The notes below the pieces were generated by a model. The model searched no databases and was not told the origin of the DNA. It saw nothing but the letters and a program-made list of their open reading frames with translations. From NCBI RefSeq assembly GCF_005877905.1, contig NZ_SWDV01000008.1, positions 1 through 64,000 on the forward strand: a stretch of DNA of 64,000 nt. The letters run 5' to 3'. Positions 1 to 64,000 of this stretch are shown here, in pieces; positions within the stretch are counted from its first letter, which is position 1, and each line of letters begins with the position of its first letter. The position numbers were made by a program, and so were the translations under genes. This stretch comes from Pseudomonas nicosulfuronedens (GTDB lineage: Bacteria > Pseudomonadota > Gammaproteobacteria > Pseudomonadales > Pseudomonadaceae).

Positions 1-71
1 CCCAGGGCCAAGATCCAGTACTAGAAGCAATCTGGCGACTTCAGAAGTACTTCCCATTGGCCTTCCCAACC

Positions 72-1235
72 ATGTCCATCAAGGTCGAGGATTACTTCGC
101 CCCCGAAACCTTCCAGCGTATGAAGGCGTTTGCCGACAAGCAGGAAACCCCCTTCGTTGTCATCGACAAGCAGACCATCGCCGATGCCTACGACCAGCTG
201 ACCGGCTGCTTCCCGTTCGCCAAGATCTACTACGCCGTGAAGGCCAACCCGGCCACCGAAATCACCGAGTTGCTGCGCGACAAGGGTTCGAATTTCGACA
301 TCGCCTCCATCTATGAGCTGGACAAGGTGATGAAGACCGGCGTGCGCGCCGAACAGATCAGCTACGGCAACACCATCAAGAAAGCCCGCGACATCCGCTA
401 CTTCTACGAGAAGGGCGTGCGCCTGTTCGCCACCGACTCCGAGGCCGACCTGCGCAACATCGCCAAGGCCGCGCCGGGCTCCAAGGTCTACGTGCGCATC
501 CTCACCGAAGGCTCCACCTCCGCCGACTGGCCGCTGTCGCGCAAGTTCGGTTGCCAGTCCGACATGGCCATGGACCTGCTGGTGCTGGCCCGCGACCTGG
601 GTCTGGTGCCCTACGGTGTGTCCTTCCATGTGGGTTCGCAGCAGCGCGACATCGGTGTATGGGACGCGGCCATCGCCAAGGTGAAGGTCATCTTCGAGCG
701 CCTGAAGGAAGAAGACGGCATCGAGCTGAAGCTGATCAACATGGGCGGAGGATTCCCGGCCAACTACATCGCCAAGACCAACAGCCTGGAAACCTACGCG
801 GAAGAAATCATCCGTTTCCTCAAGGAAGACTTCGGCGACGAGCTGCCGGAAATCATCCTGGAGCCGGGCCGCTCGCTGATCGCCAACGCCGGCATCCTGG
901 TCAGCGAAGTCGTGCTGGTGGCGCGCAAGTCGCGTACCGCCGTGGAGCGCTGGGTGTTCACCGATGTGGGCAAGTTCTCCGGCCTGATCGAAACCATGGA
1001 CGAGTCCATCAAGTTCCCGATCCACGTGGAGAAGGCGGGCGAGTTGGAAGAAGTGGTGATCGCCGGCCCGACCTGTGACAGCGCGGACATCATGTACGAG
1101 CACTACAAGTACGGCCTGCCACTGAACCTGGCTGCCGGCGACCGCCTGTACTGGCTGTCCACCGGCGCCTACACCACCAGCTACAGTGCGGTGGAATTCA
1201 ACGGCTTCCCGCCGCTGAAGGCGTTCTACCTGTAA
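72..1235 (+). CDS. speC: Ornithine decarboxylase (biodegradative-type fold III PLP enzyme)
   Basis: Converts L-ornithine to putrescine, the entry step of polyamine synthesis in the cytoplasm. The 387-residue protein has the alanine-racemase-like barrel: the PLP lysine lies in the YYAVKANP motif near residue 57, and the phosphate-binding and active-site segments GVSFHVGSQ, NMGGGFP and EPGRSL follow in order. The catalytic cysteine motif GPTCDSAD is near residue 338. The start is the ATG at 72 (MSIKVEDYF); a TTG at 57 would add five residues and has no advantage. The short protein, without the long N-terminal wing domain, is the eukaryote-like type common in Pseudomonas. It stands alone before a strong terminator. 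Confidence 0.96.
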   Translation: MSIKVEDYFAPETFQRMKAFADKQETPFVVIDKQTIADAYDQLTGCFPFAKIYYAVKANPATEITELLRDKGSNFDIASIYELDKVMKTGVRAEQISYGNTIKKARDIRYFYEKGVRLFATDSEADLRNIAKAAPGSKVYVRILTEGSTSADWPLSRKFGCQSDMAMDLLVLARDLGLVPYGVSFHVGSQQRDIGVWDAAIAKVKVIFERLKEEDGIELKLINMGGGFPANYIAKTNSLETYAEEIIRFLKEDFGDELPEIILEPGRSLIANAGILVSEVVLVARKSRTAVERWVFTDVGKFSGLIETMDESIKFPIHVEKAGELEEVVIAGPTCDSADIMYEHYKYGLPLNLAAGDRLYWLSTGAYTTSYSAVEFNGFPPLKAFYL

Positions 1236-1246
1236 GCCTCGCCTCG

Positions 1247-1280
1247 ATGAAAAAGCCCCGCCGATGCGGGGCTTTTTCAT
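1247..1280 (+). terminator. Rho-independent terminator after speC
   Basis: A perfect stem of AAAAAGCCCCGC and GCGGGGCTTTTT with a short loop starts about 10 bases after the speC stop and ends in a T-run. The matching A-run on the left lets it work in both directions. Confidence 0.93.
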
Positions 1281-1301
1281 TATCTGCCGGCGGCGCTTTT
1301 C

Positions 1302-1376
1302 GTAGGGCGAATAACCTGGAACAGTTTATCCGCCGTCTCTGAATGGCGGATAACGCTGGCGCGTTATGCGCCCTAC
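1302..1376. repeat. Nested palindromic repeat, GTAGGGCG...CGCCCTAC type
   Basis: The outer arms GTAGGGCG and CGCCCTAC are inverted copies. Inside them TTATCCGCC and GGCGGATAA form a second inverted repeat around a 10-base loop. A shorter relative with the same outer arms lies at 10299-10336, so this is a dispersed intergenic family rather than a gene-specific operator. Confidence 0.75.
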
Positions 1377-1400
1377 CAACTTTGTGGTGCGTGGGCGCCG

Positions 1401-1448
1401 TGTAGGAGCGGGCCATGCCCGCGATCGCGCCCATGGGGCGCTCCTGCA
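1401..1448. repeat. REP-like palindrome (GTAGGAGCGGGCC variant)
   Basis: This begins with GTAGGAGCGGGCCATGCCCGCG and ends with GCGCTCCTGC, so it is an imperfect inverted pair. It resembles the REP family elsewhere in the window but with a GGGCCATGCCC core in place of GAGCTTGCTC. Confidence 0.65.
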
Positions 1449-1470
1449 GGTGCGGGTGGTGCTTGGAAAG

Positions 1471-1498
1471 AAAAACGCCCCGCAGTGCGGGGCGTTTT
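1471..1498 (-). terminator. Terminator after the phosphoethanolamine transferase gene
   Basis: AAAAACGCCCCGC, a short loop and GCGGGGCGTTTT form a GC-rich hairpin 19 bases beyond the stop of the minus-strand gene ending at 1517. It has T-runs on both strands and probably also insulates speC from the convergent gene. Confidence 0.9.
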
Positions 1499-1516
1499 AC
1501 GGTGCGTCGGGAAGAC

Positions 1517-3319
1517 TCAACCCTCGTTGGGCTGCGCCTTCACCGGTGCCTGTGCCGTGGCGGGCGCCTTGGTGCCGTCGGCGATTTCCTGCTGCGTCGC
1601 GGCCTTGTCCTGCGGCAGCTTGTCGAACTCGTGCAGGCCATCCTTCTTGTACGGATCGCCGATCCAGCGCGGGGCGGCGGCAAACTGCTCGTTCACCAGG
1701 CTCTTGGCCGGTTCGTAACGGTCGTAGCTCAGGCCCGCAAGGTCCGACAGGGTGTGGATCAGGTGCGAGCTGCTGTAGGAACGATTGGCCACTGCCTGCA
1801 GGTCGCGCGGGTGCTCGGCCTGCCAGCTCGGCGAAGTCCAGACCATGAACGGAATGGTGTACATCGGTCGGGTCGGGTCCATCTCGTTGCGGCCCAGGCG
1901 GTCGTGGTTGCCCGAGCTGTAGACCTCCTCACCGTGGTCGGAGAGATAGAGCATGAAGCCGTTGGCGTTGGCGGCCGAGTAACGCTTGATCAGGCTCGAC
2001 ACCACGAAGTCGTTGTAGCGCACCGCGTTGTCGTAGAAGTTGTAGGTTTCCACCTGGTCATCCGACAGGGCCGAGGGGGCGCCCTGGCGGTCCTTGAAGT
2101 AGGCGAACTCGTCCGGATAGCGGTAGCGGTAGTCCATGTGCGTGCCCAGCAGGTGGATCACGATGAACTTCTTCTGCGCCGGGTCCTTCAGGGCCTTCTC
2201 GAACGGGTCGAGCACCACGCCGTCGTACTGGCTGGCGTTCTGGTTGCGCTGGTTGTTCAGGTACGCCTGCTCGTCCGTCTGCTGGGAGAAGGTGGTGAGC
2301 ATGGTGTTGCGCTTGGTCATCGTCTGCTGGTTGGTGATCCAGAAGGTCTTGTAGCCCGCCTGTTTCATCAGGTTGATCAGCGACGGATCGGTGAGGAAGC
2401 GGTCCGGGTTCTGCTCATCGCCGAAGGTGAGGATCTGCTGCATCACCTCGATGGTGTAGGGGCGCGGCGCGACCACGTTCTGGAACACGGTCAGGCCCTG
2501 GCCGCTGGCGGCAAGGGCGTCGAGGTTCGGCGTGGTGTCGCGGCCGTAGCCATAGAGGTGCATGTGCTGGCGAGTGGTGGATTCGCCCAGGACCAGCACC
2601 AGGGTGCGCGGCTCGTTACCGCTGCTGTCCTTGAGGTTCTGCAGGGGAGGCAGGGAGGCGTTCTGCTGCAGCAGCTTCTGCATGTTGTCCAGTTGCTGGC
2701 GGTACTGGACGTAACCCACCACCAACTGCCACGGAACCGCCGGCTCCATGCGCGACTGCACCTTTTCCACCGCCTGGGCGAAGGTACGCTCCTGGGTGAC
2801 CATCTGCTTGTAGAAGGGATAGAACAGGTTCAGCACGACCAGCAACACGGCCAGCGGTATGCGGGCATAGGCCGGCATGTTGATCGGACGGATGCGCTTC
2901 CACAGCACCACGGCGACCACGGTGTAGGCCAGCAGTGCCAGGCACAGCCAGAGGCTGAAGTACTGGCTGAAGTACTCGCCGGCCTCGGCGGTGTTCGACT
3001 CGAACATCACGAAGATGACGCTCTGCGAGAACTCCTGCTTGTAAATGCCGAAGTAGCTCAGGCCCACCAGCGAGGCGCCCCAGAGCACCAGGCCGATGAT
3101 GGCGGCGACGCCCTTGGTGAAGCGCGGCAGCAGCAGCGGCGGTGCGAGCCACAGGCTGCTGAGGAAGAACGCGTCACGGAAACCGGCGAAGCCAGTGGTG
3201 CCGCTGAACAGGATCAGCGCCTGGGTAACGCCGGAGAAGTACCAGAAGAACAGCAGGAGCCAGCCCAGGGCGGCCCAGTCCACGCGTTTGCGCGCTGCGG
3301 GAGATGTGGTGTTCGACAC
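1517..3319 (-). CDS. CptA/EptA-like phosphoethanolamine transferase (membrane sulfatase-fold enzyme)
   Basis: An inner-membrane protein expected to move phosphoethanolamine onto lipid A or core sugar from the periplasmic side. The first 170 residues hold about five membrane helices; the rest is a periplasmic alkaline-phosphatase/sulfatase domain. Visible active-site elements are VLGES (Glu246), the nucleophile region RPYTIEVM (Thr289), HLLGTH (389-394) and SDHGE (461-464). The RPYTIE form of the nucleophile segment is closer to CptA than to EptA. I chose the GTG at 3319 because GAGG lies five bases upstream; the longer reading starts at TTG and adds 20 polar residues. Length 600 fits the family. 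The acceptor cannot be read from sequence. This should correspond to PA4517. Confidence 0.85.
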   Translation of the reverse strand: MSNTTSPAARKRVDWAALGWLLLFFWYFSGVTQALILFSGTTGFAGFRDAFFLSSLWLAPPLLLPRFTKGVAAIIGLVLWGASLVGLSYFGIYKQEFSQSVIFVMFESNTAEAGEYFSQYFSLWLCLALLAYTVVAVVLWKRIRPINMPAYARIPLAVLLVVLNLFYPFYKQMVTQERTFAQAVEKVQSRMEPAVPWQLVVGYVQYRQQLDNMQKLLQQNASLPPLQNLKDSSGNEPRTLVLVLGESTTRQHMHLYGYGRDTTPNLDALAASGQGLTVFQNVVAPRPYTIEVMQQILTFGDEQNPDRFLTDPSLINLMKQAGYKTFWITNQQTMTKRNTMLTTFSQQTDEQAYLNNQRNQNASQYDGVVLDPFEKALKDPAQKKFIVIHLLGTHMDYRYRYPDEFAYFKDRQGAPSALSDDQVETYNFYDNAVRYNDFVVSSLIKRYSAANANGFMLYLSDHGEEVYSSGNHDRLGRNEMDPTRPMYTIPFMVWTSPSWQAEHPRDLQAVANRSYSSSHLIHTLSDLAGLSYDRYEPAKSLVNEQFAAAPRWIGDPYKKDGLHEFDKLPQDKAATQQEIADGTKAPATAQAPVKAQPNEG

Positions 3320-3417
3320 TTGCGCCTCGTCGTTGCCAGGCGGCTGCCGAAACGGTCCGGCAGCCAGATTAGCCGGCAAAGCTAGCAGGGTGGGCGTGAA
3401 AATTACGTCAAGGGGCG

Positions 3418-4212
3418 TCAGGCGACGCCCATCTGCTCGGCGAGGTGACGCAGGTCCGACTCGTCACCCAGTTCGGCGGCGCGCTGGAAGTAGGCCAGGG
3501 TCAGCTCGCGCAGGCTCGGCGGCATGGAGGCCGCCAGCTGCTGGCGGGCCACGCGCAGGAAGTTGAGGTTGCCGCCTTCCAGTGCGCGCTCCAGCCAGAC
3601 GCGCGCGGCGGGCAGGTCGCCGCGCTCGGCGAGCACCGAGGCGTGGCTGAACTGGCCACGGAAGTCACCGGCCTCGGCCGACCGACGGTACCACTGGTGC
3701 GCCGCGTCCAGGTCGCGCGCTACCACCAGGCCTTCCTCGTGGAAGCGTCCGACGAGGTTCATCGATTTGGCGTGCCCCAGCGCCGCCGCGCTTTGGTAAA
3801 GCGCCAGCGCGCGGGCGTCGTTGCGCTGCACGCCACGGCCGGTGGAGAGCAGGTTGGCGAGGTTGTACATCGCCCAGTCGAGCTTCTGCTGCGCCGCTAT
3901 CGCGTAATGGCGAGCGGCGGCGGCCTCATCCTGCGGGCAACCCCAACCGTGTTCGAGGCAGCGCCCGAGCATGTTGCGCGCCATGGCGTGGCCGCGTTCG
4001 GCAGCGATGCCGAACCAGGTCAGGGCCAGGCTGACGTCCTGCTCGATGCCGTGGCCGTCGAGGAGGATCTGCCCGAGCAGCGCCTGGGCTTCGAGGTCGC
4101 CCTCGCGGGCGCCGGTCAGGATAAGCCGGGCGGTCTGCCGCGGGTCATCGGCGAGTTGGCCGGTGAGGTCCTCGACATTGATTTCTTCAGTGCGACGCAG
4201 GACGAAACTCAT
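3418..4212 (-). CDS. Sel1-repeat (TPR-like) protein downstream of piuC
   Basis: A 264-residue protein made of Sel1-type alpha repeats of about 36 residues. Examples are ALLGQILLDGHGIEQDVSLALTWF, MLGRCLEHGWG, NLANLLSTGRGVQRNDARAL and LVGRFHEEGLVVARDLDAAHQW (quoted as separate short pieces). There is no signal peptide or membrane segment, so a cytoplasmic protein-interaction scaffold is likely. The start is seven bases after the piuC stop, so it is very probably co-transcribed with the Fur-controlled dioxygenase. The same pair occurs in P. aeruginosa (PA4516-PA4515). No specific function is known to me. Confidence 0.85.
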   Translation of the reverse strand: MSFVLRRTEEINVEDLTGQLADDPRQTARLILTGAREGDLEAQALLGQILLDGHGIEQDVSLALTWFGIAAERGHAMARNMLGRCLEHGWGCPQDEAAAARHYAIAAQQKLDWAMYNLANLLSTGRGVQRNDARALALYQSAAALGHAKSMNLVGRFHEEGLVVARDLDAAHQWYRRSAEAGDFRGQFSHASVLAERGDLPAARVWLERALEGGNLNFLRVARQQLAASMPPSLRELTLAYFQRAAELGDESDLRHLAEQMGVA

Positions 4213-4218
4213 GACAGA

Positions 4219-4899
4219 TCAGACATCCACCCAGCGGCGCAGCAGGTTGTGGTAAGTGCCGGTCAGCTCGATCAGCGCCGGATGGTCCGGCACGTCGCGG
4301 GTCAGCGCCTGGATCGACTGGTCCATCTGGAACAGCAAAGCGCGCTGGCTGTCCTCGCGTACCAGGCTCTGGGTCCAGAAGAACGAGGCGATGCGGGCGC
4401 CACGGGTCACCGGGTTGACCTTGTGCAGGCTGGTAGCGGGGTAGAGCACCAGGTCGCCGGCCGGCAGCTTCACCTGCTGGGTGCCGTAGGTGTCCTGGAT
4501 CACCAGTTCGCCGCCGTCGTAATCCTCCGGGTCGCTGAAGAACAGGGTCGAGGACACGTCGGTGCGCACCCGCTCGCGGCCGCCCTGGGCATCGCGTACG
4601 GCATTGTCGATGTGAAAGTCGAACGAGCCGCCACCGGTGTAGCAGTTGAACAGCGGTGGGAAGACCTTGCTGGGCAGGGCTGCCGACTGGAACAGCGGGT
4701 TGCTCCACAGGCGCTGCAGCATGGCTTCGCCGATTTCGCGGGCCAGCGGGTGGTCCTGCGGCAGTTGCAGGTTGTGCTTGGCGCGGGACGACTGGTAACC
4801 GGCGGTGACCTTGCCGTCGGCCCACTCGGCCTGTTCCAGGGCCGCGCGGATGCGCGCCACCTCATCGCGGGTGAAGACGCCGGGAATGTGCAGCAACAT
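4219..4899 (-). CDS. piuC: PKHD-type Fe(II)/2-oxoglutarate dioxygenase PiuC
   Basis: A cytoplasmic 226-residue hydroxylase of the PKHD/YbiX family. Ligands are visible: His96-x-Asp98 in FDFHIDN, distal His159 in SLHKVNP, and Arg169 in RGARIAS for 2-oxoglutarate. It is transcribed divergently from the siderophore receptor gene piuA, with Fur-like sequence between them. In P. aeruginosa piuC belongs to the iron-starvation regulon, and mutations in piuA/piuC alter susceptibility to siderophore-conjugated beta-lactams. Its substrate is not established; modification of an imported siderophore is an inference from context. Confidence 0.94.
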
Positions 4900-4919
4900 G
4901 GGCCGGTTCCATCAGTTTC

Positions 4920-4950
4920 GATAATTTGCCAATGATAATGATTTGCAACA
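4920..4950. promoter_or_regulatory. Fur box(es) between piuC and piuA
   Basis: The stretch around GATAATTTGCCAATGATAATGATTTGC contains AATGATAATGATT, a good match to Fur repeats (NATWAT units), about 20 bases upstream of the piuC start. A second AT-rich run, GGTAATGAATGTGAATTGAT at 5021-5040, could be a separate Fur site facing piuA. One divergent iron-repressed control region is the simplest reading. Confidence 0.7.
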
Positions 4951-5100
4951 TATCGGTACAACCGGCATACCCCTACTTCCGACAGGGAGAAAGTGTAAAA
5001 GTTGTAAATCATGTGCGTATGGTAATGAATGTGAATTGATACAAATTCTCAGTTGCAATAAATTGCGCGGCCTTCATGAACCCCTGGGGAGGGAGTTTCG

Positions 5101-7404
5101 ATGTCGCGTCAATCCACCGAGTTCGCCGGCAGCAAGCCGCGCCTTCTAGTCAGCGCTGTCGGCGTGGCGATCACCGCCATGTCCGGCGCTCAACTGGCCC
5201 ACGCTGACGAAGCGCCGAAGAAGTCCGGCCAGGACGTGCTGTCCCTGGACGCCGACACCGTCGTCGGCAGCCAGCAACAGGACCCGACCACCTACAACGT
5301 CGAGAAGTCCGCGTCGAAGAAGTACACCGCGCCGCTGCTGGATACGCCGCGTTCGGTGACCGTGGTGCCGCAGCAGGTGATCAAGGACACCGGTGCGCTG
5401 ACCCTGCAGGACGCCCTGCGTACCGTGCCGGGCATCACCTTCGGCGCCGGTGAAGGTGGCAACCCGACCGGTGACCGTCCGTTCATCCGCGGCTTCGACG
5501 CGCAGAGCGACACTTACGTCGACGGCGTCCGCGACACTGGCGCGCAATCGCGTGAAGTCTTCAACCTCGAGCAGATCGAAGTCAGCAAGGGTCCGAACTC
5601 TGCCTTCGGCGGCCGCGGCTCGGCCGGTGGCAGCCTGAACCTGATCAGCAAGCAGGCCAAGGCCGGCAACTTCACCGACGGCAGCTTCACCTACGGTTCC
5701 GACCAGACCCGTCGCTACACCCTCGACACCAACCAGGAATTCCTCGACGGCAATGCCGCGTTCCGCCTGAACCTGATGACCCACGACCAGAACGTCGCCG
5801 GTCGCCAGGCCGTGGATGCCAGCCGCTGGGGTATCGCGCCGTCCCTGACCTTCGGCCTCAACGGCCCGACCCGCGTCACCGTCAGCCATTACCACCTGGA
5901 AAGCGACGACACGCCGGACTCGGGCATTCCGTACGCCAAGAGTGCCGACCGCAGCAAGCACAACCCCGACAAGCCGGTGAACGTCGACCGCGACAACTAC
6001 TACGGCCTCGAGGATCGCGACTTCCAGAAGAGCCGCATCGACACCAGCACCCTCACCTTCGAACACGACTTCAACGATGCCCTGAGCCTGCGCAACACCC
6101 TGCGCTACGGCACTGCGCACCAGGACTACATCTGGACCCAGCCCGACGACAGCCAGGGCAACATCAACAACGGGACCGTCTGGCGCCGCAACAACAACCG
6201 CATCAGCACCACCACCACCGCGACCAACCAGACCGACCTGTTCGGCGAGTTCTACCTGGCCGGCTTCAAGAACAGCTTCACCACCGGCCTGGAATTCACC
6301 CGCGAAGACAGCAAGCGCGACGGCTACACGGTGAACACCAACACCGGCTCCAGTGCCGGTGCCAACAAGTGCCGTCCGGCCATCGTCGGCGCGCCCAGCG
6401 GCTACAACTGCACCAGCCTGGAAAACCCCAATCCGCACGATCCGTGGAACGGCAGCATCGTCCGTAACTACAAGCCGCTGAACACCGTGGCCACCACCAA
6501 GGCCATCTACGGCTTCGACACCATCGACCTGAACGAGCAATGGCAGGTCAACGTCGGCGCGCGTTTCGACAGCTTCGAGACCACCGCGAAGAACCATGGC
6601 GTGAGCCCGACCACCAAGTTCGAGGACAGCTCCAGCTTCTGGAACTGGCAGGCCGGCGTGGTCTACAAACCGGCGCCCAATGGCAGCATCTACGCCTCCT
6701 ACGCGACCTCCGCGACCCCGCCCGGCTCGATGCTGGACAACGGTGACACCGGCAACGCCGTGGATACCTTCGCGGTGAAGAACAACCTGGAGCCCGAAGA
6801 AACCACCAACTACGAAATCGGTACCAAGTGGAGCTTCCTCGACGAGCGCCTGGAGCTGACCGCGGCGATCTTCCGCACCGACAAGGACAACGCCCGGGTA
6901 CTGGTCTCCAACCAGACCTACGACAACGCCGGCCAATCCCGCGTCGACGGCATCGAACTGTCCGCCAGCGGCAAGATCACCGACAAGTGGAAAGTGTTCG
7001 CCGGCTACAGCTACCTCGACAGCGAGCTGGTCAAGGCGGGCAAGTCCGGTCGTAGCGGCACGGTGAACGCCACCGCGGCCTCCAACGACGGCAACCAGAT
7101 GCCCAACACCCCGGAAAACAGCTTCAGCCTGTGGACCACCTACGATGTCCTGCCCAACGCCACCATCGGCGGCGGCACCTTCTACGTCGACAAGGTCTAC
7201 GGCGACGTGGCCAACACCATGTACGTCCCGGACTACTGGCGCTACGACGCGATGGCCGCCTACAAGCTGAGCAAGAACGTCGACTTCCAGCTCAACGTGC
7301 AGAACGTCTTCGACAAGAAGTACTTCGATAAGGCCTACGCCTCGCACTACGCGTCCCAGGCGGCCGGCCGCACCGTACTGCTGTCCACCAACTTCCACTT
7401 CTAA
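5101..7404 (+). CDS. piuA: TonB-dependent siderophore receptor PiuA
   Basis: An outer-membrane ferric-siderophore receptor of 767 residues. It has a signal peptide ending around AQLAHADEA, a TonB-box-like region (DTVVG near 50-54), a plug domain at about 75-190 (TPRSVTVVPQQ, RPFIRGF, GPNSAFGGRGSAGG), then a 22-strand barrel ending in aromatic LLSTNFHF. A GGGAGGG ribosome site sits just before the ATG. The family (PiuA/Fiu) imports catecholate-type iron complexes and siderophore antibiotics. It is divergent from piuC and upstream of piuB, all with Fur-like promoters. The exact ligand cannot be read from sequence. Confidence 0.95.
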   Translation: MSRQSTEFAGSKPRLLVSAVGVAITAMSGAQLAHADEAPKKSGQDVLSLDADTVVGSQQQDPTTYNVEKSASKKYTAPLLDTPRSVTVVPQQVIKDTGALTLQDALRTVPGITFGAGEGGNPTGDRPFIRGFDAQSDTYVDGVRDTGAQSREVFNLEQIEVSKGPNSAFGGRGSAGGSLNLISKQAKAGNFTDGSFTYGSDQTRRYTLDTNQEFLDGNAAFRLNLMTHDQNVAGRQAVDASRWGIAPSLTFGLNGPTRVTVSHYHLESDDTPDSGIPYAKSADRSKHNPDKPVNVDRDNYYGLEDRDFQKSRIDTSTLTFEHDFNDALSLRNTLRYGTAHQDYIWTQPDDSQGNINNGTVWRRNNNRISTTTTATNQTDLFGEFYLAGFKNSFTTGLEFTREDSKRDGYTVNTNTGSSAGANKCRPAIVGAPSGYNCTSLENPNPHDPWNGSIVRNYKPLNTVATTKAIYGFDTIDLNEQWQVNVGARFDSFETTAKNHGVSPTTKFEDSSSFWNWQAGVVYKPAPNGSIYASYATSATPPGSMLDNGDTGNAVDTFAVKNNLEPEETTNYEIGTKWSFLDERLELTAAIFRTDKDNARVLVSNQTYDNAGQSRVDGIELSASGKITDKWKVFAGYSYLDSELVKAGKSGRSGTVNATAASNDGNQMPNTPENSFSLWTTYDVLPNATIGGGTFYVDKVYGDVANTMYVPDYWRYDAMAAYKLSKNVDFQLNVQNVFDKKYFDKAYASHYASQAAGRTVLLSTNFHF

Positions 7405-7426
7405 GGCCGCGCACCTCTGGCGACCT

Positions 7427-7462
7427 GCCCCGGCCGATGCTCCTCGACCGGGGCTTTTCTTT
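7427..7462 (+). terminator. Terminator after piuA
   Basis: GCCCCGGCCGA and TCGACCGGGGC form an 11-base stem with one mismatch and a six-base loop, followed by TTTTCTTT. It ends piuA transcription before the separate piuB promoter. Confidence 0.88.
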
Positions 7463-7527
7463 GTCCGGGGCTGGCGCCCGTTCAACGAAGGTAAGGCCAG
7501 GGTAAAGATTGTTAAATGGGCTGCGTT

Positions 7528-7547
7528 TGCGAGCCATTCTCATTAAA
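7528..7547. promoter_or_regulatory. Probable Fur box upstream of piuB
   Basis: TTGCGAGCCATTCTCATTAA resembles the GCGAATNATTCTCATT form of Pseudomonas Fur sites and lies about 42 bases before the piuB start. The call rests on pattern and context only. Confidence 0.5.
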
Positions 7548-7588
7548 ATGCCCGCCCTGCGTGATGGGTCTGCGAAGGTGAAACCGCG

Positions 7589-10141
7589 GTGTTGAAGAAA
7601 GTCCTGTTCCAGTTGCATTGGCTGTTCGGTATCAGCGCAGGTCTGGTGCTGGCGCTGATGGGCATCACCGGGGCGATGCTGTCGTTCCAGGATGAAATCC
7701 TGCGCGCCATCAACCCCGACAGCCTGGTGGTGGAAAAGCGCGCCGAGTCCGTGCTGCCCATGGACGAGCTTATCCGCCGGGTGGAGAGCGCCGAGCCGGG
7801 CAAGAAGGTGTCCTTCCTCTGGCTCAAGACCGAGGGCGTGGAATCCGCGCGTCTCTTCTTCACGCCGCCGCCGGGCCAGCGCCGTGGCGAATCGCTCTAT
7901 GTCGACCCGTACACCGCAGAAGCTCTGCCCGCGCCCGTGGGCGAGGGCGCCTTCATGTTCATCATGCAGCTGCATCGCTTCCTCGCCGCTGGCGAAGTCG
8001 GCCAGCGGATCACTGCCGCCTGCACCCTGATCCTGGTCTTCTTCTGCCTCTCCGGGCTGTACCTGCGCTGGCCGCGCAAGGCGCTGAACTGGCGCATCTG
8101 GCTGACTTTCGACTGGCGCAAGAAGGGCCGCGCCTTCAACTGGGACCTGCACGCGGTGGCTGGCACCTGGTGCCTGGTGTTCTACCTCCTGGCCTCGCTG
8201 ACCGGCCTGTACTGGTCCTACGAGTGGTACCGCAACGGCCTGTTCAAGCTGCTCGACGATGCCCCCGCCGGCCAGGCCAAGGGCGGCCAGCGCGGTGGCG
8301 GCAAGCGCGGCCCGGCGCCCGAGGGACCGCCGCCGGTGGTGGATGCCACGGCCATCTGGAACACCGTCGCGCAGACCGGCGGCCCCAACATGACTGCCTA
8401 CAACCTGCGCCTGCCGCCGGTGAAGGGTCAGCCGGCCACCGTGTTCTACCTCCTCGATGACGCCGCCCACGAGCGCGCCTTCAACGAGATGACCATCGAC
8501 CCGGCCAGCGGCAAGCTGCTCAAGCATCGCCGCTATAACGACAGCAGCGCCGGCAAGCAACTGCTCACCAGCGTCTATGCCCTGCACGTGGGCAGCTACT
8601 TCGGCCTTACCGGTCGCATCCTGATGATGCTCGCCAGCCTGGCGATGCCGCTGTTCTTCATCACCGGCTGGCTGCTCTACCTGGACCGCCGCCGCAAGAA
8701 GCGCGCCGCGCTAGCGGCCCGTGGCGGTCTGGAGAACACGGCCGGTGGTGCCGACTCCTGGCTGGTGGGCTACGCCAGCCAGAGTGGCTTTGCCGAGCAA
8801 CTGGCGTGGCAGAGCGCCGGTCAGCTGCAGGCCGCCGGGCTGCCGGTACGTGTCGAGCCGCTGGGCAATCTGGACCGCGCGCAGCTGGAGCAGACCCGTA
8901 ATGCGCTGTTCGTGGTCAGCACCTTCGGTGAAGGCGAGGCGCCGGACAGCGCCCGTGGCTTCGAGCGCCAACTGCTTGGCCAGACCCTGGGGCTCAATGA
9001 CCTGCGCTTTGCCATCCTCGCCCTGGGCGACCGTCAGTACGAACATTTCTGCGGCTTCGCCCGGCGTATGCAGGGCTGGCTGCAGGGGCAGGGCGCGCGC
9101 CCGCTGTTCGATGGCGTGGAAGTGGACAACGGCGACGCCGCCGCGCTGCATGACTGGCAGGTGCGCCTGGCCGAACTCTCCGGCACCGCGCCGCAAGTGG
9201 CCTTCACCGTGCCAGCCTTCGAAGTCTGGACGCTGAGTGGCCGTGAGCACCTCAATCCCGGCAGCCAGGGCGAATCCACCTGGCTGTTGCGCCTGAGTGC
9301 GCCGAACGATTCGCAGATCGACTGGGCCGCTGGCGACCTGGTGGAAATCGTCCCGCGTCAGCCACAGTTCCTCGTCGCCCGCTGGCTCGCCCGCCTCGGC
9401 CTGGATGGCGCCGCCCAGGTGCAGGTGGATGGCCTGGCGATGCCGCTGAAGGACGCCTTGGCTGGCTGCCTGCTGCCGGCGAACCTCGAGCATCTGGTCG
9501 GCCAGCACGGTCAGGCGGTGTACGACGCGCTGATCAAGCTCTCGGTGCGCCAGTACTCCATCGCCTCGCTGCGCAGCGCAGGGGCCATGGAGCTGATCGT
9601 GCGCCAGGAGCAACATGCCGACGGCTCACTGGGCATCTGTTCCGGCTGGCTGACCGAGTACCTGCCCGAAGGCGGCAGCCTGCTGATGCGCCTGCGCCGC
9701 AACCGCAGCTTCCACCTGACCGAGGAGGATCGCCCGCTGATCCTGATCGGCAATGGCACCGGCATCGCCGGCCTGCGCGCACTGCTGCAGGCGAGCGTGG
9801 CCGAGGGCCGCTCGCGCAACTGGTTGCTGTTCGGTGAGCGCAACATTGCCCACGACTTCTACTGCCGCGAGGAACTGGAAGGCCTGTTGGCGCGCGGCGA
9901 ACTGCAGCGCCTGGACGTTGCCTTCTCCCGCGACCAGGACGAGAAGGTCTACGTGCAGGACCGTCTGCGTGCCAGCGGCGAAGTGCTCGCCCAGTGGCTC
10001 GATGACGGCGCGGCAATCTACATTTGCGGCAGCCTGCAAGGCATGGCCGAGGGCGTCGATTGCGCGTTGCGCGAGATGCTTGGCGACGCCGAGGTCGAGG
10101 CGTTGCTGGAGAGCGGGCGCTATCGGCGCGACGTGTACTGA
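7589..10141 (+). CDS. piuB: PepSY-TM / flavodoxin / NAD(P)H reductase fusion PiuB
   Basis: An 850-residue inner-membrane reductase thought to reduce ferric iron of imported siderophores. The N-terminal 370 residues are a PepSY-associated membrane domain with helices near 12-32, 146-165, 195-215 and 350-368, and conserved histidines in HWLFG, LHRFL, DLHAVAG and LHVGSY. A flavodoxin-like FMN domain follows (YASQSGFAEQ, about 390-530), then a ferredoxin-reductase module with FAD motif RQYSIAS and nucleotide motifs LIGNGTGIAG and YICGSLQGMA, as in sulfite reductase flavoprotein. It starts at GTG 7589 with AAGGTG upstream; TTG at 7592 is an alternative. The family partner piuA lies directly upstream. 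Confidence 0.92.
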   Translation: MLKKVLFQLHWLFGISAGLVLALMGITGAMLSFQDEILRAINPDSLVVEKRAESVLPMDELIRRVESAEPGKKVSFLWLKTEGVESARLFFTPPPGQRRGESLYVDPYTAEALPAPVGEGAFMFIMQLHRFLAAGEVGQRITAACTLILVFFCLSGLYLRWPRKALNWRIWLTFDWRKKGRAFNWDLHAVAGTWCLVFYLLASLTGLYWSYEWYRNGLFKLLDDAPAGQAKGGQRGGGKRGPAPEGPPPVVDATAIWNTVAQTGGPNMTAYNLRLPPVKGQPATVFYLLDDAAHERAFNEMTIDPASGKLLKHRRYNDSSAGKQLLTSVYALHVGSYFGLTGRILMMLASLAMPLFFITGWLLYLDRRRKKRAALAARGGLENTAGGADSWLVGYASQSGFAEQLAWQSAGQLQAAGLPVRVEPLGNLDRAQLEQTRNALFVVSTFGEGEAPDSARGFERQLLGQTLGLNDLRFAILALGDRQYEHFCGFARRMQGWLQGQGARPLFDGVEVDNGDAAALHDWQVRLAELSGTAPQVAFTVPAFEVWTLSGREHLNPGSQGESTWLLRLSAPNDSQIDWAAGDLVEIVPRQPQFLVARWLARLGLDGAAQVQVDGLAMPLKDALAGCLLPANLEHLVGQHGQAVYDALIKLSVRQYSIASLRSAGAMELIVRQEQHADGSLGICSGWLTEYLPEGGSLLMRLRRNRSFHLTEEDRPLILIGNGTGIAGLRALLQASVAEGRSRNWLLFGERNIAHDFYCREELEGLLARGELQRLDVAFSRDQDEKVYVQDRLRASGEVLAQWLDDGAAIYICGSLQGMAEGVDCALREMLGDAEVEALLESGRYRRDVY

Positions 10142-10186
10142 TCCTGCGTTGGGTGTAGGTCAATCGCGACGAAGTGGCGTTTTTTT

Positions 10187-10266
10187 TGTAGGAGCGAGCT
10201 TGCTCGCGAGCAGATATCCCGGCAGCTCCGGAGCTGGCTGGGTTCGCGAGCAAGCTCGCTCCTACA
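10187..10266. repeat. REPIN: two inverted REP copies
   Basis: GTAGGAGCGAGCTTGCTCGC appears on the left and its reverse complement on the right, separated by about 35 bases that themselves contain CAGCTCCGGAGCTG. This is the standard Pseudomonas REP doublet; mobilisation would need a RAYT transposase encoded elsewhere. Confidence 0.88.
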
Positions 10267-10298
10267 GGGAAACACTGCACTGCGCTCCCGGCAGTTTC

Positions 10299-10336
10299 GT
10301 AGGGCGCATGAAGTGCCAACGTTATTCGCCCTACGC
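10299..10336. repeat. Short GTAGGGCG...CGCCCTAC palindrome
   Basis: CGTAGGGCG and CGCCCTACG are inverted copies with a 20-base centre. They share the outer arms of the element at 1302-1376 but lack its inner stem. Confidence 0.65.
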
Positions 10337-10358
10337 ACAGCTCCTCAAATGGCACAAA

Positions 10359-10393
10359 CAAAAAGGCCCCCGCGAATGCGGAGGCCTTTTTTG
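10359..10393. terminator. Bidirectional terminator between piuB and lpxO
   Basis: AAAAAGGCCCCCGC and GCGGAGGCCTTTTTT form a hairpin with a short loop and A/T tails on both sides. It sits between convergent genes and can serve both. Confidence 0.88.
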
Positions 10394-10420
10394 GCTATCG
10401 GGGCGCTTGAATCCAGCCGC

Positions 10421-11323
10421 TCAGATCCACAGGAACAGTGCCAGCACCGCCGCGAAGAAGCCCCACTTCTGCAGGTAGTACAGCTTGCGGTTGCGCTTCT
10501 TCAGCGCCTTGCCCTGCAGGCGGATCTTGTACAGCGAGGCGAAGGCGCGGTTGATGCCGCCGGTCTTGTCGCCCGCGTCGTTGGGGGATGCGGCCGCGGC
10601 CATCACATTGCGGCTGAACCAGCGGTTGAACGCCGTCACCCAGCCATACTTCAACGGGCGCTCGATGTCGCAGAAGAGGATCACCCGGTCATGGTCCGTG
10701 GTGTTCTCGGCGTAGTGGATGTAGGTCTCGTCGAACACCACCGCCTCGCCATCGCGCCAGTGGTAGCGCTCGCCGTCCACCTCGATGAAGCAGCCCGGAT
10801 CATTGGGCGTCAGCAGGCCAAGGTGGTAGCGCAGCGAACCGGCGTAGGGGTCGCGGTGGCGCACCAGGCGCGAGCCCGGCGGCAGCTCGGCGAACATCGC
10901 CGCCTTGACCGACGGAATCTGCCGCAGCAGTTCGGTGGTCTTCGGGCACAAGGCGTCGGCGGACGGGTGGCTGTCGTCGTACCACTTCAGGTAGAAACGC
11001 TTCCAGCCGGTCTTGAAGAAGGAATTGAAACCCACGTCGTTGAGTTGGTCGGAGCGCTTGATGCTGCCGGCGTCGCGCAGGTGCAGGGCTTCGCTGCGGA
11101 TGGCTTCCCAGTTATCGCTGAGCAGGCGCATCTCGGGGAATTCGTCGGTCGCCAGGTAGGGGCGGCTCGGCACCTTGGAGAACAGGTACATGAGGCAGTT
11201 GATCGGCGCCAGGAAGCTGGAGTGGTCGCTCAGCTGGCGCGTGAACTTATGGCGCACCCGCCCACGCAGGTGGACATAAACGATGCTCAGGCCGAAGGCG
11301 GCCAGGATGGCGGCTTTGATCAT
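10421..11323 (-). CDS. lpxO: Lipid A 2-hydroxylase LpxO (Fe2+/2-oxoglutarate-dependent)
   Basis: Hydroxylates the 2-position of a secondary acyl chain of lipid A at the inner membrane, an outer-membrane remodelling step. The 300-residue protein has an N-terminal hydrophobic helix (residues 2-16), an aspartyl/asparaginyl-hydroxylase domain with His156-x-Asp158 (RHRDPY), His203 (YIHYAEN) and Arg213 (HDRVIL), and a C-terminal membrane helix (about 283-299). I start at ATG 11323 (MIKAAILAAF); the open frame extends upstream into non-homologous sequence. P. aeruginosa has two lpxO paralogs; this position matches lpxO1. Confidence 0.92.
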   Translation of the reverse strand: MIKAAILAAFGLSIVYVHLRGRVRHKFTRQLSDHSSFLAPINCLMYLFSKVPSRPYLATDEFPEMRLLSDNWEAIRSEALHLRDAGSIKRSDQLNDVGFNSFFKTGWKRFYLKWYDDSHPSADALCPKTTELLRQIPSVKAAMFAELPPGSRLVRHRDPYAGSLRYHLGLLTPNDPGCFIEVDGERYHWRDGEAVVFDETYIHYAENTTDHDRVILFCDIERPLKYGWVTAFNRWFSRNVMAAAASPNDAGDKTGGINRAFASLYKIRLQGKALKKRNRKLYYLQKWGFFAAVLALFLWI

Positions 11324-11450
11324 TCGGGGGTGGTATCCGTTACTACAGACCGGGGATAGTACTCCTCCTGAACGTGACTGAGTATTCTCCGAAGGCCAAA
11401 GGCCAGCCGGTGCAGTAACCTGTGTCGGAGACAGAACCCAGGACCGACCG

Positions 11451-12206
11451 ATGACCGAGCGCACGACGCCAATCCTGCTGAACTGCGACATGGGCGAAAG
11501 CTTCGGCGCCTGGCGCATGGGTGACGACACCCACGCCATGCCGTTGATCGACCAGGCCAACCTCGCCTGCGGCTACCATGCAGGCGACCCGTTGACCATG
11601 CAGCGCACCGTTCGTCTGGCGGTGGAGCAGGACGTCAGCATCGGTGCGCACCCGGCCTACCCGGACCTGGCCGGCTTCGGCCGCCGCCACATGAGCTGCT
11701 CGCCCGAGGAAGTCCACGCCCTGGTGCTCTACCAGATCGGCGCGCTGGACGCCTTCTGCCGCGCCGCCGGTACTCAGGTGGCTTACGTGAAGCCCCATGG
11801 CGCGCTGTACAACGACCTCGTGCGTGACGATGCGCTGCTCGCCGCGGTGCTCGATGCCTGTGCCGCCTACCGCAAGCGCCTGCCGCTGATGGTGCTGGCC
11901 CTGGCTGATAACAACCGCGAACTGCAACTGGCTGACGCTGCCGACGTGCCGCTGATGTTCGAAGCCTTTGCCGATCGTGCCTATCTGCCCGATGGCCAGC
12001 TTGCTCCGCGCCGCCTGCCCAACGCCGTGCACCACGAGCCGCAGCGCATCCTCGACCAGGCCCTGGCCATCGCCCGTGGGGAACCCTTCCCTGACATTGA
12101 CGGCAACCCATTACGCCTGCGCGCCGACAGCCTCTGTGTGCATGGCGACAATCCCGAATCCCTGGCGGTGCTGCGGCGCCTGCGTGGCCTGCTGGACCAG
12201 GCATGA
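11451..12206 (+). CDS. pxpA: 5-oxoprolinase subunit A (LamB/YcsF family)
   Basis: One of three subunits that hydrolyse 5-oxoproline (pyroglutamate) to glutamate with ATP, clearing a spontaneous cyclisation product. The 251-residue protein opens with [11 protein letters not shown] and has [14 protein letters not shown] and VKPHGALYN, all LamB/YcsF hallmarks. It is first of a tightly overlapping operon; pxpB begins on the last four bases (ATGA). It is divergent from lpxO over a 127-base gap that must hold both promoters. Confidence 0.95.
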
Positions 12207-12880
12207 TCCGCGTCGAAGCCTTCGGCGCCACGGCGCTGCTGATTACCCTCGCCGAGCAGCCCGACGACAGGTTGCCCTTGCGCATTGCCCGCTTGGCCGA
12301 GCGCTTGCGCGCCGAGCTGGGCGTTGCGCTGGCGGATTGCGTGCCGGGCTGGACCACCTTGCTGCTGCATTACGACCTGCTGCGCATCGACCTGCCTCAA
12401 TTGCAGCTCCGCGTGCGAGCGGCCCTGGCGGACTGGCCTGATGACTTCCTCGCCGACCGCGCCGGGCGCCTGCATGAAATCGCCGTGTGGTATGCCGGTG
12501 AAGACCTCGCGGAAGTTGCGCGACTCTGCGGGCTCACCTCCGCCCAGGTGGTCGACCTGCACGCCGGGCGCGACTATTGCGTCGGCGCCATCGGCTTCTC
12601 TCCCGGCTTCGCCTACCTCGGCGAGCTGGACGAACGCCTCGCCTTGCCGCGCCGGGCGACGCCGCGCACGCATGTGCCCGCCGGCAGCCTGGCGATTGCC
12701 GAGCGGCAGACGGCGGTTTATCCACAGGCCTCGCCCGGTGGCTGGCATCTGCTCGGCCGCACCGCGCAACGCCTGTTCGATCCCGGTCAACAGCCGCCTT
12801 GCCCGTTGGCCGTGGGTGATCGCGTGCGTTTCGTACCCCTCGATAAGGCGGCTTATCGCGCGGCCGGAGGCGAGCCATGA
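12203..12880 (+). CDS. pxpB: 5-oxoprolinase subunit B (KipI family)
   Basis: The 225-residue KipI-like subunit of the 5-oxoprolinase complex. Family motifs are FGATALLI near the start, [48 protein letters not shown] and [19 protein letters not shown] (cited as short blocks). It overlaps pxpA by ATGA and pxpC by ATGA, so translation is probably coupled across all three. Confidence 0.95.
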
Positions 12881-13794
12881 GCCTGAAAGTCATCGCCTGC
12901 GGCCCGCTGTGTCTGCTGCAGGACGGCGGTCGGAAAGGCTGGCAGCACCTGGGCGTTTCGCCCGGCGGCCCTGTGGATAAACAGGCCGCGGCCTGGGCCA
13001 ATCGACTGCTCGGCAATATGCCAGGCGTGCCGTTGCTGGAAATCGCGCTGGGCGGGGTGGTGCTGGAAGTGCAGGCGGACACCTGGCTGGCGCTGACCGG
13101 TGCCGACGTGCCGGCAACTCTGGATGGCGAGCCGCTGCCGGGTTGGTCGCGCTTTCGCGCAAGGGTAGGGCAGCGCCTGAAACTGGGCTTCGCCCGCGCC
13201 GGTCAACGGGCCTATCTCGCCACTGCCGGAGGCTTCCATGCGCAGTCGATTCTGGGCAGCATTGCGACCCAGACGCGGGAAAAGCTCGGAGGAATTGGCG
13301 GCAATGGCCAGCCGCTCCAAGCCGACGATCTGCTGGAATGCGCAGCCCACGGCGAAGGTTTCACTCTCGGTGCCAGCGTGCCCTGGCCTTATCGACCGGA
13401 CTACTGCGAGACCCCTATCCTGCGCGTGCTGCCCGGCCCGGATGCTTTCAGCGAGGAGCAGCGCCAGGCCTTCTTCGAACAGCGCTGGCAGATCAGCCCG
13501 CAATCCGATCGCATGGGCGTGCGACTGCGCGGCGAGGCACTGAGCGCGCCTCGCCGGCAATGGTCGCTGGGGATCGTGGAAGGCGCCATCCAGGTACCGC
13601 CGGATGGCCAGCCGATTGTCCTGCTGGCCGACCGCCAGACCATGGGCGGCTACCCGTTGCTGGGCGTGCTGCATCCGCTGGACATCGGCCGTCTGGCGCA
13701 ATGCCCGGCGCATAGCGATGTGCGTTTCGTGGCGGCGAGCGTGGAACAGGCGCAGGCGGACCTGCGCGCCTTCCTGCGCTTCTTCTCCGGCTGA
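12877..13794 (+). CDS. pxpC: 5-oxoprolinase subunit C (biotin-dependent carboxyltransferase-like)
   Basis: The 305-residue KipA/urea-amidolyase-related subunit. Motifs are LQDGGRKGWQHLGVSPGGPVD near the N-terminus, LEIALGG, ALTGAD, ATAGGF and TMGGYPLLGVLHPLDIGRLAQ near the C-terminus (short blocks). It is the last gene of the pxpABC operon and ends two bases before the convergent prfH stop, with no obvious terminator hairpin between them. Confidence 0.95.
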   Translation: MSLKVIACGPLCLLQDGGRKGWQHLGVSPGGPVDKQAAAWANRLLGNMPGVPLLEIALGGVVLEVQADTWLALTGADVPATLDGEPLPGWSRFRARVGQRLKLGFARAGQRAYLATAGGFHAQSILGSIATQTREKLGGIGGNGQPLQADDLLECAAHGEGFTLGASVPWPYRPDYCETPILRVLPGPDAFSEEQRQAFFEQRWQISPQSDRMGVRLRGEALSAPRRQWSLGIVEGAIQVPPDGQPIVLLADRQTMGGYPLLGVLHPLDIGRLAQCPAHSDVRFVAASVEQAQADLRAFLRFFSG

Positions 13795-13796
13795 CC

Positions 13797-14408
13797 TCAG
13801 CCTTCGAAGCGTTCGCCACGAAACACCCGGCGCGGATTGCCGCGTTGCAGGTGGTGATGCACCAGCCGGCGTTCGGCACGCAGCTCGCTGCTCGCCTGCT
13901 CCGCGCGTTCCTCCAGCTTGCGGGCAATCAGCAGCAGCGCCAGACGTTTGTTGGCGTGCTGACTGCGCTCGCTCTGGACCTTCACGCTCAGGCCGCTGGC
14001 AACATGGGTGGCGCGCACCGCCGAGTCGGTGGTGTTGACGTGCTGCCCGCCGGGACCGGAGGAGCGCAAGGTTTCGAAGCGCACTTCACCTTCGAGGCTG
14101 GCCGGTGGCGCGTTGAATCGTGCGCCGCCGAAGTACCAGTTCTTGCGCCCGTGGTTGGGCCGGTAAGGGCTGGCGCAGACCCATTGCAGGGTGCCGCTCC
14201 ACTCCTCGGCCAGGGTTGCTGCCGAGTCGCCGTCCAGCGCCAGCAGCACCGAGAGCAGGGTGCCCCGGCGCGGGCCGGCTTCTTCCTCGATCGTGCGAGC
14301 CTCGACCCCGCTGGCTTCGGCCTCGCGCAGCAGTCGCTGCAGGGCCTTGGCCACGGCCAGTGCGCATTCGTCCGGCCCCTGGGCCGCGGTAAGTTGCAGC
14401 AGGATCAT
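13797..14408 (-). CDS. prfH: Peptide chain release factor homolog PrfH (rescue of damaged ribosomes)
   Basis: A 203-residue class I release-factor homolog with SGPGGQHVN, giving the peptidyl-tRNA hydrolysis GGQ at residues 120-122, and a basic C-terminal region ([15 protein letters not shown]). It lacks the long N-terminal domain of RF1/RF2. Established work on PrfH-RtcB pairs shows that PrfH releases the nascent chain from ribosomes whose 16S decoding centre has been cut by a nuclease, after which RtcB reseals the rRNA. I start at the ATG at 14408, which overlaps the rtcB stop (TGATG) with GGGAG upstream; a GTG nine bases earlier is possible. Confidence 0.92.
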
Positions 14409-15544
14409 CAGCAGCACTCCCCGCGGGTCTTGTAGGTCAGCACCGGCTTGAGTCGAGCCAGTACCCGCAGCAGGCCCGCTTCGCGCAGTGCACCGACTAC
14501 CGAGTCGATGGCTTTGTAGGCTTCCGGCGCCTCCTCGTAGATCAGCCCGCGATCACCGCAGATCACCCGGCTGCCCAGCGCGGTGCGGGCCAGTTGCTCG
14601 ACGCGATAGCGCGCCGAGAGACGGTCCTTGCACTCGCTGCGCATCCACTTGCGCCCCGCGCCGTGAGCGAGGGAAAAGAGGCTGCGCGGATCGGCGACCG
14701 GCTCCACCAGGTAGCTGTAGTCGCCGCGCGAACCGGGGATGACCATCACCCCGCGATCCGCCGGCGTCGCGCCCTTGCGGTGCAGCCAGCCGTTGATGCC
14801 TTCGACTTGCGCGGGGCTGACGAGGTTGTGGTTCACGTCCAGCACCTGCGCACCATCTGCACGCAGACGGTCGAGCATGCGCAGGGCGATCAGCTGACGG
14901 TTGGCTTCGGCGAAACGCAGCGCGCCGTCGTGGCGAGCCAGGTAGTGCGCACAGTCGTCGGTGCCTTCCTCCAGGCCCTGGTGGCTGAAGCGGTCCACCT
15001 GCTCGCGCAGGATGGCTTCGCCCAGGCCGCGCGAGCCGCTGTGCACCAGCAGGAGCAGGTGGCGACGGTCGAGACCGAGGGCTGCCACGGCGGCTTCGTC
15101 GTAGAGCTGATCGAGCTGCTGCAGCTCGGCGAAGTGGTTGCCTCCGCCGATGGTGCCCAGCGAGTGCTCGTGGCCGCAGGGTGGCAGAGCGAAGCCGGCA
15201 ATGCGCTCGCTCCAGTCTTCGTCCAGCGGGCCGTCGAGGTTGCCCAGGCGCTTCTCCAGCTTGTCCAGGTTCAGCTTGGCGGTGGCGATATCGGTGCGCC
15301 ACAGCGCCATGCCGCAGCCGATGTCGTTGCCCACCAGCGCCGGATACAGGCGGCCGATGGAGAAGAACGCCGCGCCGATCGGGTAGCCGCGCCCGGGATG
15401 CAGGTCCGGCATGCCGGCGACCCGTTGCATGCCCGGCAGGCGGGCGGTGGTTTCAAGTTGCTGGATCGCTTTACCTTCGATCCAGGTGTCGTCCGCGGCA
15501 ATCAGGGTGATGCCGGCGGACAGATTTTGGATGCAATTGCCCAT
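14408..15544 (-). CDS. rtcB: RNA ligase RtcB, PrfH-associated subtype (RtcB2)
   Basis: A GTP- and Mn2+-dependent ligase joining 2',3'-cyclic phosphate or 3'-phosphate ends to 5'-OH RNA ends. At 378 residues it matches the short PrfH-linked subtype. Metal ligands are visible: Asp74 and Cys77 in VGNDIGCG, His137 in GGGNHF, His168 in VHSGSRG and His239 in DVNHN. The guanylylated histidine is His294 in [20 protein letters not shown] is the family loop. There is no rtcR regulator or rtcA cyclase beside it, unlike the classical E. coli rtc operon, which supports the rRNA-repair role with prfH. The start is ATG 15544 (MGNCIQNLS); upstream frame sequence is not homologous. Confidence 0.94.
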
Positions 15545-15638
15545 TGTCCAATCCCATGAGGAATGAAACGAAAAAAGAGGATGGGGGCAGGCCGGAGCCG
15601 GGCAATGCGATGCCGCCAAAGGGGCGGCGGGGAAACGA

Positions 15639-15680
15639 TTACGCCAGACGCGACCTGCAAAGGGTGATCAGTGCTTGCAT
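15639..15680 (-). CDS. Possible 13-residue leader peptide upstream of rtcB
   Basis: On the minus strand, AAAGGAGAGACATC precedes an ATG with ideal spacing. The frame encodes MQALITLCRSRLA and then TAA, 94 bases before the rtcB start. A GCCGCC/GGCGGC hairpin (15612-15628) follows the stop, and a T6 run is at 15571-15576. The ribosome site here is far better than that of rtcB itself. Whether the peptide or the act of translating it matters is unknown; it could also be chance. Confidence 0.4.
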   Translation of the reverse strand: MQALITLCRSRLA

Positions 15681-15754
15681 GATGTCTCTCCTTTGCTGTC
15701 GGTGGATGGGACGGTGGCGAATGATAGGCGCGCAGCCGCCCGCGCGCAATCCCG

Positions 15755-16237
15755 CTATTTCGGCAGGTGCCGCAGCGGCAGGGGGGCCGACTCCTTCACC
15801 GTCTGGATGGCGAAGTTGCTGCGGATATCGCTGACGCCCGGCAGCTTGAGCAGGGTGCCGGTGAGGAACTGCTCATAGGCGCGCAGGTCGGGCAGCACCA
15901 CTTGCAGGAGGAAGTCCGACTCGCCGCTGACCAGGTGTACCGAGATGACTTCCGGCAGGTCGATCACTGCCTGGCGGAAGGCGGCGGCACTGGTGTCGCT
16001 GTGGCGTTCCACTTTCACCCCGACGAACACGGTCAGCCCCAGGCCGACTTCGTCGCGCCCCAGCTCCGCGTGGTAGCCACGAATCATGCCGGCTTCTTCG
16101 AGAATGCGGACGCGCCGCAGGCAAGGGGAGGGCGACAGGCCGATTTCTTCGGCGAGCTGCACGTTGGTCAGGCGGCCGTCGCGCTGCAAGGCAGCGAGAA
16201 TGCGGTGGTCATAGGCGTCCAGTTTTTGGATTGGCAT
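15755..16237 (-). CDS. Lrp/AsnC-family transcriptional regulator
   Basis: A 160-residue regulator with an N-terminal winged helix-turn-helix (LDAYDHRILAALQRDGRLT, then LAEEIGLSPSPCLRRV, about residues 6-60) and a C-terminal RAM ligand-binding domain (SGESDFLLQVVLPD). Lrp-type proteins bind amino acids and form octamers. The divergent gene encodes a LysE-family exporter, so a local amino-acid-responsive switch for that exporter is likely. It corresponds in position to PA4508. Confidence 0.92.
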   Translation of the reverse strand: MPIQKLDAYDHRILAALQRDGRLTNVQLAEEIGLSPSPCLRRVRILEEAGMIRGYHAELGRDEVGLGLTVFVGVKVERHSDTSAAAFRQAVIDLPEVISVHLVSGESDFLLQVVLPDLRAYEQFLTGTLLKLPGVSDIRSNFAIQTVKESAPLPLRHLPK

Positions 16238-16248
16238 GAGTGACTACT

Positions 16249-16282
16249 CAATTGGCTTTAGGTTGGCAGGATATGCCAATTG
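16249..16282. promoter_or_regulatory. Inverted repeat, candidate Lrp-type operator
   Basis: CAATTGGC and GCCAATTG are perfect 8-base inverted copies separated by 18 bases, placed 12 bases upstream of the regulator start and before the divergent exporter gene. Position and symmetry suggest an operator for the adjacent Lrp-type protein. Confidence 0.6.
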
Positions 16283-16372
16283 TTAGCGCCAGGATGGTCG
16301 AATACGCAAGCACCTGCCTGGGCCTTCAGGCATAGAATCCTTATCCGCAATCACTGCTTCGGAGTGGCTCTT

Positions 16373-16999
16373 GTGGATATCGGCGTCTTCCTGCTGGCCC
16401 TGGCGATGGTCTACCTGCTGCCGGGGCCGGACATGATTCTCCTGCTGCACACCGGTGCCCGTGACGGTTGCCGCGCGGCGCTGGCAACTGCGCTCGGGTT
16501 GGGCCTGGCACGCGGCTGCCATGTGGCGTTGGCGGCGACCGGACTCGCACTGCTGTTCCGCACGGCGCCCTGGACCTTCGATGGGGTGCGCATCGGTGGC
16601 GGCCTCTACCTGGCGTGGATCGGTCTGCAACTGCTGCGTGCTCCGGTGGGCCTGCCGGAGGCAACCGGCGCGGTCGGGTTATCCACAGTCAGCTATCGGC
16701 GTGCATTCAGCCGGGGCTTGCTGACCAATCTGCTCAACCCCAAGGCGCTGCTGTTCTGTTCGGTGTTGCTGCCGCAGTTCATCCACCCACAGAACGGTCC
16801 TCTGGCGCTTCAGTTCGCACTACTGGGCGGCGTATTGGTAGTGGTCGGGCTGGGCTTCGACAGCTTCTATGCGGTCAGTGGCGAGCGCATGGGCCGCTGG
16901 CTGGCGCGGCACAGGACGATGCAACGGATGCAGCAGTGGGGCTTCGGCGGCATCCTGCTGGGGTTCGGTGTGCGACTGGCGCTGATCCGCGATCTGTAA
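16373..16999 (+). CDS. LysE/RhtB-family amino-acid exporter
   Basis: A 208-residue inner-membrane exporter with about six helices. The N-terminal signature LLPGPDMILLL, the glycine-rich ALGLGLARGCHVALAATG and the NPKALLF motif are typical of LysE/RhtB. I start at GTG 16373, preceded by GGAG nine bases upstream; the longer frame adds 31 residues lacking hydrophobic character. Its neighbour is a divergent Lrp-type regulator. The exported substrate cannot be told from sequence. Confidence 0.9.
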   Translation: MDIGVFLLALAMVYLLPGPDMILLLHTGARDGCRAALATALGLGLARGCHVALAATGLALLFRTAPWTFDGVRIGGGLYLAWIGLQLLRAPVGLPEATGAVGLSTVSYRRAFSRGLLTNLLNPKALLFCSVLLPQFIHPQNGPLALQFALLGGVLVVVGLGFDSFYAVSGERMGRWLARHRTMQRMQQWGFGGILLGFGVRLALIRDL

Positions 17000-17013
17000 G
17001 GCTGAAGTCTTTC

Positions 17014-17092
17014 GTAGGAGCGAGCTTGCTCGCGAACCAGTTTGCCAGCAGCTTCGAAGCCTGGGTTGTTCGCGAGCAAGCTCGCTCCTACA
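17014..17092. repeat. REPIN: two inverted REP copies
   Basis: GTAGGAGCGAGCTTGCTCGC and its reverse complement flank a 30-base centre holding AGCTTCGAAGC, itself a small palindrome. It lies between the convergent LysE-type gene and the next minus-strand gene. Confidence 0.88.
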
Positions 17093-17101
17093 AGGATCTG
17101 C

Positions 17102-17761
17102 TCAGAGGTCTTGCGGTTGGATCTTCCACAGCCGTGCCACGGACGGATTCTGCGGATTGCGCGCGACTACCAGCAGGCCAACGTCGCCACCGCTCAGTTC
17201 CCGCACCAACTGTTCGCCCTTGCGTTGCTGCATGCCTTCGGCGAGATAACCCAAGGCAATGCTCGCCGCGGCCGGGTGGGTGGCGACTGGCACGTAACTG
17301 CCATCGTCCATGTCCAGCACCACATGCCGTTCTCCGGCATCTGGCGCGGGAACGTGCAGGTCGGCCTTGCGCAATTGCGCCATGGCTTCGCTGCGGTGTG
17401 CGCTGGACATCCGTTCTTGCAGCGCACGCTCCAGCGGCAGGAATGCTTCCCTGGGTTCGGCTTTCGGCTTTGCCGGAGGTGGCGGTGTGGGTGGCTCAGC
17501 TCTGACCGGTGCAGGTTTGGGGGGCGCTGGCGGAGTTGCAGCCGGAGGCGCTGGCGTGACATCCAGCTCTTCCTGGTCGAGACCGTCCCAGTCGATCTCG
17601 TCGAGATCGACTTCCTCCGTCGCCTTCTTCTTCGGCGCCGGTCGCTTCCGAGACTTGACTGCTTCGCGCACGTCCATCCGCCGCTGACGCTTCCACTTGT
17701 GCAACTGCACGTTGGCGACGATGGCGGTGACGAGGATGAGCAGAAGGAAGAACAGCAGCAT
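17102..17761 (-). CDS. Hypothetical protein: single membrane anchor, Pro/Ala-rich linker, small C-terminal domain
   Basis: I do not recognise this 219-residue protein. Residues 1-17 form one hydrophobic helix (MLLFFLLLILVTAIVAN). A basic patch (HKWKRQRR) suggests a cytoplasmic side, followed by a Lys/Arg region, an acidic patch (EEVDLDEIDWDGLDQEELD) and about 45 residues rich in Pro and Ala. Residues from about 120 on look folded (HVVLDMDDGSYVPVATHP, ALGYLAEGMQQRK, GDVGLLVVARNP). The layout resembles membrane-tethered adaptor or division-type proteins such as ZipA only in architecture. It lies between a REPIN and the dpp genes, with its own start at 17761. Confidence 0.7.
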   Translation of the reverse strand: MLLFFLLLILVTAIVANVQLHKWKRQRRMDVREAVKSRKRPAPKKKATEEVDLDEIDWDGLDQEELDVTPAPPAATPPAPPKPAPVRAEPPTPPPPAKPKAEPREAFLPLERALQERMSSAHRSEAMAQLRKADLHVPAPDAGERHVVLDMDDGSYVPVATHPAAASIALGYLAEGMQQRKGEQLVRELSGGDVGLLVVARNPQNPSVARLWKIQPQDL

Positions 17762-17885
17762 GGAAGATCGTGGCCCTGTGGATAACGGCCACGGCGCGCA
17801 GGCGGTGGCGGGGTGCCACCCTGGCGGTATTGTCTGGCTCAGGCGATAGGCCTGGTCCGGCTACGTTGTAGGACGCAGCTGTTTC

Positions 17886-17920
17886 CGAAAGAGGGGCCGG
17901 CCTATGACCGGCCCGTTTCG
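17886..17920 (-). terminator. Probable terminator of the dpp operon
   Basis: CCGAAA, GGGCCGG, a seven-base loop, CCGGCCC and TTTCGG make a long, nearly continuous hairpin just past the dppF stop. The T-tract after it on the minus strand is short, so efficiency is uncertain. Confidence 0.55.
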
Positions 17921-17922
17921 GT

Positions 17923-18894
17923 TCAGTTCAGGAACTGCTCCGCATGGTGGCAAGCCACCTGGCGCTCATCGAGCAGGCGCAATTCCGGGACTTCGGCCTT
18001 GCAGCGCTCGGTCGCATACGGACAGCGCTTGTGGAAGGCGCAGCCAGTGGGTGGGTTGAGCGGGTTGGGGAGTTCGCCCTGAATTTTGATCTTGGGCTTG
18101 TCCGGATCGGGGTGGATGGCCGGGGTTGCCGATAGCAGGGCCTGGGTATAGGGGTGCAGCGGGCGCTCGTAGAGCTTGTCCGCCGGGCCCATCTCCGCCG
18201 GGCGGCCGAGGTACATCACCAGCACGTCGTCGGCCACGTGGCGGACCACGGCGAGGTTGTGGGAGATGAACACGTAGGCGGTGCCGAACTCCTGCTGCAG
18301 GTCCATGAACAGGTTGAGCACCTGGGCCTGGATCGACACGTCCAGCGCCGAGGTCGGCTCGTCCGCCACCAGCACCTTGGGCCGCAGCATCATTGCGCGG
18401 GCGAGGGCAATGCGCTGGCGCTGGCCGCCGGAGAACATGTGCGGGTAGCGCTGGTAGTGCTCGGGACGCAGGCCGACCTGCTTCATCATCGCCTGAACCC
18501 GTTCGCGGCGTTCGACGCGGGAGAGACTGGTGTTGATGACCAGCGGTTCGGCCAGCTGGTCGCCGATCTTCTGCCGCGGGTTGAGCGAGGCGTAGGGGTT
18601 CTGGAAAACCATCTGCACGTCACGGCGCAGTTGCTTGCGGGTGTCGTGGTCGGCGCCTTTCACCTCGTGGCCGGCGATCTGCAGCGAGCCGGAGGTGGGC
18701 TCCTCGATCAGCGTCAGGGCACGGGCGAGGGTGGATTTGCCGCAGCCGGATTCGCCGACCACGGCGAGGGTCTTGCCGGCCTGCAGGTCGAAGGACACGC
18801 CGTTGAGCGCGCGGACCAGGGCGTGCGGCTTGAACAGGCCCTGGGATATTTCGTAGTGACGGGTCAGGTCGCGGGCGGTCAGTACGGCGCTCAT
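17923..18894 (-). CDS. dppF: Dipeptide ABC transporter ATP-binding protein DppF
   Basis: A 323-residue ATPase of the oligopeptide class. It has Walker [13 protein letters not shown] (about residues 48-59), the signature FSGGQRQR, Walker [13 protein letters not shown], and the C-terminal oligopeptide-transporter extension with cysteines ([14 protein letters not shown]) that may hold an iron-sulfur cluster in this family. It begins on the last bases of dppD (ATGA) and is the last gene of the operon. Confidence 0.95.
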
Positions 18895-19868
18895 CGGGCC
18901 ACCTCGGCGTTCAGGTTGAGCGGGTAGAAGCAGCGCACGGCTCCGCGCTCATGGGCGTCCAGGGCTGGGCGCACGCTGCGGCAGTTGTCCTGCACGTAGG
19001 GGCAGCGCGGTGACAGCAGGCAGCCCTGCGGACGGTCGTACTTGCCGGGGACGATACCGGGCAGGGTGGCCAGGCGTTCCTCGCCGGCGCTGTGCTCGGG
19101 GATCGCCTTGAGCAGCGCCTCGGTGTACGGGTGGGTCGGCAGGTCGAACAGCGCGGGCACCTGGCCGATCTCCACGGCTTGCCCGGCGTACATCACGCAG
19201 ACGCGCTGGGCGGTCTCGGCGACCACGGCGAGGTCGTGGGTGATCAGGATCAGTGCCATGCCCTGGTCGCGCTGCAGGTTCAGCAGCAGCTCCATGATCT
19301 GCGCCTGGATGGTCACGTCCAGCGCGGTGGTGGGCTCGTCGGCAATCAGCAGCTTCGGCTCGCCGGCAATCGCCATGGCGATGGCGACGCGCTGGCTCAT
19401 GCCGCCGGAAAGCTGGTGCGGGTAGGCGTCGAGGCGCTGCGCAGCGCCGGGGATTTCCACCCGTTCGAGCAGCTCCAGCGCGCGCTGGCGCAGGGCCTTG
19501 CCGCGCAGGCCGAGGTGCAGCTTGAGCACTTCCTCGATCTGGTAGCCGACGGTGAAGCTGGGGTTGAGGGCGGTCATCGGGTCCTGGAAGACCATGGCGA
19601 TGTCCTTGCCGACGATGCGCCGACGCTCGCGGCCCTTCAGGCGCAGCATGTCGGTGCCATCGAACTGCATGGTGTCGGCGGTGATGATGCCGGGGGCGTC
19701 GATCAGGCCCATCAGGGCCATCATGGTCACCGACTTGCCGGAGCCGGATTCGCCGACGATGGCCAGGACTTCGCCCTTGTCCACTGAGAGGTCGAGACCG
19801 TCCACCACCGGGATGGCGTTGCGGTCGCCGAAGCGCACCGAAAGATTGCGCAGGTCGAGGAGGCTCAT
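18891..19868 (-). CDS. dppD: Dipeptide ABC transporter ATP-binding protein DppD
   Basis: A 325-residue ATPase partner of DppF, with Walker [13 protein letters not shown], the signature LSGGMSQR, Walker [13 protein letters not shown], and the C-terminal [14 protein letters not shown] cysteine motif of the Opp/Dpp group. It is separated from dppC by 148 bases containing a REPIN, which is unusual inside this operon. Confidence 0.95.
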
Positions 19869-19900
19869 ACGGCGGTCTCCATCAGGCTTCTGTTCTTTTT

Positions 19901-19985
19901 GTAGGAACGAGGGGGACGCCTTAGTCCTTGCTCGCGAACGGGGAACGCGGAGGAGTGCAGGTTCGCGAGCAAGCTCGCTCCTACA
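19901..19985. repeat. REPIN inside the dpp operon, one arm extended
   Basis: The right arm is the usual REP ending CTCGCTCCTACA. The left arm reads GTAGGAACGA, then about 16 extra bases (GGGGGACGCCTTAGTC), then CTTGCTCGCGAAC, so the normal arm is interrupted. It lies between dppC and dppD, where it could stall decay or attenuate transcription. Confidence 0.8.
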
Positions 19986-20016
19986 GACAGCGGGAAGGTA
20001 TTCATCTGTCTGCTCC

Positions 20017-20928
20017 TCACGCCGCGTTCTTCAGCTTCGGGTCCAGCGCATCGCGCAGGCCGTCGCCCATCAGGTTGATTGCCAGCACGCTGAGCAGGAT
20101 GGTCAGGCCGGGCAGCGAAACGACCCACCAGGCGCGCTCGATATAGTCACGCGCGGAGGCCAGCATGGTGCCCCACTCGGGCGTCGGCGGTTGCACGCCG
20201 AGGCCGAGGAAGCCCAGGGCCGCAGCGTCGAGGATGGCCGAGGAGAAGCTCAGGGTGGCCTGCACAATCAGCGGCGCCATGCAGTTGGGCAGCACGGTGA
20301 CGAACATCAGGCGCAGGGTGCCGGCGCCGGCCAGGCGCGAGGCGGTGACGTAGTCGCGGTTCAGCTCGCCCATTACGGCGGCGCGGGTCAGGCGCACGTA
20401 GGCCGGCAGCGAGACGATGGCGATGGCGATCACGGTGTTGATCAGGCCTGGGCCGAGGATGGCGACGATGGCCACCGCCAGCAGCAGCGAGGGCAGAGCC
20501 AGCATGATATCCATCAGGCGCATGATCACCGGGCCCAGGCGGGTCGGCGAGAAGCCGGCGAGCAGGCCGAGGAAGATGCCGGGGATCATCGAGATCAGTA
20601 CCGAGGTCAGGCCGATCATCAGCGACAGCCGAGCACCGTGCATCAGCCGCGAGAGCAGGTCGCGGCCCAACTCGTCGGTGCCCAGCAGGAACTGCGTGTT
20701 GCCGCCTTCGAGCCACAGCGGCGGAGTGAGCAGGAAGTCGCGGAACTGCTCGCTCGGATCGTGGGGCGCGACCCAGGGCGCGAACAGCGCGCAGAACACG
20801 ATGACCAGCATGAACAGCAGGCCGCCGACCGCGCCCTTGTTGCGCGAGAAGGCTTGCCAGAATTCTTTCAGCGGGGACGGGTAGACCAGGCTCGGGTCGC
20901 TGGCGGGAGCTTTGGCGTTGGCAGTCAT
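20017..20928 (-). CDS. dppC: Dipeptide ABC transporter permease DppC
   Basis: A 303-residue inner-membrane permease of the OppC/DppC group. A hydrophobic helix ([20 protein letters not shown] region) is followed by the OppC N-terminal segment, [16 protein letters not shown], and the EAA loop region ([23 protein letters not shown], quoted in part). I start at ATG 20928 (MTANAKAP) after a 14-base gap from dppB; the upstream open frame is a shadow. Confidence 0.94.
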
Positions 20929-20942
20929 GGCGTCGGCTCCGG

Positions 20943-21953
20943 TTAGCGTTGGTGACGGATGCGTGGGTTGGCGAGGCCGTAGAGGATGTCCACGATGAAG
21001 TTCACCAGGATCACCAGGGTCGCCACCAGCAGGATGCCGTTCTGCACCACCGGGTAGTCGCGCCGGCCAATGGCGTCGATCAACCATTTGCCGATGCCGG
21101 GCCAGGAGAAGATCGTCTCGGTCAGTACTGCACCGGCGAGCAGCGTGCCGACCTGCAGGCCGAACACGGTGAGGACCGGGATCATGGCGTTGCGCAGGGC
21201 GTGCACGAACACCACGCGCGCCGGCGACAGGCCCTTGGCGCGGGCGGTGCGTACGTAGTCCTCGCGCAGCACTTCGAGCATCGAGGAGCGGGTCATCCGG
21301 GCGATCACCGCCAGCGGGATGGTGCCCAGCACGATGGCCGGCAGGATCAGGTGGCGCACGGCGTCCATGAAGGCGCCTTCCTCATCTGACAGCAACGTGT
21401 CGATGAGCATGAAGCCGGTCTTCGGTTCGATGTCGTAGAGCAGGTCCAGGCGCCCGGAAACCGGCGTCCAGCCCAGGCTCACGGAGAACAGCATGATGAG
21501 GATCAGGCCCCACCAGAAGATCGGCATCGAGTAGCCGGCCAGGGAGATGGTCATCACCCCGTGGTCGAACAGCGAGCCTCGTTTCAAGGCGGCGATCACC
21601 CCGGCGAGCAGGCCGAAGACACCCGCGAACAGCAGGGCCGCCAGGGACAGTTCGAGGGTCGCCGGGAACAGGGTGAGGAATTCGTGCCAGACGCTGTCGC
21701 GGGTGGTCAGCGATTCGCCGAGGTTGCCCTGGGCGAGGTTGCCGATGTAGTCGAGGTACTGCTGGTAGAGGGGCTTGTCGAGCCCCAGGCGGTGCATGGC
21801 CTCGGCATGCATCTGCGGATCGACGCGGCGTTCGCCCATCATCACTTCCACGGGGTCGCCCGGAATCAGGCGGATCAGCGCGAAGGTCAACAAGGTGACG
21901 CCGAAGAAGGTCGGGATCAGGAGCCCGAAGCGCCGGGCAATGAAGGACAGCAT
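20943..21953 (-). CDS. dppB: Dipeptide ABC transporter permease DppB
   Basis: A 336-residue permease, with an N-terminal MLSFIARRFGLLIPTFFGVT helix, LIPGDPVEVMMG in the first periplasmic loop, and the EAA loop YVRTARAKGLSPARVVFVHALRN (in part). I start at ATG 21953; the longer frame adds 10 residues without support. The 97-base gap to the upstream binding-protein gene carries no clear terminator. Confidence 0.95.
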   Translation of the reverse strand: MLSFIARRFGLLIPTFFGVTLLTFALIRLIPGDPVEVMMGERRVDPQMHAEAMHRLGLDKPLYQQYLDYIGNLAQGNLGESLTTRDSVWHEFLTLFPATLELSLAALLFAGVFGLLAGVIAALKRGSLFDHGVMTISLAGYSMPIFWWGLILIMLFSVSLGWTPVSGRLDLLYDIEPKTGFMLIDTLLSDEEGAFMDAVRHLILPAIVLGTIPLAVIARMTRSSMLEVLREDYVRTARAKGLSPARVVFVHALRNAMIPVLTVFGLQVGTLLAGAVLTETIFSWPGIGKWLIDAIGRRDYPVVQNGILLVATLVILVNFIVDILYGLANPRIRHQR

Positions 21954-22050
21954 TGTGGGGAATTCTCCACATGGGATGGTCACGGTTGGGCCGCGTCATG
22001 GGCGGTCCGTTCTTGTCGACGTCGACCCTTATGAGGTCCGGTCCTTGTCG

Positions 22051-23655
22051 TTATGGTCCCGGCGCGCCCTGTAGCTGCACGCGGGAGAAATTATTCGAAC
22101 CCAGCGGGCTCAGGGTAAAGCCTGTCACGCTTGGGCGCACCACGGCGAACTGCTTCGGGTACGCCAGGGCGATCCACGGCGCCTCGCGCTGGTAGATCGC
22201 CAATGCCTGGCGGTATAGCCCGGCACGGGTTTCCTGGTCGGTGATGGCGCGCGCCTTGCGCAGCAGTTCGTCGAACTCCGCATTGCACCAGCCCGCCTGG
22301 TTCTCGCCACTCTTCGCGGCAGCGCAGGACAGGTTCGGCGTCAGGAAGTTATCCGGATCGCCGTTGTCGCCCGCCCAGCCCATGAAGATCAGGTCGTGCT
22401 CGCCCTGCTTGGCGCGCTTGATCAACTCGCCCCATTCGAACACGCGGATATCGGCCTGGATGCCGATCTTGCCCAGGTCATCCTGCAGCATCTGTGCGCC
22501 GATGCCGGGATTGGGGTTGGTCGGACCGCCGCCGGGGCGGGTCCAGATCGACAGTTTCAGGCCGGGCTTGATGCCGGCTTCTGCCAGCAATTGTTTCGCC
22601 CGCGCCGGGTCGTGGGGCCAGACCTTGAGTTGTGGATCGGAACCCCACAATGTCGGCGGATAGGGCGCTACAGCCAGCGTCGCGGCGCCTTCGCCGAACT
22701 GCGCCCGCAGGTAGGCTTCGCGGTCGAAGGCGAGGTTGATCGCCTGCCGCACTCGCACGTCATCCAGCGGCTTGTGCCGGGTATTGAGGCCGACATAGGC
22801 GACCAGCAACGAGTCCAGTTCCTCGATGGTCAGCTTTGGATCCTGGCGCAGCGCAGGGATGTCGGTGGGCTTGGGGTAGACGGCTATCTGGCAATCACCG
22901 GCCTTGACCTTCTGGATACGCACGTTCGGATCGGGAGTGATTGCCAGCAACAGGCGTTCGATCTTCGGCTTGCCGCCCCAATAATCCGGATTGGCGGTGA
23001 AGCGCACCTGGGCGTCCTTCTGGTAGCGCTGGAAGATGAAGGGCCCGGTGCCGATGGGCAGGTTGTTCAGTTGGTCGGCTTTTTCGGCGGCCAGCAGCAG
23101 GTCACCGTACTCGGCGGAATAGATGGAGGCGAAGCCCATCGCCAGGTCGGCGAGGAAGGGCGCCTCGGGGTGCCTGAGAGTGAAGCGCACGTGGTGGTCG
23201 TCGAGCTTTTCCACCGCGCTGATCAGGCTGGGAAGACCCATCGCCTCGGCATAGGGAAAGCCGCGTGGCGCCAGTTTGTTCCAAGGGTGCTTCGGGTCGA
23301 GCTGGCGCTGGAAACTCCAGAGCACGTCGTCGGCGTCGAAATCACGAGTCGGGGTGAAGTAGTCGGTGCTGTGGAATTTCACACCCTGACGCAGGACGAA
23401 GGTGTACTGCAGGCCGTCGTCGCTGATCTCCCAGCTCTCTGCGAGGGCTGGTACCACGTGGGTGCTGCCGGGGGCGAACTGCACCAGGCGCTCGAAGACC
23501 GTCTCGGCGGAAGCGTCGGCGGTGGTGGCGGCGGTGTACTGGGTGATGTCGAACCCTTCCGGGCTGGCCTCGGTGCAGACCACCAACGATTGGCCGAATG
23601 CCGGCGCACAGCCGAGCAGGCTGGCCAGGGTCAGGCGGATGAGCGCTTTGCGCAC
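22051..23655 (-). CDS. Periplasmic peptide-binding protein, DppA-like (second copy)
   Basis: A 534-residue SBP family 5 protein with a signal peptide ending near APAFGQS. VCTEASPEGFDITQYT is followed by the DAFV-type ETVFERLVQFAPG motif, and the long C-terminal lobe is intact. It is adjacent to dppBCDF and close in design to the next gene upstream, though they differ in many positions, so they may bind different peptides. The positional counterpart in PAO1 is dppA4. Confidence 0.9.
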   Translation of the reverse strand: MRKALIRLTLASLLGCAPAFGQSLVVCTEASPEGFDITQYTAATTADASAETVFERLVQFAPGSTHVVPALAESWEISDDGLQYTFVLRQGVKFHSTDYFTPTRDFDADDVLWSFQRQLDPKHPWNKLAPRGFPYAEAMGLPSLISAVEKLDDHHVRFTLRHPEAPFLADLAMGFASIYSAEYGDLLLAAEKADQLNNLPIGTGPFIFQRYQKDAQVRFTANPDYWGGKPKIERLLLAITPDPNVRIQKVKAGDCQIAVYPKPTDIPALRQDPKLTIEELDSLLVAYVGLNTRHKPLDDVRVRQAINLAFDREAYLRAQFGEGAATLAVAPYPPTLWGSDPQLKVWPHDPARAKQLLAEAGIKPGLKLSIWTRPGGGPTNPNPGIGAQMLQDDLGKIGIQADIRVFEWGELIKRAKQGEHDLIFMGWAGDNGDPDNFLTPNLSCAAAKSGENQAGWCNAEFDELLRKARAITDQETRAGLYRQALAIYQREAPWIALAYPKQFAVVRPSVTGFTLSPLGSNNFSRVQLQGAPGP

Positions 23656-23704
23656 GGCGGCTGCCGGGAGAAAGGGCCGCCGGGAAGCCCGGCGGCCGCT
23701 GGCC

Positions 23705-25306
23705 TTACTTGCCTACGCTGACGCCGTAGAACGAGTTCAGCGCGAACGGGCTGATCTTGAAGTCCTGCACCGTCTTGCGCATCGGCTGGTACACGGTGGA
23801 GTGGGCGATCGGGGTGATCGGCACCTGCTCCTTGAGGATGTGCTGGGCCTGCTTGTACAGCTCGGTGCGCTTGGCCTGGTCCGGAGTGCGCTTGGCATCC
23901 TTGATCAGCTTGTCGTAGGCCGGATCGCACCACTTGGAGAAGTTGTTGCCGTCCACGGCGTCGCAGCCGTAGAGGGTGCCCAGCCAGTTGTCCGGGTCAC
24001 CGTTGTCGCCGCTCCAGCCGATCAGCATGGCGTCATGCTCGCCACCCTTGGCACGCTTGATGTACTCGCCCCATTCGTAGGTGACGATCTTCGCCTTGAT
24101 GCCGACCTTGGCCCAGTCGGACTGCAGCATCTCGGCCATCAGCTTGGCGTTGGGGTTGTACGGGCGTTGCACCGGCATGGCCCACAGGGTGATCTCGGTG
24201 CCTTCGGCGACGCCGGCCTTCTTCAGCAGCTCCTTGGCCTTCTCCGGGTTGTAGCCGGCATCCTTGATGGTGTCGTCGTAGGACCATTGGGTCGGCGGCA
24301 TGCCGTTCACGGCGAGCTGGCCGGCGCCCTGGTAGACGGCGTCGATGATGGCCTTCTTGTTCACCGCCATGTCCAGCGCTTCGCGCACTTCGAGCTTGTC
24401 GAACGGCTTGTGGGTGACGTTGTAGGCGATGTAGCCGAGGTTGAAGCCCGGCTGCGACGGCATGTTCAGGTTCGGGTCCTTCTTCAGCGACTCCAGGTCG
24501 GCGGGGCGCGGGAAGAGGGTGACCTGGCACTCGTTGGCCTTGAGCTTCTGCATGCGCACCGAGGCGTCGGTGTTGATGGCGAAGATCAGGTTGTCGATCT
24601 TCACCTCACCCTTGTTCCAGTAGTCCGGGTTGGCCTTGAAGCGGATCATCGCGTCCTTCTGGTAGCGATTGAACACGAACGGGCCGGTGCCGATGGGCTT
24701 CTGGTTGATGTCGGCGGCTTTGCCCTGCTTGAGCAACTGGTCGGCGTATTCGGCGGACTGGATCGAGGCGAAGCTCATGGCCAGGTTCTGGATGAACGCG
24801 GCGTCGACTTCGTTGAGGCTGAACTTGACGGTCTTGTCATCGACCTTCTCCACCTTGGCGATGTTCGCGTCCATGCCCATGTCGGTGAAGTAGGGGAATT
24901 CGGTCTGGTACGCCTTACGGAACGGATGGTTCTTGTCGAGCATGCGGTTGAAGGTGAACAGCACGTCGTCGGCGTTGAATTCGCGGGTTGGCTTGAAGTA
25001 GTCGGTGGTGTGGAACTTCACGCCGGAGCGCAGATGGAAGGTGTAGGTCTTGCCGTCATCGGATACGTCCCATTTTTCCGCAAGGCCCGGGATGACCTGG
25101 GTGCCGCCGCGCTCGAACTGGGTGAGACGGTTGAAGACCGTTTCGGCCGAGGCGTCGAAGTCGGTGCCGGTGGTGTACTGGCCGGGGTCGAAGCCCGCGG
25201 GGCTGCCTTCGGAGCAGTAGACCAGGTTGTTGGCGGCGTGGGCGAGCGGGGCGCTGGCGATCAGCCCAGCGGCAATCATGGAGCGGATGACGGCGTTCTT
25301 ACGCAT
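23705..25306 (-). CDS. dppA: Periplasmic dipeptide-binding protein DppA
   Basis: A 533-residue SBP family 5 protein with a clear signal peptide (MRKNAVIRSMIAAGLIASAPLAHA). YCSEGSPAGFDPGQYT and ETVFNRLTQFERGG match E. coli DppA strongly. It is first in the minus-strand dppA-A-B-C-D-F cluster with a 49-base gap to the second copy. In PAO1 I remember more binding-protein genes, a regulator (psdR), a peptidase and the porin opdP in this cluster; none is seen here. Confidence 0.92.
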   Translation of the reverse strand: MRKNAVIRSMIAAGLIASAPLAHAANNLVYCSEGSPAGFDPGQYTTGTDFDASAETVFNRLTQFERGGTQVIPGLAEKWDVSDDGKTYTFHLRSGVKFHTTDYFKPTREFNADDVLFTFNRMLDKNHPFRKAYQTEFPYFTDMGMDANIAKVEKVDDKTVKFSLNEVDAAFIQNLAMSFASIQSAEYADQLLKQGKAADINQKPIGTGPFVFNRYQKDAMIRFKANPDYWNKGEVKIDNLIFAINTDASVRMQKLKANECQVTLFPRPADLESLKKDPNLNMPSQPGFNLGYIAYNVTHKPFDKLEVREALDMAVNKKAIIDAVYQGAGQLAVNGMPPTQWSYDDTIKDAGYNPEKAKELLKKAGVAEGTEITLWAMPVQRPYNPNAKLMAEMLQSDWAKVGIKAKIVTYEWGEYIKRAKGGEHDAMLIGWSGDNGDPDNWLGTLYGCDAVDGNNFSKWCDPAYDKLIKDAKRTPDQAKRTELYKQAQHILKEQVPITPIAHSTVYQPMRKTVQDFKISPFALNSFYGVSVGK

Positions 25307-25528
25307 ACGGACCTCTGTTTATTCTGGTTGTCATCGAGGGGCAGCCTCGTGAGCTGCGTTGCGTGAAACTATGCACGGCACATGCCGGGCGCAAGCTGCT
25401 GGCGGGGATGAGTGTAGAAGTTGTGACGCGGGTGCAAGGGAATGTCGCAATTTCGACAATGGGAACCGTGCAGTCGAGTGGCGGCGCCCCGGTCCCCGAA
25501 GGCGCCGCGCAGGAAGAGGTCGTGGGTG

Positions 25529-26245
25529 TTACGGCATCTGCACCTCGATCGTGCCGTCGGCGCTGACGGTGACCTGGCTGGTACCGGCTTCGATTTCCTG
25601 CGCCGGGGCGCCGCCGTAGCTGTCGGCCTTCATCGCGGCCATGCGCATCACGGGCATCGGGCGAGGCGCGCCGGAGGTGTTCAGGTTCAGGCTGACCAGC
25701 TTGTAGCCCTTGCCGCCGAGGGCATCGGTGAGCACCTGGGCACGGGCCTTGAAGGCATCCACGGCGCCTTTCATCATTGCATCCTCGTTCTTCGCGCGGG
25801 TCGCGTCGGCGATGCTGAAGTTCATGCTGCCCATCTTCAGCTTGCCCAGCAGGTCGGCGGTGAGCTGGGAGAGGGCGGCGAAGTCGGTGCTTTCCAGGCG
25901 CAATTCAGCGCGCTCGCGCCAGGCGGTGATCTTCTGGCCCTTGTCGTCATACACCGGGTAGCTGTTGCGACTGCCCAGGCTGACGGTCACGCCTTTCACC
26001 TTGCGCGCCTGCTCGACCGCCGCGTTCATCGCGGAGGTGGTTTCGGCCGCCAGCTTCGTCGGATCGTTGGCCTGGCCTTCGGTGAACAGGGTCACGTGCA
26101 TCAGGTCGTGGGCGACTTCCTGGCTGACCTCGGCGCGCAGCGAAACCTGGTTGTAGCGAGGTTCGTCTGCCAGGGCTCCCAGGCTGGTGGCGCACAGGGC
26201 GATGGCGGCGGCGATGGCGGTGAAGGGTTTCTTCAGTACAGACAT
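25529..26245 (-). CDS. SIMPL-domain (DUF541) periplasmic protein
   Basis: A 238-residue exported protein. A signal peptide (SVLKKPFTAIAAAIALCATSLGALA) is followed by one SIMPL/DUF541 domain with LRAEVSQEVAHDLMHV and SLNLNTSG. Related proteins (E. coli YggE) reduce oxidative stress by an unclear route. I start at ATG 26245 because AAGGAG lies directly upstream; the longer frame is not supported. It is divergent from the roxSR redox regulators, a pairing also present in P. aeruginosa (PA4495). Confidence 0.9.
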   Translation of the reverse strand: MSVLKKPFTAIAAAIALCATSLGALADEPRYNQVSLRAEVSQEVAHDLMHVTLFTEGQANDPTKLAAETTSAMNAAVEQARKVKGVTVSLGSRNSYPVYDDKGQKITAWRERAELRLESTDFAALSQLTADLLGKLKMGSMNFSIADATRAKNEDAMMKGAVDAFKARAQVLTDALGGKGYKLVSLNLNTSGAPRPMPVMRMAAMKADSYGGAPAQEIEAGTSQVTVSADGTIEVQMP

Positions 26246-26476
26246 GGATGACTCCTTGCTCCAGAAAAGTGTCCGGGCCACAGCTTAGTAGAGCCGCTGG
26301 CGAGGACTGTCAGACTCTTTGACGACGATGGCGTCGAGTTCGGGTTATTGACCGGTGTCACTAAATGTTTCGGCATCGGGCGGCCAGCGCAGGGCGCGCT
26401 GGAGTATGCTGTGGCGCTATGCCGCATAAAGGAGAGGGGGCTCTTGGCTATACTCGCGCAAATTCCGGAATTCACC

Positions 26477-27733
26477 ATGCGCCCACCGGTTTTCCAGCTT
26501 TCCGCCAGTCGTCAGAACCTCCTGCATCTGACGCTCATCCGTATTCTCGTGCTTGCCGCCCAGGCCGGTTCGGTCGGGCTTGCCTACAAGGCCCAGCTGA
26601 TCCAACTGCCCTGGCTCGCGCTCGGCGTGACCCTCGGTGTCTCCCTCGTACTCTGCCTGGGCACTGCGCTGCGCCTGCGCGGTCCATGGCCGGTGACCGA
26701 ACTCGAGTATGCCGTTCAGTTGGCCTGCGATCTGGTCATCCACAGCGTGCTGCTCTATTACTCGGGCGGTTCGAGCAATCCCTTCGTCTCTTATTACCTG
26801 GTGCCGCTGACCATCGCCGCGGCGACCCTGCCGTGGCTCTACACCATCGCCCTGGCGGGCCTCGCGCTGGCCAGCTACACCGTGCTGCTGGTGTGGTTCC
26901 ACCCGCTGGAGATGGCTGCCGGGCAGCGCGACAACCTGCTGATCTACGGCATGTGGCTGAGCTTCGCCCTCGCCGCCGCGCTGATCACCTTCTTCGTCGC
27001 CCGCATGTCCGAGTCGCTGCGCCGGCAGGAACAGTTGCAGGCCCAGCGTCGCGAGGAGGGCATGCGCGACCAGCAATTGCTGGCCGTCGCTACTCAGGCC
27101 GCCGGAGCCGCCCATGAGCTGGGCACCCCGCTGGCGACCATGAGCGTACTGCTCAAGGAATTGCGCCAGACCAATGCGGACCAGCCGATGTTGCAGGAAG
27201 ATCTCGCCCTGCTGCAGGAGCAGGTCAAGCTCTGCAAGACCACGCTTCAGCACCTGGTGCGCGCCGCCGAGGCGGACCGTCGCCAGGCGGTGGAGGAGCA
27301 GGGCGCCAACGAATGGGTCGAGTCGGTACTGCGTCGCTGGCACCTGATGCGCCCCGAGGCGAGCTATCGCTATCAGACGCTGGGCAAGGGCAAGGCACCG
27401 CGGATGACGCCGCCGACCGACCTGAGCCAGGCGCTGTTGAACCTGCTCAATAATGCGACGGACGCCTGTCCGGACGATCTGGACATCCGCCTGGACTGGG
27501 ATGCCGGTGAGATCTGCCTGAGCATCCGCGACCAGGGCCCAGGCGTGCCGTTGGCCATTGCCGAACAACTCGGCAAGCCGTTCTTCACCACCAAAGGCAA
27601 AGGGTTCGGCCTGGGGTTGTTCCTCAGCCAGGCCAGCGTGACCCGCGCGGGTGGAACGGTGAAGTTGTATAACCATGAAGATGGCGGCACTCTGACCGAG
27701 TTGCGTCTGCCCAGAAGCTATGGCGTGGCCTGA
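26477..27733 (+). CDS. roxS: Redox sensor histidine kinase RoxS (RegB/PrrB family)
   Basis: A membrane kinase that responds to respiratory quinone state and controls cyanide-insensitive and other terminal oxidases in Pseudomonas. About six helices fill residues 15-175. The loop contains GGSSNPF (97-103), the RegB heptapeptide GGxxNPF linked to ubiquinone sensing. The H-box AAHELGTPLATM places the phosphorylated His at 213, and the ATPase has NLLNNATDA and GLGLFLSQA. I list ATG 26477; a TTG at 26444 has a better ribosome site (GGAG nine bases upstream) and would add 11 residues, so the start is uncertain. Confidence 0.92.
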   Translation: MRPPVFQLSASRQNLLHLTLIRILVLAAQAGSVGLAYKAQLIQLPWLALGVTLGVSLVLCLGTALRLRGPWPVTELEYAVQLACDLVIHSVLLYYSGGSSNPFVSYYLVPLTIAAATLPWLYTIALAGLALASYTVLLVWFHPLEMAAGQRDNLLIYGMWLSFALAAALITFFVARMSESLRRQEQLQAQRREEGMRDQQLLAVATQAAGAAHELGTPLATMSVLLKELRQTNADQPMLQEDLALLQEQVKLCKTTLQHLVRAAEADRRQAVEEQGANEWVESVLRRWHLMRPEASYRYQTLGKGKAPRMTPPTDLSQALLNLLNNATDACPDDLDIRLDWDAGEICLSIRDQGPGVPLAIAEQLGKPFFTTKGKGFGLGLFLSQASVTRAGGTVKLYNHEDGGTLTELRLPRSYGVA

Positions 27734-27757
27734 TCGCCGCGCCCGCGAGGAAGTACC

Positions 27758-28318
27758 ATGAGCGAAGAGATCCTGTTCGAAGGCGAAGAGCAGCCCCACC
27801 TGCTGCTGGTGGACGACGATGCCACCTTTACCCGCGTCATGGCCCGCGCCATGACCCGTCGCGGGTTGCGGGTGTCGGTCGCCGGCTCCGCCGAGGAAGG
27901 CCTGGCCATGGCCAAGGAAGATCTGCCCGACTACGCCGTGCTGGACCTGAAGATGGACGGCGACTCCGGCCTGGTCCTGCTGCCCAAGCTGCTCGAGCTC
28001 GACGCCGAGATGCGTGTGGTGATCCTCACCGGCTACTCCAGCATCGCCACCGCGGTGGAGGCCATCAAGCGCGGCGCCACCAACTACCTGTGCAAACCGG
28101 CCGACGCCGACGATGTGCTCACCGCGCTGCTGTCGCAGCATGCGGACCTGGAGACCCTGGTGCCGGAAAACCCCATGTCGGTGGATCGCCTGCAGTGGGA
28201 ACATATTCAGCGCGTGCTTGCCGAACATGACGGCAACATCTCCGCGACCGCCCGAGCGCTGGGTATGCACCGGCGTACATTGCAACGTAAGCTGCAGAAG
28301 CGCCCGGTGAGGCGTTAA
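27758..28318 (+). CDS. roxR: Response regulator RoxR (RegA/PrrA/ActR family)
   Basis: The cognate regulator of RoxS. This 186-residue protein has a receiver domain with acidic pocket VDDD (18-21), phospho-acceptor Asp63 in VLDLKMDGDSG and Lys113-region CKPADADD, then a short proline-containing linker and a Fis-type helix-turn-helix (GNISATARALGMHRRTLQRK). That C-terminal sequence is nearly invariant in the RegA family. It follows roxS after 24 bases. Confidence 0.95.
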   Translation: MSEEILFEGEEQPHLLLVDDDATFTRVMARAMTRRGLRVSVAGSAEEGLAMAKEDLPDYAVLDLKMDGDSGLVLLPKLLELDAEMRVVILTGYSSIATAVEAIKRGATNYLCKPADADDVLTALLSQHADLETLVPENPMSVDRLQWEHIQRVLAEHDGNISATARALGMHRRTLQRKLQKRPVRR

Positions 28319-28332
28319 GCGATCGATAAGAC

Positions 28333-28362
28333 AAAGGAGCGCCAATGAGCGCTCCTTTTTAT
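28333..28362 (+). terminator. Terminator after roxR
   Basis: AAAGGAGCGC and GCGCTCCTTTTT form a stem around a short loop, starting 14 bases after the roxR stop and ending in T5. Confidence 0.9.
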
Positions 28363-28385
28363 TTCCAGCCGTGCGAGCCGACCCC

Positions 28386-30119
28386 ATGACCGACAGCGCC
28401 GAGTACCGGGCCGCGAACGATGCCGTTCGCAGCCGCTTCTTCCACCGAGTCTGGCAACTCACCGCGCCGTACTGGCGCAGCGAAGAGAAGGGCATGGCCT
28501 GGCTGCTGCTGATCGTGGTGATCGCCCTCTCCCTGGTGGGTGTGGCCGTCTCGGTCTGGCTTAACAGCTGGTACCGCGACTTCTACAACGCCCTGCAGAA
28601 CAAGGACGTCGACTCTTTCATTCGCCTGGTCCTGTACTTTTGCGGCATTGCCGCAGCGGCCATCCTGATCGCCGTCTACCGTCTTTACCTGACCCAGATG
28701 CTCACCATCCGCTGGCGCCGCTGGCTGACGGAGAAACACTTCGCCGCCTGGCTCGGGGACAAGAACTACTATCGCCTCGAACAGCGTGGCCATACGGACA
28801 ACCCTGACCAGCGCCTGACCGAAGACCTCAACAATTTCACCGACACTACCCTGACCCTGGGTCTGGGTCTGATCCGTAACGTGGTCAGCCTGGTGTCCTT
28901 CTCGGTGATCCTATGGGGTGTCTCCGGCAGCATCGAAGTGTTCGGCATCAGTATTCCCGGCTACATGTTCTGGGCTGCGCTGGTCTACGCCGCGGTCGGC
29001 AGTTGGCTGACCCATCTGATCGCCCGCCGTCTGATCACGTTGAACAACCAACAGCAGCGCTTTGAGGCGGACCTTCGCTTCGGCCTGGTGCGGGTGCGCG
29101 AGAACGCCGAGAGCATTGCTCTGTATAACGGTGAGGCCAATGAGAATGAGCGATTGATGGCCCGCTTCCGCAATGTATGGGGCAATTTCTGGGAGCTGAT
29201 GAAGGTGCAGAAGCGCTTGACCTTCTTCAGCTCTGGCTATGCGCAGATCGCCATCATCTTCCCCTTGGTGGTCGCCGCGCCTCGCTATTTTGCCGGCAAG
29301 ATCCAGCTCGGCGAGCTCATGCAGATCAATTCCGCGTTTGGCAACGTGCAGGATGGCCTGAGCTGGTTCATCGACGCTTATGCCAGCCTCGCCAACTGGC
29401 GTGCTACCTGTGACCGTCTGCTGAGCTTCCGCGGGGCCATGACCGAGACGGCTCAGGAGTCGGCCAATATTAATGTGCGCAAGACCGGCACCAACCTGCA
29501 GTTGCAGGACCTGACGCTGAGCCTGGGCAGTGGTCGTGAACTGCTGGAGCCAACCCGCCTGACTATCAATACTGGCGAGCACGTGCTGATCGGCGGCCCC
29601 TCCGGTGGCGGCAAGAGCACCCTGCTGCGTGCCATGAGCGGCCTGTGGCGCTACGGCAGCGGCGTGGTGCAGATGCCTGAGGCGCGCAGCCTGTTCGTGC
29701 CGCAGAAACCGTACCTGCCCATAGGCACACTGGCCGAAGCGCTGTGTTATCCCGAGGCGGGCGACCGGCATGATCTCGAAAGACTGAAGCAGGTGCTGCA
29801 CTTGTGCCGCCTGGACTCCTTGGTATCCCGCCTGGAAGAGGCCGATCACTGGCAGCGCGTGCTCTCGCCGGGCGAGCAGCAGCGCCTGGCCATCGCCCGC
29901 GCGCTGCTTTATGCACCGCAGTGGCTGTTCCTCGACGAGGCCACCTCCGCGCTGGACGAGACCGACGAGGCTGCGCTTTATCAGGTGCTGATCGACCAGT
30001 TGCCGGGGGTGACCCTGGTCAGCATTGGCCATCGGGTCAGCCTGAAGCGATTCCACCCGCGCCAACTGCGCCTGGAGGAGCATCGTTTGCAGGAGATCGA
30101 GTCTGTTTTGCCGGCGTAG
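28386..30119 (+). CDS. YddA/SbmA-BacA-type ABC transporter (fused permease and ATPase)
   Basis: A 577-residue half-transporter. The N-terminal 330 residues are an SbmA/BacA-type membrane domain (WLNSWYRDFYNALQ, RWRRWLTEKHFAAWL, NPDQRLTEDLNNFT are family hallmarks). The C-terminal ATPase has Walker A GGPSGGGKSTLLR, Q-loop FVPQKPYLPIGTL, a degenerate signature LSPGEQQR, and Walker B WLFLDEATSALDE. Relatives move peptides, long-chain fatty acids or vitamin B12 precursors, so the substrate is open. I start at ATG 28386; a GTG at 28371 would overlap the terminator tail. I do not recall this gene between roxR and magA in PAO1. Confidence 0.88.
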   Translation: MTDSAEYRAANDAVRSRFFHRVWQLTAPYWRSEEKGMAWLLLIVVIALSLVGVAVSVWLNSWYRDFYNALQNKDVDSFIRLVLYFCGIAAAAILIAVYRLYLTQMLTIRWRRWLTEKHFAAWLGDKNYYRLEQRGHTDNPDQRLTEDLNNFTDTTLTLGLGLIRNVVSLVSFSVILWGVSGSIEVFGISIPGYMFWAALVYAAVGSWLTHLIARRLITLNNQQQRFEADLRFGLVRVRENAESIALYNGEANENERLMARFRNVWGNFWELMKVQKRLTFFSSGYAQIAIIFPLVVAAPRYFAGKIQLGELMQINSAFGNVQDGLSWFIDAYASLANWRATCDRLLSFRGAMTETAQESANINVRKTGTNLQLQDLTLSLGSGRELLEPTRLTINTGEHVLIGGPSGGGKSTLLRAMSGLWRYGSGVVQMPEARSLFVPQKPYLPIGTLAEALCYPEAGDRHDLERLKQVLHLCRLDSLVSRLEEADHWQRVLSPGEQQRLAIARALLYAPQWLFLDEATSALDETDEAALYQVLIDQLPGVTLVSIGHRVSLKRFHPRQLRLEEHRLQEIESVLPA

Positions 30120-30264
30120 TGGCAGTTTGATTCACTGGAATAATGTGATCGCGTTAGTGGGAAACATCTGAAAGTCTTCTCAGACAGGATGATTTCTTCT
30201 TATTTATTTACATTTTTCAGTGTTTAGCCGCTGCGAAGTTTTCAAGAACAGGTACCCTGTGCAC

Positions 30265-30284
30265 CCCGGCGGTCATCCGCCGGG
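30265..30284 (+). other. Perfect hairpin in the leader of the M23 peptidase gene
   Basis: CCCGGCGG, loop TCAT, CCGCCGGG: an 8-base perfect stem 25 bases upstream of the chosen start, with no T-run after it. The surrounding 30120-30250 region is markedly AT-rich for this genome and probably contains the promoter. Confidence 0.55.
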
Positions 30285-30309
30285 CCGAATGCATTCCAAC
30301 GGTACCGCC

Positions 30310-31278
30310 ATGAAACCCCTTTCCCCCTCACGCCAAGCCCTGACTCGCTCGGACCTGCGCCTGATCGACACGCGCCGGTACGTGCTGGGCGCTGCCTGCG
30401 TGTCGCTGGTCATCGCCGCGGCTGCCTTCGCTGGCGGGCTGTGGATCGGGCGGGGCCAGGCCGAACCGGTGATGGTCCCGGTGGCGCAGTCCGACGAAGC
30501 GCCCGATGAGTCCGGCGAGCGTTTTGCCGCCGAGCGCATCGGCGAGCTGACCGGTCGCCTGCAAGTCCTGGAGAAGGACGCGGACTACCTGCTCAAGGCT
30601 GTCGATAGTCACGAGGAAATCGCCCGCAAGCTTTCCAAAGTCGACCCGGAGCTGGTCCCCGTCCCAAAAAGCAAGCCAGCCTCCACCCGCAACGAAGGTG
30701 GCATCCTGCTGCCGCCCCGAGCCTGCGTCGACCCGTTGCCCGCATCGGCCGCTGACCTCGAGCGCAATGAGCAATCGGCCAAGTGCCTGCGCCGGGTCTT
30801 CGACCTGCTGATGGACCAGGTGGCCCGGCGTAACGCCGATTTCATGGCAATCCCCGCGCGCCGCCCGATGGAGCAGGCGCGCCTGGGCTCGCCGTTCGGT
30901 AACCGGGTTGATCCGTTCAACCGCCACCTGGCCTTCCATTCTGGCCAGGACTTCTCCGCGCCCACCGGTAGTCCGATCCATGCCGCCGCCGGCGGCCGGG
31001 TGATCGTTTCCGGGCGACATGCTTCCTATGGCAATCGCGTCGAGATCGACCACGGTAATGGCCTGGTGACTCGCTACGCCCATGCCTCCAAGCTGCTGGT
31101 GAAAGTCGGCGACGTCGTACTGCCGGGGCAGGAGATCGCCAAGGTCGGTTCCACTGGACGCTCCACTGGTCCGCACCTGCACTTCGAAGTGCTCTACCAC
31201 GGCGAATTCGTCGACCCGCAGAACTTCCTTTCCCTGGGCGGCATGGAGATCGACAGCGATGGCCTGGCCACGGACTAA
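30310..31278 (+). CDS. M23-family peptidoglycan endopeptidase, membrane-anchored
   Basis: A 322-residue LytM/M23 protein expected to cut peptidoglycan cross-links in the periplasm. It has a basic cytoplasmic N-terminus, one membrane helix (YVLGAACVSLVIAAAAFAGG, about residues 27-46), a helical region and a C-terminal M23 domain with intact zinc motifs HSGQD and GPHLHFEVL. Thus it should be an active enzyme rather than an EnvC-like activator. ATG 30310 is used; ATG 30289 is also possible and neither has a strong ribosome site. It overlaps the next gene by 20 bases and leads a triad ending in a bactofilin. Confidence 0.88.
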   Translation: MKPLSPSRQALTRSDLRLIDTRRYVLGAACVSLVIAAAAFAGGLWIGRGQAEPVMVPVAQSDEAPDESGERFAAERIGELTGRLQVLEKDADYLLKAVDSHEEIARKLSKVDPELVPVPKSKPASTRNEGGILLPPRACVDPLPASAADLERNEQSAKCLRRVFDLLMDQVARRNADFMAIPARRPMEQARLGSPFGNRVDPFNRHLAFHSGQDFSAPTGSPIHAAAGGRVIVSGRHASYGNRVEIDHGNGLVTRYAHASKLLVKVGDVVLPGQEIAKVGSTGRSTGPHLHFEVLYHGEFVDPQNFLSLGGMEIDSDGLATD

Positions 31279-31624
31279 GCGGCCCTCCACCCGCCACCTG
31301 TTGCGCGCCGAGCACCGCCCTCATGTTCCCCAGGGCTTTGCCTGGTTGGGCTGGGCGGCGCTGGTGCTTCTCGTGCTCGCAGCTCTCGCGCTGGGCGGCT
31401 GGCAACTGCGCGCCAGCGATGATGGCCAGGCGCGTGAGCGCATCGGTGCGCTCGAGGCGAAAAACGCCGAACTGACGCAGGAGCTGGAAGAAAGGCACCT
31501 GCAAGCCGAAGAGGAACGCGCCAACCGTGAGCAGCTGATGCGGCGGATCGACGCGATGTCCGCCGAAATCAAGAAACTCAAGACTGAGCTGGCCTTCTTC
31601 CGCCAGCAGAAACCTGGCAAGTAG
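31259..31624 (+). CDS. Small membrane protein with long coiled coil (between M23 peptidase and bactofilin)
   Basis: A 121-residue protein I cannot assign to a named family. It has a basic, His/Arg-rich N-terminus, one membrane helix (GWAALVLLVLAALALGGW, about residues 30-48) and then a heptad-rich coiled coil to the end (RIGALEAKNAELTQELEERH, ANREQLMRRIDAMSAEIKKL). Topology suggests a coiled coil in the periplasm. It overlaps the M23 gene and lies 18 bases before the bactofilin gene, so it may bridge the two, much as FtsB/L-type proteins do; that role is inferred. Confidence 0.8.
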   Translation: MAWPRTKRPSTRHLLRAEHRPHVPQGFAWLGWAALVLLVLAALALGGWQLRASDDGQARERIGALEAKNAELTQELEERHLQAEEERANREQLMRRIDAMSAEIKKLKTELAFFRQQKPGK

Positions 31625-31642
31625 TACGCGCGAGGAATTGCG

Positions 31643-32077
31643 ATGTTCAGCAACAGCAAGAAGAAAGGCCCGCAGGTCTCGGTGGACAAGTTCTCCAGCC
31701 TGCTCTCGGGCAACGTCGATCTGGTCGGCGACATGCAGTTCCAGGACGGCCTGAAGATCCTCGGCACGGTGAAAGGCAACATCAGCCACAAGCCCGGCGC
31801 GGCCAGCCTGCTGGCGCTCAGCGCGGAAGGCCGGATCGAGGGCAACGTCAGCAGCTACGATGCCCTGATCGACGGCACCATCATCGGCGACCTCTACGTC
31901 GAGCACCTGCTGGAACTGCACTCGAACGCGAGGGTGGTCGGCAACATCCAGTACCGCCAGTTGAGCATGGAGAACGGTGCGACGGTGGACGGCAAGCTGA
32001 CTCGTCTCGCCGACGGCGAGGCGCCCAAGCCCCTGGAGCTGCCGGCTCCGGTGCGCGATGAGGAAGCCGAAGCCTGA
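31643..32077 (+). CDS. Bactofilin family cytoskeletal protein
   Basis: A 144-residue bactofilin: short unordered tails around a right-handed beta-helix built of repeats with GNVDLVGDMQFQDGLKILG, GTVKGNI, AEGRIEGNVSSYDALIDGTIIG and ARVVGNI spacing (short pieces). Bactofilins polymerise without nucleotide at the membrane and often work with M23 endopeptidases, as in Helicobacter (CcmA-Csd) and Caulobacter. The operon with an M23 enzyme fits that. GAGGAATTGCG supplies the ribosome site. Confidence 0.92.
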   Translation: MFSNSKKKGPQVSVDKFSSLLSGNVDLVGDMQFQDGLKILGTVKGNISHKPGAASLLALSAEGRIEGNVSSYDALIDGTIIGDLYVEHLLELHSNARVVGNIQYRQLSMENGATVDGKLTRLADGEAPKPLELPAPVRDEEAEA

Positions 32078-32146
32078 TTTGCCCCGGCGCGGTGGGTACT
32101 TAGCTTGCTATGATTGTCGCCCCCACCGCCCAGACCCGCCCGTCCC

Positions 32147-33088
32147 ATGCTCGCACTCCTGCTCCAGACCTTCAGCATCACCGCCCCGGTCTTTGCCATG
32201 CTGTTCCTCGGAGTGCTGCTGCGCCGCGTGGGGGCGATCAATCCGGAATTCATCCAGACGGCGTCGGCGCTGGTGTTCAACGCCACCATGCCGGCGATGC
32301 TGTTCCTCGGCATCTACCACTCCGACCTGCACAGCGCGGCGCGTCCGGAAGTGCTGCTGTATTTCTGTGCGGCAACCCTGGCGGGCTTCCTGCTGGCTTG
32401 GGGCTGGGCCGTCTGGCGGGTACCGCGCGAGGAGCGTGGTGTCTACGTCCAGGGCTCGTTCCGCGGCAACAACGGCATCATCGGCCTGGCGCTGGCCACC
32501 AGTCTCTATGGCGAGCACGGCCTGGCGCTGGGCTCGGTCCTCGCTGCCCTGGTGATCCTCTGCTACAACACACTGTCCTCGGTGGTGCTGGCGATCTACA
32601 GCCCGAGCATGAAGTCCGACCCACTGAGCATCGCCCGCAACGTCATCTGCAACCCGCTGATCATCAGTGTGCTGGCCGCACTGCCGTTCTCCTGGTTCGG
32701 TATCGGCCTGCCCCAGTGGCTGCTGACCTCCGCCGACTACTTCGCTCAGATGACCCTGCCGCTGGCGCTGGTCTGCATCGGCGGCACGCTGTCGCTGGCC
32801 TCGCTACGCGAGAGCGGCGGCCTGGCAATCAGCGCGAGCCTGATGAAGATGGTCTGGTTACCGCTGATCTGTACTTTCGTCGCCTGGGCGCTGGGCTTCC
32901 GGGGTGCCGAACTGGGGATTCTCTTCCTCTATTTCGCCAGCCCTACGGCGGCCGCCAGCTATGTCATGGCCCGCGCCGCCAATGGCAACCATGAACTGGC
33001 AGCGTCGATCATCGTCATCACCACTCTGGTGGCGGCGCTGACTACCAACGTCGGCATCTTTGTCCTGCAGTGGGGCGGCTGGATGTGA
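32147..33088 (+). CDS. AEC-family permease (auxin efflux carrier / malonate transporter type)
   Basis: A 313-residue inner-membrane transporter with about ten helices. Characteristic pieces are FLGVLLRRVGAINPEFIQTAS near the start, GNNGIIGLALA, NPLIISVLAAL and SPTAAASYVMARAANGN near the end. The family exports or imports organic acids such as malonate; substrate here is unknown. The ATG at 32147 removes a proline-rich extension in the open frame. It lies 69 bases after the bactofilin, so it may share its transcript. Confidence 0.88.
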   Translation: MLALLLQTFSITAPVFAMLFLGVLLRRVGAINPEFIQTASALVFNATMPAMLFLGIYHSDLHSAARPEVLLYFCAATLAGFLLAWGWAVWRVPREERGVYVQGSFRGNNGIIGLALATSLYGEHGLALGSVLAALVILCYNTLSSVVLAIYSPSMKSDPLSIARNVICNPLIISVLAALPFSWFGIGLPQWLLTSADYFAQMTLPLALVCIGGTLSLASLRESGGLAISASLMKMVWLPLICTFVAWALGFRGAELGILFLYFASPTAAASYVMARAANGNHELAASIIVITTLVAALTTNVGIFVLQWGGWM

Positions 33089-33256
33089 CTCGGCGGAAGT
33101 CGATATCCTTCCAAGGGGTGTTGCGCCAAACGCTATTCGGTTTGTAGGAAATTTCTGAAAGATCGCTCTGTATCGCATCCGCGAGCGAACGCCGTTCCGC
33201 ACACGTACAAGACCGGTTACATTTGGCACCCCGCTATGCACGATCAAGGAATGTTC

Positions 33257-34066
33257 ATGCAGCTCACGCGTCGGATGGTTCGTGCCGTCTTTTTTCTATC
33301 AGCCAGTCTCCTGGCTGCGACGGTCGCTGCCGAACCGCGTGCGGACCTCTCCAGCCCAACCGCCGGCTGGCGCTACTCCGGCCTGACCGATGATCCGAGC
33401 GTGCCCCGCGTGGCCTATCCCACGCCGCCTATCGACCGTGGCGGTGTGCGTGGCCGCAGCCTGATCGAAGGCCATCTGCGTGAAGTCTCCGGTATCGACC
33501 GTGCCCAGCGCCTGGTGGTGAATGGCAATCCGCTTCCTCTCTATACCGACGCTGAAGGCAAGTTCGTTCGCCCCTACAACTTCGGTGCGGGCAGCAACAG
33601 CGTGGCGGTCAGCAGCGATCAGGGGAAATCCCTCAAGCGCGTCCAGTTCTACGAAGCCAACACTGGCCGCATTCCACCGCGTATCCGCCTGGCCCTGGGC
33701 TGGAACGACCCCAAGGCCGAACTCGATCTGCATATCGTCACGCCTGACGGCCAGCATGCCTTCTGGGCACGCCCGCGCCTGAGCAACGGCGGTGGCCTCG
33801 ACCCGGATGGCGTCGACGGCCCCGGCCCGGAAATGTTCACCATGGCGGCGCCGTTGCATGGCACTTACCTGGTCTACGTCAATTACTGGGGCAACCTGAA
33901 CAGCCAGGGTTACAACTTCCAGGCCGGCAGCAATGTGCAGGACGTGATCACCGCCGAGATCAACCTGGTGTTCAACGAAAACACCGTCAACGAGAAGCGC
34001 GAGACCTTCGTGGTGCCCATGCGCACCATCGGCGATCTGGTGCTGGTGAAGACCTTCAACTACTGA
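33257..34066 (+). CDS. magA: MagA, secreted DUF2135 (YfaP-like) protein
   Basis: First gene of the mag operon. The 269-residue protein has a signal peptide (RRMVRAVFFLSASLLAATVAAE) and a DUF2135 domain with LGWNDPKAELDLHIVTPDG and the C-terminal TVNEKRETFVVPMR block. I chose ATG 33257, six bases after AAGGA; an earlier ATG at 33251 touches the ribosome site. The AAGGA context also fits an RsmA-type GGA target, consistent with the reported Gac/Rsm control of mag in P. aeruginosa, but that is only suggestive. It is a paralog of magF at the other end of the operon. Confidence 0.9.
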   Translation: MQLTRRMVRAVFFLSASLLAATVAAEPRADLSSPTAGWRYSGLTDDPSVPRVAYPTPPIDRGGVRGRSLIEGHLREVSGIDRAQRLVVNGNPLPLYTDAEGKFVRPYNFGAGSNSVAVSSDQGKSLKRVQFYEANTGRIPPRIRLALGWNDPKAELDLHIVTPDGQHAFWARPRLSNGGGLDPDGVDGPGPEMFTMAAPLHGTYLVYVNYWGNLNSQGYNFQAGSNVQDVITAEINLVFNENTVNEKRETFVVPMRTIGDLVLVKTFNY

Positions 34067-34104
34067 ATTCGCCCCTCGCAGGGATGACACGGGACAAGCG
34101 ATCC

Positions 34105-35856
34105 ATGAGCGACAATACGCCCTCCAGCAGCCAAGACAGCACCCCTTCGCCGACGCCGGCCCAGGCCCCGAGCCGTGGCCCGTTGATCGCCATCGGCGCG
34201 CTTGCCGCCGCGCTGGTGGCCGGCGGCCTGGCCCTGGCCTTCGGCCTGATCCCTGCGTTCCATTCGGCGCCGGTGGGCACCCTGGAAGCGCCCGAAAGCC
34301 CAGAAGTGGTCCGCGACCTCAAGCGCCCGGATGCGTTGATCGAGAGTGCCTCTCTCAGTCAGCTGCCCAAGGCGCTGCTGGAAGTGCCGCTGCTGCGCGA
34401 CGTGCTCACCGAGGACTTCGTCTTCTACTACGAGAACAACGCCGACCGCCTGGGCCTGGCCGGCACCCTGCGGCGCATCGTCTACGAACACGACCTGACC
34501 CTGAAGGACAGCGTGATCGAGGAACTGCTCGACCAGCCGGCCCAGGTAGCCCTGTGGCGTGGTGCCGATGGCCGTCTGCGTGACTTCATGGTGGTGCTCA
34601 GGCGCGGTGGACTGGCCAAGGTGCTGGAGCCGCTGGCCAAGGTCGCGGCCGATGACACCCAGCTGAAGAAGGTTGCGGAAATCCAGGTGAAGGGCGGTGC
34701 CACGCCGGTCTACAGCCTGCGCTACGGCGCTGAGAAGACCCTGCTGTTCGTCTCCCGTGGCGACCAGATGCTGGTGTTGTCGAACCCGAAGATGCTCTTC
34801 CCCAATCCGGACTACGACACTCTGGGTGAGCCCGATGCCGCGATCGCCAAGGATCTGGGCACTGCGCTGGAAGGTGAACCTCTCTTCGCCAAGGACTTCG
34901 CCCTGGAGCCGCGCGGCGAGCTGAAACAGCGCATCACCCTGGGCGCTGGCGTGCTCGCGATGGGCTACCAGCGCTTCATCCCGACCTTTGCCGGCGTGCG
35001 TTTCGAGCAGGGCAAGGATGGTTGGCACAGTTACCTCGCACTCAACGAAGTCGCCCGCCAGCCGGACCTGGACTTTACCCCCGTCTGGCAGGCGATGCCC
35101 ATGGGCGCCAGCGCGTGCGTCGCGTTGCCGGTCACGCCGGGCCTGTATGACAACATGCTGGTGAAACTGGGCGCCGAGCAGAAGATGGCCGCGGCATTCT
35201 CCGAGCACCTCTCCGGCGCCGCCGGCTTGTGCTGGTACCCGGATTCGCGGCTGCACTCTCCGCTGTTGGCGGTGAAGCTCGACGCCCCTGCCAGCCCCGA
35301 GCTGGACGAGCAGCTGGGCAAGCTGTTCGGCAGCATGATTGGCGCCTACGAGGCCAACGTGGAGACCGGTGCCTTCGAGGTTGAAAGTCGAGCCGAGGGC
35401 GAAGGGCGTCTGTGGCAACGCCAGGTCAGCTCGCGCTTCGGCCAGTATCAGGCGAGCGAGGCGGAAAATCCCGACCAGGTCAGCGGCAACGGGTTCTTCC
35501 GCGTCAGCCTGCTGCGCGATGGCAACACCCTGCTGTTCTCCATCGACGACAAGCTGCTCGACAAGGCCCGCAACACCCTGGCCAAGCGCTTCCCGCCGCT
35601 GGCCGACGTGCTGCCCAAGGATGCCCTGGTGCCGGCGTACCTGGCACCCAAGACGCTGTCCGCACTGCTCCAGCGCGAAACCCTCGACAGCCTGCCGCAG
35701 GATATCGAACCGGTGTTCCGCAACGCTGCCGACACACTGCTCCTGCCACGCCTGAAGACCCTCGCCGGCAACGGCTCCTACGCCCTGACCCTGCCGGCCG
35801 GCAGCGAGCCCAGTGGCGAGTGGGAGTGGCTGCCGCTGGAATGGAAGGCACTGTGA
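34105..35856 (+). CDS. magB: MagB, DUF2138 (YfaA-like) membrane-anchored protein
   Basis: A 583-residue protein with a cytoplasmic, Ser/Pro-rich N-terminal tail (about 25 residues), one membrane helix ([23 protein letters not shown]) and a large periplasmic domain. Segments such as [21 protein letters not shown] and [22 protein letters not shown] are typical of DUF2138. Biochemical role unknown; it is always in mag/yfa-type operons with the macroglobulin. ATG 34105 is preferred over 34084, whose ribosome site is adjacent to the codon. Confidence 0.88.
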
Positions 35857-36485
35857 TCTGCAAACCCCTCATGCTGGTGGCCGGTCTGCTTGCTGCCACG
35901 CTGGCGCACGCGGCGGAGCCTGCACTGGATGCGCAGCAGACCCAGGTGTTCCGCGCCTGGTTCGTGCGTATCGCCGAGGAGCAGCTGCGCCGCGGGCCGA
36001 ACCCGCGCTGGTACCAGCAGGACTGTGCAGGGCTGGTGCGCTTCGCCGCCAACGAGGCGCTGAAGGTGCACGACGCCAAGTGGCTGCGCGCCAACGGCAT
36101 GTCCAACCGCTACCTGCCGCCGGAACTGGAACTGTCCGACGCGCAGCGCAACCTCGCGCAGACCTGGCAGCAGGGAGGCGGCAAGACCGGCCCCTACGTC
36201 AACGCGATCAAACTCATTCAATACAACAGCCAGCTCGTTGGCCGTGACCTCAACCAGGCACGCCCCGGCGACCTGATGTTCTTCGACCAGGGCGATGACC
36301 AGCATCTGATGATCTGGATGGGCCGCGACATCGCTTATCACACCGGCACTCGTACGGCGACCGACAACGGCATGCGCTCGGTCAGCCTGCAACAACTCAT
36401 GACATGGAAGGACACCCGATGGATACCCGACGAATCCAATCCCAACTTTATCGGCGTCTATCGCTTGTCCTTCCTGACCCGATGA
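35853..36485 (+). CDS. magC: MagC, DUF1175 (YfaT-like) protein with NlpC/P60-like catalytic residues
   Basis: A 210-residue exported protein starting at GTG inside the magB stop (GTGA), with GGAAGG just upstream. A signal peptide ([16 protein letters not shown]) precedes a domain with [11 protein letters not shown] (Cys58), ARPGDLMFF and [10 protein letters not shown] (His151). These match the Cys-His arrangement of NlpC/P60 peptidases (DCSGLV ... GHVGIY). So it is probably a periplasmic cysteine peptidase or amidase acting on peptidoglycan stem peptides, or a relative of that fold. The next gene starts on its stop codon (ATGA). Confidence 0.88.
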
Positions 36486-39400
36486 ATACGCTGCGCGGCA
36501 TTGCCGCCGCCCTGGCCTGCGCCGGCCTGTTCGCCGCCGTGCCCGCGGTCGTGCAGGCGGACGACGACGTGCCGGCGAGCAACTACACGCCCATGGCCGG
36601 CGAGTCGTTCTTCCTGCTCGCAGACAGCAGCTTCGCCTCCGACGAGGTGGCCAAGGTGCGCCTGGAGGCGCCGGGCCGCGACTACCGCCGCTACCGCATG
36701 GAGCCGTATGGCGGCGCGGATATCCGCGTCTACCGCATCGACCAGCCGCTGGACTTCCTCAAGCGCCAGAAGAACTTGCACCGCGTGCTGTCCGAAGGGC
36801 AGTTCAAGGGCGAGGGCTTGTCCAACACCCTGGCTTACCTGTGGGACAACTGGTACCGCAAGTCGCGTCGGGTGATGCAGCGGACCTTCTCCTACGAATC
36901 GCGCCAGCAGGTCACCGAAGTCGTGCCTGAGCTGAAAATGGGCAATGCCATGCGCGCGCCGACGCCGTATGACGCGCAGCCGCAGTACGCGCCGATTCCC
37001 GGCCTGCCCATGGTCAGCCAGTTCCGCTATCCGCTGTGGGACGCCAAGCCGATCCAGCCTCCGAAGGAGGTCACCCTCGCCGGTTCCTCCAGCGAGTTCA
37101 TCAACGTCGCCCCGGGCAACGTCTATGTGCCGCTGGGCAAGCTGAAACCCGGCCTGTACCTGGTCGAAGCGCTGGTCGGCAAATACCGCGCGACCACCGT
37201 GGTGTTCGTCTCCAACAGCGTCGCGGTGAGCAAGATCGCCGGCAACGAGCTGCTGGTCTGGACGGCGCGCAAGCACGAAGGCACGCCAGTGAGCGGCGCC
37301 AAGGTGCTGTGGACCGACGGCCTGGGCGTGATGAGCAGCGGCAGCAGCGATGCCGACGGCCTGCTGCGCCTGCAGCACGTCAGCCCAGAGCGCTCCTTCG
37401 TGATCGGCGAGGACGAGGAGGGCGGCGTCTTCGTCTCCGAGAACTTCTATTACGACAGCGAGATCTACGACACCAAGCTCTACGCCTTCACCGACCGCCC
37501 GCTCTACCGTCCGGGCGACTGGGTGGCGCTGAAGATCGTCGGCCGCGAGTTCAAGAACTCCCGCGAATCGCAGTCGCCGCAGAGCGCGCCGCTGCGCCTG
37601 TCGGTGATCGACGCCGCCGGTACCACGCTGCAGACCCTGGACCTCAAGTACGACGCCAAGAGCGGCACCAGCGGCCGCTTCCAGCTGCCGGCCAACGCCG
37701 TCGCCGGCGGCTACGAGCTGCGCTTCGATTACCGTGACCAGACCTACAGCAGCGCCTTCCGCGTTGCCGAGTACATCAAGCCGCACTTCGAGATTTCCCT
37801 CGACCTGGCCAAGCCCGATTTCAAGACCGGCGAGCCGGTGAAGGGCAACCTGATCCTGCTCTACCCGGACGGCAAGCCCGTGGCCAATGCGCGCCTGGAG
37901 CTGAGCCTGCGCGCCCAGCAGTTGTCCATGGTGGACAACGAACTGCAGTACCTGGGCCAGTTCCCCGTGGAGCTGTCCAGCGCACAGATCACTACCGACG
38001 ATCAGGGTCGCGCCGCGCTGGACCTGCCGGCGGCGGAGAAACCCAGCCGCTACATGCTCACCGTGTTCGCCAGCGATGGCGCCGCGTACCGCGTGAAGAC
38101 CAGCAAGGAAATCCTCATCGAGCGCGGCGCCGCCCGCTACCGCGTGAGCGCACCGCAGCGTTTCAGCGCCGCGGGCGATCAGGTCGAGTTCAGCTATGCC
38201 GCTGAGCAGCAGACTCAGATCCAGCCCAGCGCCTACCGTTGGCTGCGCCTGGAAGACCGCAGCAGCGGAGATGGCGTTGTGGCCGATGGCAAGTTCGCCA
38301 TCACCTTCGACAAGCCTGGCACCTACAGCGTCGAACTGCGCGACAAGGCCGGCCAACTACTGGGTGGCACCGGTCACTCGGTCAGCGGCGATGGCGTGAA
38401 GGCCGTAACGGGCACCGTGGAAATCGTCCTCGACAAGGCCGAGTACCAGGCCGGTGAAGAGGCGCTGGCGCTCATCACGTTCCCGGAACCGGTGGACGAT
38501 GCGCTGTTGTCGCTGGAGCGCGACAAGGTGGAGGCCACCGCGCTGCTGTCCAAGGGCGGCGACTGGCTGAAGTTGGAGAAGCTCAATCCGACCCAGTACC
38601 GCGCGCGTATCCCGGTGAAGCCGGAGTTCTCGCCGAACCTGACCTTCTCCGTGCTCTACACCCGCAGCGGCGACTACAGCTTCCAGAACGCCGGCATCAA
38701 GGTCGCCGTGCCGCAGGTGGAGATCGCTGTCAGCACCGACAAGGAGCGCTACGAACCGGGCGAGACGGTCACCGTCAATCTCGACACTGCCTATGCCGGC
38801 AAGCCCGTTTCCAGCCACCTCACCGTGAGCGTGGTGGACGAGATGATCTACGCGCTGCAGCCGGAGATCGCCCCGGGCATCGACCAGTTCTTCTACCATC
38901 CGCGCCGCAACAACGTGCGCACCAGCGCGAGCCTCGCATTCATCAGCTACGACGTGGCACTGCCCGGCACGCCCAGCGCACCTGGGCGCGCCAACCGCAG
39001 CGAGCGGGGCGTGAAGGTGCTGGAGCGTCCGCGCCGCGAGGAAGTCGACACTGCCGCCTGGGAACCGGAACTGGTCACCGATGCCAACGGCAAGGCCCAG
39101 TTCAAGTTCCGCATGCCTGACTCCCTGACCCGCTGGCGCATCACCGCTCGCGCCATGGATGACGAAGGCCAGGTGGGCCAGAAGAAGCAGTTCATCCGCT
39201 CGGAGAAACCGCTGTACCTGAAGTGGAGCGGTCCGAAACGCTTCCGCAGCGGCGACGCGCCGGACCTCGGCCTGTTCGTCTTCAACCAGGGCGAGCAGGA
39301 CACCAAGGCTGAGCTGCTGATCCGCGCCAACGGTGGGGAAAAGACCCAGACGTTGGAACTCAAGCGCGGCGTCAACTACATCGCTCTGCCGCAACAGCCG

Positions 39401-41035
39401 CTCAGCGATGGCGACTGGAGCGTGGAGCTGCGCCAGGATGGTCAGGTACGCGACAGCCTCGGCGTGCACTTCAGCCTGGTAGCGGACAGCTGGCAGGTGC
39501 TGCAGTCCAGGCCGTTGCAGGTCAATGCGCAGAACACCCCATTGCAGTTGCCGGCGGATGCCCGCGACGTCAGCCTGCGCCTGGATGACAGCGCCCAGGC
39601 CCTGCTGCGCGGTAACCTCGACTCGCTGCTTGACTACCCCTGGGGCGGCGTCGAGCAGACCGCCAGCCAACTGCTGCCGCTGAGCGTCGCCTACCCGATG
39701 CTGGCGAACGGCGAGCCGCGTGTTCGCGACCGCCTGCGCCTGATCATGCAGACCAGTCGCCTGCGCCTGGTGCAGATGGCCGGCCCGGACGCCTACTTTA
39801 CCTGGTGGGGCGGCGAAGACTACGACGCCTTCCTCACCGCTTATGCCTACTACGCCGACTGGCATGCCAGCCGCGCACTGGACATCCAGCTGCCGCCGGA
39901 GCACTGGCAGCGTGTGCTGGAGCTTTACTCCGCGCGTGCCAGCGCCACGCCGCTGTTGCAGCGCGCACTGATCCTGGCGTTCGCCCGCGACATGAAGTTG
40001 CCGGTGCAGACCCTGGTCAGCGGCCTGCTCACCGACCTGGAGAACGCCGGCAATGGCGAGGCGGCGAAGTCGGTGAACGACTTCGACAGCGACGACAGCC
40101 TGGTCATGGGCCAGCCGGATTCCGAACTGGGCCTGGCAGTAGCCCGTGTGCTGACGGCCAGCCTGGCCGAGCAGAACAAGGTTGCGCTGCCGCAAGGGTT
40201 CGCCAAGCAATTGGATGGCGCGCGCCTGAAGCTGAACACCAGCGACCAGCCGTTCGCCCGTGCTGTGCAGCTCTACAGCGGTACCGTCGATGCCGGCCGT
40301 GCTCGCACACTGTTGCAGAGCCTGGCGCCGCAGCAGTCCACCGTCGAGCGCGCCCTGGCGCTGACCTGGATGCAGCGCGCTGTGGCCGATGCCCCGGCTG
40401 CCGAGCTGCCCAAGCCGATCACGGACTGGAAGGAAGGCCGCAGCACCACCGGCGACGCCTTCTGGCAGTGGCAGGGCAAGGCAGTGCCTGCGCAACTGGA
40501 CCTGAGTGCCGCGCCTTCGCGTCCGCTCAACGCTTCCGTGACCTTCCGCAGCGCCGAAGCGCCAGCCAGCCAACTGCCGGTAACCATCAAGCGCCGCCTG
40601 CTGCGCCTGGTGCCGGGCGAAGATGCGTTTGCCTTCAGCGCCGAGGCACTGGGTGATAAGCCGCTGTCCAGCGACGAGTTGTACCTGGACGAAGTGACCC
40701 TGACCGCCGAACAGGCTCAGGCCCTGCGTTACGGCATGCTGGAAGTACCACTGCCGCCGGGTGCAGACGTCGAGCGCACCACCTGGGGCCTGCAGATCAG
40801 CGGCCTGGGCGGTGTCGAGGCAACCAGCCTGGAGCGCGCACGCAACGAGCCGGGTGACCTGTTCTACGGCGTGCCGGTGGACACCCTGGGCGGCGAGCTG
40901 CGCTTCCGTCATCTGGTCCGCTTCTCGCAGAAGGGCGAGTTCGTCCTGCCGCCGGCCCGCTACCAGCGCCTCTATGCGCCGCAGGAGCAGGCGCTGGAGC
41001 AGAACCCGGCCCTGGCGAAGATCAAGGTCCAGTAA
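36482..41035 (+). CDS. magD: MagD, bacterial alpha-2-macroglobulin-like protein (YfaS type, no thioester)
   Basis: A 1517-residue periplasmic protein, matching the length of P. aeruginosa MagD. A signal peptide ([19 protein letters not shown]) is followed by tandem macroglobulin-like beta-sandwich domains ([16 protein letters not shown] near 345, [20 protein letters not shown]), the A2M core [20 protein letters not shown] near 860 and the helical TED domain. At the thioester site the sequence is WGGVEQTA (1054-1061), so Gly1056 replaces the Cys of CxEQ and no thioester can form. It is thought to trap or inhibit invading proteases. ATG 36482 overlaps the magC stop. Confidence 0.96.
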
Positions 41036-41038
41036 GCC

Positions 41039-42682
41039 ATGCACGCGCGCCTGGCCGGCCTGATCCTGCTGTTGCCGCTGAGCGCCCTCGCGGCGCCCGG
41101 TCCGCAAGAGCAGGCACAGCTGGCCTGGCGCACGGCGCAGGGCGATGAACTGCTGCGGCTCGGGCCGCAGCAGGTGCTCGATCGCCAGCCGTTGCCGGCC
41201 GACCTGCACGCTCCGCTGGGCAGCCTGTGGAAACTGTTCGTTTATGCCTGGCTCAACGATACCGGCCAGCAGGAGCCGGCCTACCAGTGCCGTGGCGAGA
41301 GCAAGGAAGAAGTCTATTGCTGCACCACCGGGCAAAGCATCGAGCGCGACGCCGCGCTGGTGAAGTCCTGCGGCCTGTACTTCCAGCCGCAGCGCCTGGG
41401 TATCGACGGCGCCGTCTGGAGCCAGTACTGGCAGGCGCGCCATGCGCCGGCCTGGGTCGCCCGGCTGGACGAGCTGGCCCCGCAGACCGAGGTGCCGGTC
41501 GCCGAATTGCTCGATCAATTGCAGCACCTGCCGGCCCAGGAGCAGGCGCGCAAGGTGCTGCTGGACGTCAGCCTCGCCGCCGATGAAGGCCGCACACCGG
41601 CCGCATTGGGCGGTCGCCTGCGGGTGAAGACCTGGAGTTGGGACGAGAATGGCCAGCGTGAAGGTGGCTTCGCCGGGTGGCTGGTCGATGGCACGCCGCT
41701 CTGGGCGCGCGGGCCGGGGACCAGCAAGACAGTCCTGGCGAAGTACGGCAACGCCATCGGTGCCGCACTGCCGGCTCCTTGGCCCAGCGATCCGGGCCGT
41801 TGCGTCGAAGTCGGGTTGTTCAGCCGCTATCCGCTGAAAGAGGTCTACGACGCACACAACCAGCCCGTCGCCGAAGGTCTTCTGCAAGGTCGGCAGAGCG
41901 TTCTGTTCGCCAATGGCGTCCGGCTGGATGTGGATAGCAGCGGCGATCTTTTCCTTGTGCGCGGCGTCGAAGGCCCGCGTCTGACCGCGCGCCTGTCCCG
42001 CGAGGAGTACGTCGCTCGCGTGCTGGATCGCGAGGCTTCCGCCGTGCCGCCGGAAGCGGCCAAGGCGCTGGCGGTGACCATCCGCACTTATCTGTTGCAG
42101 AACGGAGCCCCGCGCGGCGACTGCCTGAGCATTGACGACAGCAGCCAGCGCCAGCGCGTGGCACCGCGTCCGGCCAGCGAAGCAGCGCGTGGTATTGCCG
42201 CCTGGACGGCCGACCTGGTGCTGGCTGGCGGCACCGTCACCTACCACTCGGACGAGGCGGGGCAGTCGAAACTGTCCTGGCGCGACGCTCAGGAGCAGGC
42301 CGCCAAAGGCCTGCGCTATGACGCGATCCTCGCCCGCGCATTCCCGCGCACCAGCCTCAGCCGCTGGAGCAACCCGACTGCGGCCTGTCAGCCGCTGCCC
42401 GAGGCTGAGCGCTGGTTGAAGGCACAGCGGCGCGACTGGCGCCCGCGCCTGGAAACCGAGGCGGGCTATGAGGAGCTGCAGTCCTTCGCTGTGTGCCGCC
42501 TGAGCAGCGGCCGGCCCTATGTCGACCGCGAACGCCAGCGCATCTATGTGCGCGGGCTGTACTCCCAGCAGGACCGCCTCGACCTGGCTCATGAATACCT
42601 GCACCTGGCCTTCCAGGCGCACCCCAATGGACAAGACGAGGGCTACGTGGAAAGCCTGGCCCGTCGCCTGATACTGGAATGA
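41039..42682 (+). CDS. magE: MagE, DUF2300 (YfaQ-like): PBP-like domain plus SpoIID-like domain
   Basis: A 547-residue exported protein with a signal peptide (LAGLILLLPLSALAAPG). The N-terminal half carries three motifs in the order and spacing of penicillin-binding/beta-lactamase folds: S62-L-W-K65 (GSLWKLFVYAW), S110-C-G (ALVKSCGLYFQ) and K197-T-W (RVKTWSW), followed by GGFAGWLVDG like the strand after KTG. From about 320, EEYVARVLDREASAVPPEAAKALAVTIRTYLL (short blocks) resembles SpoIID/LytB, with Glu332 at the catalytic-Glu position. Formally annotated only as DUF2300. It follows magD after three bases. Confidence 0.88.
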   Translation: MHARLAGLILLLPLSALAAPGPQEQAQLAWRTAQGDELLRLGPQQVLDRQPLPADLHAPLGSLWKLFVYAWLNDTGQQEPAYQCRGESKEEVYCCTTGQSIERDAALVKSCGLYFQPQRLGIDGAVWSQYWQARHAPAWVARLDELAPQTEVPVAELLDQLQHLPAQEQARKVLLDVSLAADEGRTPAALGGRLRVKTWSWDENGQREGGFAGWLVDGTPLWARGPGTSKTVLAKYGNAIGAALPAPWPSDPGRCVEVGLFSRYPLKEVYDAHNQPVAEGLLQGRQSVLFANGVRLDVDSSGDLFLVRGVEGPRLTARLSREEYVARVLDREASAVPPEAAKALAVTIRTYLLQNGAPRGDCLSIDDSSQRQRVAPRPASEAARGIAAWTADLVLAGGTVTYHSDEAGQSKLSWRDAQEQAAKGLRYDAILARAFPRTSLSRWSNPTAACQPLPEAERWLKAQRRDWRPRLETEAGYEELQSFAVCRLSSGRPYVDRERQRIYVRGLYSQQDRLDLAHEYLHLAFQAHPNGQDEGYVESLARRLILE

Positions 42683-43503
42683 TCAGCATGAAACTCGCCC
42701 ATGTGCTCCGCCTGTCCCTGCTCGCCAGCCTGATCCCGCTAGGCGCGCAGGCCGCCGAATCGCCGATCAGCCTGGATACCCCGCTGGGCGGCTGGCGCTC
42801 GGGCGACGGCGACAAGGCCGACTTCCGCCAGACGGTGAACTACCCGGCGTCCTCGGTGAACTCGCGGGAGGACCAGTCCGATACTGCGCGGATCCGTGGC
42901 GAAATCCGTGGGTTGCCCAAGGACAGCAAGGAGCCTGCGCGGCTGGTGGTCAATGGCGTGGCCATGCCGATGCGGGTCGAAAGCGACGGCAGGTTCGACC
43001 GCCCGTTCGCCTTCCCGGCGGGTTCCAACAGCGTCGAAGTCGTCAGCCCGGACGGCCAGCAGCGCAAGCGCGTGCAGTTCTACCACGGCGGCGGTGGCGG
43101 CGAGGTGGCGGCCAAGCTGCGGGTCATGCTGTCCTGGGATTCGGACAACACCGACCTCGATCTGCACCTGGTGACGCCCGATGGTGGGCACGTCTGGTAC
43201 GGCAACCGCTCGCTGCCCAACGGTGCGGCCCAGGACGTTGACGTGACCACCGGCTACGGTCCGGAAATCATCGCCAGCCCGACTCCGCTCAAGGGCCAGT
43301 ACCTGGTCTACGTGAACTACTACGGCGGTGGCTGGAGTTCGGATGAAAGCTCCGGCGACGTGAATGCGGCCAAGCCGCTGACCACGGCGCAGGTGACTAT
43401 CGTCACGGAGGAGGGCACGGTGAACGAGAAGCAGGAGTCCTTCCTGATCCCGATGCGCCAGCCGGGTGAGCTGACACTGGTCAAACGGTTCAGTTATCCG
43501 TAG
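42679..43503 (+). CDS. magF: MagF, secreted DUF2135 (YfaP-like) protein
   Basis: The last mag gene: 274 residues, a signal peptide (LSLLASLIPLGAQAAES), and a DUF2135 domain with LSWDSDNTDLDLHLVTPDGGH and the C-terminal TVNEKQESFLIPMR block. It is clearly paralogous to MagA. It begins on the magE stop (ATGA); ATG 42688 is an alternative. The Asp-rich DTDLDLH turn may bind a metal ion, as judged only by its acidic pattern. Confidence 0.9.
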   Translation: MISMKLAHVLRLSLLASLIPLGAQAAESPISLDTPLGGWRSGDGDKADFRQTVNYPASSVNSREDQSDTARIRGEIRGLPKDSKEPARLVVNGVAMPMRVESDGRFDRPFAFPAGSNSVEVVSPDGQQRKRVQFYHGGGGGEVAAKLRVMLSWDSDNTDLDLHLVTPDGGHVWYGNRSLPNGAAQDVDVTTGYGPEIIASPTPLKGQYLVYVNYYGGGWSSDESSGDVNAAKPLTTAQVTIVTEEGTVNEKQESFLIPMRQPGELTLVKRFSYP

Positions 43504-43510
43504 GGCTCAT

Positions 43511-43577
43511 GTAGGAGCGAGCTTGCTCGCGAACCCGCACCGCTGCGGAGCTGTTCGTGAGCAAGCTCGCTCCTGCA
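43511..43577. repeat. REPIN after the mag operon
   Basis: GTAGGAGCGAGCTTGCTCGC and a slightly diverged inverted copy (GTGAGCAAGCTCGCTCCTGC) flank a short centre. It starts eight bases after the magF stop and may act as its 3' end, since no classical terminator is seen. Confidence 0.88.
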
Positions 43578-43587
43578 GGTTCGCTGT

Positions 43588-43977
43588 TCAGGCTTTCTGA
43601 TCCGCTTGCCACGCCTCGATCACTTCTTGCGCTGCGCGGAACGCGTCGATGGCTGCGGGGACGCCGGCATAGACCGCGCAATGCAACAGCGCTTCGCGAA
43701 TTTCTTCCACGGTGCAGCCATTGTTCAGCGCACCGCGCACGTGGCCTTTCAACTCCTGCGGGCACTTGAGGGCGGTCAGCGCGGCCAGGGTGATCAGGCT
43801 GCGAGTCTTGCGCGGCAGGCCGTCGCGGTTCCACACGCCGCCCCAGGCGTGCTCGTTGACGAAGTCCTGCAGCGGCTGGGTGAACTCGGTGGCGTTGCCC
43901 AGGGCGCGGTCGACGAAGGCGTCGCCCATCACTTCACGGCGAACCTGTTCGCCGGCCTTGCGGTTATCGTTGCTCAC
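43588..43977 (-). CDS. Carboxymuconolactone decarboxylase (CMD)-family protein, PcaC-like
   Basis: A 129-residue alpha-helical CMD/AhpD-fold protein. Similarity to 4-carboxymuconolactone decarboxylase PcaC runs end to end (VRREVMGDAFVDRALGNATEF, RSLITLAALTAL, HVRGALNNGCTVEEIREALLH, CAVYAGVPAAIDAF). No other protocatechuate genes are near, so it may be an isolated paralog with another role. It ends near the REPIN and lies 11 bases downstream of the RlpA-like gene, which suggests co-transcription. Confidence 0.88.
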   Translation of the reverse strand: MSNDNRKAGEQVRREVMGDAFVDRALGNATEFTQPLQDFVNEHAWGGVWNRDGLPRKTRSLITLAALTALKCPQELKGHVRGALNNGCTVEEIREALLHCAVYAGVPAAIDAFRAAQEVIEAWQADQKA

Positions 43978-43988
43978 TTCTGACTCCT

Positions 43989-44372
43989 TCAGAGACCTTC
44001 CAGGCGCACCCGGGCAGTGCCGGAGCGCAACATATTGAGTTGTTCGGCGGCGGCCTTGGAGACATCGATGATGCGTCCACGGCCAAATGGTCCGCGATCG
44101 TTGATGCGCACCACGACACTGCGGCCATTGTCGAGATTGGTCACCCGTACCCGTGTGCCGAAGGCCAGGGTGCGATGGGCGGCGGTCAGGGCATTCTGGT
44201 TGAAGCGCTCGCCGCTGGCGGTGCGTTTGCCGTGGTGGGCCTTGCCGTAATAGGACGCGGTGCCTTCGGCGCGGTAGCCGCGGCCGGAGACCTCCGAGTC
44301 GCTGTCGTAAGATGTAGTGCTACAGCCGGCCAGCAGGGCCAGGCAGCCGACGAGGGCCATGGGTCGCAGCAT
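43989..44372 (-). CDS. Short RlpA-like lipoprotein (double-psi beta-barrel, no SPOR domain)
   Basis: A 127-residue lipoprotein: signal peptide with lipobox LLAGC, then an RlpA double-psi beta-barrel ([57 protein letters not shown], in short pieces). Asp in INDRGPF is the catalytic Asp of RlpA-type lytic transglycosylases. The SPOR domain that brings RlpA to the septum is absent, so it may be a non-septal paralog. GGAGG sits just before ATG 44372. It corresponds to PA4485 in order. Confidence 0.9.
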
Positions 44373-44385
44373 CGAACCTCCGGAC

Positions 44386-44413
44386 GAAAAAACGCCGGGC
44401 AAGCCCGGCGTCG
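44386..44413 (-). terminator. Terminator after gatB
   Basis: On the minus strand GACGCCGGGC, TT, GCCCGGCGTTTTTTC forms a tight hairpin with a T6 tail, 14 bases past the gatB stop. It ends just before the RlpA-like gene's ribosome site. Confidence 0.9.
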
Positions 44414-44426
44414 TTGAAGTGTGGGC

Positions 44427-45872
44427 TCAGGCTTCGAGCTTCTTCTTCAGCAGTTCGTTCACTTGTGCCGGGTTGGCCTTGCCCTTGGCGGCCTTCATGG
44501 CCTGGCCGACGAAGAAGCCGAACATCTTGCCGCGCTTGGCTTCGTCGCTGGCGCGGTACTGTTCCACCTGCTCGGCGTTGGCTGCCAGCACGTCGTCGAG
44601 CAGTTTCTCGACGGCGCCGCTGTCGGTGTTCTGCACGAGGTCCTTGGCCTTGATGATCTCGTCCGGCGAGCCTTCACCTTCGGCCAGGGCAGCGAACACG
44701 GTCTTCGCCGCCTTGCCGTTGATGGTGCCGTCCTTCAGGCGCAGGATCATCTGGCCCAGGTGCTCGGCGGAAACCGGCGATTGCTCGATTTCCAGGCCGT
44801 CCTTATTGAGCAGGCTGGAGAGCTCGCCCATCACCCAGTTGGCGGCCAGCTTGGCATCGCCACAGATGCTCTGGACCTGCTCGAAGTAGTCAGCCATTTC
44901 GCGGCTGGCAGACAACACGCTGGCGTCGTAGGCGGACAGGCCGTACTGGCTCTCGAAGCGCTCGCGCTTCTGGTCCGGCAGTTCCGGCAGCTGGCCGCGC
45001 AGTTCTTCGAGGAAGGCACGCTCAATGACCACTGGCAGCAGATCCGGGCAGGGGAAGTAACGGTAGTCGTTGGCTTCTTCCTTGCTGCGCATGGAGCGCG
45101 TTTCGTTGGCTGCTACGTCATACAGGACGGTTTCCTGGACGATCTTACGGCCGGATTCCAGTTCGTCGATTTGCCACGCGATCTCGGTGTTGATGGCGCG
45201 CTCGATGAACTTGAACGAGTTCACGTTCTTGATTTCGCGACGGGTACCGAACTCGGCCTGACCCTTCGGGCGTACCGACACGTTGCAGTCGCAGCGCAGC
45301 GAGCCTTCGGCCATGTTGCCGTCGCAGATGCCCAGGTAGCGCACCAGCGCATGGATCGCCTTGGCATAGGCCACGGCTTCCTTCGCGCTGCGTATCTCCG
45401 GCTCGGAGACGATCTCCAGCAACGGAGTGCCGGCGCGGTTCAGGTCGATGCCGCTCATGCCGTGGAAGTCTTCGTGCAGGCTCTTGCCGGCATCCTCTTC
45501 CAGATGCGCGCGAGTGATGCCGACGCGCTTGACGGTGCCGTCTTCCAGGGTGATGTCCAGGAAGCCCTTGCCGACGATGGGATGGTCCATCTGGCTGGTC
45601 TGGTAGCCCTTGGGCAGGTCCGGGTAGAAGTAGTTCTTGCGCGCGAACACGTTGCGCTCGGCGATCTCGGCGTTGATCGCCAGGCCGAACTGGCAGGCCA
45701 TGCGCACGGCCTCCTGGTTCAGCACTGGCAGGGTGCCGGGCATGGCCAGGTCGACCAGGCTGGCCTGGGTGTTCGGGGCGGCGCCGAAGGTGGTGGCGCT
45801 ACCGGAGAAGATCTTCGATTGGGTGGAGAGCTGTGCGTGGATTTCCAGCCCGATCACGGTTTCCCATTGCAT
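44427..45872 (-). CDS. gatB: Aspartyl/glutamyl-tRNA amidotransferase subunit B
   Basis: The kinase/tRNA-binding subunit of GatCAB, which converts misacylated Asp-tRNA(Asn) or Glu-tRNA(Gln) to the amide form. The 481-residue protein opens with [15 protein letters not shown], has [25 protein letters not shown] and [13 protein letters not shown], and ends in the YqeY-type tail domain. It is the last gene of the gatC-A-B operon, 11 bases after gatA. Confidence 0.97.
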
Positions 45873-45883
45873 GTGTGTCGTCC

Positions 45884-47338
45884 TCAGAATCCAGCCGGTG
45901 CTTGTTTGTGCCAGTCGCTGACCAGTTGGTACTGGTGCGCGACGTTGAGCAGGCGGCCTTCCTGGAAGTACGGCGCAAGCAACTGGACGCCCACCGGCAG
46001 GCCGTCGACGAAGCCGGCGGGCATGGACAGGCCTGGAATGCCGGCAAGGTTGGCGGTGATGGTGTAGATGTCTTCCAGGTACTGGGCGACCGGGTCGTTG
46101 TTCTTCTCGCCCAGTTTCCAGGCCGGGTTGGGCGTGGTCGGACCGAGGATCACGTCGACTTCGGCGAAGGCGTTGGTGAAATCGTTCTTGATCAGGCGAC
46201 GAATCTTCTGAGCTTTCAGGTAGTACGCGTCGTAGTAACCGGCGGAAAGTGCGTAGGTGCCGACCATGATGCGGTTCTTCACTTCAGCGCCGAAGCCTTC
46301 GGCGCGAGAGCGCTTGTACAGGTCCTGCAGGTCCTTAGGGTCCTCGCAGCGATAGCCGTAGCGAACGCCGTCGAAGCGCGACAGGTTGGAGCTGGCCTCT
46401 GCGGGCGCGATCACATAATAAGCAGGGATCGCGTGCTGCATGTTCGGCAGGGAGATCTCCTTGACCACCGCGCCGAGCTGCTTGAGCTGCTCGACCACCT
46501 TCATCACCGCGTCGGCGATGCGGCTGTCCAGGCCGGCGCCGAAGTACTCCTTCGGCAGGCCGATGCGCAGGCCGGTCAGCGGCTTGCTCAGGGCGGCCAG
46601 GTAATCGTCCACCGGCTGATCGACGCAGGTGGAGTCCTTCGGATCGAAACCGGCCATGGCGCCGAGCATCAGCGCGCAGTCCTCGGCGGTGCGGGCCAGC
46701 GGGCCGCCCTGGTCGAGGCTGGAGGCGTAGGCGATCATGCCCCAGCGCGAGACACGGCCGTAGGTGGGCTTGATACCGGTGAGGTTGGTCAACGCTGCCG
46801 GCTGGCGGATCGAGCCGCCAGTGTCGGTGCCGGTGGCGGCCGGGATCAGGCGCGCGGCCACGGCGGCGGCGGAACCACCGGAGGAGCCGCCCGGTACGCG
46901 GGAAGTGTCCCAGGGGTTCTTCACCGGGCCGTAGTGGCTCGATTCGTTGGCCGAGCCCATGGCGAACTCGTCCATGTTCAGTTTGCCCAGGCTTACGGTG
47001 CCGGCGTCGGCCAGGCGCTCGACGACGGTGGCGTCGTAGGGCGAGACGAAGGCGTCGAGGATCTTCGAGCCGCAGCTGGTGCGCACGCCCTGGGTGCAGA
47101 ACAGGTCCTTGTGGGCGATCGGTGCGCCCAGCAGGGCCCCGGTTTCGCCTTTGGCGCGCCGCTCGTCGGCTGCCTTGGCCTGGGCCAGGGCAATTTCCTC
47201 GGTGACAGTGATGAAACTGTTCAGCTGCGGGTCGAGCTGCTGAATGCGCGCGAGCAGGGCAGTGGTCAGTTCCTGGGCGGAGAATTGCTTGTCGGCGAGT
47301 CCGCGGGCGACTTCGGCGAGGGTCAATTGATGCAGCAT
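45884..47338 (-). CDS. gatA: Aspartyl/glutamyl-tRNA amidotransferase subunit A
   Basis: The glutaminase subunit of GatCAB, 484 residues, in the amidase-signature family. It shows the Ser-cisSer-Lys triad: Lys in [10 protein letters not shown] (near 76), and serines in [15 protein letters not shown] and [11 protein letters not shown]. It frees ammonia from glutamine and channels it to GatB. It follows gatC after 19 bases. Confidence 0.97.
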
Positions 47339-47357
47339 ATGTCCGTGTCCTTAGCGC

Positions 47358-47645
47358 TTACTCGATGACTTTCGGGACGAGGTAAAGGCCGTCTTCCACG
47401 GCCGGCGCGATGGCCTGGTAGGCTTCGCGGCGGTTCTCCTCGGTGACGGCGTCGGCGCGCAGGCGCTGCGTGGCTTCCAGCGGGTGGGCCAGGGGCTCTA
47501 CGCCATCGGTGTCGACCGCCTGCATGGCGTCGATCAGGCCGAGGATGTTGTTGAGGGTATCGGTGGTGCGCGAAATGTCGGCTTCCTCCAGGCCCAGGCG
47601 GGCGAGGTGGGCGATCTTTTCCACGTCGGAGCGTTCAAGCGCCAT
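47358..47645 (-). CDS. gatC: Aspartyl/glutamyl-tRNA amidotransferase subunit C
   Basis: The 95-residue stabilising subunit of GatCAB, with the family opening [19 protein letters not shown] and VEPLAHPLE. The ATG at 47645 has GGAG upstream. First gene of the operon, divergent from mreB. Confidence 0.97.
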
Positions 47646-47774
47646 CGGGGTCTCCAGCTAGAGCGGCCCGGTTCGAACTGGACCTGGCCGGAAGGAATTG
47701 AGGGGGCAGGGAACAGAACCCGCGGCAGACGGTCGAAGGCCGCTGGGATGGGCCTGCGGGCCCGAAAAACGAGG

Positions 47775-47803
47775 AATCTAGCATAAATTGCCGCCTTGCC
47801 CAA
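47775..47803 (-). promoter_or_regulatory. Probable sigma-70 promoter of gatCAB
   Basis: Read on the minus strand, TTGGGC (-35) and TAGATT (-10) are separated by 17 bases, about 130 bases upstream of gatC. The rest of the 239-base gatC-mreB gap shows no other clear element; the mreB promoter is not evident to me. Confidence 0.5.
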
Positions 47804-47821
47804 AACCCCCGTCATTGTTAG

Positions 47822-48922
<1,101 letters not shown>

Positions 48923-48942
48923 GGTAGGAAAGCCCTGTAAAG

Positions 48943-48984
48943 GTCGGTTGACGTTTCGCCCGCGCTGGTGAAACTTCAACCGAC
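48943..48984 (+). other. Strong intercistronic stem-loop between mreB and mreC
   Basis: GTCGGTTGA pairs perfectly with TCAACCGAC; after one C/T mismatch GTTTC pairs with GAAAC, closing a 12-base loop. It ends 11 bases before the mreC ribosome site (AGGAG, 48996-49000) and has no T-run, so it is not a simple terminator. Likely roles are RNA processing, mRNA stability or control of mreC translation. Confidence 0.75.
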
Positions 48985-49006
48985 TTCGCACAGCTAGGAG
49001 CCGGTC

Positions 49007-50077
49007 ATCAAACCGATATTCTCCAAAGGGCCCTCGCTGGGCGCGCGCCTGCTGGTGCTCGCCGTCCTGTCGGTCGCCTTGATGGTGGTCGATGCCCGCT
49101 TCGATTATCTGAAACCGGTACGCAGCCAGATGGGCCTCGTGCTGAGTCCCTTCTATGGCATTGCCGACTTCCCTGTACGTGCCTGGGAAGGCGTGCGCGA
49201 CCAGTTCACCAGCCGCAGCGAGCTGCTGGCCGAGAACGAGCGCCTGAAGGCCGAGCAGCTGCTGATGCAGCGCCGCCTGCAGAAGCTGGCCACCCTGACC
49301 GAACAGAACGTGCGCCTGCGCGAGCTGCTCAACTCCTCCGCCCTGGTCGATGACAAGGTGCTGGTGGGCGAGCTGATCGGTGTCGACCCGAACCCGTTCA
49401 CTCAACGCATCCTGATCGACAAGGGCGAGAAGGACGGCGTGTTCCAGGGCCAGCCGGTGCTCGACGCCAGCGGCCTGATGGGCCAGGTGGTCGAGGTCAT
49501 GCCCTACACCGCGCGCGTGCTGTTGTTGACCGATACCACCCACAGCATTCCGGTGCAGGTGAACCGCAATGGCCTGCGCGCCATCGCCGTGGGCACCGGC
49601 AATCCGGAACGCCTGGAGCTGCGCTACGTCGCCGATACCGCCGATATCAAGGAAGGCGACCTGCTGGTCAGCTCCGGCCTTGGCCAGCGTTTCCCGGCCG
49701 GCTATCCGGTGGCGGTGGTGAAGGAAGTGCTGCACGACACGGGGGGGCCTTTCGCCACCATCCGCGCCGTGCCGACCGCGAAGATGAACCGCAGCCGCTA
49801 CGTGCTGCTGGTGTTCAGCGACAGCCGTACTCCCGAACAGCGCGCCACCGATGCTGCCGAGGCCCAGGCCGAGGCCGACCGCAAGGCTGCCGAGTCCGGC
49901 ACGCCGGCACAGCCGGCACCGGGCGCTCCGGCGGCTCAGCCGCATGAGGGCGCGCAGCCGGCTGCTCCTGCTGCTCCCGCCGCACAGCCCGCCCATCCGG
50001 CCGCTACCAATGGCACGGCCCCTGCCGCGCCTACCGGTGCGCCGGCATCGCACCCGGATGCAAGGACCCGTCACTGA
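49007..50077 (+). CDS. mreC: Rod-shape determining protein MreC, apparent ATC start
   Basis: The bitopic elongasome protein linking MreB filaments to periplasmic PBP2-RodA. The conserved N-terminus KPIFSKGPSLGAR (E. coli KPIFSRGPSL) lies upstream of any ATG, GTG or TTG in frame, and an in-frame TAG at 48995 bars a longer one. The codon where E. coli has Met is ATC at 49007, six bases after AGGAG. Starting there gives 356 residues with one membrane helix (LLVLAVLSVALMVVDA), a coiled coil (SELLAENERLKAEQLLMQRR) and the beta domain. The GTG at 49055 would cut off the N-terminus and half the helix. The C-terminus has an Ala/Pro-rich tail of about 70 residues. Confidence 0.9.
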   Translation: MKPIFSKGPSLGARLLVLAVLSVALMVVDARFDYLKPVRSQMGLVLSPFYGIADFPVRAWEGVRDQFTSRSELLAENERLKAEQLLMQRRLQKLATLTEQNVRLRELLNSSALVDDKVLVGELIGVDPNPFTQRILIDKGEKDGVFQGQPVLDASGLMGQVVEVMPYTARVLLLTDTTHSIPVQVNRNGLRAIAVGTGNPERLELRYVADTADIKEGDLLVSSGLGQRFPAGYPVAVVKEVLHDTGGPFATIRAVPTAKMNRSRYVLLVFSDSRTPEQRATDAAEAQAEADRKAAESGTPAQPAPGAPAAQPHEGAQPAAPAAPAAQPAHPAATNGTAPAAPTGAPASHPDARTRH

Positions 50078-50565
50078 TGGCGGCCCAGGGCTCGAACAAC
50101 GGCTGGGCCATCTGGTTGACCCTGCTGGCGGCGCTGCTGCTGTCGGTGGCGCCGATGCCCAGCTTCATGGAGATCGGCCGTCCGCTGTGGCTGGCGATGT
50201 TCCTCACCTACTGGGTGCTCTACCTGCCACACAAGGTCGGCATGCTGACCGCCTGGGTGCTGGGCGTCGCCGAAGACGTGCTCTACGGCAGCCTGCTGGG
50301 GCAGAACGCCTTGATCCTCAGCCTGATCATCTGTCTGGTGCTGTCGCTGCACCAGCGCCTGCGCATGTTCCCCATCTGGCAGCAATGCCTGGTGTTGCTG
50401 GTGGTCTTCGGTCTCGCCCAGCTGGTCCAGTTGTGGATCAGTGCCCTGACCGGCAACCGCCCGCCGACCCTGGTTTTCCTCCTGCCGGCACTGGTCAGCG
50501 CCTTGCTCTGGCCTTGGGTCTACACACTGCTGCGGGCCCTGCGGCTGCGCCTGAACATCAACTGA
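50077..50565 (+). CDS. mreD: Rod-shape determining protein MreD
   Basis: A 162-residue polytopic membrane protein of the elongasome with about five helices. LLLSVAPMPSFMEIGRPLWLAM and LGVAEDVLYGSLLGQNAL (in pieces) are family typical. Its ATG shares one base with the mreC stop (TGATG), so translation is coupled. Confidence 0.95.
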   Translation: MAAQGSNNGWAIWLTLLAALLLSVAPMPSFMEIGRPLWLAMFLTYWVLYLPHKVGMLTAWVLGVAEDVLYGSLLGQNALILSLIICLVLSLHQRLRMFPIWQQCLVLLVVFGLAQLVQLWISALTGNRPPTLVFLLPALVSALLWPWVYTLLRALRLRLNIN

Positions 50566-50568
50566 TCG

Positions 50569-50611
50569 CCCCCTTGTGGGGGAATCGCCGGGCCCGCGTT
50601 GCGTGGGCCCG
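50569..50611 (+). other. Two consecutive hairpins between mreD and maf
   Basis: CCCCC-TTGT-GGGGG starts four bases after the mreD stop, and CGGGCCC/GGGCCCG with a nine-base loop follows, ending 14 bases before the maf start. Neither has a T-run. They fill almost the entire gap and may be processing or stability elements. Confidence 0.5.
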
Positions 50612-50625
50612 CTTCGGAGTCCCTG

Positions 50626-51210
50626 ATGGCCCAGCTGTACCTCGCCTCCAGTTCGCCGCGCCGCCGCGAGCTGCTTACCCAGATCGGCCTGCCGTTCCAC
50701 ATAGTGCCCGCGTCCATCGATGAAACGCCCGAGTCCGGCGAGTCGGCGCACGCCTATGTCGAGCGACTGGCGCGCGGCAAGGCCCAGGCTGGGCTCAACT
50801 TCCTCGCTCAGCGCGCCGACGTCTGCGTGCTCGGCGCCGATACTGCCGTGGTGCTGGACGGCCGTATTCTCGGCAAACCGGTGGATCGCGACGACGCCCT
50901 GGCGATGCTGCAGGCCCTGTCTGGTCGCGAGCACGAGGTGCTGACCGCCGTGGCGGTAGCCGACCGGGATCGCTGCGAGGCGCGCGTGGTCAGCAGCCGC
51001 GTGGTCTTCCGCGAAGTATCCGTCGAGGAAGCCGAGCGCTATTGGGAAACCGGCGAGCCCCAGGATAAGGCCGGTGGCTATGCTATCCAGGGGCTCGCGG
51101 CGGTCTTTGTCAGTCGCGTCGAGGGCAGCTACAGCGCCGTGGTCGGCCTGCCTCTTTGCGAAACCTCGGCATTGCTGGCTGACTTCTCCATCCCCAGCTG
51201 GCAGTCTTGA
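50626..51210 (+). CDS. maf: Maf family nucleoside triphosphate pyrophosphatase
   Basis: A 194-residue Maf/YhdE-type enzyme hydrolysing dTTP/UTP or modified nucleotides. It has [14 protein letters not shown] (near residue 4), [26 protein letters not shown], and [18 protein letters not shown] near the C-terminus. I start at ATG 50626 (MAQLYLAS); the open frame adds nine residues of no homology. It follows mreBCD as in many gammaproteobacteria. Confidence 0.94.
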
Positions 51211-51257
51211 TCGGAAAATAGCGCTGGCAAGACTCCGGGCGCGATAAGGAAGGGCGC

Positions 51258-52715
51258 ATGAGCGAAGAGATCCTGATCAATATCACGCCGATGGAATCGC
51301 GCGTGGCGGTGGTGGAGAACGGCGTCCTGCAGGAGGTCCATGTCGAGCGCACGTTGCGCCGCGGGATCGTCGGCAACATCTACAAGGGCAAGGTCGTGCG
51401 CGTGCTGCCAGGTATGCAGGCGGCCTTCGTCGATGTCGGCCTTGAGCGTGCGGCCTTCATCCATGCCGCGGAGATTTCCACCCGCGAGGGTAGCGCCGTG
51501 GAAAGCATCGGAGCGCTGGTCCACGAAGGGCAGAGCCTGGTGGTGCAGGTCACCAAGGACCCCATCGGCACCAAGGGCGCGCGCCTGACCACGCACCTGT
51601 CGATCCCCTCGCGCTACCTGGTCTACATGCCGCGCACCAGCCATGTCGGCATTTCCCTGAAGATCGAAGACGAACATGAGCGCGAGCGCCTCAAGCAGGT
51701 GGTCGCCAAATGCGTGGAGGCGGAGGGCATCGTCGAGCGCGGCGGGTTTATCCTGCGCACGGCGGCCGAAGGCGCCGGCGAGGACGAGATCCTTGCCGAT
51801 ATCCGCTATCTGCGCCGCCTGTGGGACCAGATCGACGCTCAGATCCAGACCGTCGGCGCGCCAACGATGATCTACGAAGACCTTTCCCTGGCCTTGCGCA
51901 CCTTGCGCGACCTGGTGAATCCGCGCATCGAGAAGATCCGCGTCGATTCCCGGGAGAACTTCCAGAAGATCACGCAGTTTGTCGAAGAACTGATGCCGGA
52001 AATCGCCGATCGCCTGGAACACTACCCGGGCGAGCGGCCGATCTTCGATCTCTACGGGGTCGAGGATGAGGTGCAGAAGGCACTGGAGCGCAAGGTGCTG
52101 CTCAAGTCCGGCGGCTACCTGATCATCGACCCGACCGAGGCGATGACCACCATCGACGTCAATACCGGCGCCTTTGTCGGCCACCGAAATCTCGAAGAAA
52201 CCATCTTCAAGACCAATCTCGAGGCGGCCACCGCCATTGCCCGTCAGCTGCGCCTGCGCAACCTGGGCGGGATCATCATCATCGACTTCATCGACATGGA
52301 AGACGAAGAGCACCGCCGCCAGGTCCTGCGGACCCTGGAGAAGCAGCTCGAACGCGACCATGCCAAGACCAATATCATCGGCATCACCGAGCTTGGCCTG
52401 GTGCAGATGACCCGCAAGCGCACCCGCGAAAGCCTGGTGCAGGTGCTCTGCGAGCCCTGTCCGAGCTGCCAGGGGCGCGGCATGCTGAAGACCGCCGAAA
52501 CCATCTGCTACGAGATTTTCCGCGAGATACTCCGCGAAGCACGGGCTTACCAGGCCAATTCCTATCTGGTGCTGGCCAACCAGAAGGTCGTGGATCGCCT
52601 GCTCGACGAGGAGTCGGGTAATGTTGCGGACCTGGAGCTGTTCATCGGTCGCCCCATCAAGTTCCAGGTCGAGGCCATGTATTCCCAGGAGCAGTACGAC
52701 GTGGTCCTGCTTTGA
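51258..52715 (+). CDS. rng: Ribonuclease G
   Basis: A 485-residue endoribonuclease of the RNase E/G family that matures 16S rRNA 5' ends and decays certain mRNAs. It has an S1 RNA-binding domain (GNIYKGKVVRVLPGMQAAFVDVG, about 37-60), metal-binding DVNTG and IDFIDMED near residues 305 and 348, and the zinc-link CEPCPSCQGRG near 400-410. It lacks the long RNase E C-terminal scaffold. AAGGAAGGGCGC precedes the ATG. It sits 47 bases after maf in the mre cluster. Confidence 0.97.
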   Translation: MSEEILINITPMESRVAVVENGVLQEVHVERTLRRGIVGNIYKGKVVRVLPGMQAAFVDVGLERAAFIHAAEISTREGSAVESIGALVHEGQSLVVQVTKDPIGTKGARLTTHLSIPSRYLVYMPRTSHVGISLKIEDEHERERLKQVVAKCVEAEGIVERGGFILRTAAEGAGEDEILADIRYLRRLWDQIDAQIQTVGAPTMIYEDLSLALRTLRDLVNPRIEKIRVDSRENFQKITQFVEELMPEIADRLEHYPGERPIFDLYGVEDEVQKALERKVLLKSGGYLIIDPTEAMTTIDVNTGAFVGHRNLEETIFKTNLEAATAIARQLRLRNLGGIIIIDFIDMEDEEHRRQVLRTLEKQLERDHAKTNIIGITELGLVQMTRKRTRESLVQVLCEPCPSCQGRGMLKTAETICYEIFREILREARAYQANSYLVLANQKVVDRLLDEESGNVADLELFIGRPIKFQVEAMYSQEQYDVVLL

Positions 52716-52873
52716 GCGGCGGATCGCACAACCTGGGATTCCGGCGGGAGACCGCCGTGCAATGGGGTTTTTTGGAGCTTTGCCTGACGCACACTGTCAG
52801 ACCTGGTTCGACATTGCCTGGCTGGGAGGCCGCTCGATGACCCTTCGCTTCGCTTCACAGGTAGCCGGCTGAC

Positions 52874-55800
52874 ATGGAGCGTGCCGGCCGCCTGTTTGCC
52901 ACTTCCCTGCGCATCCTCCTGGGCCTCCTGGCGCTGGGGCTGGTGCTGCTCGCGCTGTATGTCAGCCTCGGCCGACAATTGGTGCCACTGGTGGCGGAGT
53001 ACCGCGATGACCTGGCGCAGAAGGCCAGCGAACAGCTGGGCCTGCCGGTGGCCATCGGCGCGCTGGAGGGGCACTGGCATGCCTTCAGCCCGATAATCGT
53101 CGTGCGCGACATCCAGCTGGGTGAAGGCAATGACTCCCTGCGCCTGGAGAGGGTGCGCCTGACTCCGGATATTCTCGGCAGCGTGATGGCGCGCCAGCCG
53201 CGCATCGACAGCCTGGAGCTGGAGGGCCTGCACCTGACCCTGCGCGAGGACGAGGACGGCAAATGGCACGCCGACGGCCTGCCCAGCCGTGGCGGCGACA
53301 CCGACCCGCGCAAGCTCATCGACCTGCTGCTGACCCCGCGTCGCCTGTCGCTGATGGACAGCCAGCTGACCGTGCTGCCGCAACAGGCCAACCCGCTGTC
53401 GCTCACCTATGTCGGCATGACTCTGCGCAGTGGCAGCCGACAGCGTCTGGAAGCACGCCTCAGCCTGCCCGGTGGCGAGCCGGTGGCGGCGCGGCTGGAA
53501 ACCCGCCTGAACCGTGACGACTGGGCGAAGAGTTCGGCCCAGCTGTACCTCAGCCTGCCGCAGGCCGACTGGGCCAAGTGGCTGCCCGAGCGGCTCACCG
53601 GTGCCTGGAAGCTGGCCCAGGCCAAGGCCGGTGGCGAGTTCTGGGCGACCATCGACAAGGGGGTGCCGGTCTCTGCGGTGGCGCGCCTGAACGCGCCGAA
53701 GATCGATGCTGCGTTAGGCGACCGCAAGCCGGTCAGCCTGAGTGACCTGGGTGTCAGTCTCTACTTCCAGCGTAATGGGGACGATCTCGACGTGCGCGTC
53801 GCCGATCTGGCGGCGAACCTCGGTGAAATCCGCTGGGGGGAAGTGGAGCTGGAGCTGACGCGCCGTATGAAGGACGAGGAGCATTGGCAGCTTCGCGCCG
53901 ACCGCCTCGACCTGACCCCGCTGGGGCCGACCATTACCGCCCTGGCACCGCTGCCGGACAAGGTCATCGAGTGGCTCGACGGCCTGAAGCCGCATGGCGT
54001 CCTGCACAATGTCAATTTCGACTACTGGCCGCAGCGCGAGGGCGCTGAGCGGGCCATGTACGCCACCAACCTGGAGAAGGTCGGCGTCAGTGCTTTCCAT
54101 GACGTACCCGCGGTGGCCAATGTCGACGGCACCCTGCGCGGCAACCTTGGCGGCGGCACGCTGGACGCCAATGCCCAGGATTTCATGCTGCACCTGGCGA
54201 CCCTGTTCCCCGAGCCCTGGCACTACCGAACTGCACATACGCGGATGTTCTTCCAGCTCAACGACGAAGCCTTCACCCTCGGCAGCCACCTGATGCAGGT
54301 GGAGGGCGAGGAGGGCACTCTCGCTGGCGACATGCTGATCCGCCTCATGCGAGACCCGGCGCAGGAGGATTACATGGACCTGCGTGTTGGCATGAGCAAT
54401 GGCGACGCGCGCTATACCAGCAAGTACCTGCCCACCGTCATCCCGCAAATGAGCAAGGACCTCGCTGCCTGGCTCAAGGGCTCGATCAAGAGTGGCCGGA
54501 TCGAGCAGGGCTACTTCCTCTGGCAGGGCTCTTTGCAGAAGGGCTCGGCGCCTGAAGCCCATGCCATGACCCTGTACTTCAAGGTCCATGACGGCGTTCT
54601 CGACTACCAGCCCGGCTGGCCCGGCCTGAGCAAGGCGGAGGGCGAAGTGCGGGTCGAGGACACCGGTGTCAGCATCAACGCCACCAGCGGGCAGATCCTC
54701 AATAGCCAGGTGCGCGATGTTTCGGTGGAGATTCCTCACTCTGACCCGGGCGAGGTCGCCCACCTGCACGTGAATGGCGACATCGACAGCAACCTCGTGG
54801 ATGGCTTGAAGATCCTCCAGGACTCGCCGATCGGCGCGACTCATACCTTCGCCGGCTGGGAAGGCTCCGGAGACCTGAACGGCCATCTCAATCTCGACAT
54901 TCCCCTGGCCAAGGGAGAGGCGAGCAAGGCGCGGGTGATAGTCGACTTTGACACCGACAAGGCGAAGTTGAAGATTGCCAAGCCCGAACTGAACCTCGAA
55001 CAGGTCAAGGGCAAGTTCCGTTACGACACCGACAGCGGCCTGAGCGGGCAGAGCGTCGCTGCCCAGGTGCTGGGTAGCCGGATCACCGGCAGCATTCGTG
55101 CCGAAGGTCGCAACGGCGTACCGCGTACGCGAGTGCTGGTCGGTGGCCAGGTACCGATCAAGTCCCTGCTCGACTGGGGCAAGGTACAGCAGCAACTGCC
55201 GGTGGATGGCCGGGTGCCGTTCCAGCTCAACCTGCTGCTCGATGGCAAGGACAGCCAGTTGCAGGTCGCCTCGAACCTGCAGGGTGTCACCATCGACTTG
55301 CCGGCGCCGTTGGGCAAGGCCGCGCAGGAGACCCGAGAGAGCGAGTGGCGTATGACCCTGGACGGTGCCGAGCGGCGCTACTGGGCGACTTATGGCGACC
55401 GCGCCAGCCTGGCCTACGCCGCGCCGGCTGACCAACCGCTTGCCGGTCGTGGTGTGTTGCGCCTGGGCGGCGATCCGGCCGTGCTGCCCAACTGGAGCGG
55501 CGTGCAGGTGCGCGGCAAGATCGACGAAATCGACGCCGACGCCTGGATGGCGGTCGCGAAGAAGCACTCCAACGCCGGGGTTGAGGGCGCGGCTGGCCTG
55601 CTACGCGGGGCTGACCTGCAGATCGCTCGCTTCAAGGGCTTCGGCCAGACCCTGGAAAACCTCTCGCTGGACCTGGCGCGCGTCGACAGCACCTGGCAGG
55701 TCGGACTGGTCAGCTCGCTGGTCTCCGGCAAGGTCACCCTGCCCGACAGCAAGGTGAGGCCGATCCAGATCGCCCTGGACCGCATCGACTTGCCCAAGGG

Positions 55801-56692
55801 CGAGGCCATCGATTCCGAGAAAGCGGTGGAAGCGCCGGACCCGCTGGCGAAGATCGACCCGCGCACCCTGCCGCCGATGGATGTGAGCATTCGCCAGGTG
55901 CTCAAGGCCGGCAAGCCCGTTGGTGCCTGGAGCTTCAACCTGCGCCCGACGACGACCGGCGTCAGCTTCAACGATGTCAATCTCGACCTGCGCGGGCTGT
56001 CGGTGAAGGGCAACCTGCGCTGGGACGGTATGGATACCAGCGCGCGCAGCACCTTCCAGGGCAAGCTCGAGGGCAAGAACCTGGGGGATGTGCTCAAGGC
56101 CTGGGACTTTGCGCCCAGCGTGACCAGCGAGCGCTTCAGCGTGGACATCAACGGCAACTGGCCGGGCTCGCCGGCGGCGCTGAACCTGCGGCGCTTCGGC
56201 GGCACCCTCGATGCCAGCCTGCGCAAGGGCCAATTCGTCGAGGTGGAGGGGGGCGCCAATGCCCTGCGCGTGTTCGGCCTGCTGAATTTCAACGCTATCA
56301 ACCGCCGCCTGCGCCTGGACTTCTCCGATCTGCTGGGCAAGGGCTTGAGCTACGACCGGGTGAAGGGTGTGCTCACCGCCACAGACGGGGTGTTCTTCAC
56401 CCGCGAGCCGCTGCGCCTGGATGGTCCGTCGAGCAACCTCGAGCTCAACGGCACGCTGGACCTTGCCCACGATCAGATCGACGCCAAGCTGCTGGTGACC
56501 CTGCCGGTGACCAACAACCTGCCACTGGCAGCGCTGATCGTCGGTGCGCCTGCCATTGGCGGTGCCCTGTTCGTCGTGGACAAGCTGCTGGGTGACAAGG
56601 TCGCGCGTTTTGCCAGTGTGCAGTACAGCGTGAAGGGTCCGTGGCAGAGTCCGGCCATCACCTTCGAGAAACCTTTCGAAAAGCCTCATTGA
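52874..56692 (+). CDS. yhdP: YhdP family protein (AsmA-like phospholipid transport/permeability factor)
   Basis: A very large envelope protein of 1272 residues. It has an N-terminal membrane helix (SLRILLGLLALGLVLLALYVSLG), then a long periplasmic repeat of beta-strands (DUF3971, about 40-1000) and the AsmA2-type C-terminal region with VEGGANALRVFGLLNFNAI, LDFSDLLGKGLSYDRVKG and PLAALIVGAPAIGGALFVVDKLLG. In E. coli YhdP, with TamB and YdbH, moves phospholipids to the outer membrane. The 158-base gap after rng includes a GGCGG/CCGCC hairpin and no other gene. Confidence 0.94.
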   Translation: MERAGRLFATSLRILLGLLALGLVLLALYVSLGRQLVPLVAEYRDDLAQKASEQLGLPVAIGALEGHWHAFSPIIVVRDIQLGEGNDSLRLERVRLTPDILGSVMARQPRIDSLELEGLHLTLREDEDGKWHADGLPSRGGDTDPRKLIDLLLTPRRLSLMDSQLTVLPQQANPLSLTYVGMTLRSGSRQRLEARLSLPGGEPVAARLETRLNRDDWAKSSAQLYLSLPQADWAKWLPERLTGAWKLAQAKAGGEFWATIDKGVPVSAVARLNAPKIDAALGDRKPVSLSDLGVSLYFQRNGDDLDVRVADLAANLGEIRWGEVELELTRRMKDEEHWQLRADRLDLTPLGPTITALAPLPDKVIEWLDGLKPHGVLHNVNFDYWPQREGAERAMYATNLEKVGVSAFHDVPAVANVDGTLRGNLGGGTLDANAQDFMLHLATLFPEPWHYRTAHTRMFFQLNDEAFTLGSHLMQVEGEEGTLAGDMLIRLMRDPAQEDYMDLRVGMSNGDARYTSKYLPTVIPQMSKDLAAWLKGSIKSGRIEQGYFLWQGSLQKGSAPEAHAMTLYFKVHDGVLDYQPGWPGLSKAEGEVRVEDTGVSINATSGQILNSQVRDVSVEIPHSDPGEVAHLHVNGDIDSNLVDGLKILQDSPIGATHTFAGWEGSGDLNGHLNLDIPLAKGEASKARVIVDFDTDKAKLKIAKPELNLEQVKGKFRYDTDSGLSGQSVAAQVLGSRITGSIRAEGRNGVPRTRVLVGGQVPIKSLLDWGKVQQQLPVDGRVPFQLNLLLDGKDSQLQVASNLQGVTIDLPAPLGKAAQETRESEWRMTLDGAERRYWATYGDRASLAYAAPADQPLAGRGVLRLGGDPAVLPNWSGVQVRGKIDEIDADAWMAVAKKHSNAGVEGAAGLLRGADLQIARFKGFGQTLENLSLDLARVDSTWQVGLVSSLVSGKVTLPDSKVRPIQIALDRIDLPKGEAIDSEKAVEAPDPLAKIDPRTLPPMDVSIRQVLKAGKPVGAWSFNLRPTTTGVSFNDVNLDLRGLSVKGNLRWDGMDTSARSTFQGKLEGKNLGDVLKAWDFAPSVTSERFSVDINGNWPGSPAALNLRRFGGTLDASLRKGQFVEVEGGANALRVFGLLNFNAINRRLRLDFSDLLGKGLSYDRVKGVLTATDGVFFTREPLRLDGPSSNLELNGTLDLAHDQIDAKLLVTLPVTNNLPLAALIVGAPAIGGALFVVDKLLGDKVARFASVQYSVKGPWQSPAITFEKPFEKPH

Positions 56693-56759
56693 GCCCCTCA
56701 ATCGAGCATAAAGTCCGGGCTTCAGTTAGCATGAAATCCAGACACCGACGGAGCTCAGC

Positions 56760-57608
56760 ATGTCCATTGCCGTCATCCAGATGGTCAGCCAGGACGATGT
56801 CCTGGCCAATCTCGCCGCCGCCCGTCGCCTGCTCGAGCAGGCTGCCGAGGGCGGTGCGCGCCTCGTCGTGCTACCGGAAAACTTTGCCGCCATGGGCCGC
56901 CGCGATCTCGCACAGATCGGTCGTGCCGAAGCGCTCGGCGAAGGCCCTGTCCTGCCCTGGTTGAAAAGCACCGCCCGCGACCTCAGGTTGTGGATAGTCG
57001 CCGGTACCCTGCCGCTGCCGCCTGAAGGCCAGCCCGACGCGAAGGCCAATGCCTGTTCGCTGCTGGTAGACGAGCGCGGCGAAGTGGCGGCGCGCTACGA
57101 CAAGCTGCACCTGTTCGACGTGGACGTCGCCGACGCCCGTGGCCGCTATCGCGAGTCGGATGACTACGCCTTCGGCCAGCGCGTGGTGGTGGCGGACACG
57201 CCGGTGGGGCGACTGGGGATGACGGTCTGCTACGACCTGCGCTTCCCTGAGCTTTACACCGCACTGCGCGAAGCCGGTGCGGAGCTGATCAGCGCCCCTT
57301 CGGCCTTCACCGCGGTGACCGGCGCGGCGCATTGGGAAATCCTCATCCGAGCCCGTGCCATCGAGACCCAGTGCTACCTGCTGGCGGCCGGGCAGGGCGG
57401 TACCCACCCCAAAGGACGGGAAACCTGGGGCCAGTCGGCCATTGTCGATCCCTGGGGGCGTATCCTCGCCGAACAGGCCAAGGGCGAAGCCGTGCTGCTG
57501 GCCGAGCGCGACAGCGAGGAACAGGCGGCGGTCCGGCAGCGCATGCCGATTGCCCGGCACAGAAGATTTTTCCCGCCGGTCGAACCACGACCGGCGCGTA
57601 CGGAGTGA
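56760..57608 (+). CDS. Carbon-nitrogen hydrolase, Nit1-like (deaminated glutathione amidase type)
   Basis: A 282-residue nitrilase-superfamily enzyme with the Glu-Lys-Cys triad in LPENFAAMG (near 43), [12 protein letters not shown] (near 116) and [11 protein letters not shown] (near 158). The LHLFDVD and [16 protein letters not shown] blocks fit Nit1/YbeM, which hydrolyses deaminated glutathione, a repair function. It lies between yhdP and tldD with short gaps. Substrate assignment is by family only. Confidence 0.9.
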
Positions 57609-57610
57609 AT

Positions 57611-59053
57611 ATGAGCGAACTGTTGTCATCCGTCAGTCAGCACCTGCTGGCCCCCGGTGGTCTGGATATCGACCAGCTGTCGCCGATCCTGCACGAGCTG
57701 AGCGGCCCCGGCATCGATGCCGCCGACCTGTACTTCCAGAGCCAGGTCTCCGAGTCCTGGATGCTGGAGGACGGCATCGTCAAGGAAGGCAGCTTCCACA
57801 TGGACCAGGGCGTCGGCGTGCGCGCGCAGTCCGGCGAGAAGACTGGCTTCGCCTACAGCAACGCGATTAACCATGAAGCGCTGATCCAGGCTGCTCGCGC
57901 TGCCCGTTCCATTTCCCGTGCTGGGCAGAACGGCAAGGTGCAAGCCTTCCAGGCCGTGGTGCCGACCCGCCTGTATGCCGGCGAGAATCCGCTGGACGTG
58001 ATGAGCCGCGCCGAGAAAGTGGAGCTGCTGCAGAAGATCGATGCTGCCACTCGCGCCCTCGATCCGCGCATCCAGCAGGTCACCGTCAGCCTCGCCGGCG
58101 TCTGGGACCAGGTGCTGATCGCAGCGGCGGATGGTTCGCTGGCGGCGGACATCCGTCCGCTGGTGCGCTTCAACGTCAGTGTCATCGTCGAACAGAATGG
58201 CCGCCGCGAGCGTGGCGGTCACGGCGGCGGCGGGCGCACCGACTACAAGTACTTCCTCCAGGAAGACCGTGCCATGAGCTATGCCCGCGAGGCGCTGCGC
58301 CAGGCCCTGGTCAACCTCGAAGCCGTTCCCGCGCCGGCCGGCAGCCTGCCGGTGGTGATGGGCGCCGGCTGGTCCGGCGTGCTGCTGCATGAGGCCGTGG
58401 GCCACGGTCTGGAAGGCGACTTCAACCGCAAGGGCAGCTCGAACTACAGCGGTCGTATCGGCGAGAAGGTCGCTTCCAGCCTGTGCACCATCGTCGATGA
58501 CGGCACTATCGCCGGTCGTCGCGGTTCGCTGTCGGTGGACGACGAAGGCACGCCAACCCACTGCAATGTGCTGATCGAGAACGGCATCCTCAAGGGTTAC
58601 ATGCAGGACAAGCTCAACGCCCGCCTGATGGGCGTGGCGCGCACCGGTAACGGTCGCCGCGAGTCCTACGCGCACCTGCCGATGCCGCGCATGACCAACA
58701 CCTACATGCTGGCCGGGCAGAGCGATCCGCAGGAAATCATTGCCAGCGTCGAGCGCGGCATCTACTGCGCCAACCTTGGCGGCGGCCAGGTGGACATCAC
58801 CAGCGGCAAGTTCGTCTTCGCCACCAGCGAGGCCTACCTGATCGAGAACGGCAAGATTACTCGCCCGGTGAAGGGCGCGACTTTGATCGGCAACGGTCCG
58901 GAAGTGATGAGCCGGGTGTCCATGGTCGGCAACGACCTCGCACTGGACAGCGGCGTGGGCACCTGCGGCAAGGACGGCCAGTCCGTGCCGGTCGGTGTCG
59001 GCCAGCCGACCCTGAAGATCGACGCGATCACTGTCGGCGGCACGGGCGCCTGA
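57611..59053 (+). CDS. tldD: Metalloprotease subunit TldD
   Basis: The zinc-carrying subunit of the TldD/TldE (PmbA) protease, which processes microcin B17 precursor, degrades CcdA in E. coli and opens unfolded peptides. The 480-residue protein has [11 protein letters not shown] near residue 260 (the HExxxH zinc helix), [11 protein letters not shown], and C-terminal [20 protein letters not shown] start at ATG 57611, two bases past the nitrilase stop; the longer open frame overlaps that gene and is a shadow. Its partner pmbA is about 680 bases downstream. Confidence 0.96.
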
Positions 59054-59093
59054 GGCTGTTGCCGGTGGGGCTGGATGGAAAGGGCGCGGCCGC

Positions 59094-59618
59094 TCAGCGC
59101 AGGCCGCGTTTCATCTCGTCCAGCTCGCGGATGTACTTGAAGATCTTCCGCGCTGCGGCCGGAGGCTTGTTGTGAGCGGCCTCGTGCTGGGCGTGACGGA
59201 TCAGTTGGAGCAGATGCTGGCGGTCGCTTTCCGGGTATTCGCCGAAGAAGGCCGACAGCGCCGCATCACCGCCGGTGATCAGGTGGTCGCGCCAGCGTTC
59301 GAGGGCGTGGAAGCGTTCGTTGTATTGGCGCGTGGAGGTGTCTACCTGCTCCAGCAGGGCGAGGATGGCCTCGACGTCCTGGTCGCGCATCAGCTTGCCG
59401 ATGAACTGCCGGTGGCGTTTCTTGGCGGCGTTGGCCTTGTGCTTGGGTGCTTCTTCCAGTGCGCGGCGCAGCGGATCGGTGAGCGGCATGCGGTCGAGCA
59501 TGTCGGCCTTGAGCGTGGTCAGGCGCTCGCCGAGCTCCTGCAGCGCGTGCATTTCGCGTTTTACTTGCGACTTGCTCTTCTCATCGAAGGACGAGTCGTC
59601 ATCGTGAATTTCAGCCAT
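59094..59618 (-). CDS. darP: Dual-action ribosomal maturation protein DarP (YjgA)
   Basis: A 174-residue, highly charged helical protein (formerly DUF615). It has [56 protein letters not shown] and [21 protein letters not shown] (in parts). DarP works in late 50S subunit assembly at the peptidyl-transferase centre. I start at ATG 59618; the upstream extension has no homology. It lies opposite in strand between tldD and pmbA, as in P. aeruginosa (PA4473). Confidence 0.92.
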
Positions 59619-59734
59619 GGCGGGGGTCTCGTTGAAAACGCCGCCATGATAACGAGTCAGGGGCCGCTTGTCCGGCCCGCGCCGGTTGCCGCCGCCTGAT
59701 GGCGCGACCGGACCATGAACAGGAGAGGCATGCA

Positions 59735-61084
59735 ATGAGCGAACACAACCCGGCAGTGAGCCCGGAGGTCCTTCCCGAACTGCGCGAGCAGGTCGAGCGG
59801 ATCATCGCCGAGGCCACCCGGCAGGGTGCCAGCGCCTGCGAGGTGGCGGTGTCGGTGGAGCAGGGGCTGTCGACCTCGGTGCGCCAGGGTGAAGTCGAGA
59901 CCGTCGAGTTCAACCGCGACCAGGGCTTCGGCATCACCCTCTACGTCGGCCAGCGCAAGGGCTCGGCGAGCACCTCGGCGACTGGGGCGGATGCCATCCG
60001 CGAAACCGTGGCGGCGGCGCTGGCGATTGCCAAGCACGCTTCCGAGGACGATTGCGCCGGCCTGGCGGACCCGGCGCTGATGGCCCGCGACCTGCCGGAC
60101 CTGGACCTTTATCACGGTTGGTCGATCACCCCTGACCAGGCCATCGAACGCGCGCTGGCCTGCGAGGCGGCAGCGTTCGCCACTGACAAACGCGTCACCA
60201 AGGCCGACGGCACCACGCTGAACACCCACCAGGGCTGTCGTGTCTACGGCAACAGCCACGGCTTCGTCGGTGGCTACGCCAGCACTCGCCACAGCCTGAG
60301 CTGCGTGATGATCGCCGAAGGCGAAGGGCAGATGCAGCGCGACTACTGGTACGACGTGAACCGTCGCGGCGAGTTGCTGGCCACCCCGGAATCCATCGGC
60401 CGTCGCGCCGCTGAGCGCGCCGCCAGCCGCCTGGGCGCCCGCCCGGTGCCGACCGCCGAAGTACCGGTACTGTTCGCTCCGGAAGTCGCGGTGGGTCTGT
60501 TCGGTCACTTCCTCGGCGCTATTTCCGGCGGCAGCCTGTACCGCAAGTCGTCCTTCCTCGAAGGTGCGTTGGGCCAGCGACTGTTCCCGGAGTGGCTGAC
60601 TCTGGATGAGCGTCCGCTGCTGCGCGGCGCGCTGGGCAGTGCCTCGTTCGACAACGATGGCCTGGCGACTTACGCCAAGCCCTTCGTCGAAGGCGGCGAG
60701 CTGGTCTCCTATGTGCTGGGGACCTACTCCGGGCGCAAGCTGGGCATGCCCAGCACGGCCAACTCCGGTGGCGTGCACAACCTGTTCGTCAGCCATGGCG
60801 ACGAGGACCAGGCCGCCCTGATCCGCCGCATGGGCCGGGGCCTGCTGGTCACCGAACTGATGGGGCAGGGCGTCAACCTGGTGACCGGCGACTACTCGCG
60901 GGGCGCTGGCGGCTACTGGGTGGAGAACGGCGAAATCCAGTTCCCGGTGCAGGAAGTCACCATCGCCGCCAACCTGCGCGACCTGTTCCGCAACATCGTC
61001 GCCATCGGTAACGATGTGGAGTATCGCGGCAACCTGCACACCGGTTCCGTGCTTATCGAAAAGATGATGGTCGCCGGCAACTGA
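59735..61084 (+). CDS. pmbA: Metalloprotease subunit PmbA (TldE)
   Basis: The non-zinc partner of TldD; 449 residues. [25 protein letters not shown] and DLDLYHGWS lie in the N-terminal domain; the C-terminal domain has [63 protein letters not shown], and no HExxxH helix. I start at ATG 59735, nine bases after AGGAG. Followed by two GC-rich hairpins. Confidence 0.96.
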
Positions 61085-61091
61085 TTCACCC

Positions 61092-61114
61092 GCCGCGGCC
61101 TTGCCGGCCGCGGC
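61092..61114 (+). other. GC-rich hairpin just after pmbA
   Basis: GCCGCGGCC and GGCCGCGGC form a perfect nine-base stem with a five-base loop, seven bases after the pmbA stop, but without a T-run. It probably stabilises the 3' end ahead of the true terminator at 61136. Confidence 0.6.
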
Positions 61115-61135
61115 TTCCCCGCCTTTCTCACGAGC

Positions 61136-61180
61136 AGCCGCCCAGCGCATTGCGTTCGGGCGGCTTGTTTTTTTGTTTTT
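61136..61180 (+). terminator. Terminator between pmbA and fagA
   Basis: AGCCGCCC and GGGCGGCT flank a loop that itself contains CGCATTGCG, followed by TGTTTTTTTGTTTTT. It separates pmbA from the iron-regulated operon. Confidence 0.88.
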
Positions 61181-61187
61181 CGGAAAC

Positions 61188-61206
61188 AATAATCAATCTC
61201 ATTATC
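61188..61206 (+). promoter_or_regulatory. Fur box upstream of fagA
   Basis: AATAATCAATCTCATTATC agrees with the GATAATGATAATCATTATC consensus at 14 of 19 positions by my count. It is 15 bases before the fagA start, in line with iron repression of the fagA-fumC-orf-sodA operon known in P. aeruginosa. Confidence 0.88.
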
Positions 61207-61221
61207 GATTGAGAGATTGCC

Positions 61222-61597
61222 ATGTTCGCCGAAATCGACAGCTCGATCACCGACCGCTGGTATCGCCTGGGCACGCGCATCCGCTGTGCTCTGGAGCCGA
61301 ATGAACCGCGCCTGGTCGAGCAGTACCTCGGCGAGGCGCGCTACCTGGCGGCCTGGGAGCCGGTGCCGGCTTGGCGCCTGTTCGAGAAGTGCTTCCAGCT
61401 GCTGCTCGACAGCAGCCGTGACATCGCGCTGCCCTGGCACTGGCGTGTGCTTTGCCTGGACCACGCCTATCTCCCCCTGCGCGAACTGCAACGCCTGGCG
61501 ATTTCGACCGCCCAGCGCCAACGCCTGTGCCTGCTGGCCCGGCGCATGGCGCAGCAGGAGATGGCGCCTTCCCTGAGACTGCAAGAAGGAATCGAGA

Positions 61598-61605
<8 letters not shown>
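61222..61605 (+). CDS. fagA: Fur-associated protein FagA
   Basis: A 127-residue protein of unknown mechanism, first in the Fur-regulated operon. It is rich in Arg, Leu and Trp (ITDRWYRLGTRIRCALEPN, ALPWHWRVLCLDHAYLPLREL), with no signal peptide or clear membrane segment. Ribosome site GAGAG precedes ATG 61222. The last eight bases overlap fumC, so expression is coupled. Confidence 0.9.
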
Positions 61606-62974
<1,369 letters not shown>

Positions 62975-63003
62975 GTCCGCCCCACCTGCTGGAGGAACCT
63001 GCC

Positions 63004-63453
63004 ATGCGTCATTGGCAACGCACCATCGAACTGGGCAATCGCTGCTTCATTCGTCAAGAGTTGATCGATGCCCGTGAGCACTACCTCCACGCTCTGGCGC
63101 TGGCCCAGGTGCTGCTGGATCGCTGGCATGACGCCGAGGAAGCGGTGATGGCCTTTGTCATCTCGCACCACAACCTCGGTGATCTGCATCTGCAGCTGGG
63201 CCAGCCGGAGGAGACCGCCGAGTACCTCTGTGCTTGCCACGAACGCCTGCTGCATCTGGGCGAGGACCTGCGCAAGCGCTCCGAGTTGCGCGCCGCGGCG
63301 GTGCAGCACAGCCGCCGCACCTACGTTGAATTGCTCAACTTCATCGGCGAGCACGGCACCTACCCGCGCACCCAGCGCCTGCTGCGCCGCCAGGGCGCGG
63401 TAGAGCTGCGTCCGGGGCTGTTCACCGCCGTGCACTCGATGCGTTACCACTAG
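63004..63453 (+). CDS. Conserved helical protein between fumC and sodA
   Basis: A 149-residue protein found at this position in the Pseudomonas fagA-fumC-sodA operon (PA4469). It is all helical with TPR-like spacing ([45 protein letters not shown]), a Cys-x-Cys-like [11 protein letters not shown] and ends SMRYH. GGAGG precedes the start. No enzyme motif is seen. Its last 18 bases are followed directly by a near-identical 18-base copy. Confidence 0.88.
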
Positions 63454-63471
63454 TCGATGCGCTACCACTGA
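63436..63471 (+). repeat. 18-base tandem duplication at the 3' end of the gene before sodA
   Basis: TCGATGCGTTACCACTAG (63436-63453) and TCGATGCGCTACCACTGA (63454-63471) are adjacent and differ at three positions. The first holds the real stop TAG; the second would encode the same SMRYH followed by TGA. The gap to sodA is only 14 bases after it. Confidence 0.85.
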
Positions 63472-63485
63472 AAGAAGGTTTGAAG

Positions 63486-64000
63486 ATGCCTCACGTCCTG
63501 CCTGCCTTGCCCTATGCCTACGACGCTCTAGAGCCGCACATCGATGCGCAGACCATGGAGATCCACCACAGCAAGCACCACCAGACCTACATCAACAACC
63601 TCAACGCGGCGCTGCAAGGCACCGAGTTCGCCGAGGTTCCGGTGGAGGAGTTGCTGCAGAAACTCGACCGCCTGCCCGATGCCCTGCGCGGCCCAGTGAT
63701 CAATAACGGCGGTGGTCATGCCAACCATTCGTTGTTCTGGACCATCATGGCGCCGGACGGTGGCGGTCAGCCCCAGGAAGAGCTGTGCCAGGCCATCGAT
63801 GCCGAACTGGGTGGTTACGACGCCTTCTGCCAGGCCTTCACCAAGGCAGCGCTGACCCGCTTCGGTAGCGGATGGGCGTGGCTGAGTGTAGATCTGCAGG
63901 GCAAGTTGGTGGTCGAGAGTAGCGGTAACCAGGACAGCCCGCTGATGCAGGGCAATCTGCCGATCCTCGGCCTGGATGTCTGGGAGCACGCCTACTACCT
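63486..64000 (+). CDS. sodA: Manganese superoxide dismutase (partial, cut by window end)
   Basis: The first 171 residues of Mn-type superoxide dismutase. Metal ligands are His27 (EIHHSKHH), His81 ([10 protein letters not shown]), Asp163 and His167 (LDVWEHAYY). The GGGHANHS and GSGWAWLSV patterns point to the Mn rather than the Fe enzyme. Last known gene of the Fur operon: under iron shortage it replaces the iron dismutase. Called sodM or sodA in P. aeruginosa (PA4468). About 30 C-terminal residues lie beyond the window. Confidence 0.95.

Follow-up and report, generated by a model that had tools for sequence, protein, structure and literature searches.

A probable AUC start codon for mreC in Pseudomonas nicosulfuronedens, at a position held by AUH codons in many related bacteria

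The window analysed here is a stretch of 64,000 nucleotides of the Pseudomonas nicosulfuronedens genome (assembly GCF_005877905.1, contig NZ_SWDV01000008.1, positions 1 to 64,000). On its forward strand it carries an mre operon spanning positions 47885-50565, whose order mreB-mreC-mreD was assigned by Pfam (MreB_Mbl, MreC and MreD) and is also that of the E. coli annotation. The first gene, mreB (47885..48922; PF06723, 492.5 bits), starts with ATG, and the ATG of mreD (50077..50565; PF04093, 125.9 bits) overlaps the mreC stop codon. The starts of these two genes served as controls in a set of related loci, the best 80 of 491, which come from Pseudomonas, Stutzerimonas, Azotobacter and metagenome-assembled genomes (two of them labelled only Gammaproteobacteria). 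The mreB genes had ATG before the motif FKKLRGxF in 79 of these best 80 loci, the motif not being found in L019, and the mreD start near the mreC stop was ATG in 68 of them, TTG in three and GTG in two, and was not found in seven.

Between mreB and mreC lies a gap of 84 nt (48923..49006, forward strand) with a predicted hairpin (fold -36.2 kcal/mol, z -3.3 versus mononucleotide shuffles). When the gaps of the window and of 78 of the 80 relatives were folded, z was below -2 in 44 of the 79, relative to single-base shuffles, and the sequences of the gaps differ. By eye, a terminator-like run of T follows the stem in L043, L057, L069 and L074, and a script searching for T-rich tails after the stem flagged one gap out of 79 (L053). 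No excess of perfect stems was found in the gaps: stems of at least 9 were present in 44/79, and in 58/79 a stem of 9 arose in the best of 10 shuffles, so that by this count the hairpin carries no claim.

The mreC coding sequence (49007..50077, forward strand) comprises 356 codons plus TGA. Its frame, taken from an ATC codon at 49007..49009, matches TIGR00219 with 215.3 bits (cut-off 92.75, residues 5-277), and the product matches PF04085 with 152.1 bits (cut-off 28, residues 124-269). Direct reading places the upstream end of the frame at an in-frame TAG (48995..48997), and a Shine-Dalgarno (SD) sequence AGGAG (48996..49000) precedes the ATC with a 6-nt spacer (49001-49006). From 49007 the codons are ATC AAA CCG ATA TTC TCC AAA GGG CCC TCG CTG GGC GCG CGC CTG CTG GTG, the last one, codon 17 (49055..49057), being the first canonical codon; read directly, the window has no ATG, GTG or TTG in the mreC frame from the TAG at 48995 to this GTG. 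The energy of the SD duplex with the anti-SD is -6.5 at ATC 49007 versus -2.4 at GTG 49055. Residue 1 of the window's MreC aligns with the first residue, Met, of MreC chain 7eft_A, which begins MKPIFSRGPSL, a sequence that the annotated E. coli mreC encodes from ATG. A preliminary description of this DNA had reported the in-frame stop, the lack of canonical codons before GTG 49055 and the AGGAG six bases 5' of the ATC, every coordinate of which is right, and had placed the ATC at the position of E. coli Met1, as the alignment with 7eft_A and the annotated E. coli gene confirm.

If initiated at codon 1, the protein would begin fMet-KPIFSK and contain a better 19-residue window for the membrane helix (SLGARLLVLAVLSVALMVV), and from codon 17 onward it would begin MLAVLSVALMVVDAR, leaving a hydrophobic run of 12 residues (MLAVLSVALMVV) before the first charge. 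ATC 49007 is the only plausible mreC start within the window, and from the comparison with relatives we infer with high confidence that AUC 49007 is the codon at which initiation takes place.

The mreB-mreC junction was compared across relatives, as the preliminary description had proposed, and the outcome agrees with its reading. The homologous codon 1 of mreC was ATH in all of the best 80 of 491 loci (38 ATT, 33 ATC and 9 ATA), and in genomes of the same genus, own genome included, it ended in C, A or T in 25/25, never in G, the first base lying outside the search pattern. Therefore, a miscalled ATG, with an error at 49009, is excluded; over 200 further genomes likewise carry ATH here.

The variability of the region is that of a coding sequence that begins at the ATH codon. 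Among the best 80 of 491 loci, codon 1 has the same first and second bases throughout and varies among C, T and A at the third (entropy 1.39 bits), while codons 2-21 have a protein-type third-base pattern. Codon-like variability begins precisely at codon 1; 5' of it, conservation is mostly that of the SD (GAGG), and the amino acids that codons -1 and -2 would encode show no conservation in the same 80 loci. Codon 1 also differs from the isoleucine codons elsewhere in these mreC genes, where ATC:ATT:ATA are 562:204:11 as against 33:38:9 at codon 1 (chi-square p 6e-12, kinship ignored); ATA accounts for 9/80 at codon 1 versus 11/777 elsewhere. In 60 of the best 80 of 491 loci there is no in-frame ATG, GTG or TTG between the upstream stop and the ATH, and in the other 20 one is present further upstream. 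In relatives with such an upstream codon a longer MreC is formally possible, and in the window the TAG closes it. That the ATC might be an internal isoleucine codon of a longer protein, reached from upstream through readthrough of a stop, a frameshift or some other unusual start, would account for a third base that is never G in the family and would have a candidate start in those 20 loci, but we regard it as highly improbable, considering the TAG at 48995, which four codons upstream of the ATC rules out an upstream-extended MreC in the window, the stops within 12 codons in many relatives, the lack of conserved residues at codons -1 and -2, the un-isoleucine-like spectrum of codon 1, the SD directly 5' of the ATH and the E. 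coli Met1 at the same codon.

Among the best 80 of 491 loci, the mean SD energy was -7.57 kcal/mol at the ATH codon, -3.29 at the first downstream NTG and -2.22 at random positions, and in 79 of the 80 the ATH had a stronger SD than the first NTG downstream of it. In the same loci the first canonical mreC codon was found anywhere from +3 to +23 codons from the ATH. These data bear on the possibility that translation begins at GTG 49055, or at the first NTG, and that the conserved sequence before it is a relic or is not translated, which would be in line with how P. aeruginosa MreC has been annotated in one record and numbered in one paper. In the 1131-base P. aeruginosa record CP123788.1, the homologous ATC stands behind AGGAG at 219 and mreC is annotated from GTG 267, 16 codons past the ATC. 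The P. aeruginosa MreC residues given in the available part of Martins et al. 2021 (PMC8137920), Pro114/Phe115, Arg175 and Glu188/Arg190, are residues 130/131, 191 and 204/206 when the ATC is counted as 1, the offset again being exactly 16. However, the 16 codons upstream of the GTG evolve as protein, with third-base changes, and the GTG would leave just the 12 hydrophobic residues for the membrane helix. With its weak SD, the conservation upstream of it and the wandering position of the first NTG, GTG 49055 was rejected as the real start, and initiation there appears very unlikely.

Thus, the comparison with relatives, the P. aeruginosa record and, as far as the available part of the paper goes, the published numbering strongly support two further proposals of the preliminary description, namely that mreC starts at the ATC and that a start at GTG 49055 loses the cytoplasmic tail and part of the membrane helix. 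At least one record and one paper, judging from the residues quoted in the latter, would then place the beginning of P. aeruginosa MreC 16 residues downstream of its true start. If gene callers generally start mreC late, many records and the constructs derived from them would be affected in this way. Record CP123788.1 (L383) is described as a plasmid and holds nothing but an mreB-mreC piece; therefore, it is probably a chromosome fragment. In the plasmid collection, several records of 3.6-5.4 Mb with mreC look like chromosomes.

At the level of the family, a pattern search found the ATH form of the mreC start motif in 317/398 genomes, belonging to 11 of 19 genera, and the ATG, GTG or TTG form in 0/398. 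Neither form was matched in 81/398 genomes, in which the start peptide probably differs. For the eight genera without a hit to the ATH pattern, a profile search found mreC in 30/30 sampled genomes; 28 were readable, the two others having only the gene end (L419) or an unclear orientation (L407), and codon 1 was ATH in 28/28, 21 of them without an NTG upstream and seven with one. Considering the pattern hits and these readings together, the ATH form is therefore present in at least one genome of each of the 19 sampled genera of the family. The NTG form was seen in none of the family genomes covered, whether by pattern (398), by reading (28) or among the best 80 of 491 loci.

Of 145 genomes of the order, 142 yielded an mreC gene, and the start was read in every one of these. 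Codon 1 was ATH in 111 of them, window included (94 without an NTG upstream and 17 with one), and canonical in 31 (23 ATG, 6 GTG and 2 TTG). The ATH start occurs in 39 of the 46 families of the order, and families f7, f11, f15, f19, f24, f25 and f32 showed canonical starts alone among their few sampled genomes. If the alignment did not place a start-like codon at position 1, the closest one no more than a few codons away was used instead, which shifted 25/142 rows, nine of them among the ATH ones and mostly by one codon. When ten genomes whose alignment begins at residue 10 or later were left out, ATH was found in 108/132 (92 without an NTG upstream and 16 with one) and canonical codons in 24.

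For the rest of the class, 114 of 124 genomes were matched, which minus two belonging to the order gives 112. The 69 genomes read comprised the 30 best-scoring loci less the own genome, hence 29, plus 40 chosen by score and by an alignment start at residues 1-4; 54 of them had ATH (48 without an NTG upstream), 14 a canonical codon and one neither. As this sample was chosen by best match, it leans to close relatives. Six further genomes of the same class, from the search of the phylum, have ATG (L362, L363, L365, L366, L368 and L370) and stand outside these counts. Outside the class, the phylum search gave MreC N-termini too diverged to align, and the 21 loci inspected were not counted. Canonical starts are also seen in an Aeromonas record, in which the gene is unannotated and ATG was read from the sequence, and in two Acinetobacter records, in which mreC is annotated from GTG. 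In Legionella adelaidensis (L384) mreC is annotated from a GTG within the end of mreB, unlike the gap with an AUH start in Pseudomonas. Since canonical starts make up 31/142 in the order and 14/69 in the class sample, with six more ATG besides, the AUH codon is not indispensable, and the fraction of the class that has it is uncertain.

A tree of 210 rows was built leaving codon 1 out; G435, L317 and a row that had no start-like codon were omitted, and E. coli and Aeromonas were added. With 163 AUH and 47 canonical starts on this tree, the fewest state changes are 29. The changes on the tree are undirected, and it is the spread of the AUH start that suggests it to be the ancestral state. The 142 AUH starts without an NTG upstream (94 in the order and 48 in the class) had a mean SD energy of -7.47, compared with -3.93 for 45 canonical ones (Mann-Whitney p 3e-11, kinship ignored); E. 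coli mreC has -3.0. Independent pairs on well-supported branches numbered seven, of which on average 2.6 agree with this association, 0.1 oppose it and 4.3 are equal (median p 0.25). The pattern looks as if a weak codon with a strong SD had been traded for a good codon with a weak SD, but the association is suggestive only, since it is not significant in the independent pairs.

According to these data, mreC is very probably translated from AUC 49007, with the weak codon offset by the strong SD and the output likely held down. An ordinary SD-guided 30S complex would select the AUC, and initiator tRNA-fMet would pair with it with a third-base mismatch, so that MreC would begin fMet-KPIFSKGPSLGAR; the strong AGGAG at good spacing would compensate for the poor codon. 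It is likely, by analogy with other AUH-start genes, that AUC lowers mreC initiation relative to AUG. IF3 would be expected, from what holds for infC, to disfavour AUH initiation complexes; this would keep the MreC output of the common mreBCD message lower than that of MreB and make it sensitive to the IF3:30S balance. The codon may serve MreC dosage, possibly through IF3. The low, IF3-linked output that the preliminary description had put forward would fit the papers on infC and pcnB as well as the pairing of a weak codon with a strong SD, a pairing that loses significance when relatedness is considered.

Conversely, AUC could be the start and its weakness a historical accident tolerated through the strong SD, with no function in dosage or in a response to IF3. 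The 29 or more state changes on the tree indicate that canonical starts can be tolerated, the strong SD might be mere compensation, and the link between codon and SD fails the test that takes relatedness into account. On the other hand, canonical starts tend to have weaker SDs, as if output were restrained either way, and the three ATH codons interchange and ATA is one transition away from ATG, yet there is no NTG form in the family. The lack of NTG (in the best 80 of 491 loci, in 0/398 and in 0/28) despite this exchange among ATH codons suggests that G is selected against. We therefore consider an accident to be unlikely, albeit deserving serious weight, and favour the translation of mreC from a weak AUC codon that restrains its output. 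A broader proposal, that the AUH codon was present early in Gammaproteobacteria mreC and has persisted in many families because it ties the amount of the elongasome scaffold MreC to the IF3:30S balance, with cell-wall elongation following ribosome supply, is possible but tentative, and we would not expect it to hold in full. If the favoured reading holds, mreC would add an AUH-start gene in a core cell-shape system, across many families, and translation initiation might be connected to the growth of the cell wall. A search by title and start of abstract in the open-access literature, a scope that leaves most subscription papers outside, found no report of an AUH start for mreC in Pseudomonas or generally; in E. 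coli and certain other lineages ATG is paired with a weak SD instead, which may be a reason why the AUH start was overlooked.

Among genes that start in this way, infC is regulated by its own product, IF3, and pcnB is said, going by the title of a 2002 paper by Binns and Masters, to be limited by its AUU start. In E. coli, AUU initiation has been described for infC and pcnB, which in the available part of the source are said to be the only two AUU-start genes of this organism (PMC9410913). In Staphylococcus aureus, the extended-SD starts of cvfC1 (AUU), ccpN (AUA) and infC (AUA) were identified by ribosome profiling with retapamulin, and such codons typically keep expression low, with modulation by IF3, according to the portion of that paper available (PMC13009471).

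The genome studied here probably offers a precedent of its own. Its infC (C40, L176) reads GGAGTAATC ATT ATT AAG behind GGAG, and its frame lacks any NTG between the stop 18 codons upstream and an ATG five codons past the first ATT, which makes an AUH start of this gene likely, with three ATH codons as candidates. The pcnB gene was considered as a second example in the same genome and discarded, its frame having an ATG near its start.

Compared with these genes, mreC resembles infC of E. coli and of other bacteria in having an AUH codon behind an SD, and differs from it in that infC is autoregulated by its product; MreC is a cell-wall scaffold, and its control would therefore come through the level of another protein. 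It shares an AUH start with E. coli pcnB, whereas the AUH codon of mreC spans an order and beyond. Like S. aureus cvfC1, ccpN and infC, it combines AUH with an extended SD, and the codon of cvfC1 is conserved among staphylococci; from the available part of that study, these are otherwise different genes in another phylum, with starts shown by profiling, unlike that of mreC, which is predicted from sequence. The E. coli mreC has the homologous protein, operon and N-terminus, but it uses ATG with a weak SD (-3.0). The features of natural AUU, AUC and AUA starts are found in mreC, with AUH at the homologous first codon, a frame closed upstream and an SD at initiating distance, and the non-G third base is conserved in close relatives, canonical codons appearing further out (31/142 and 14/69). 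The best reading of these comparisons is that mreC would join infC and pcnB as another gene with an AUH start, one that is deeply conserved.
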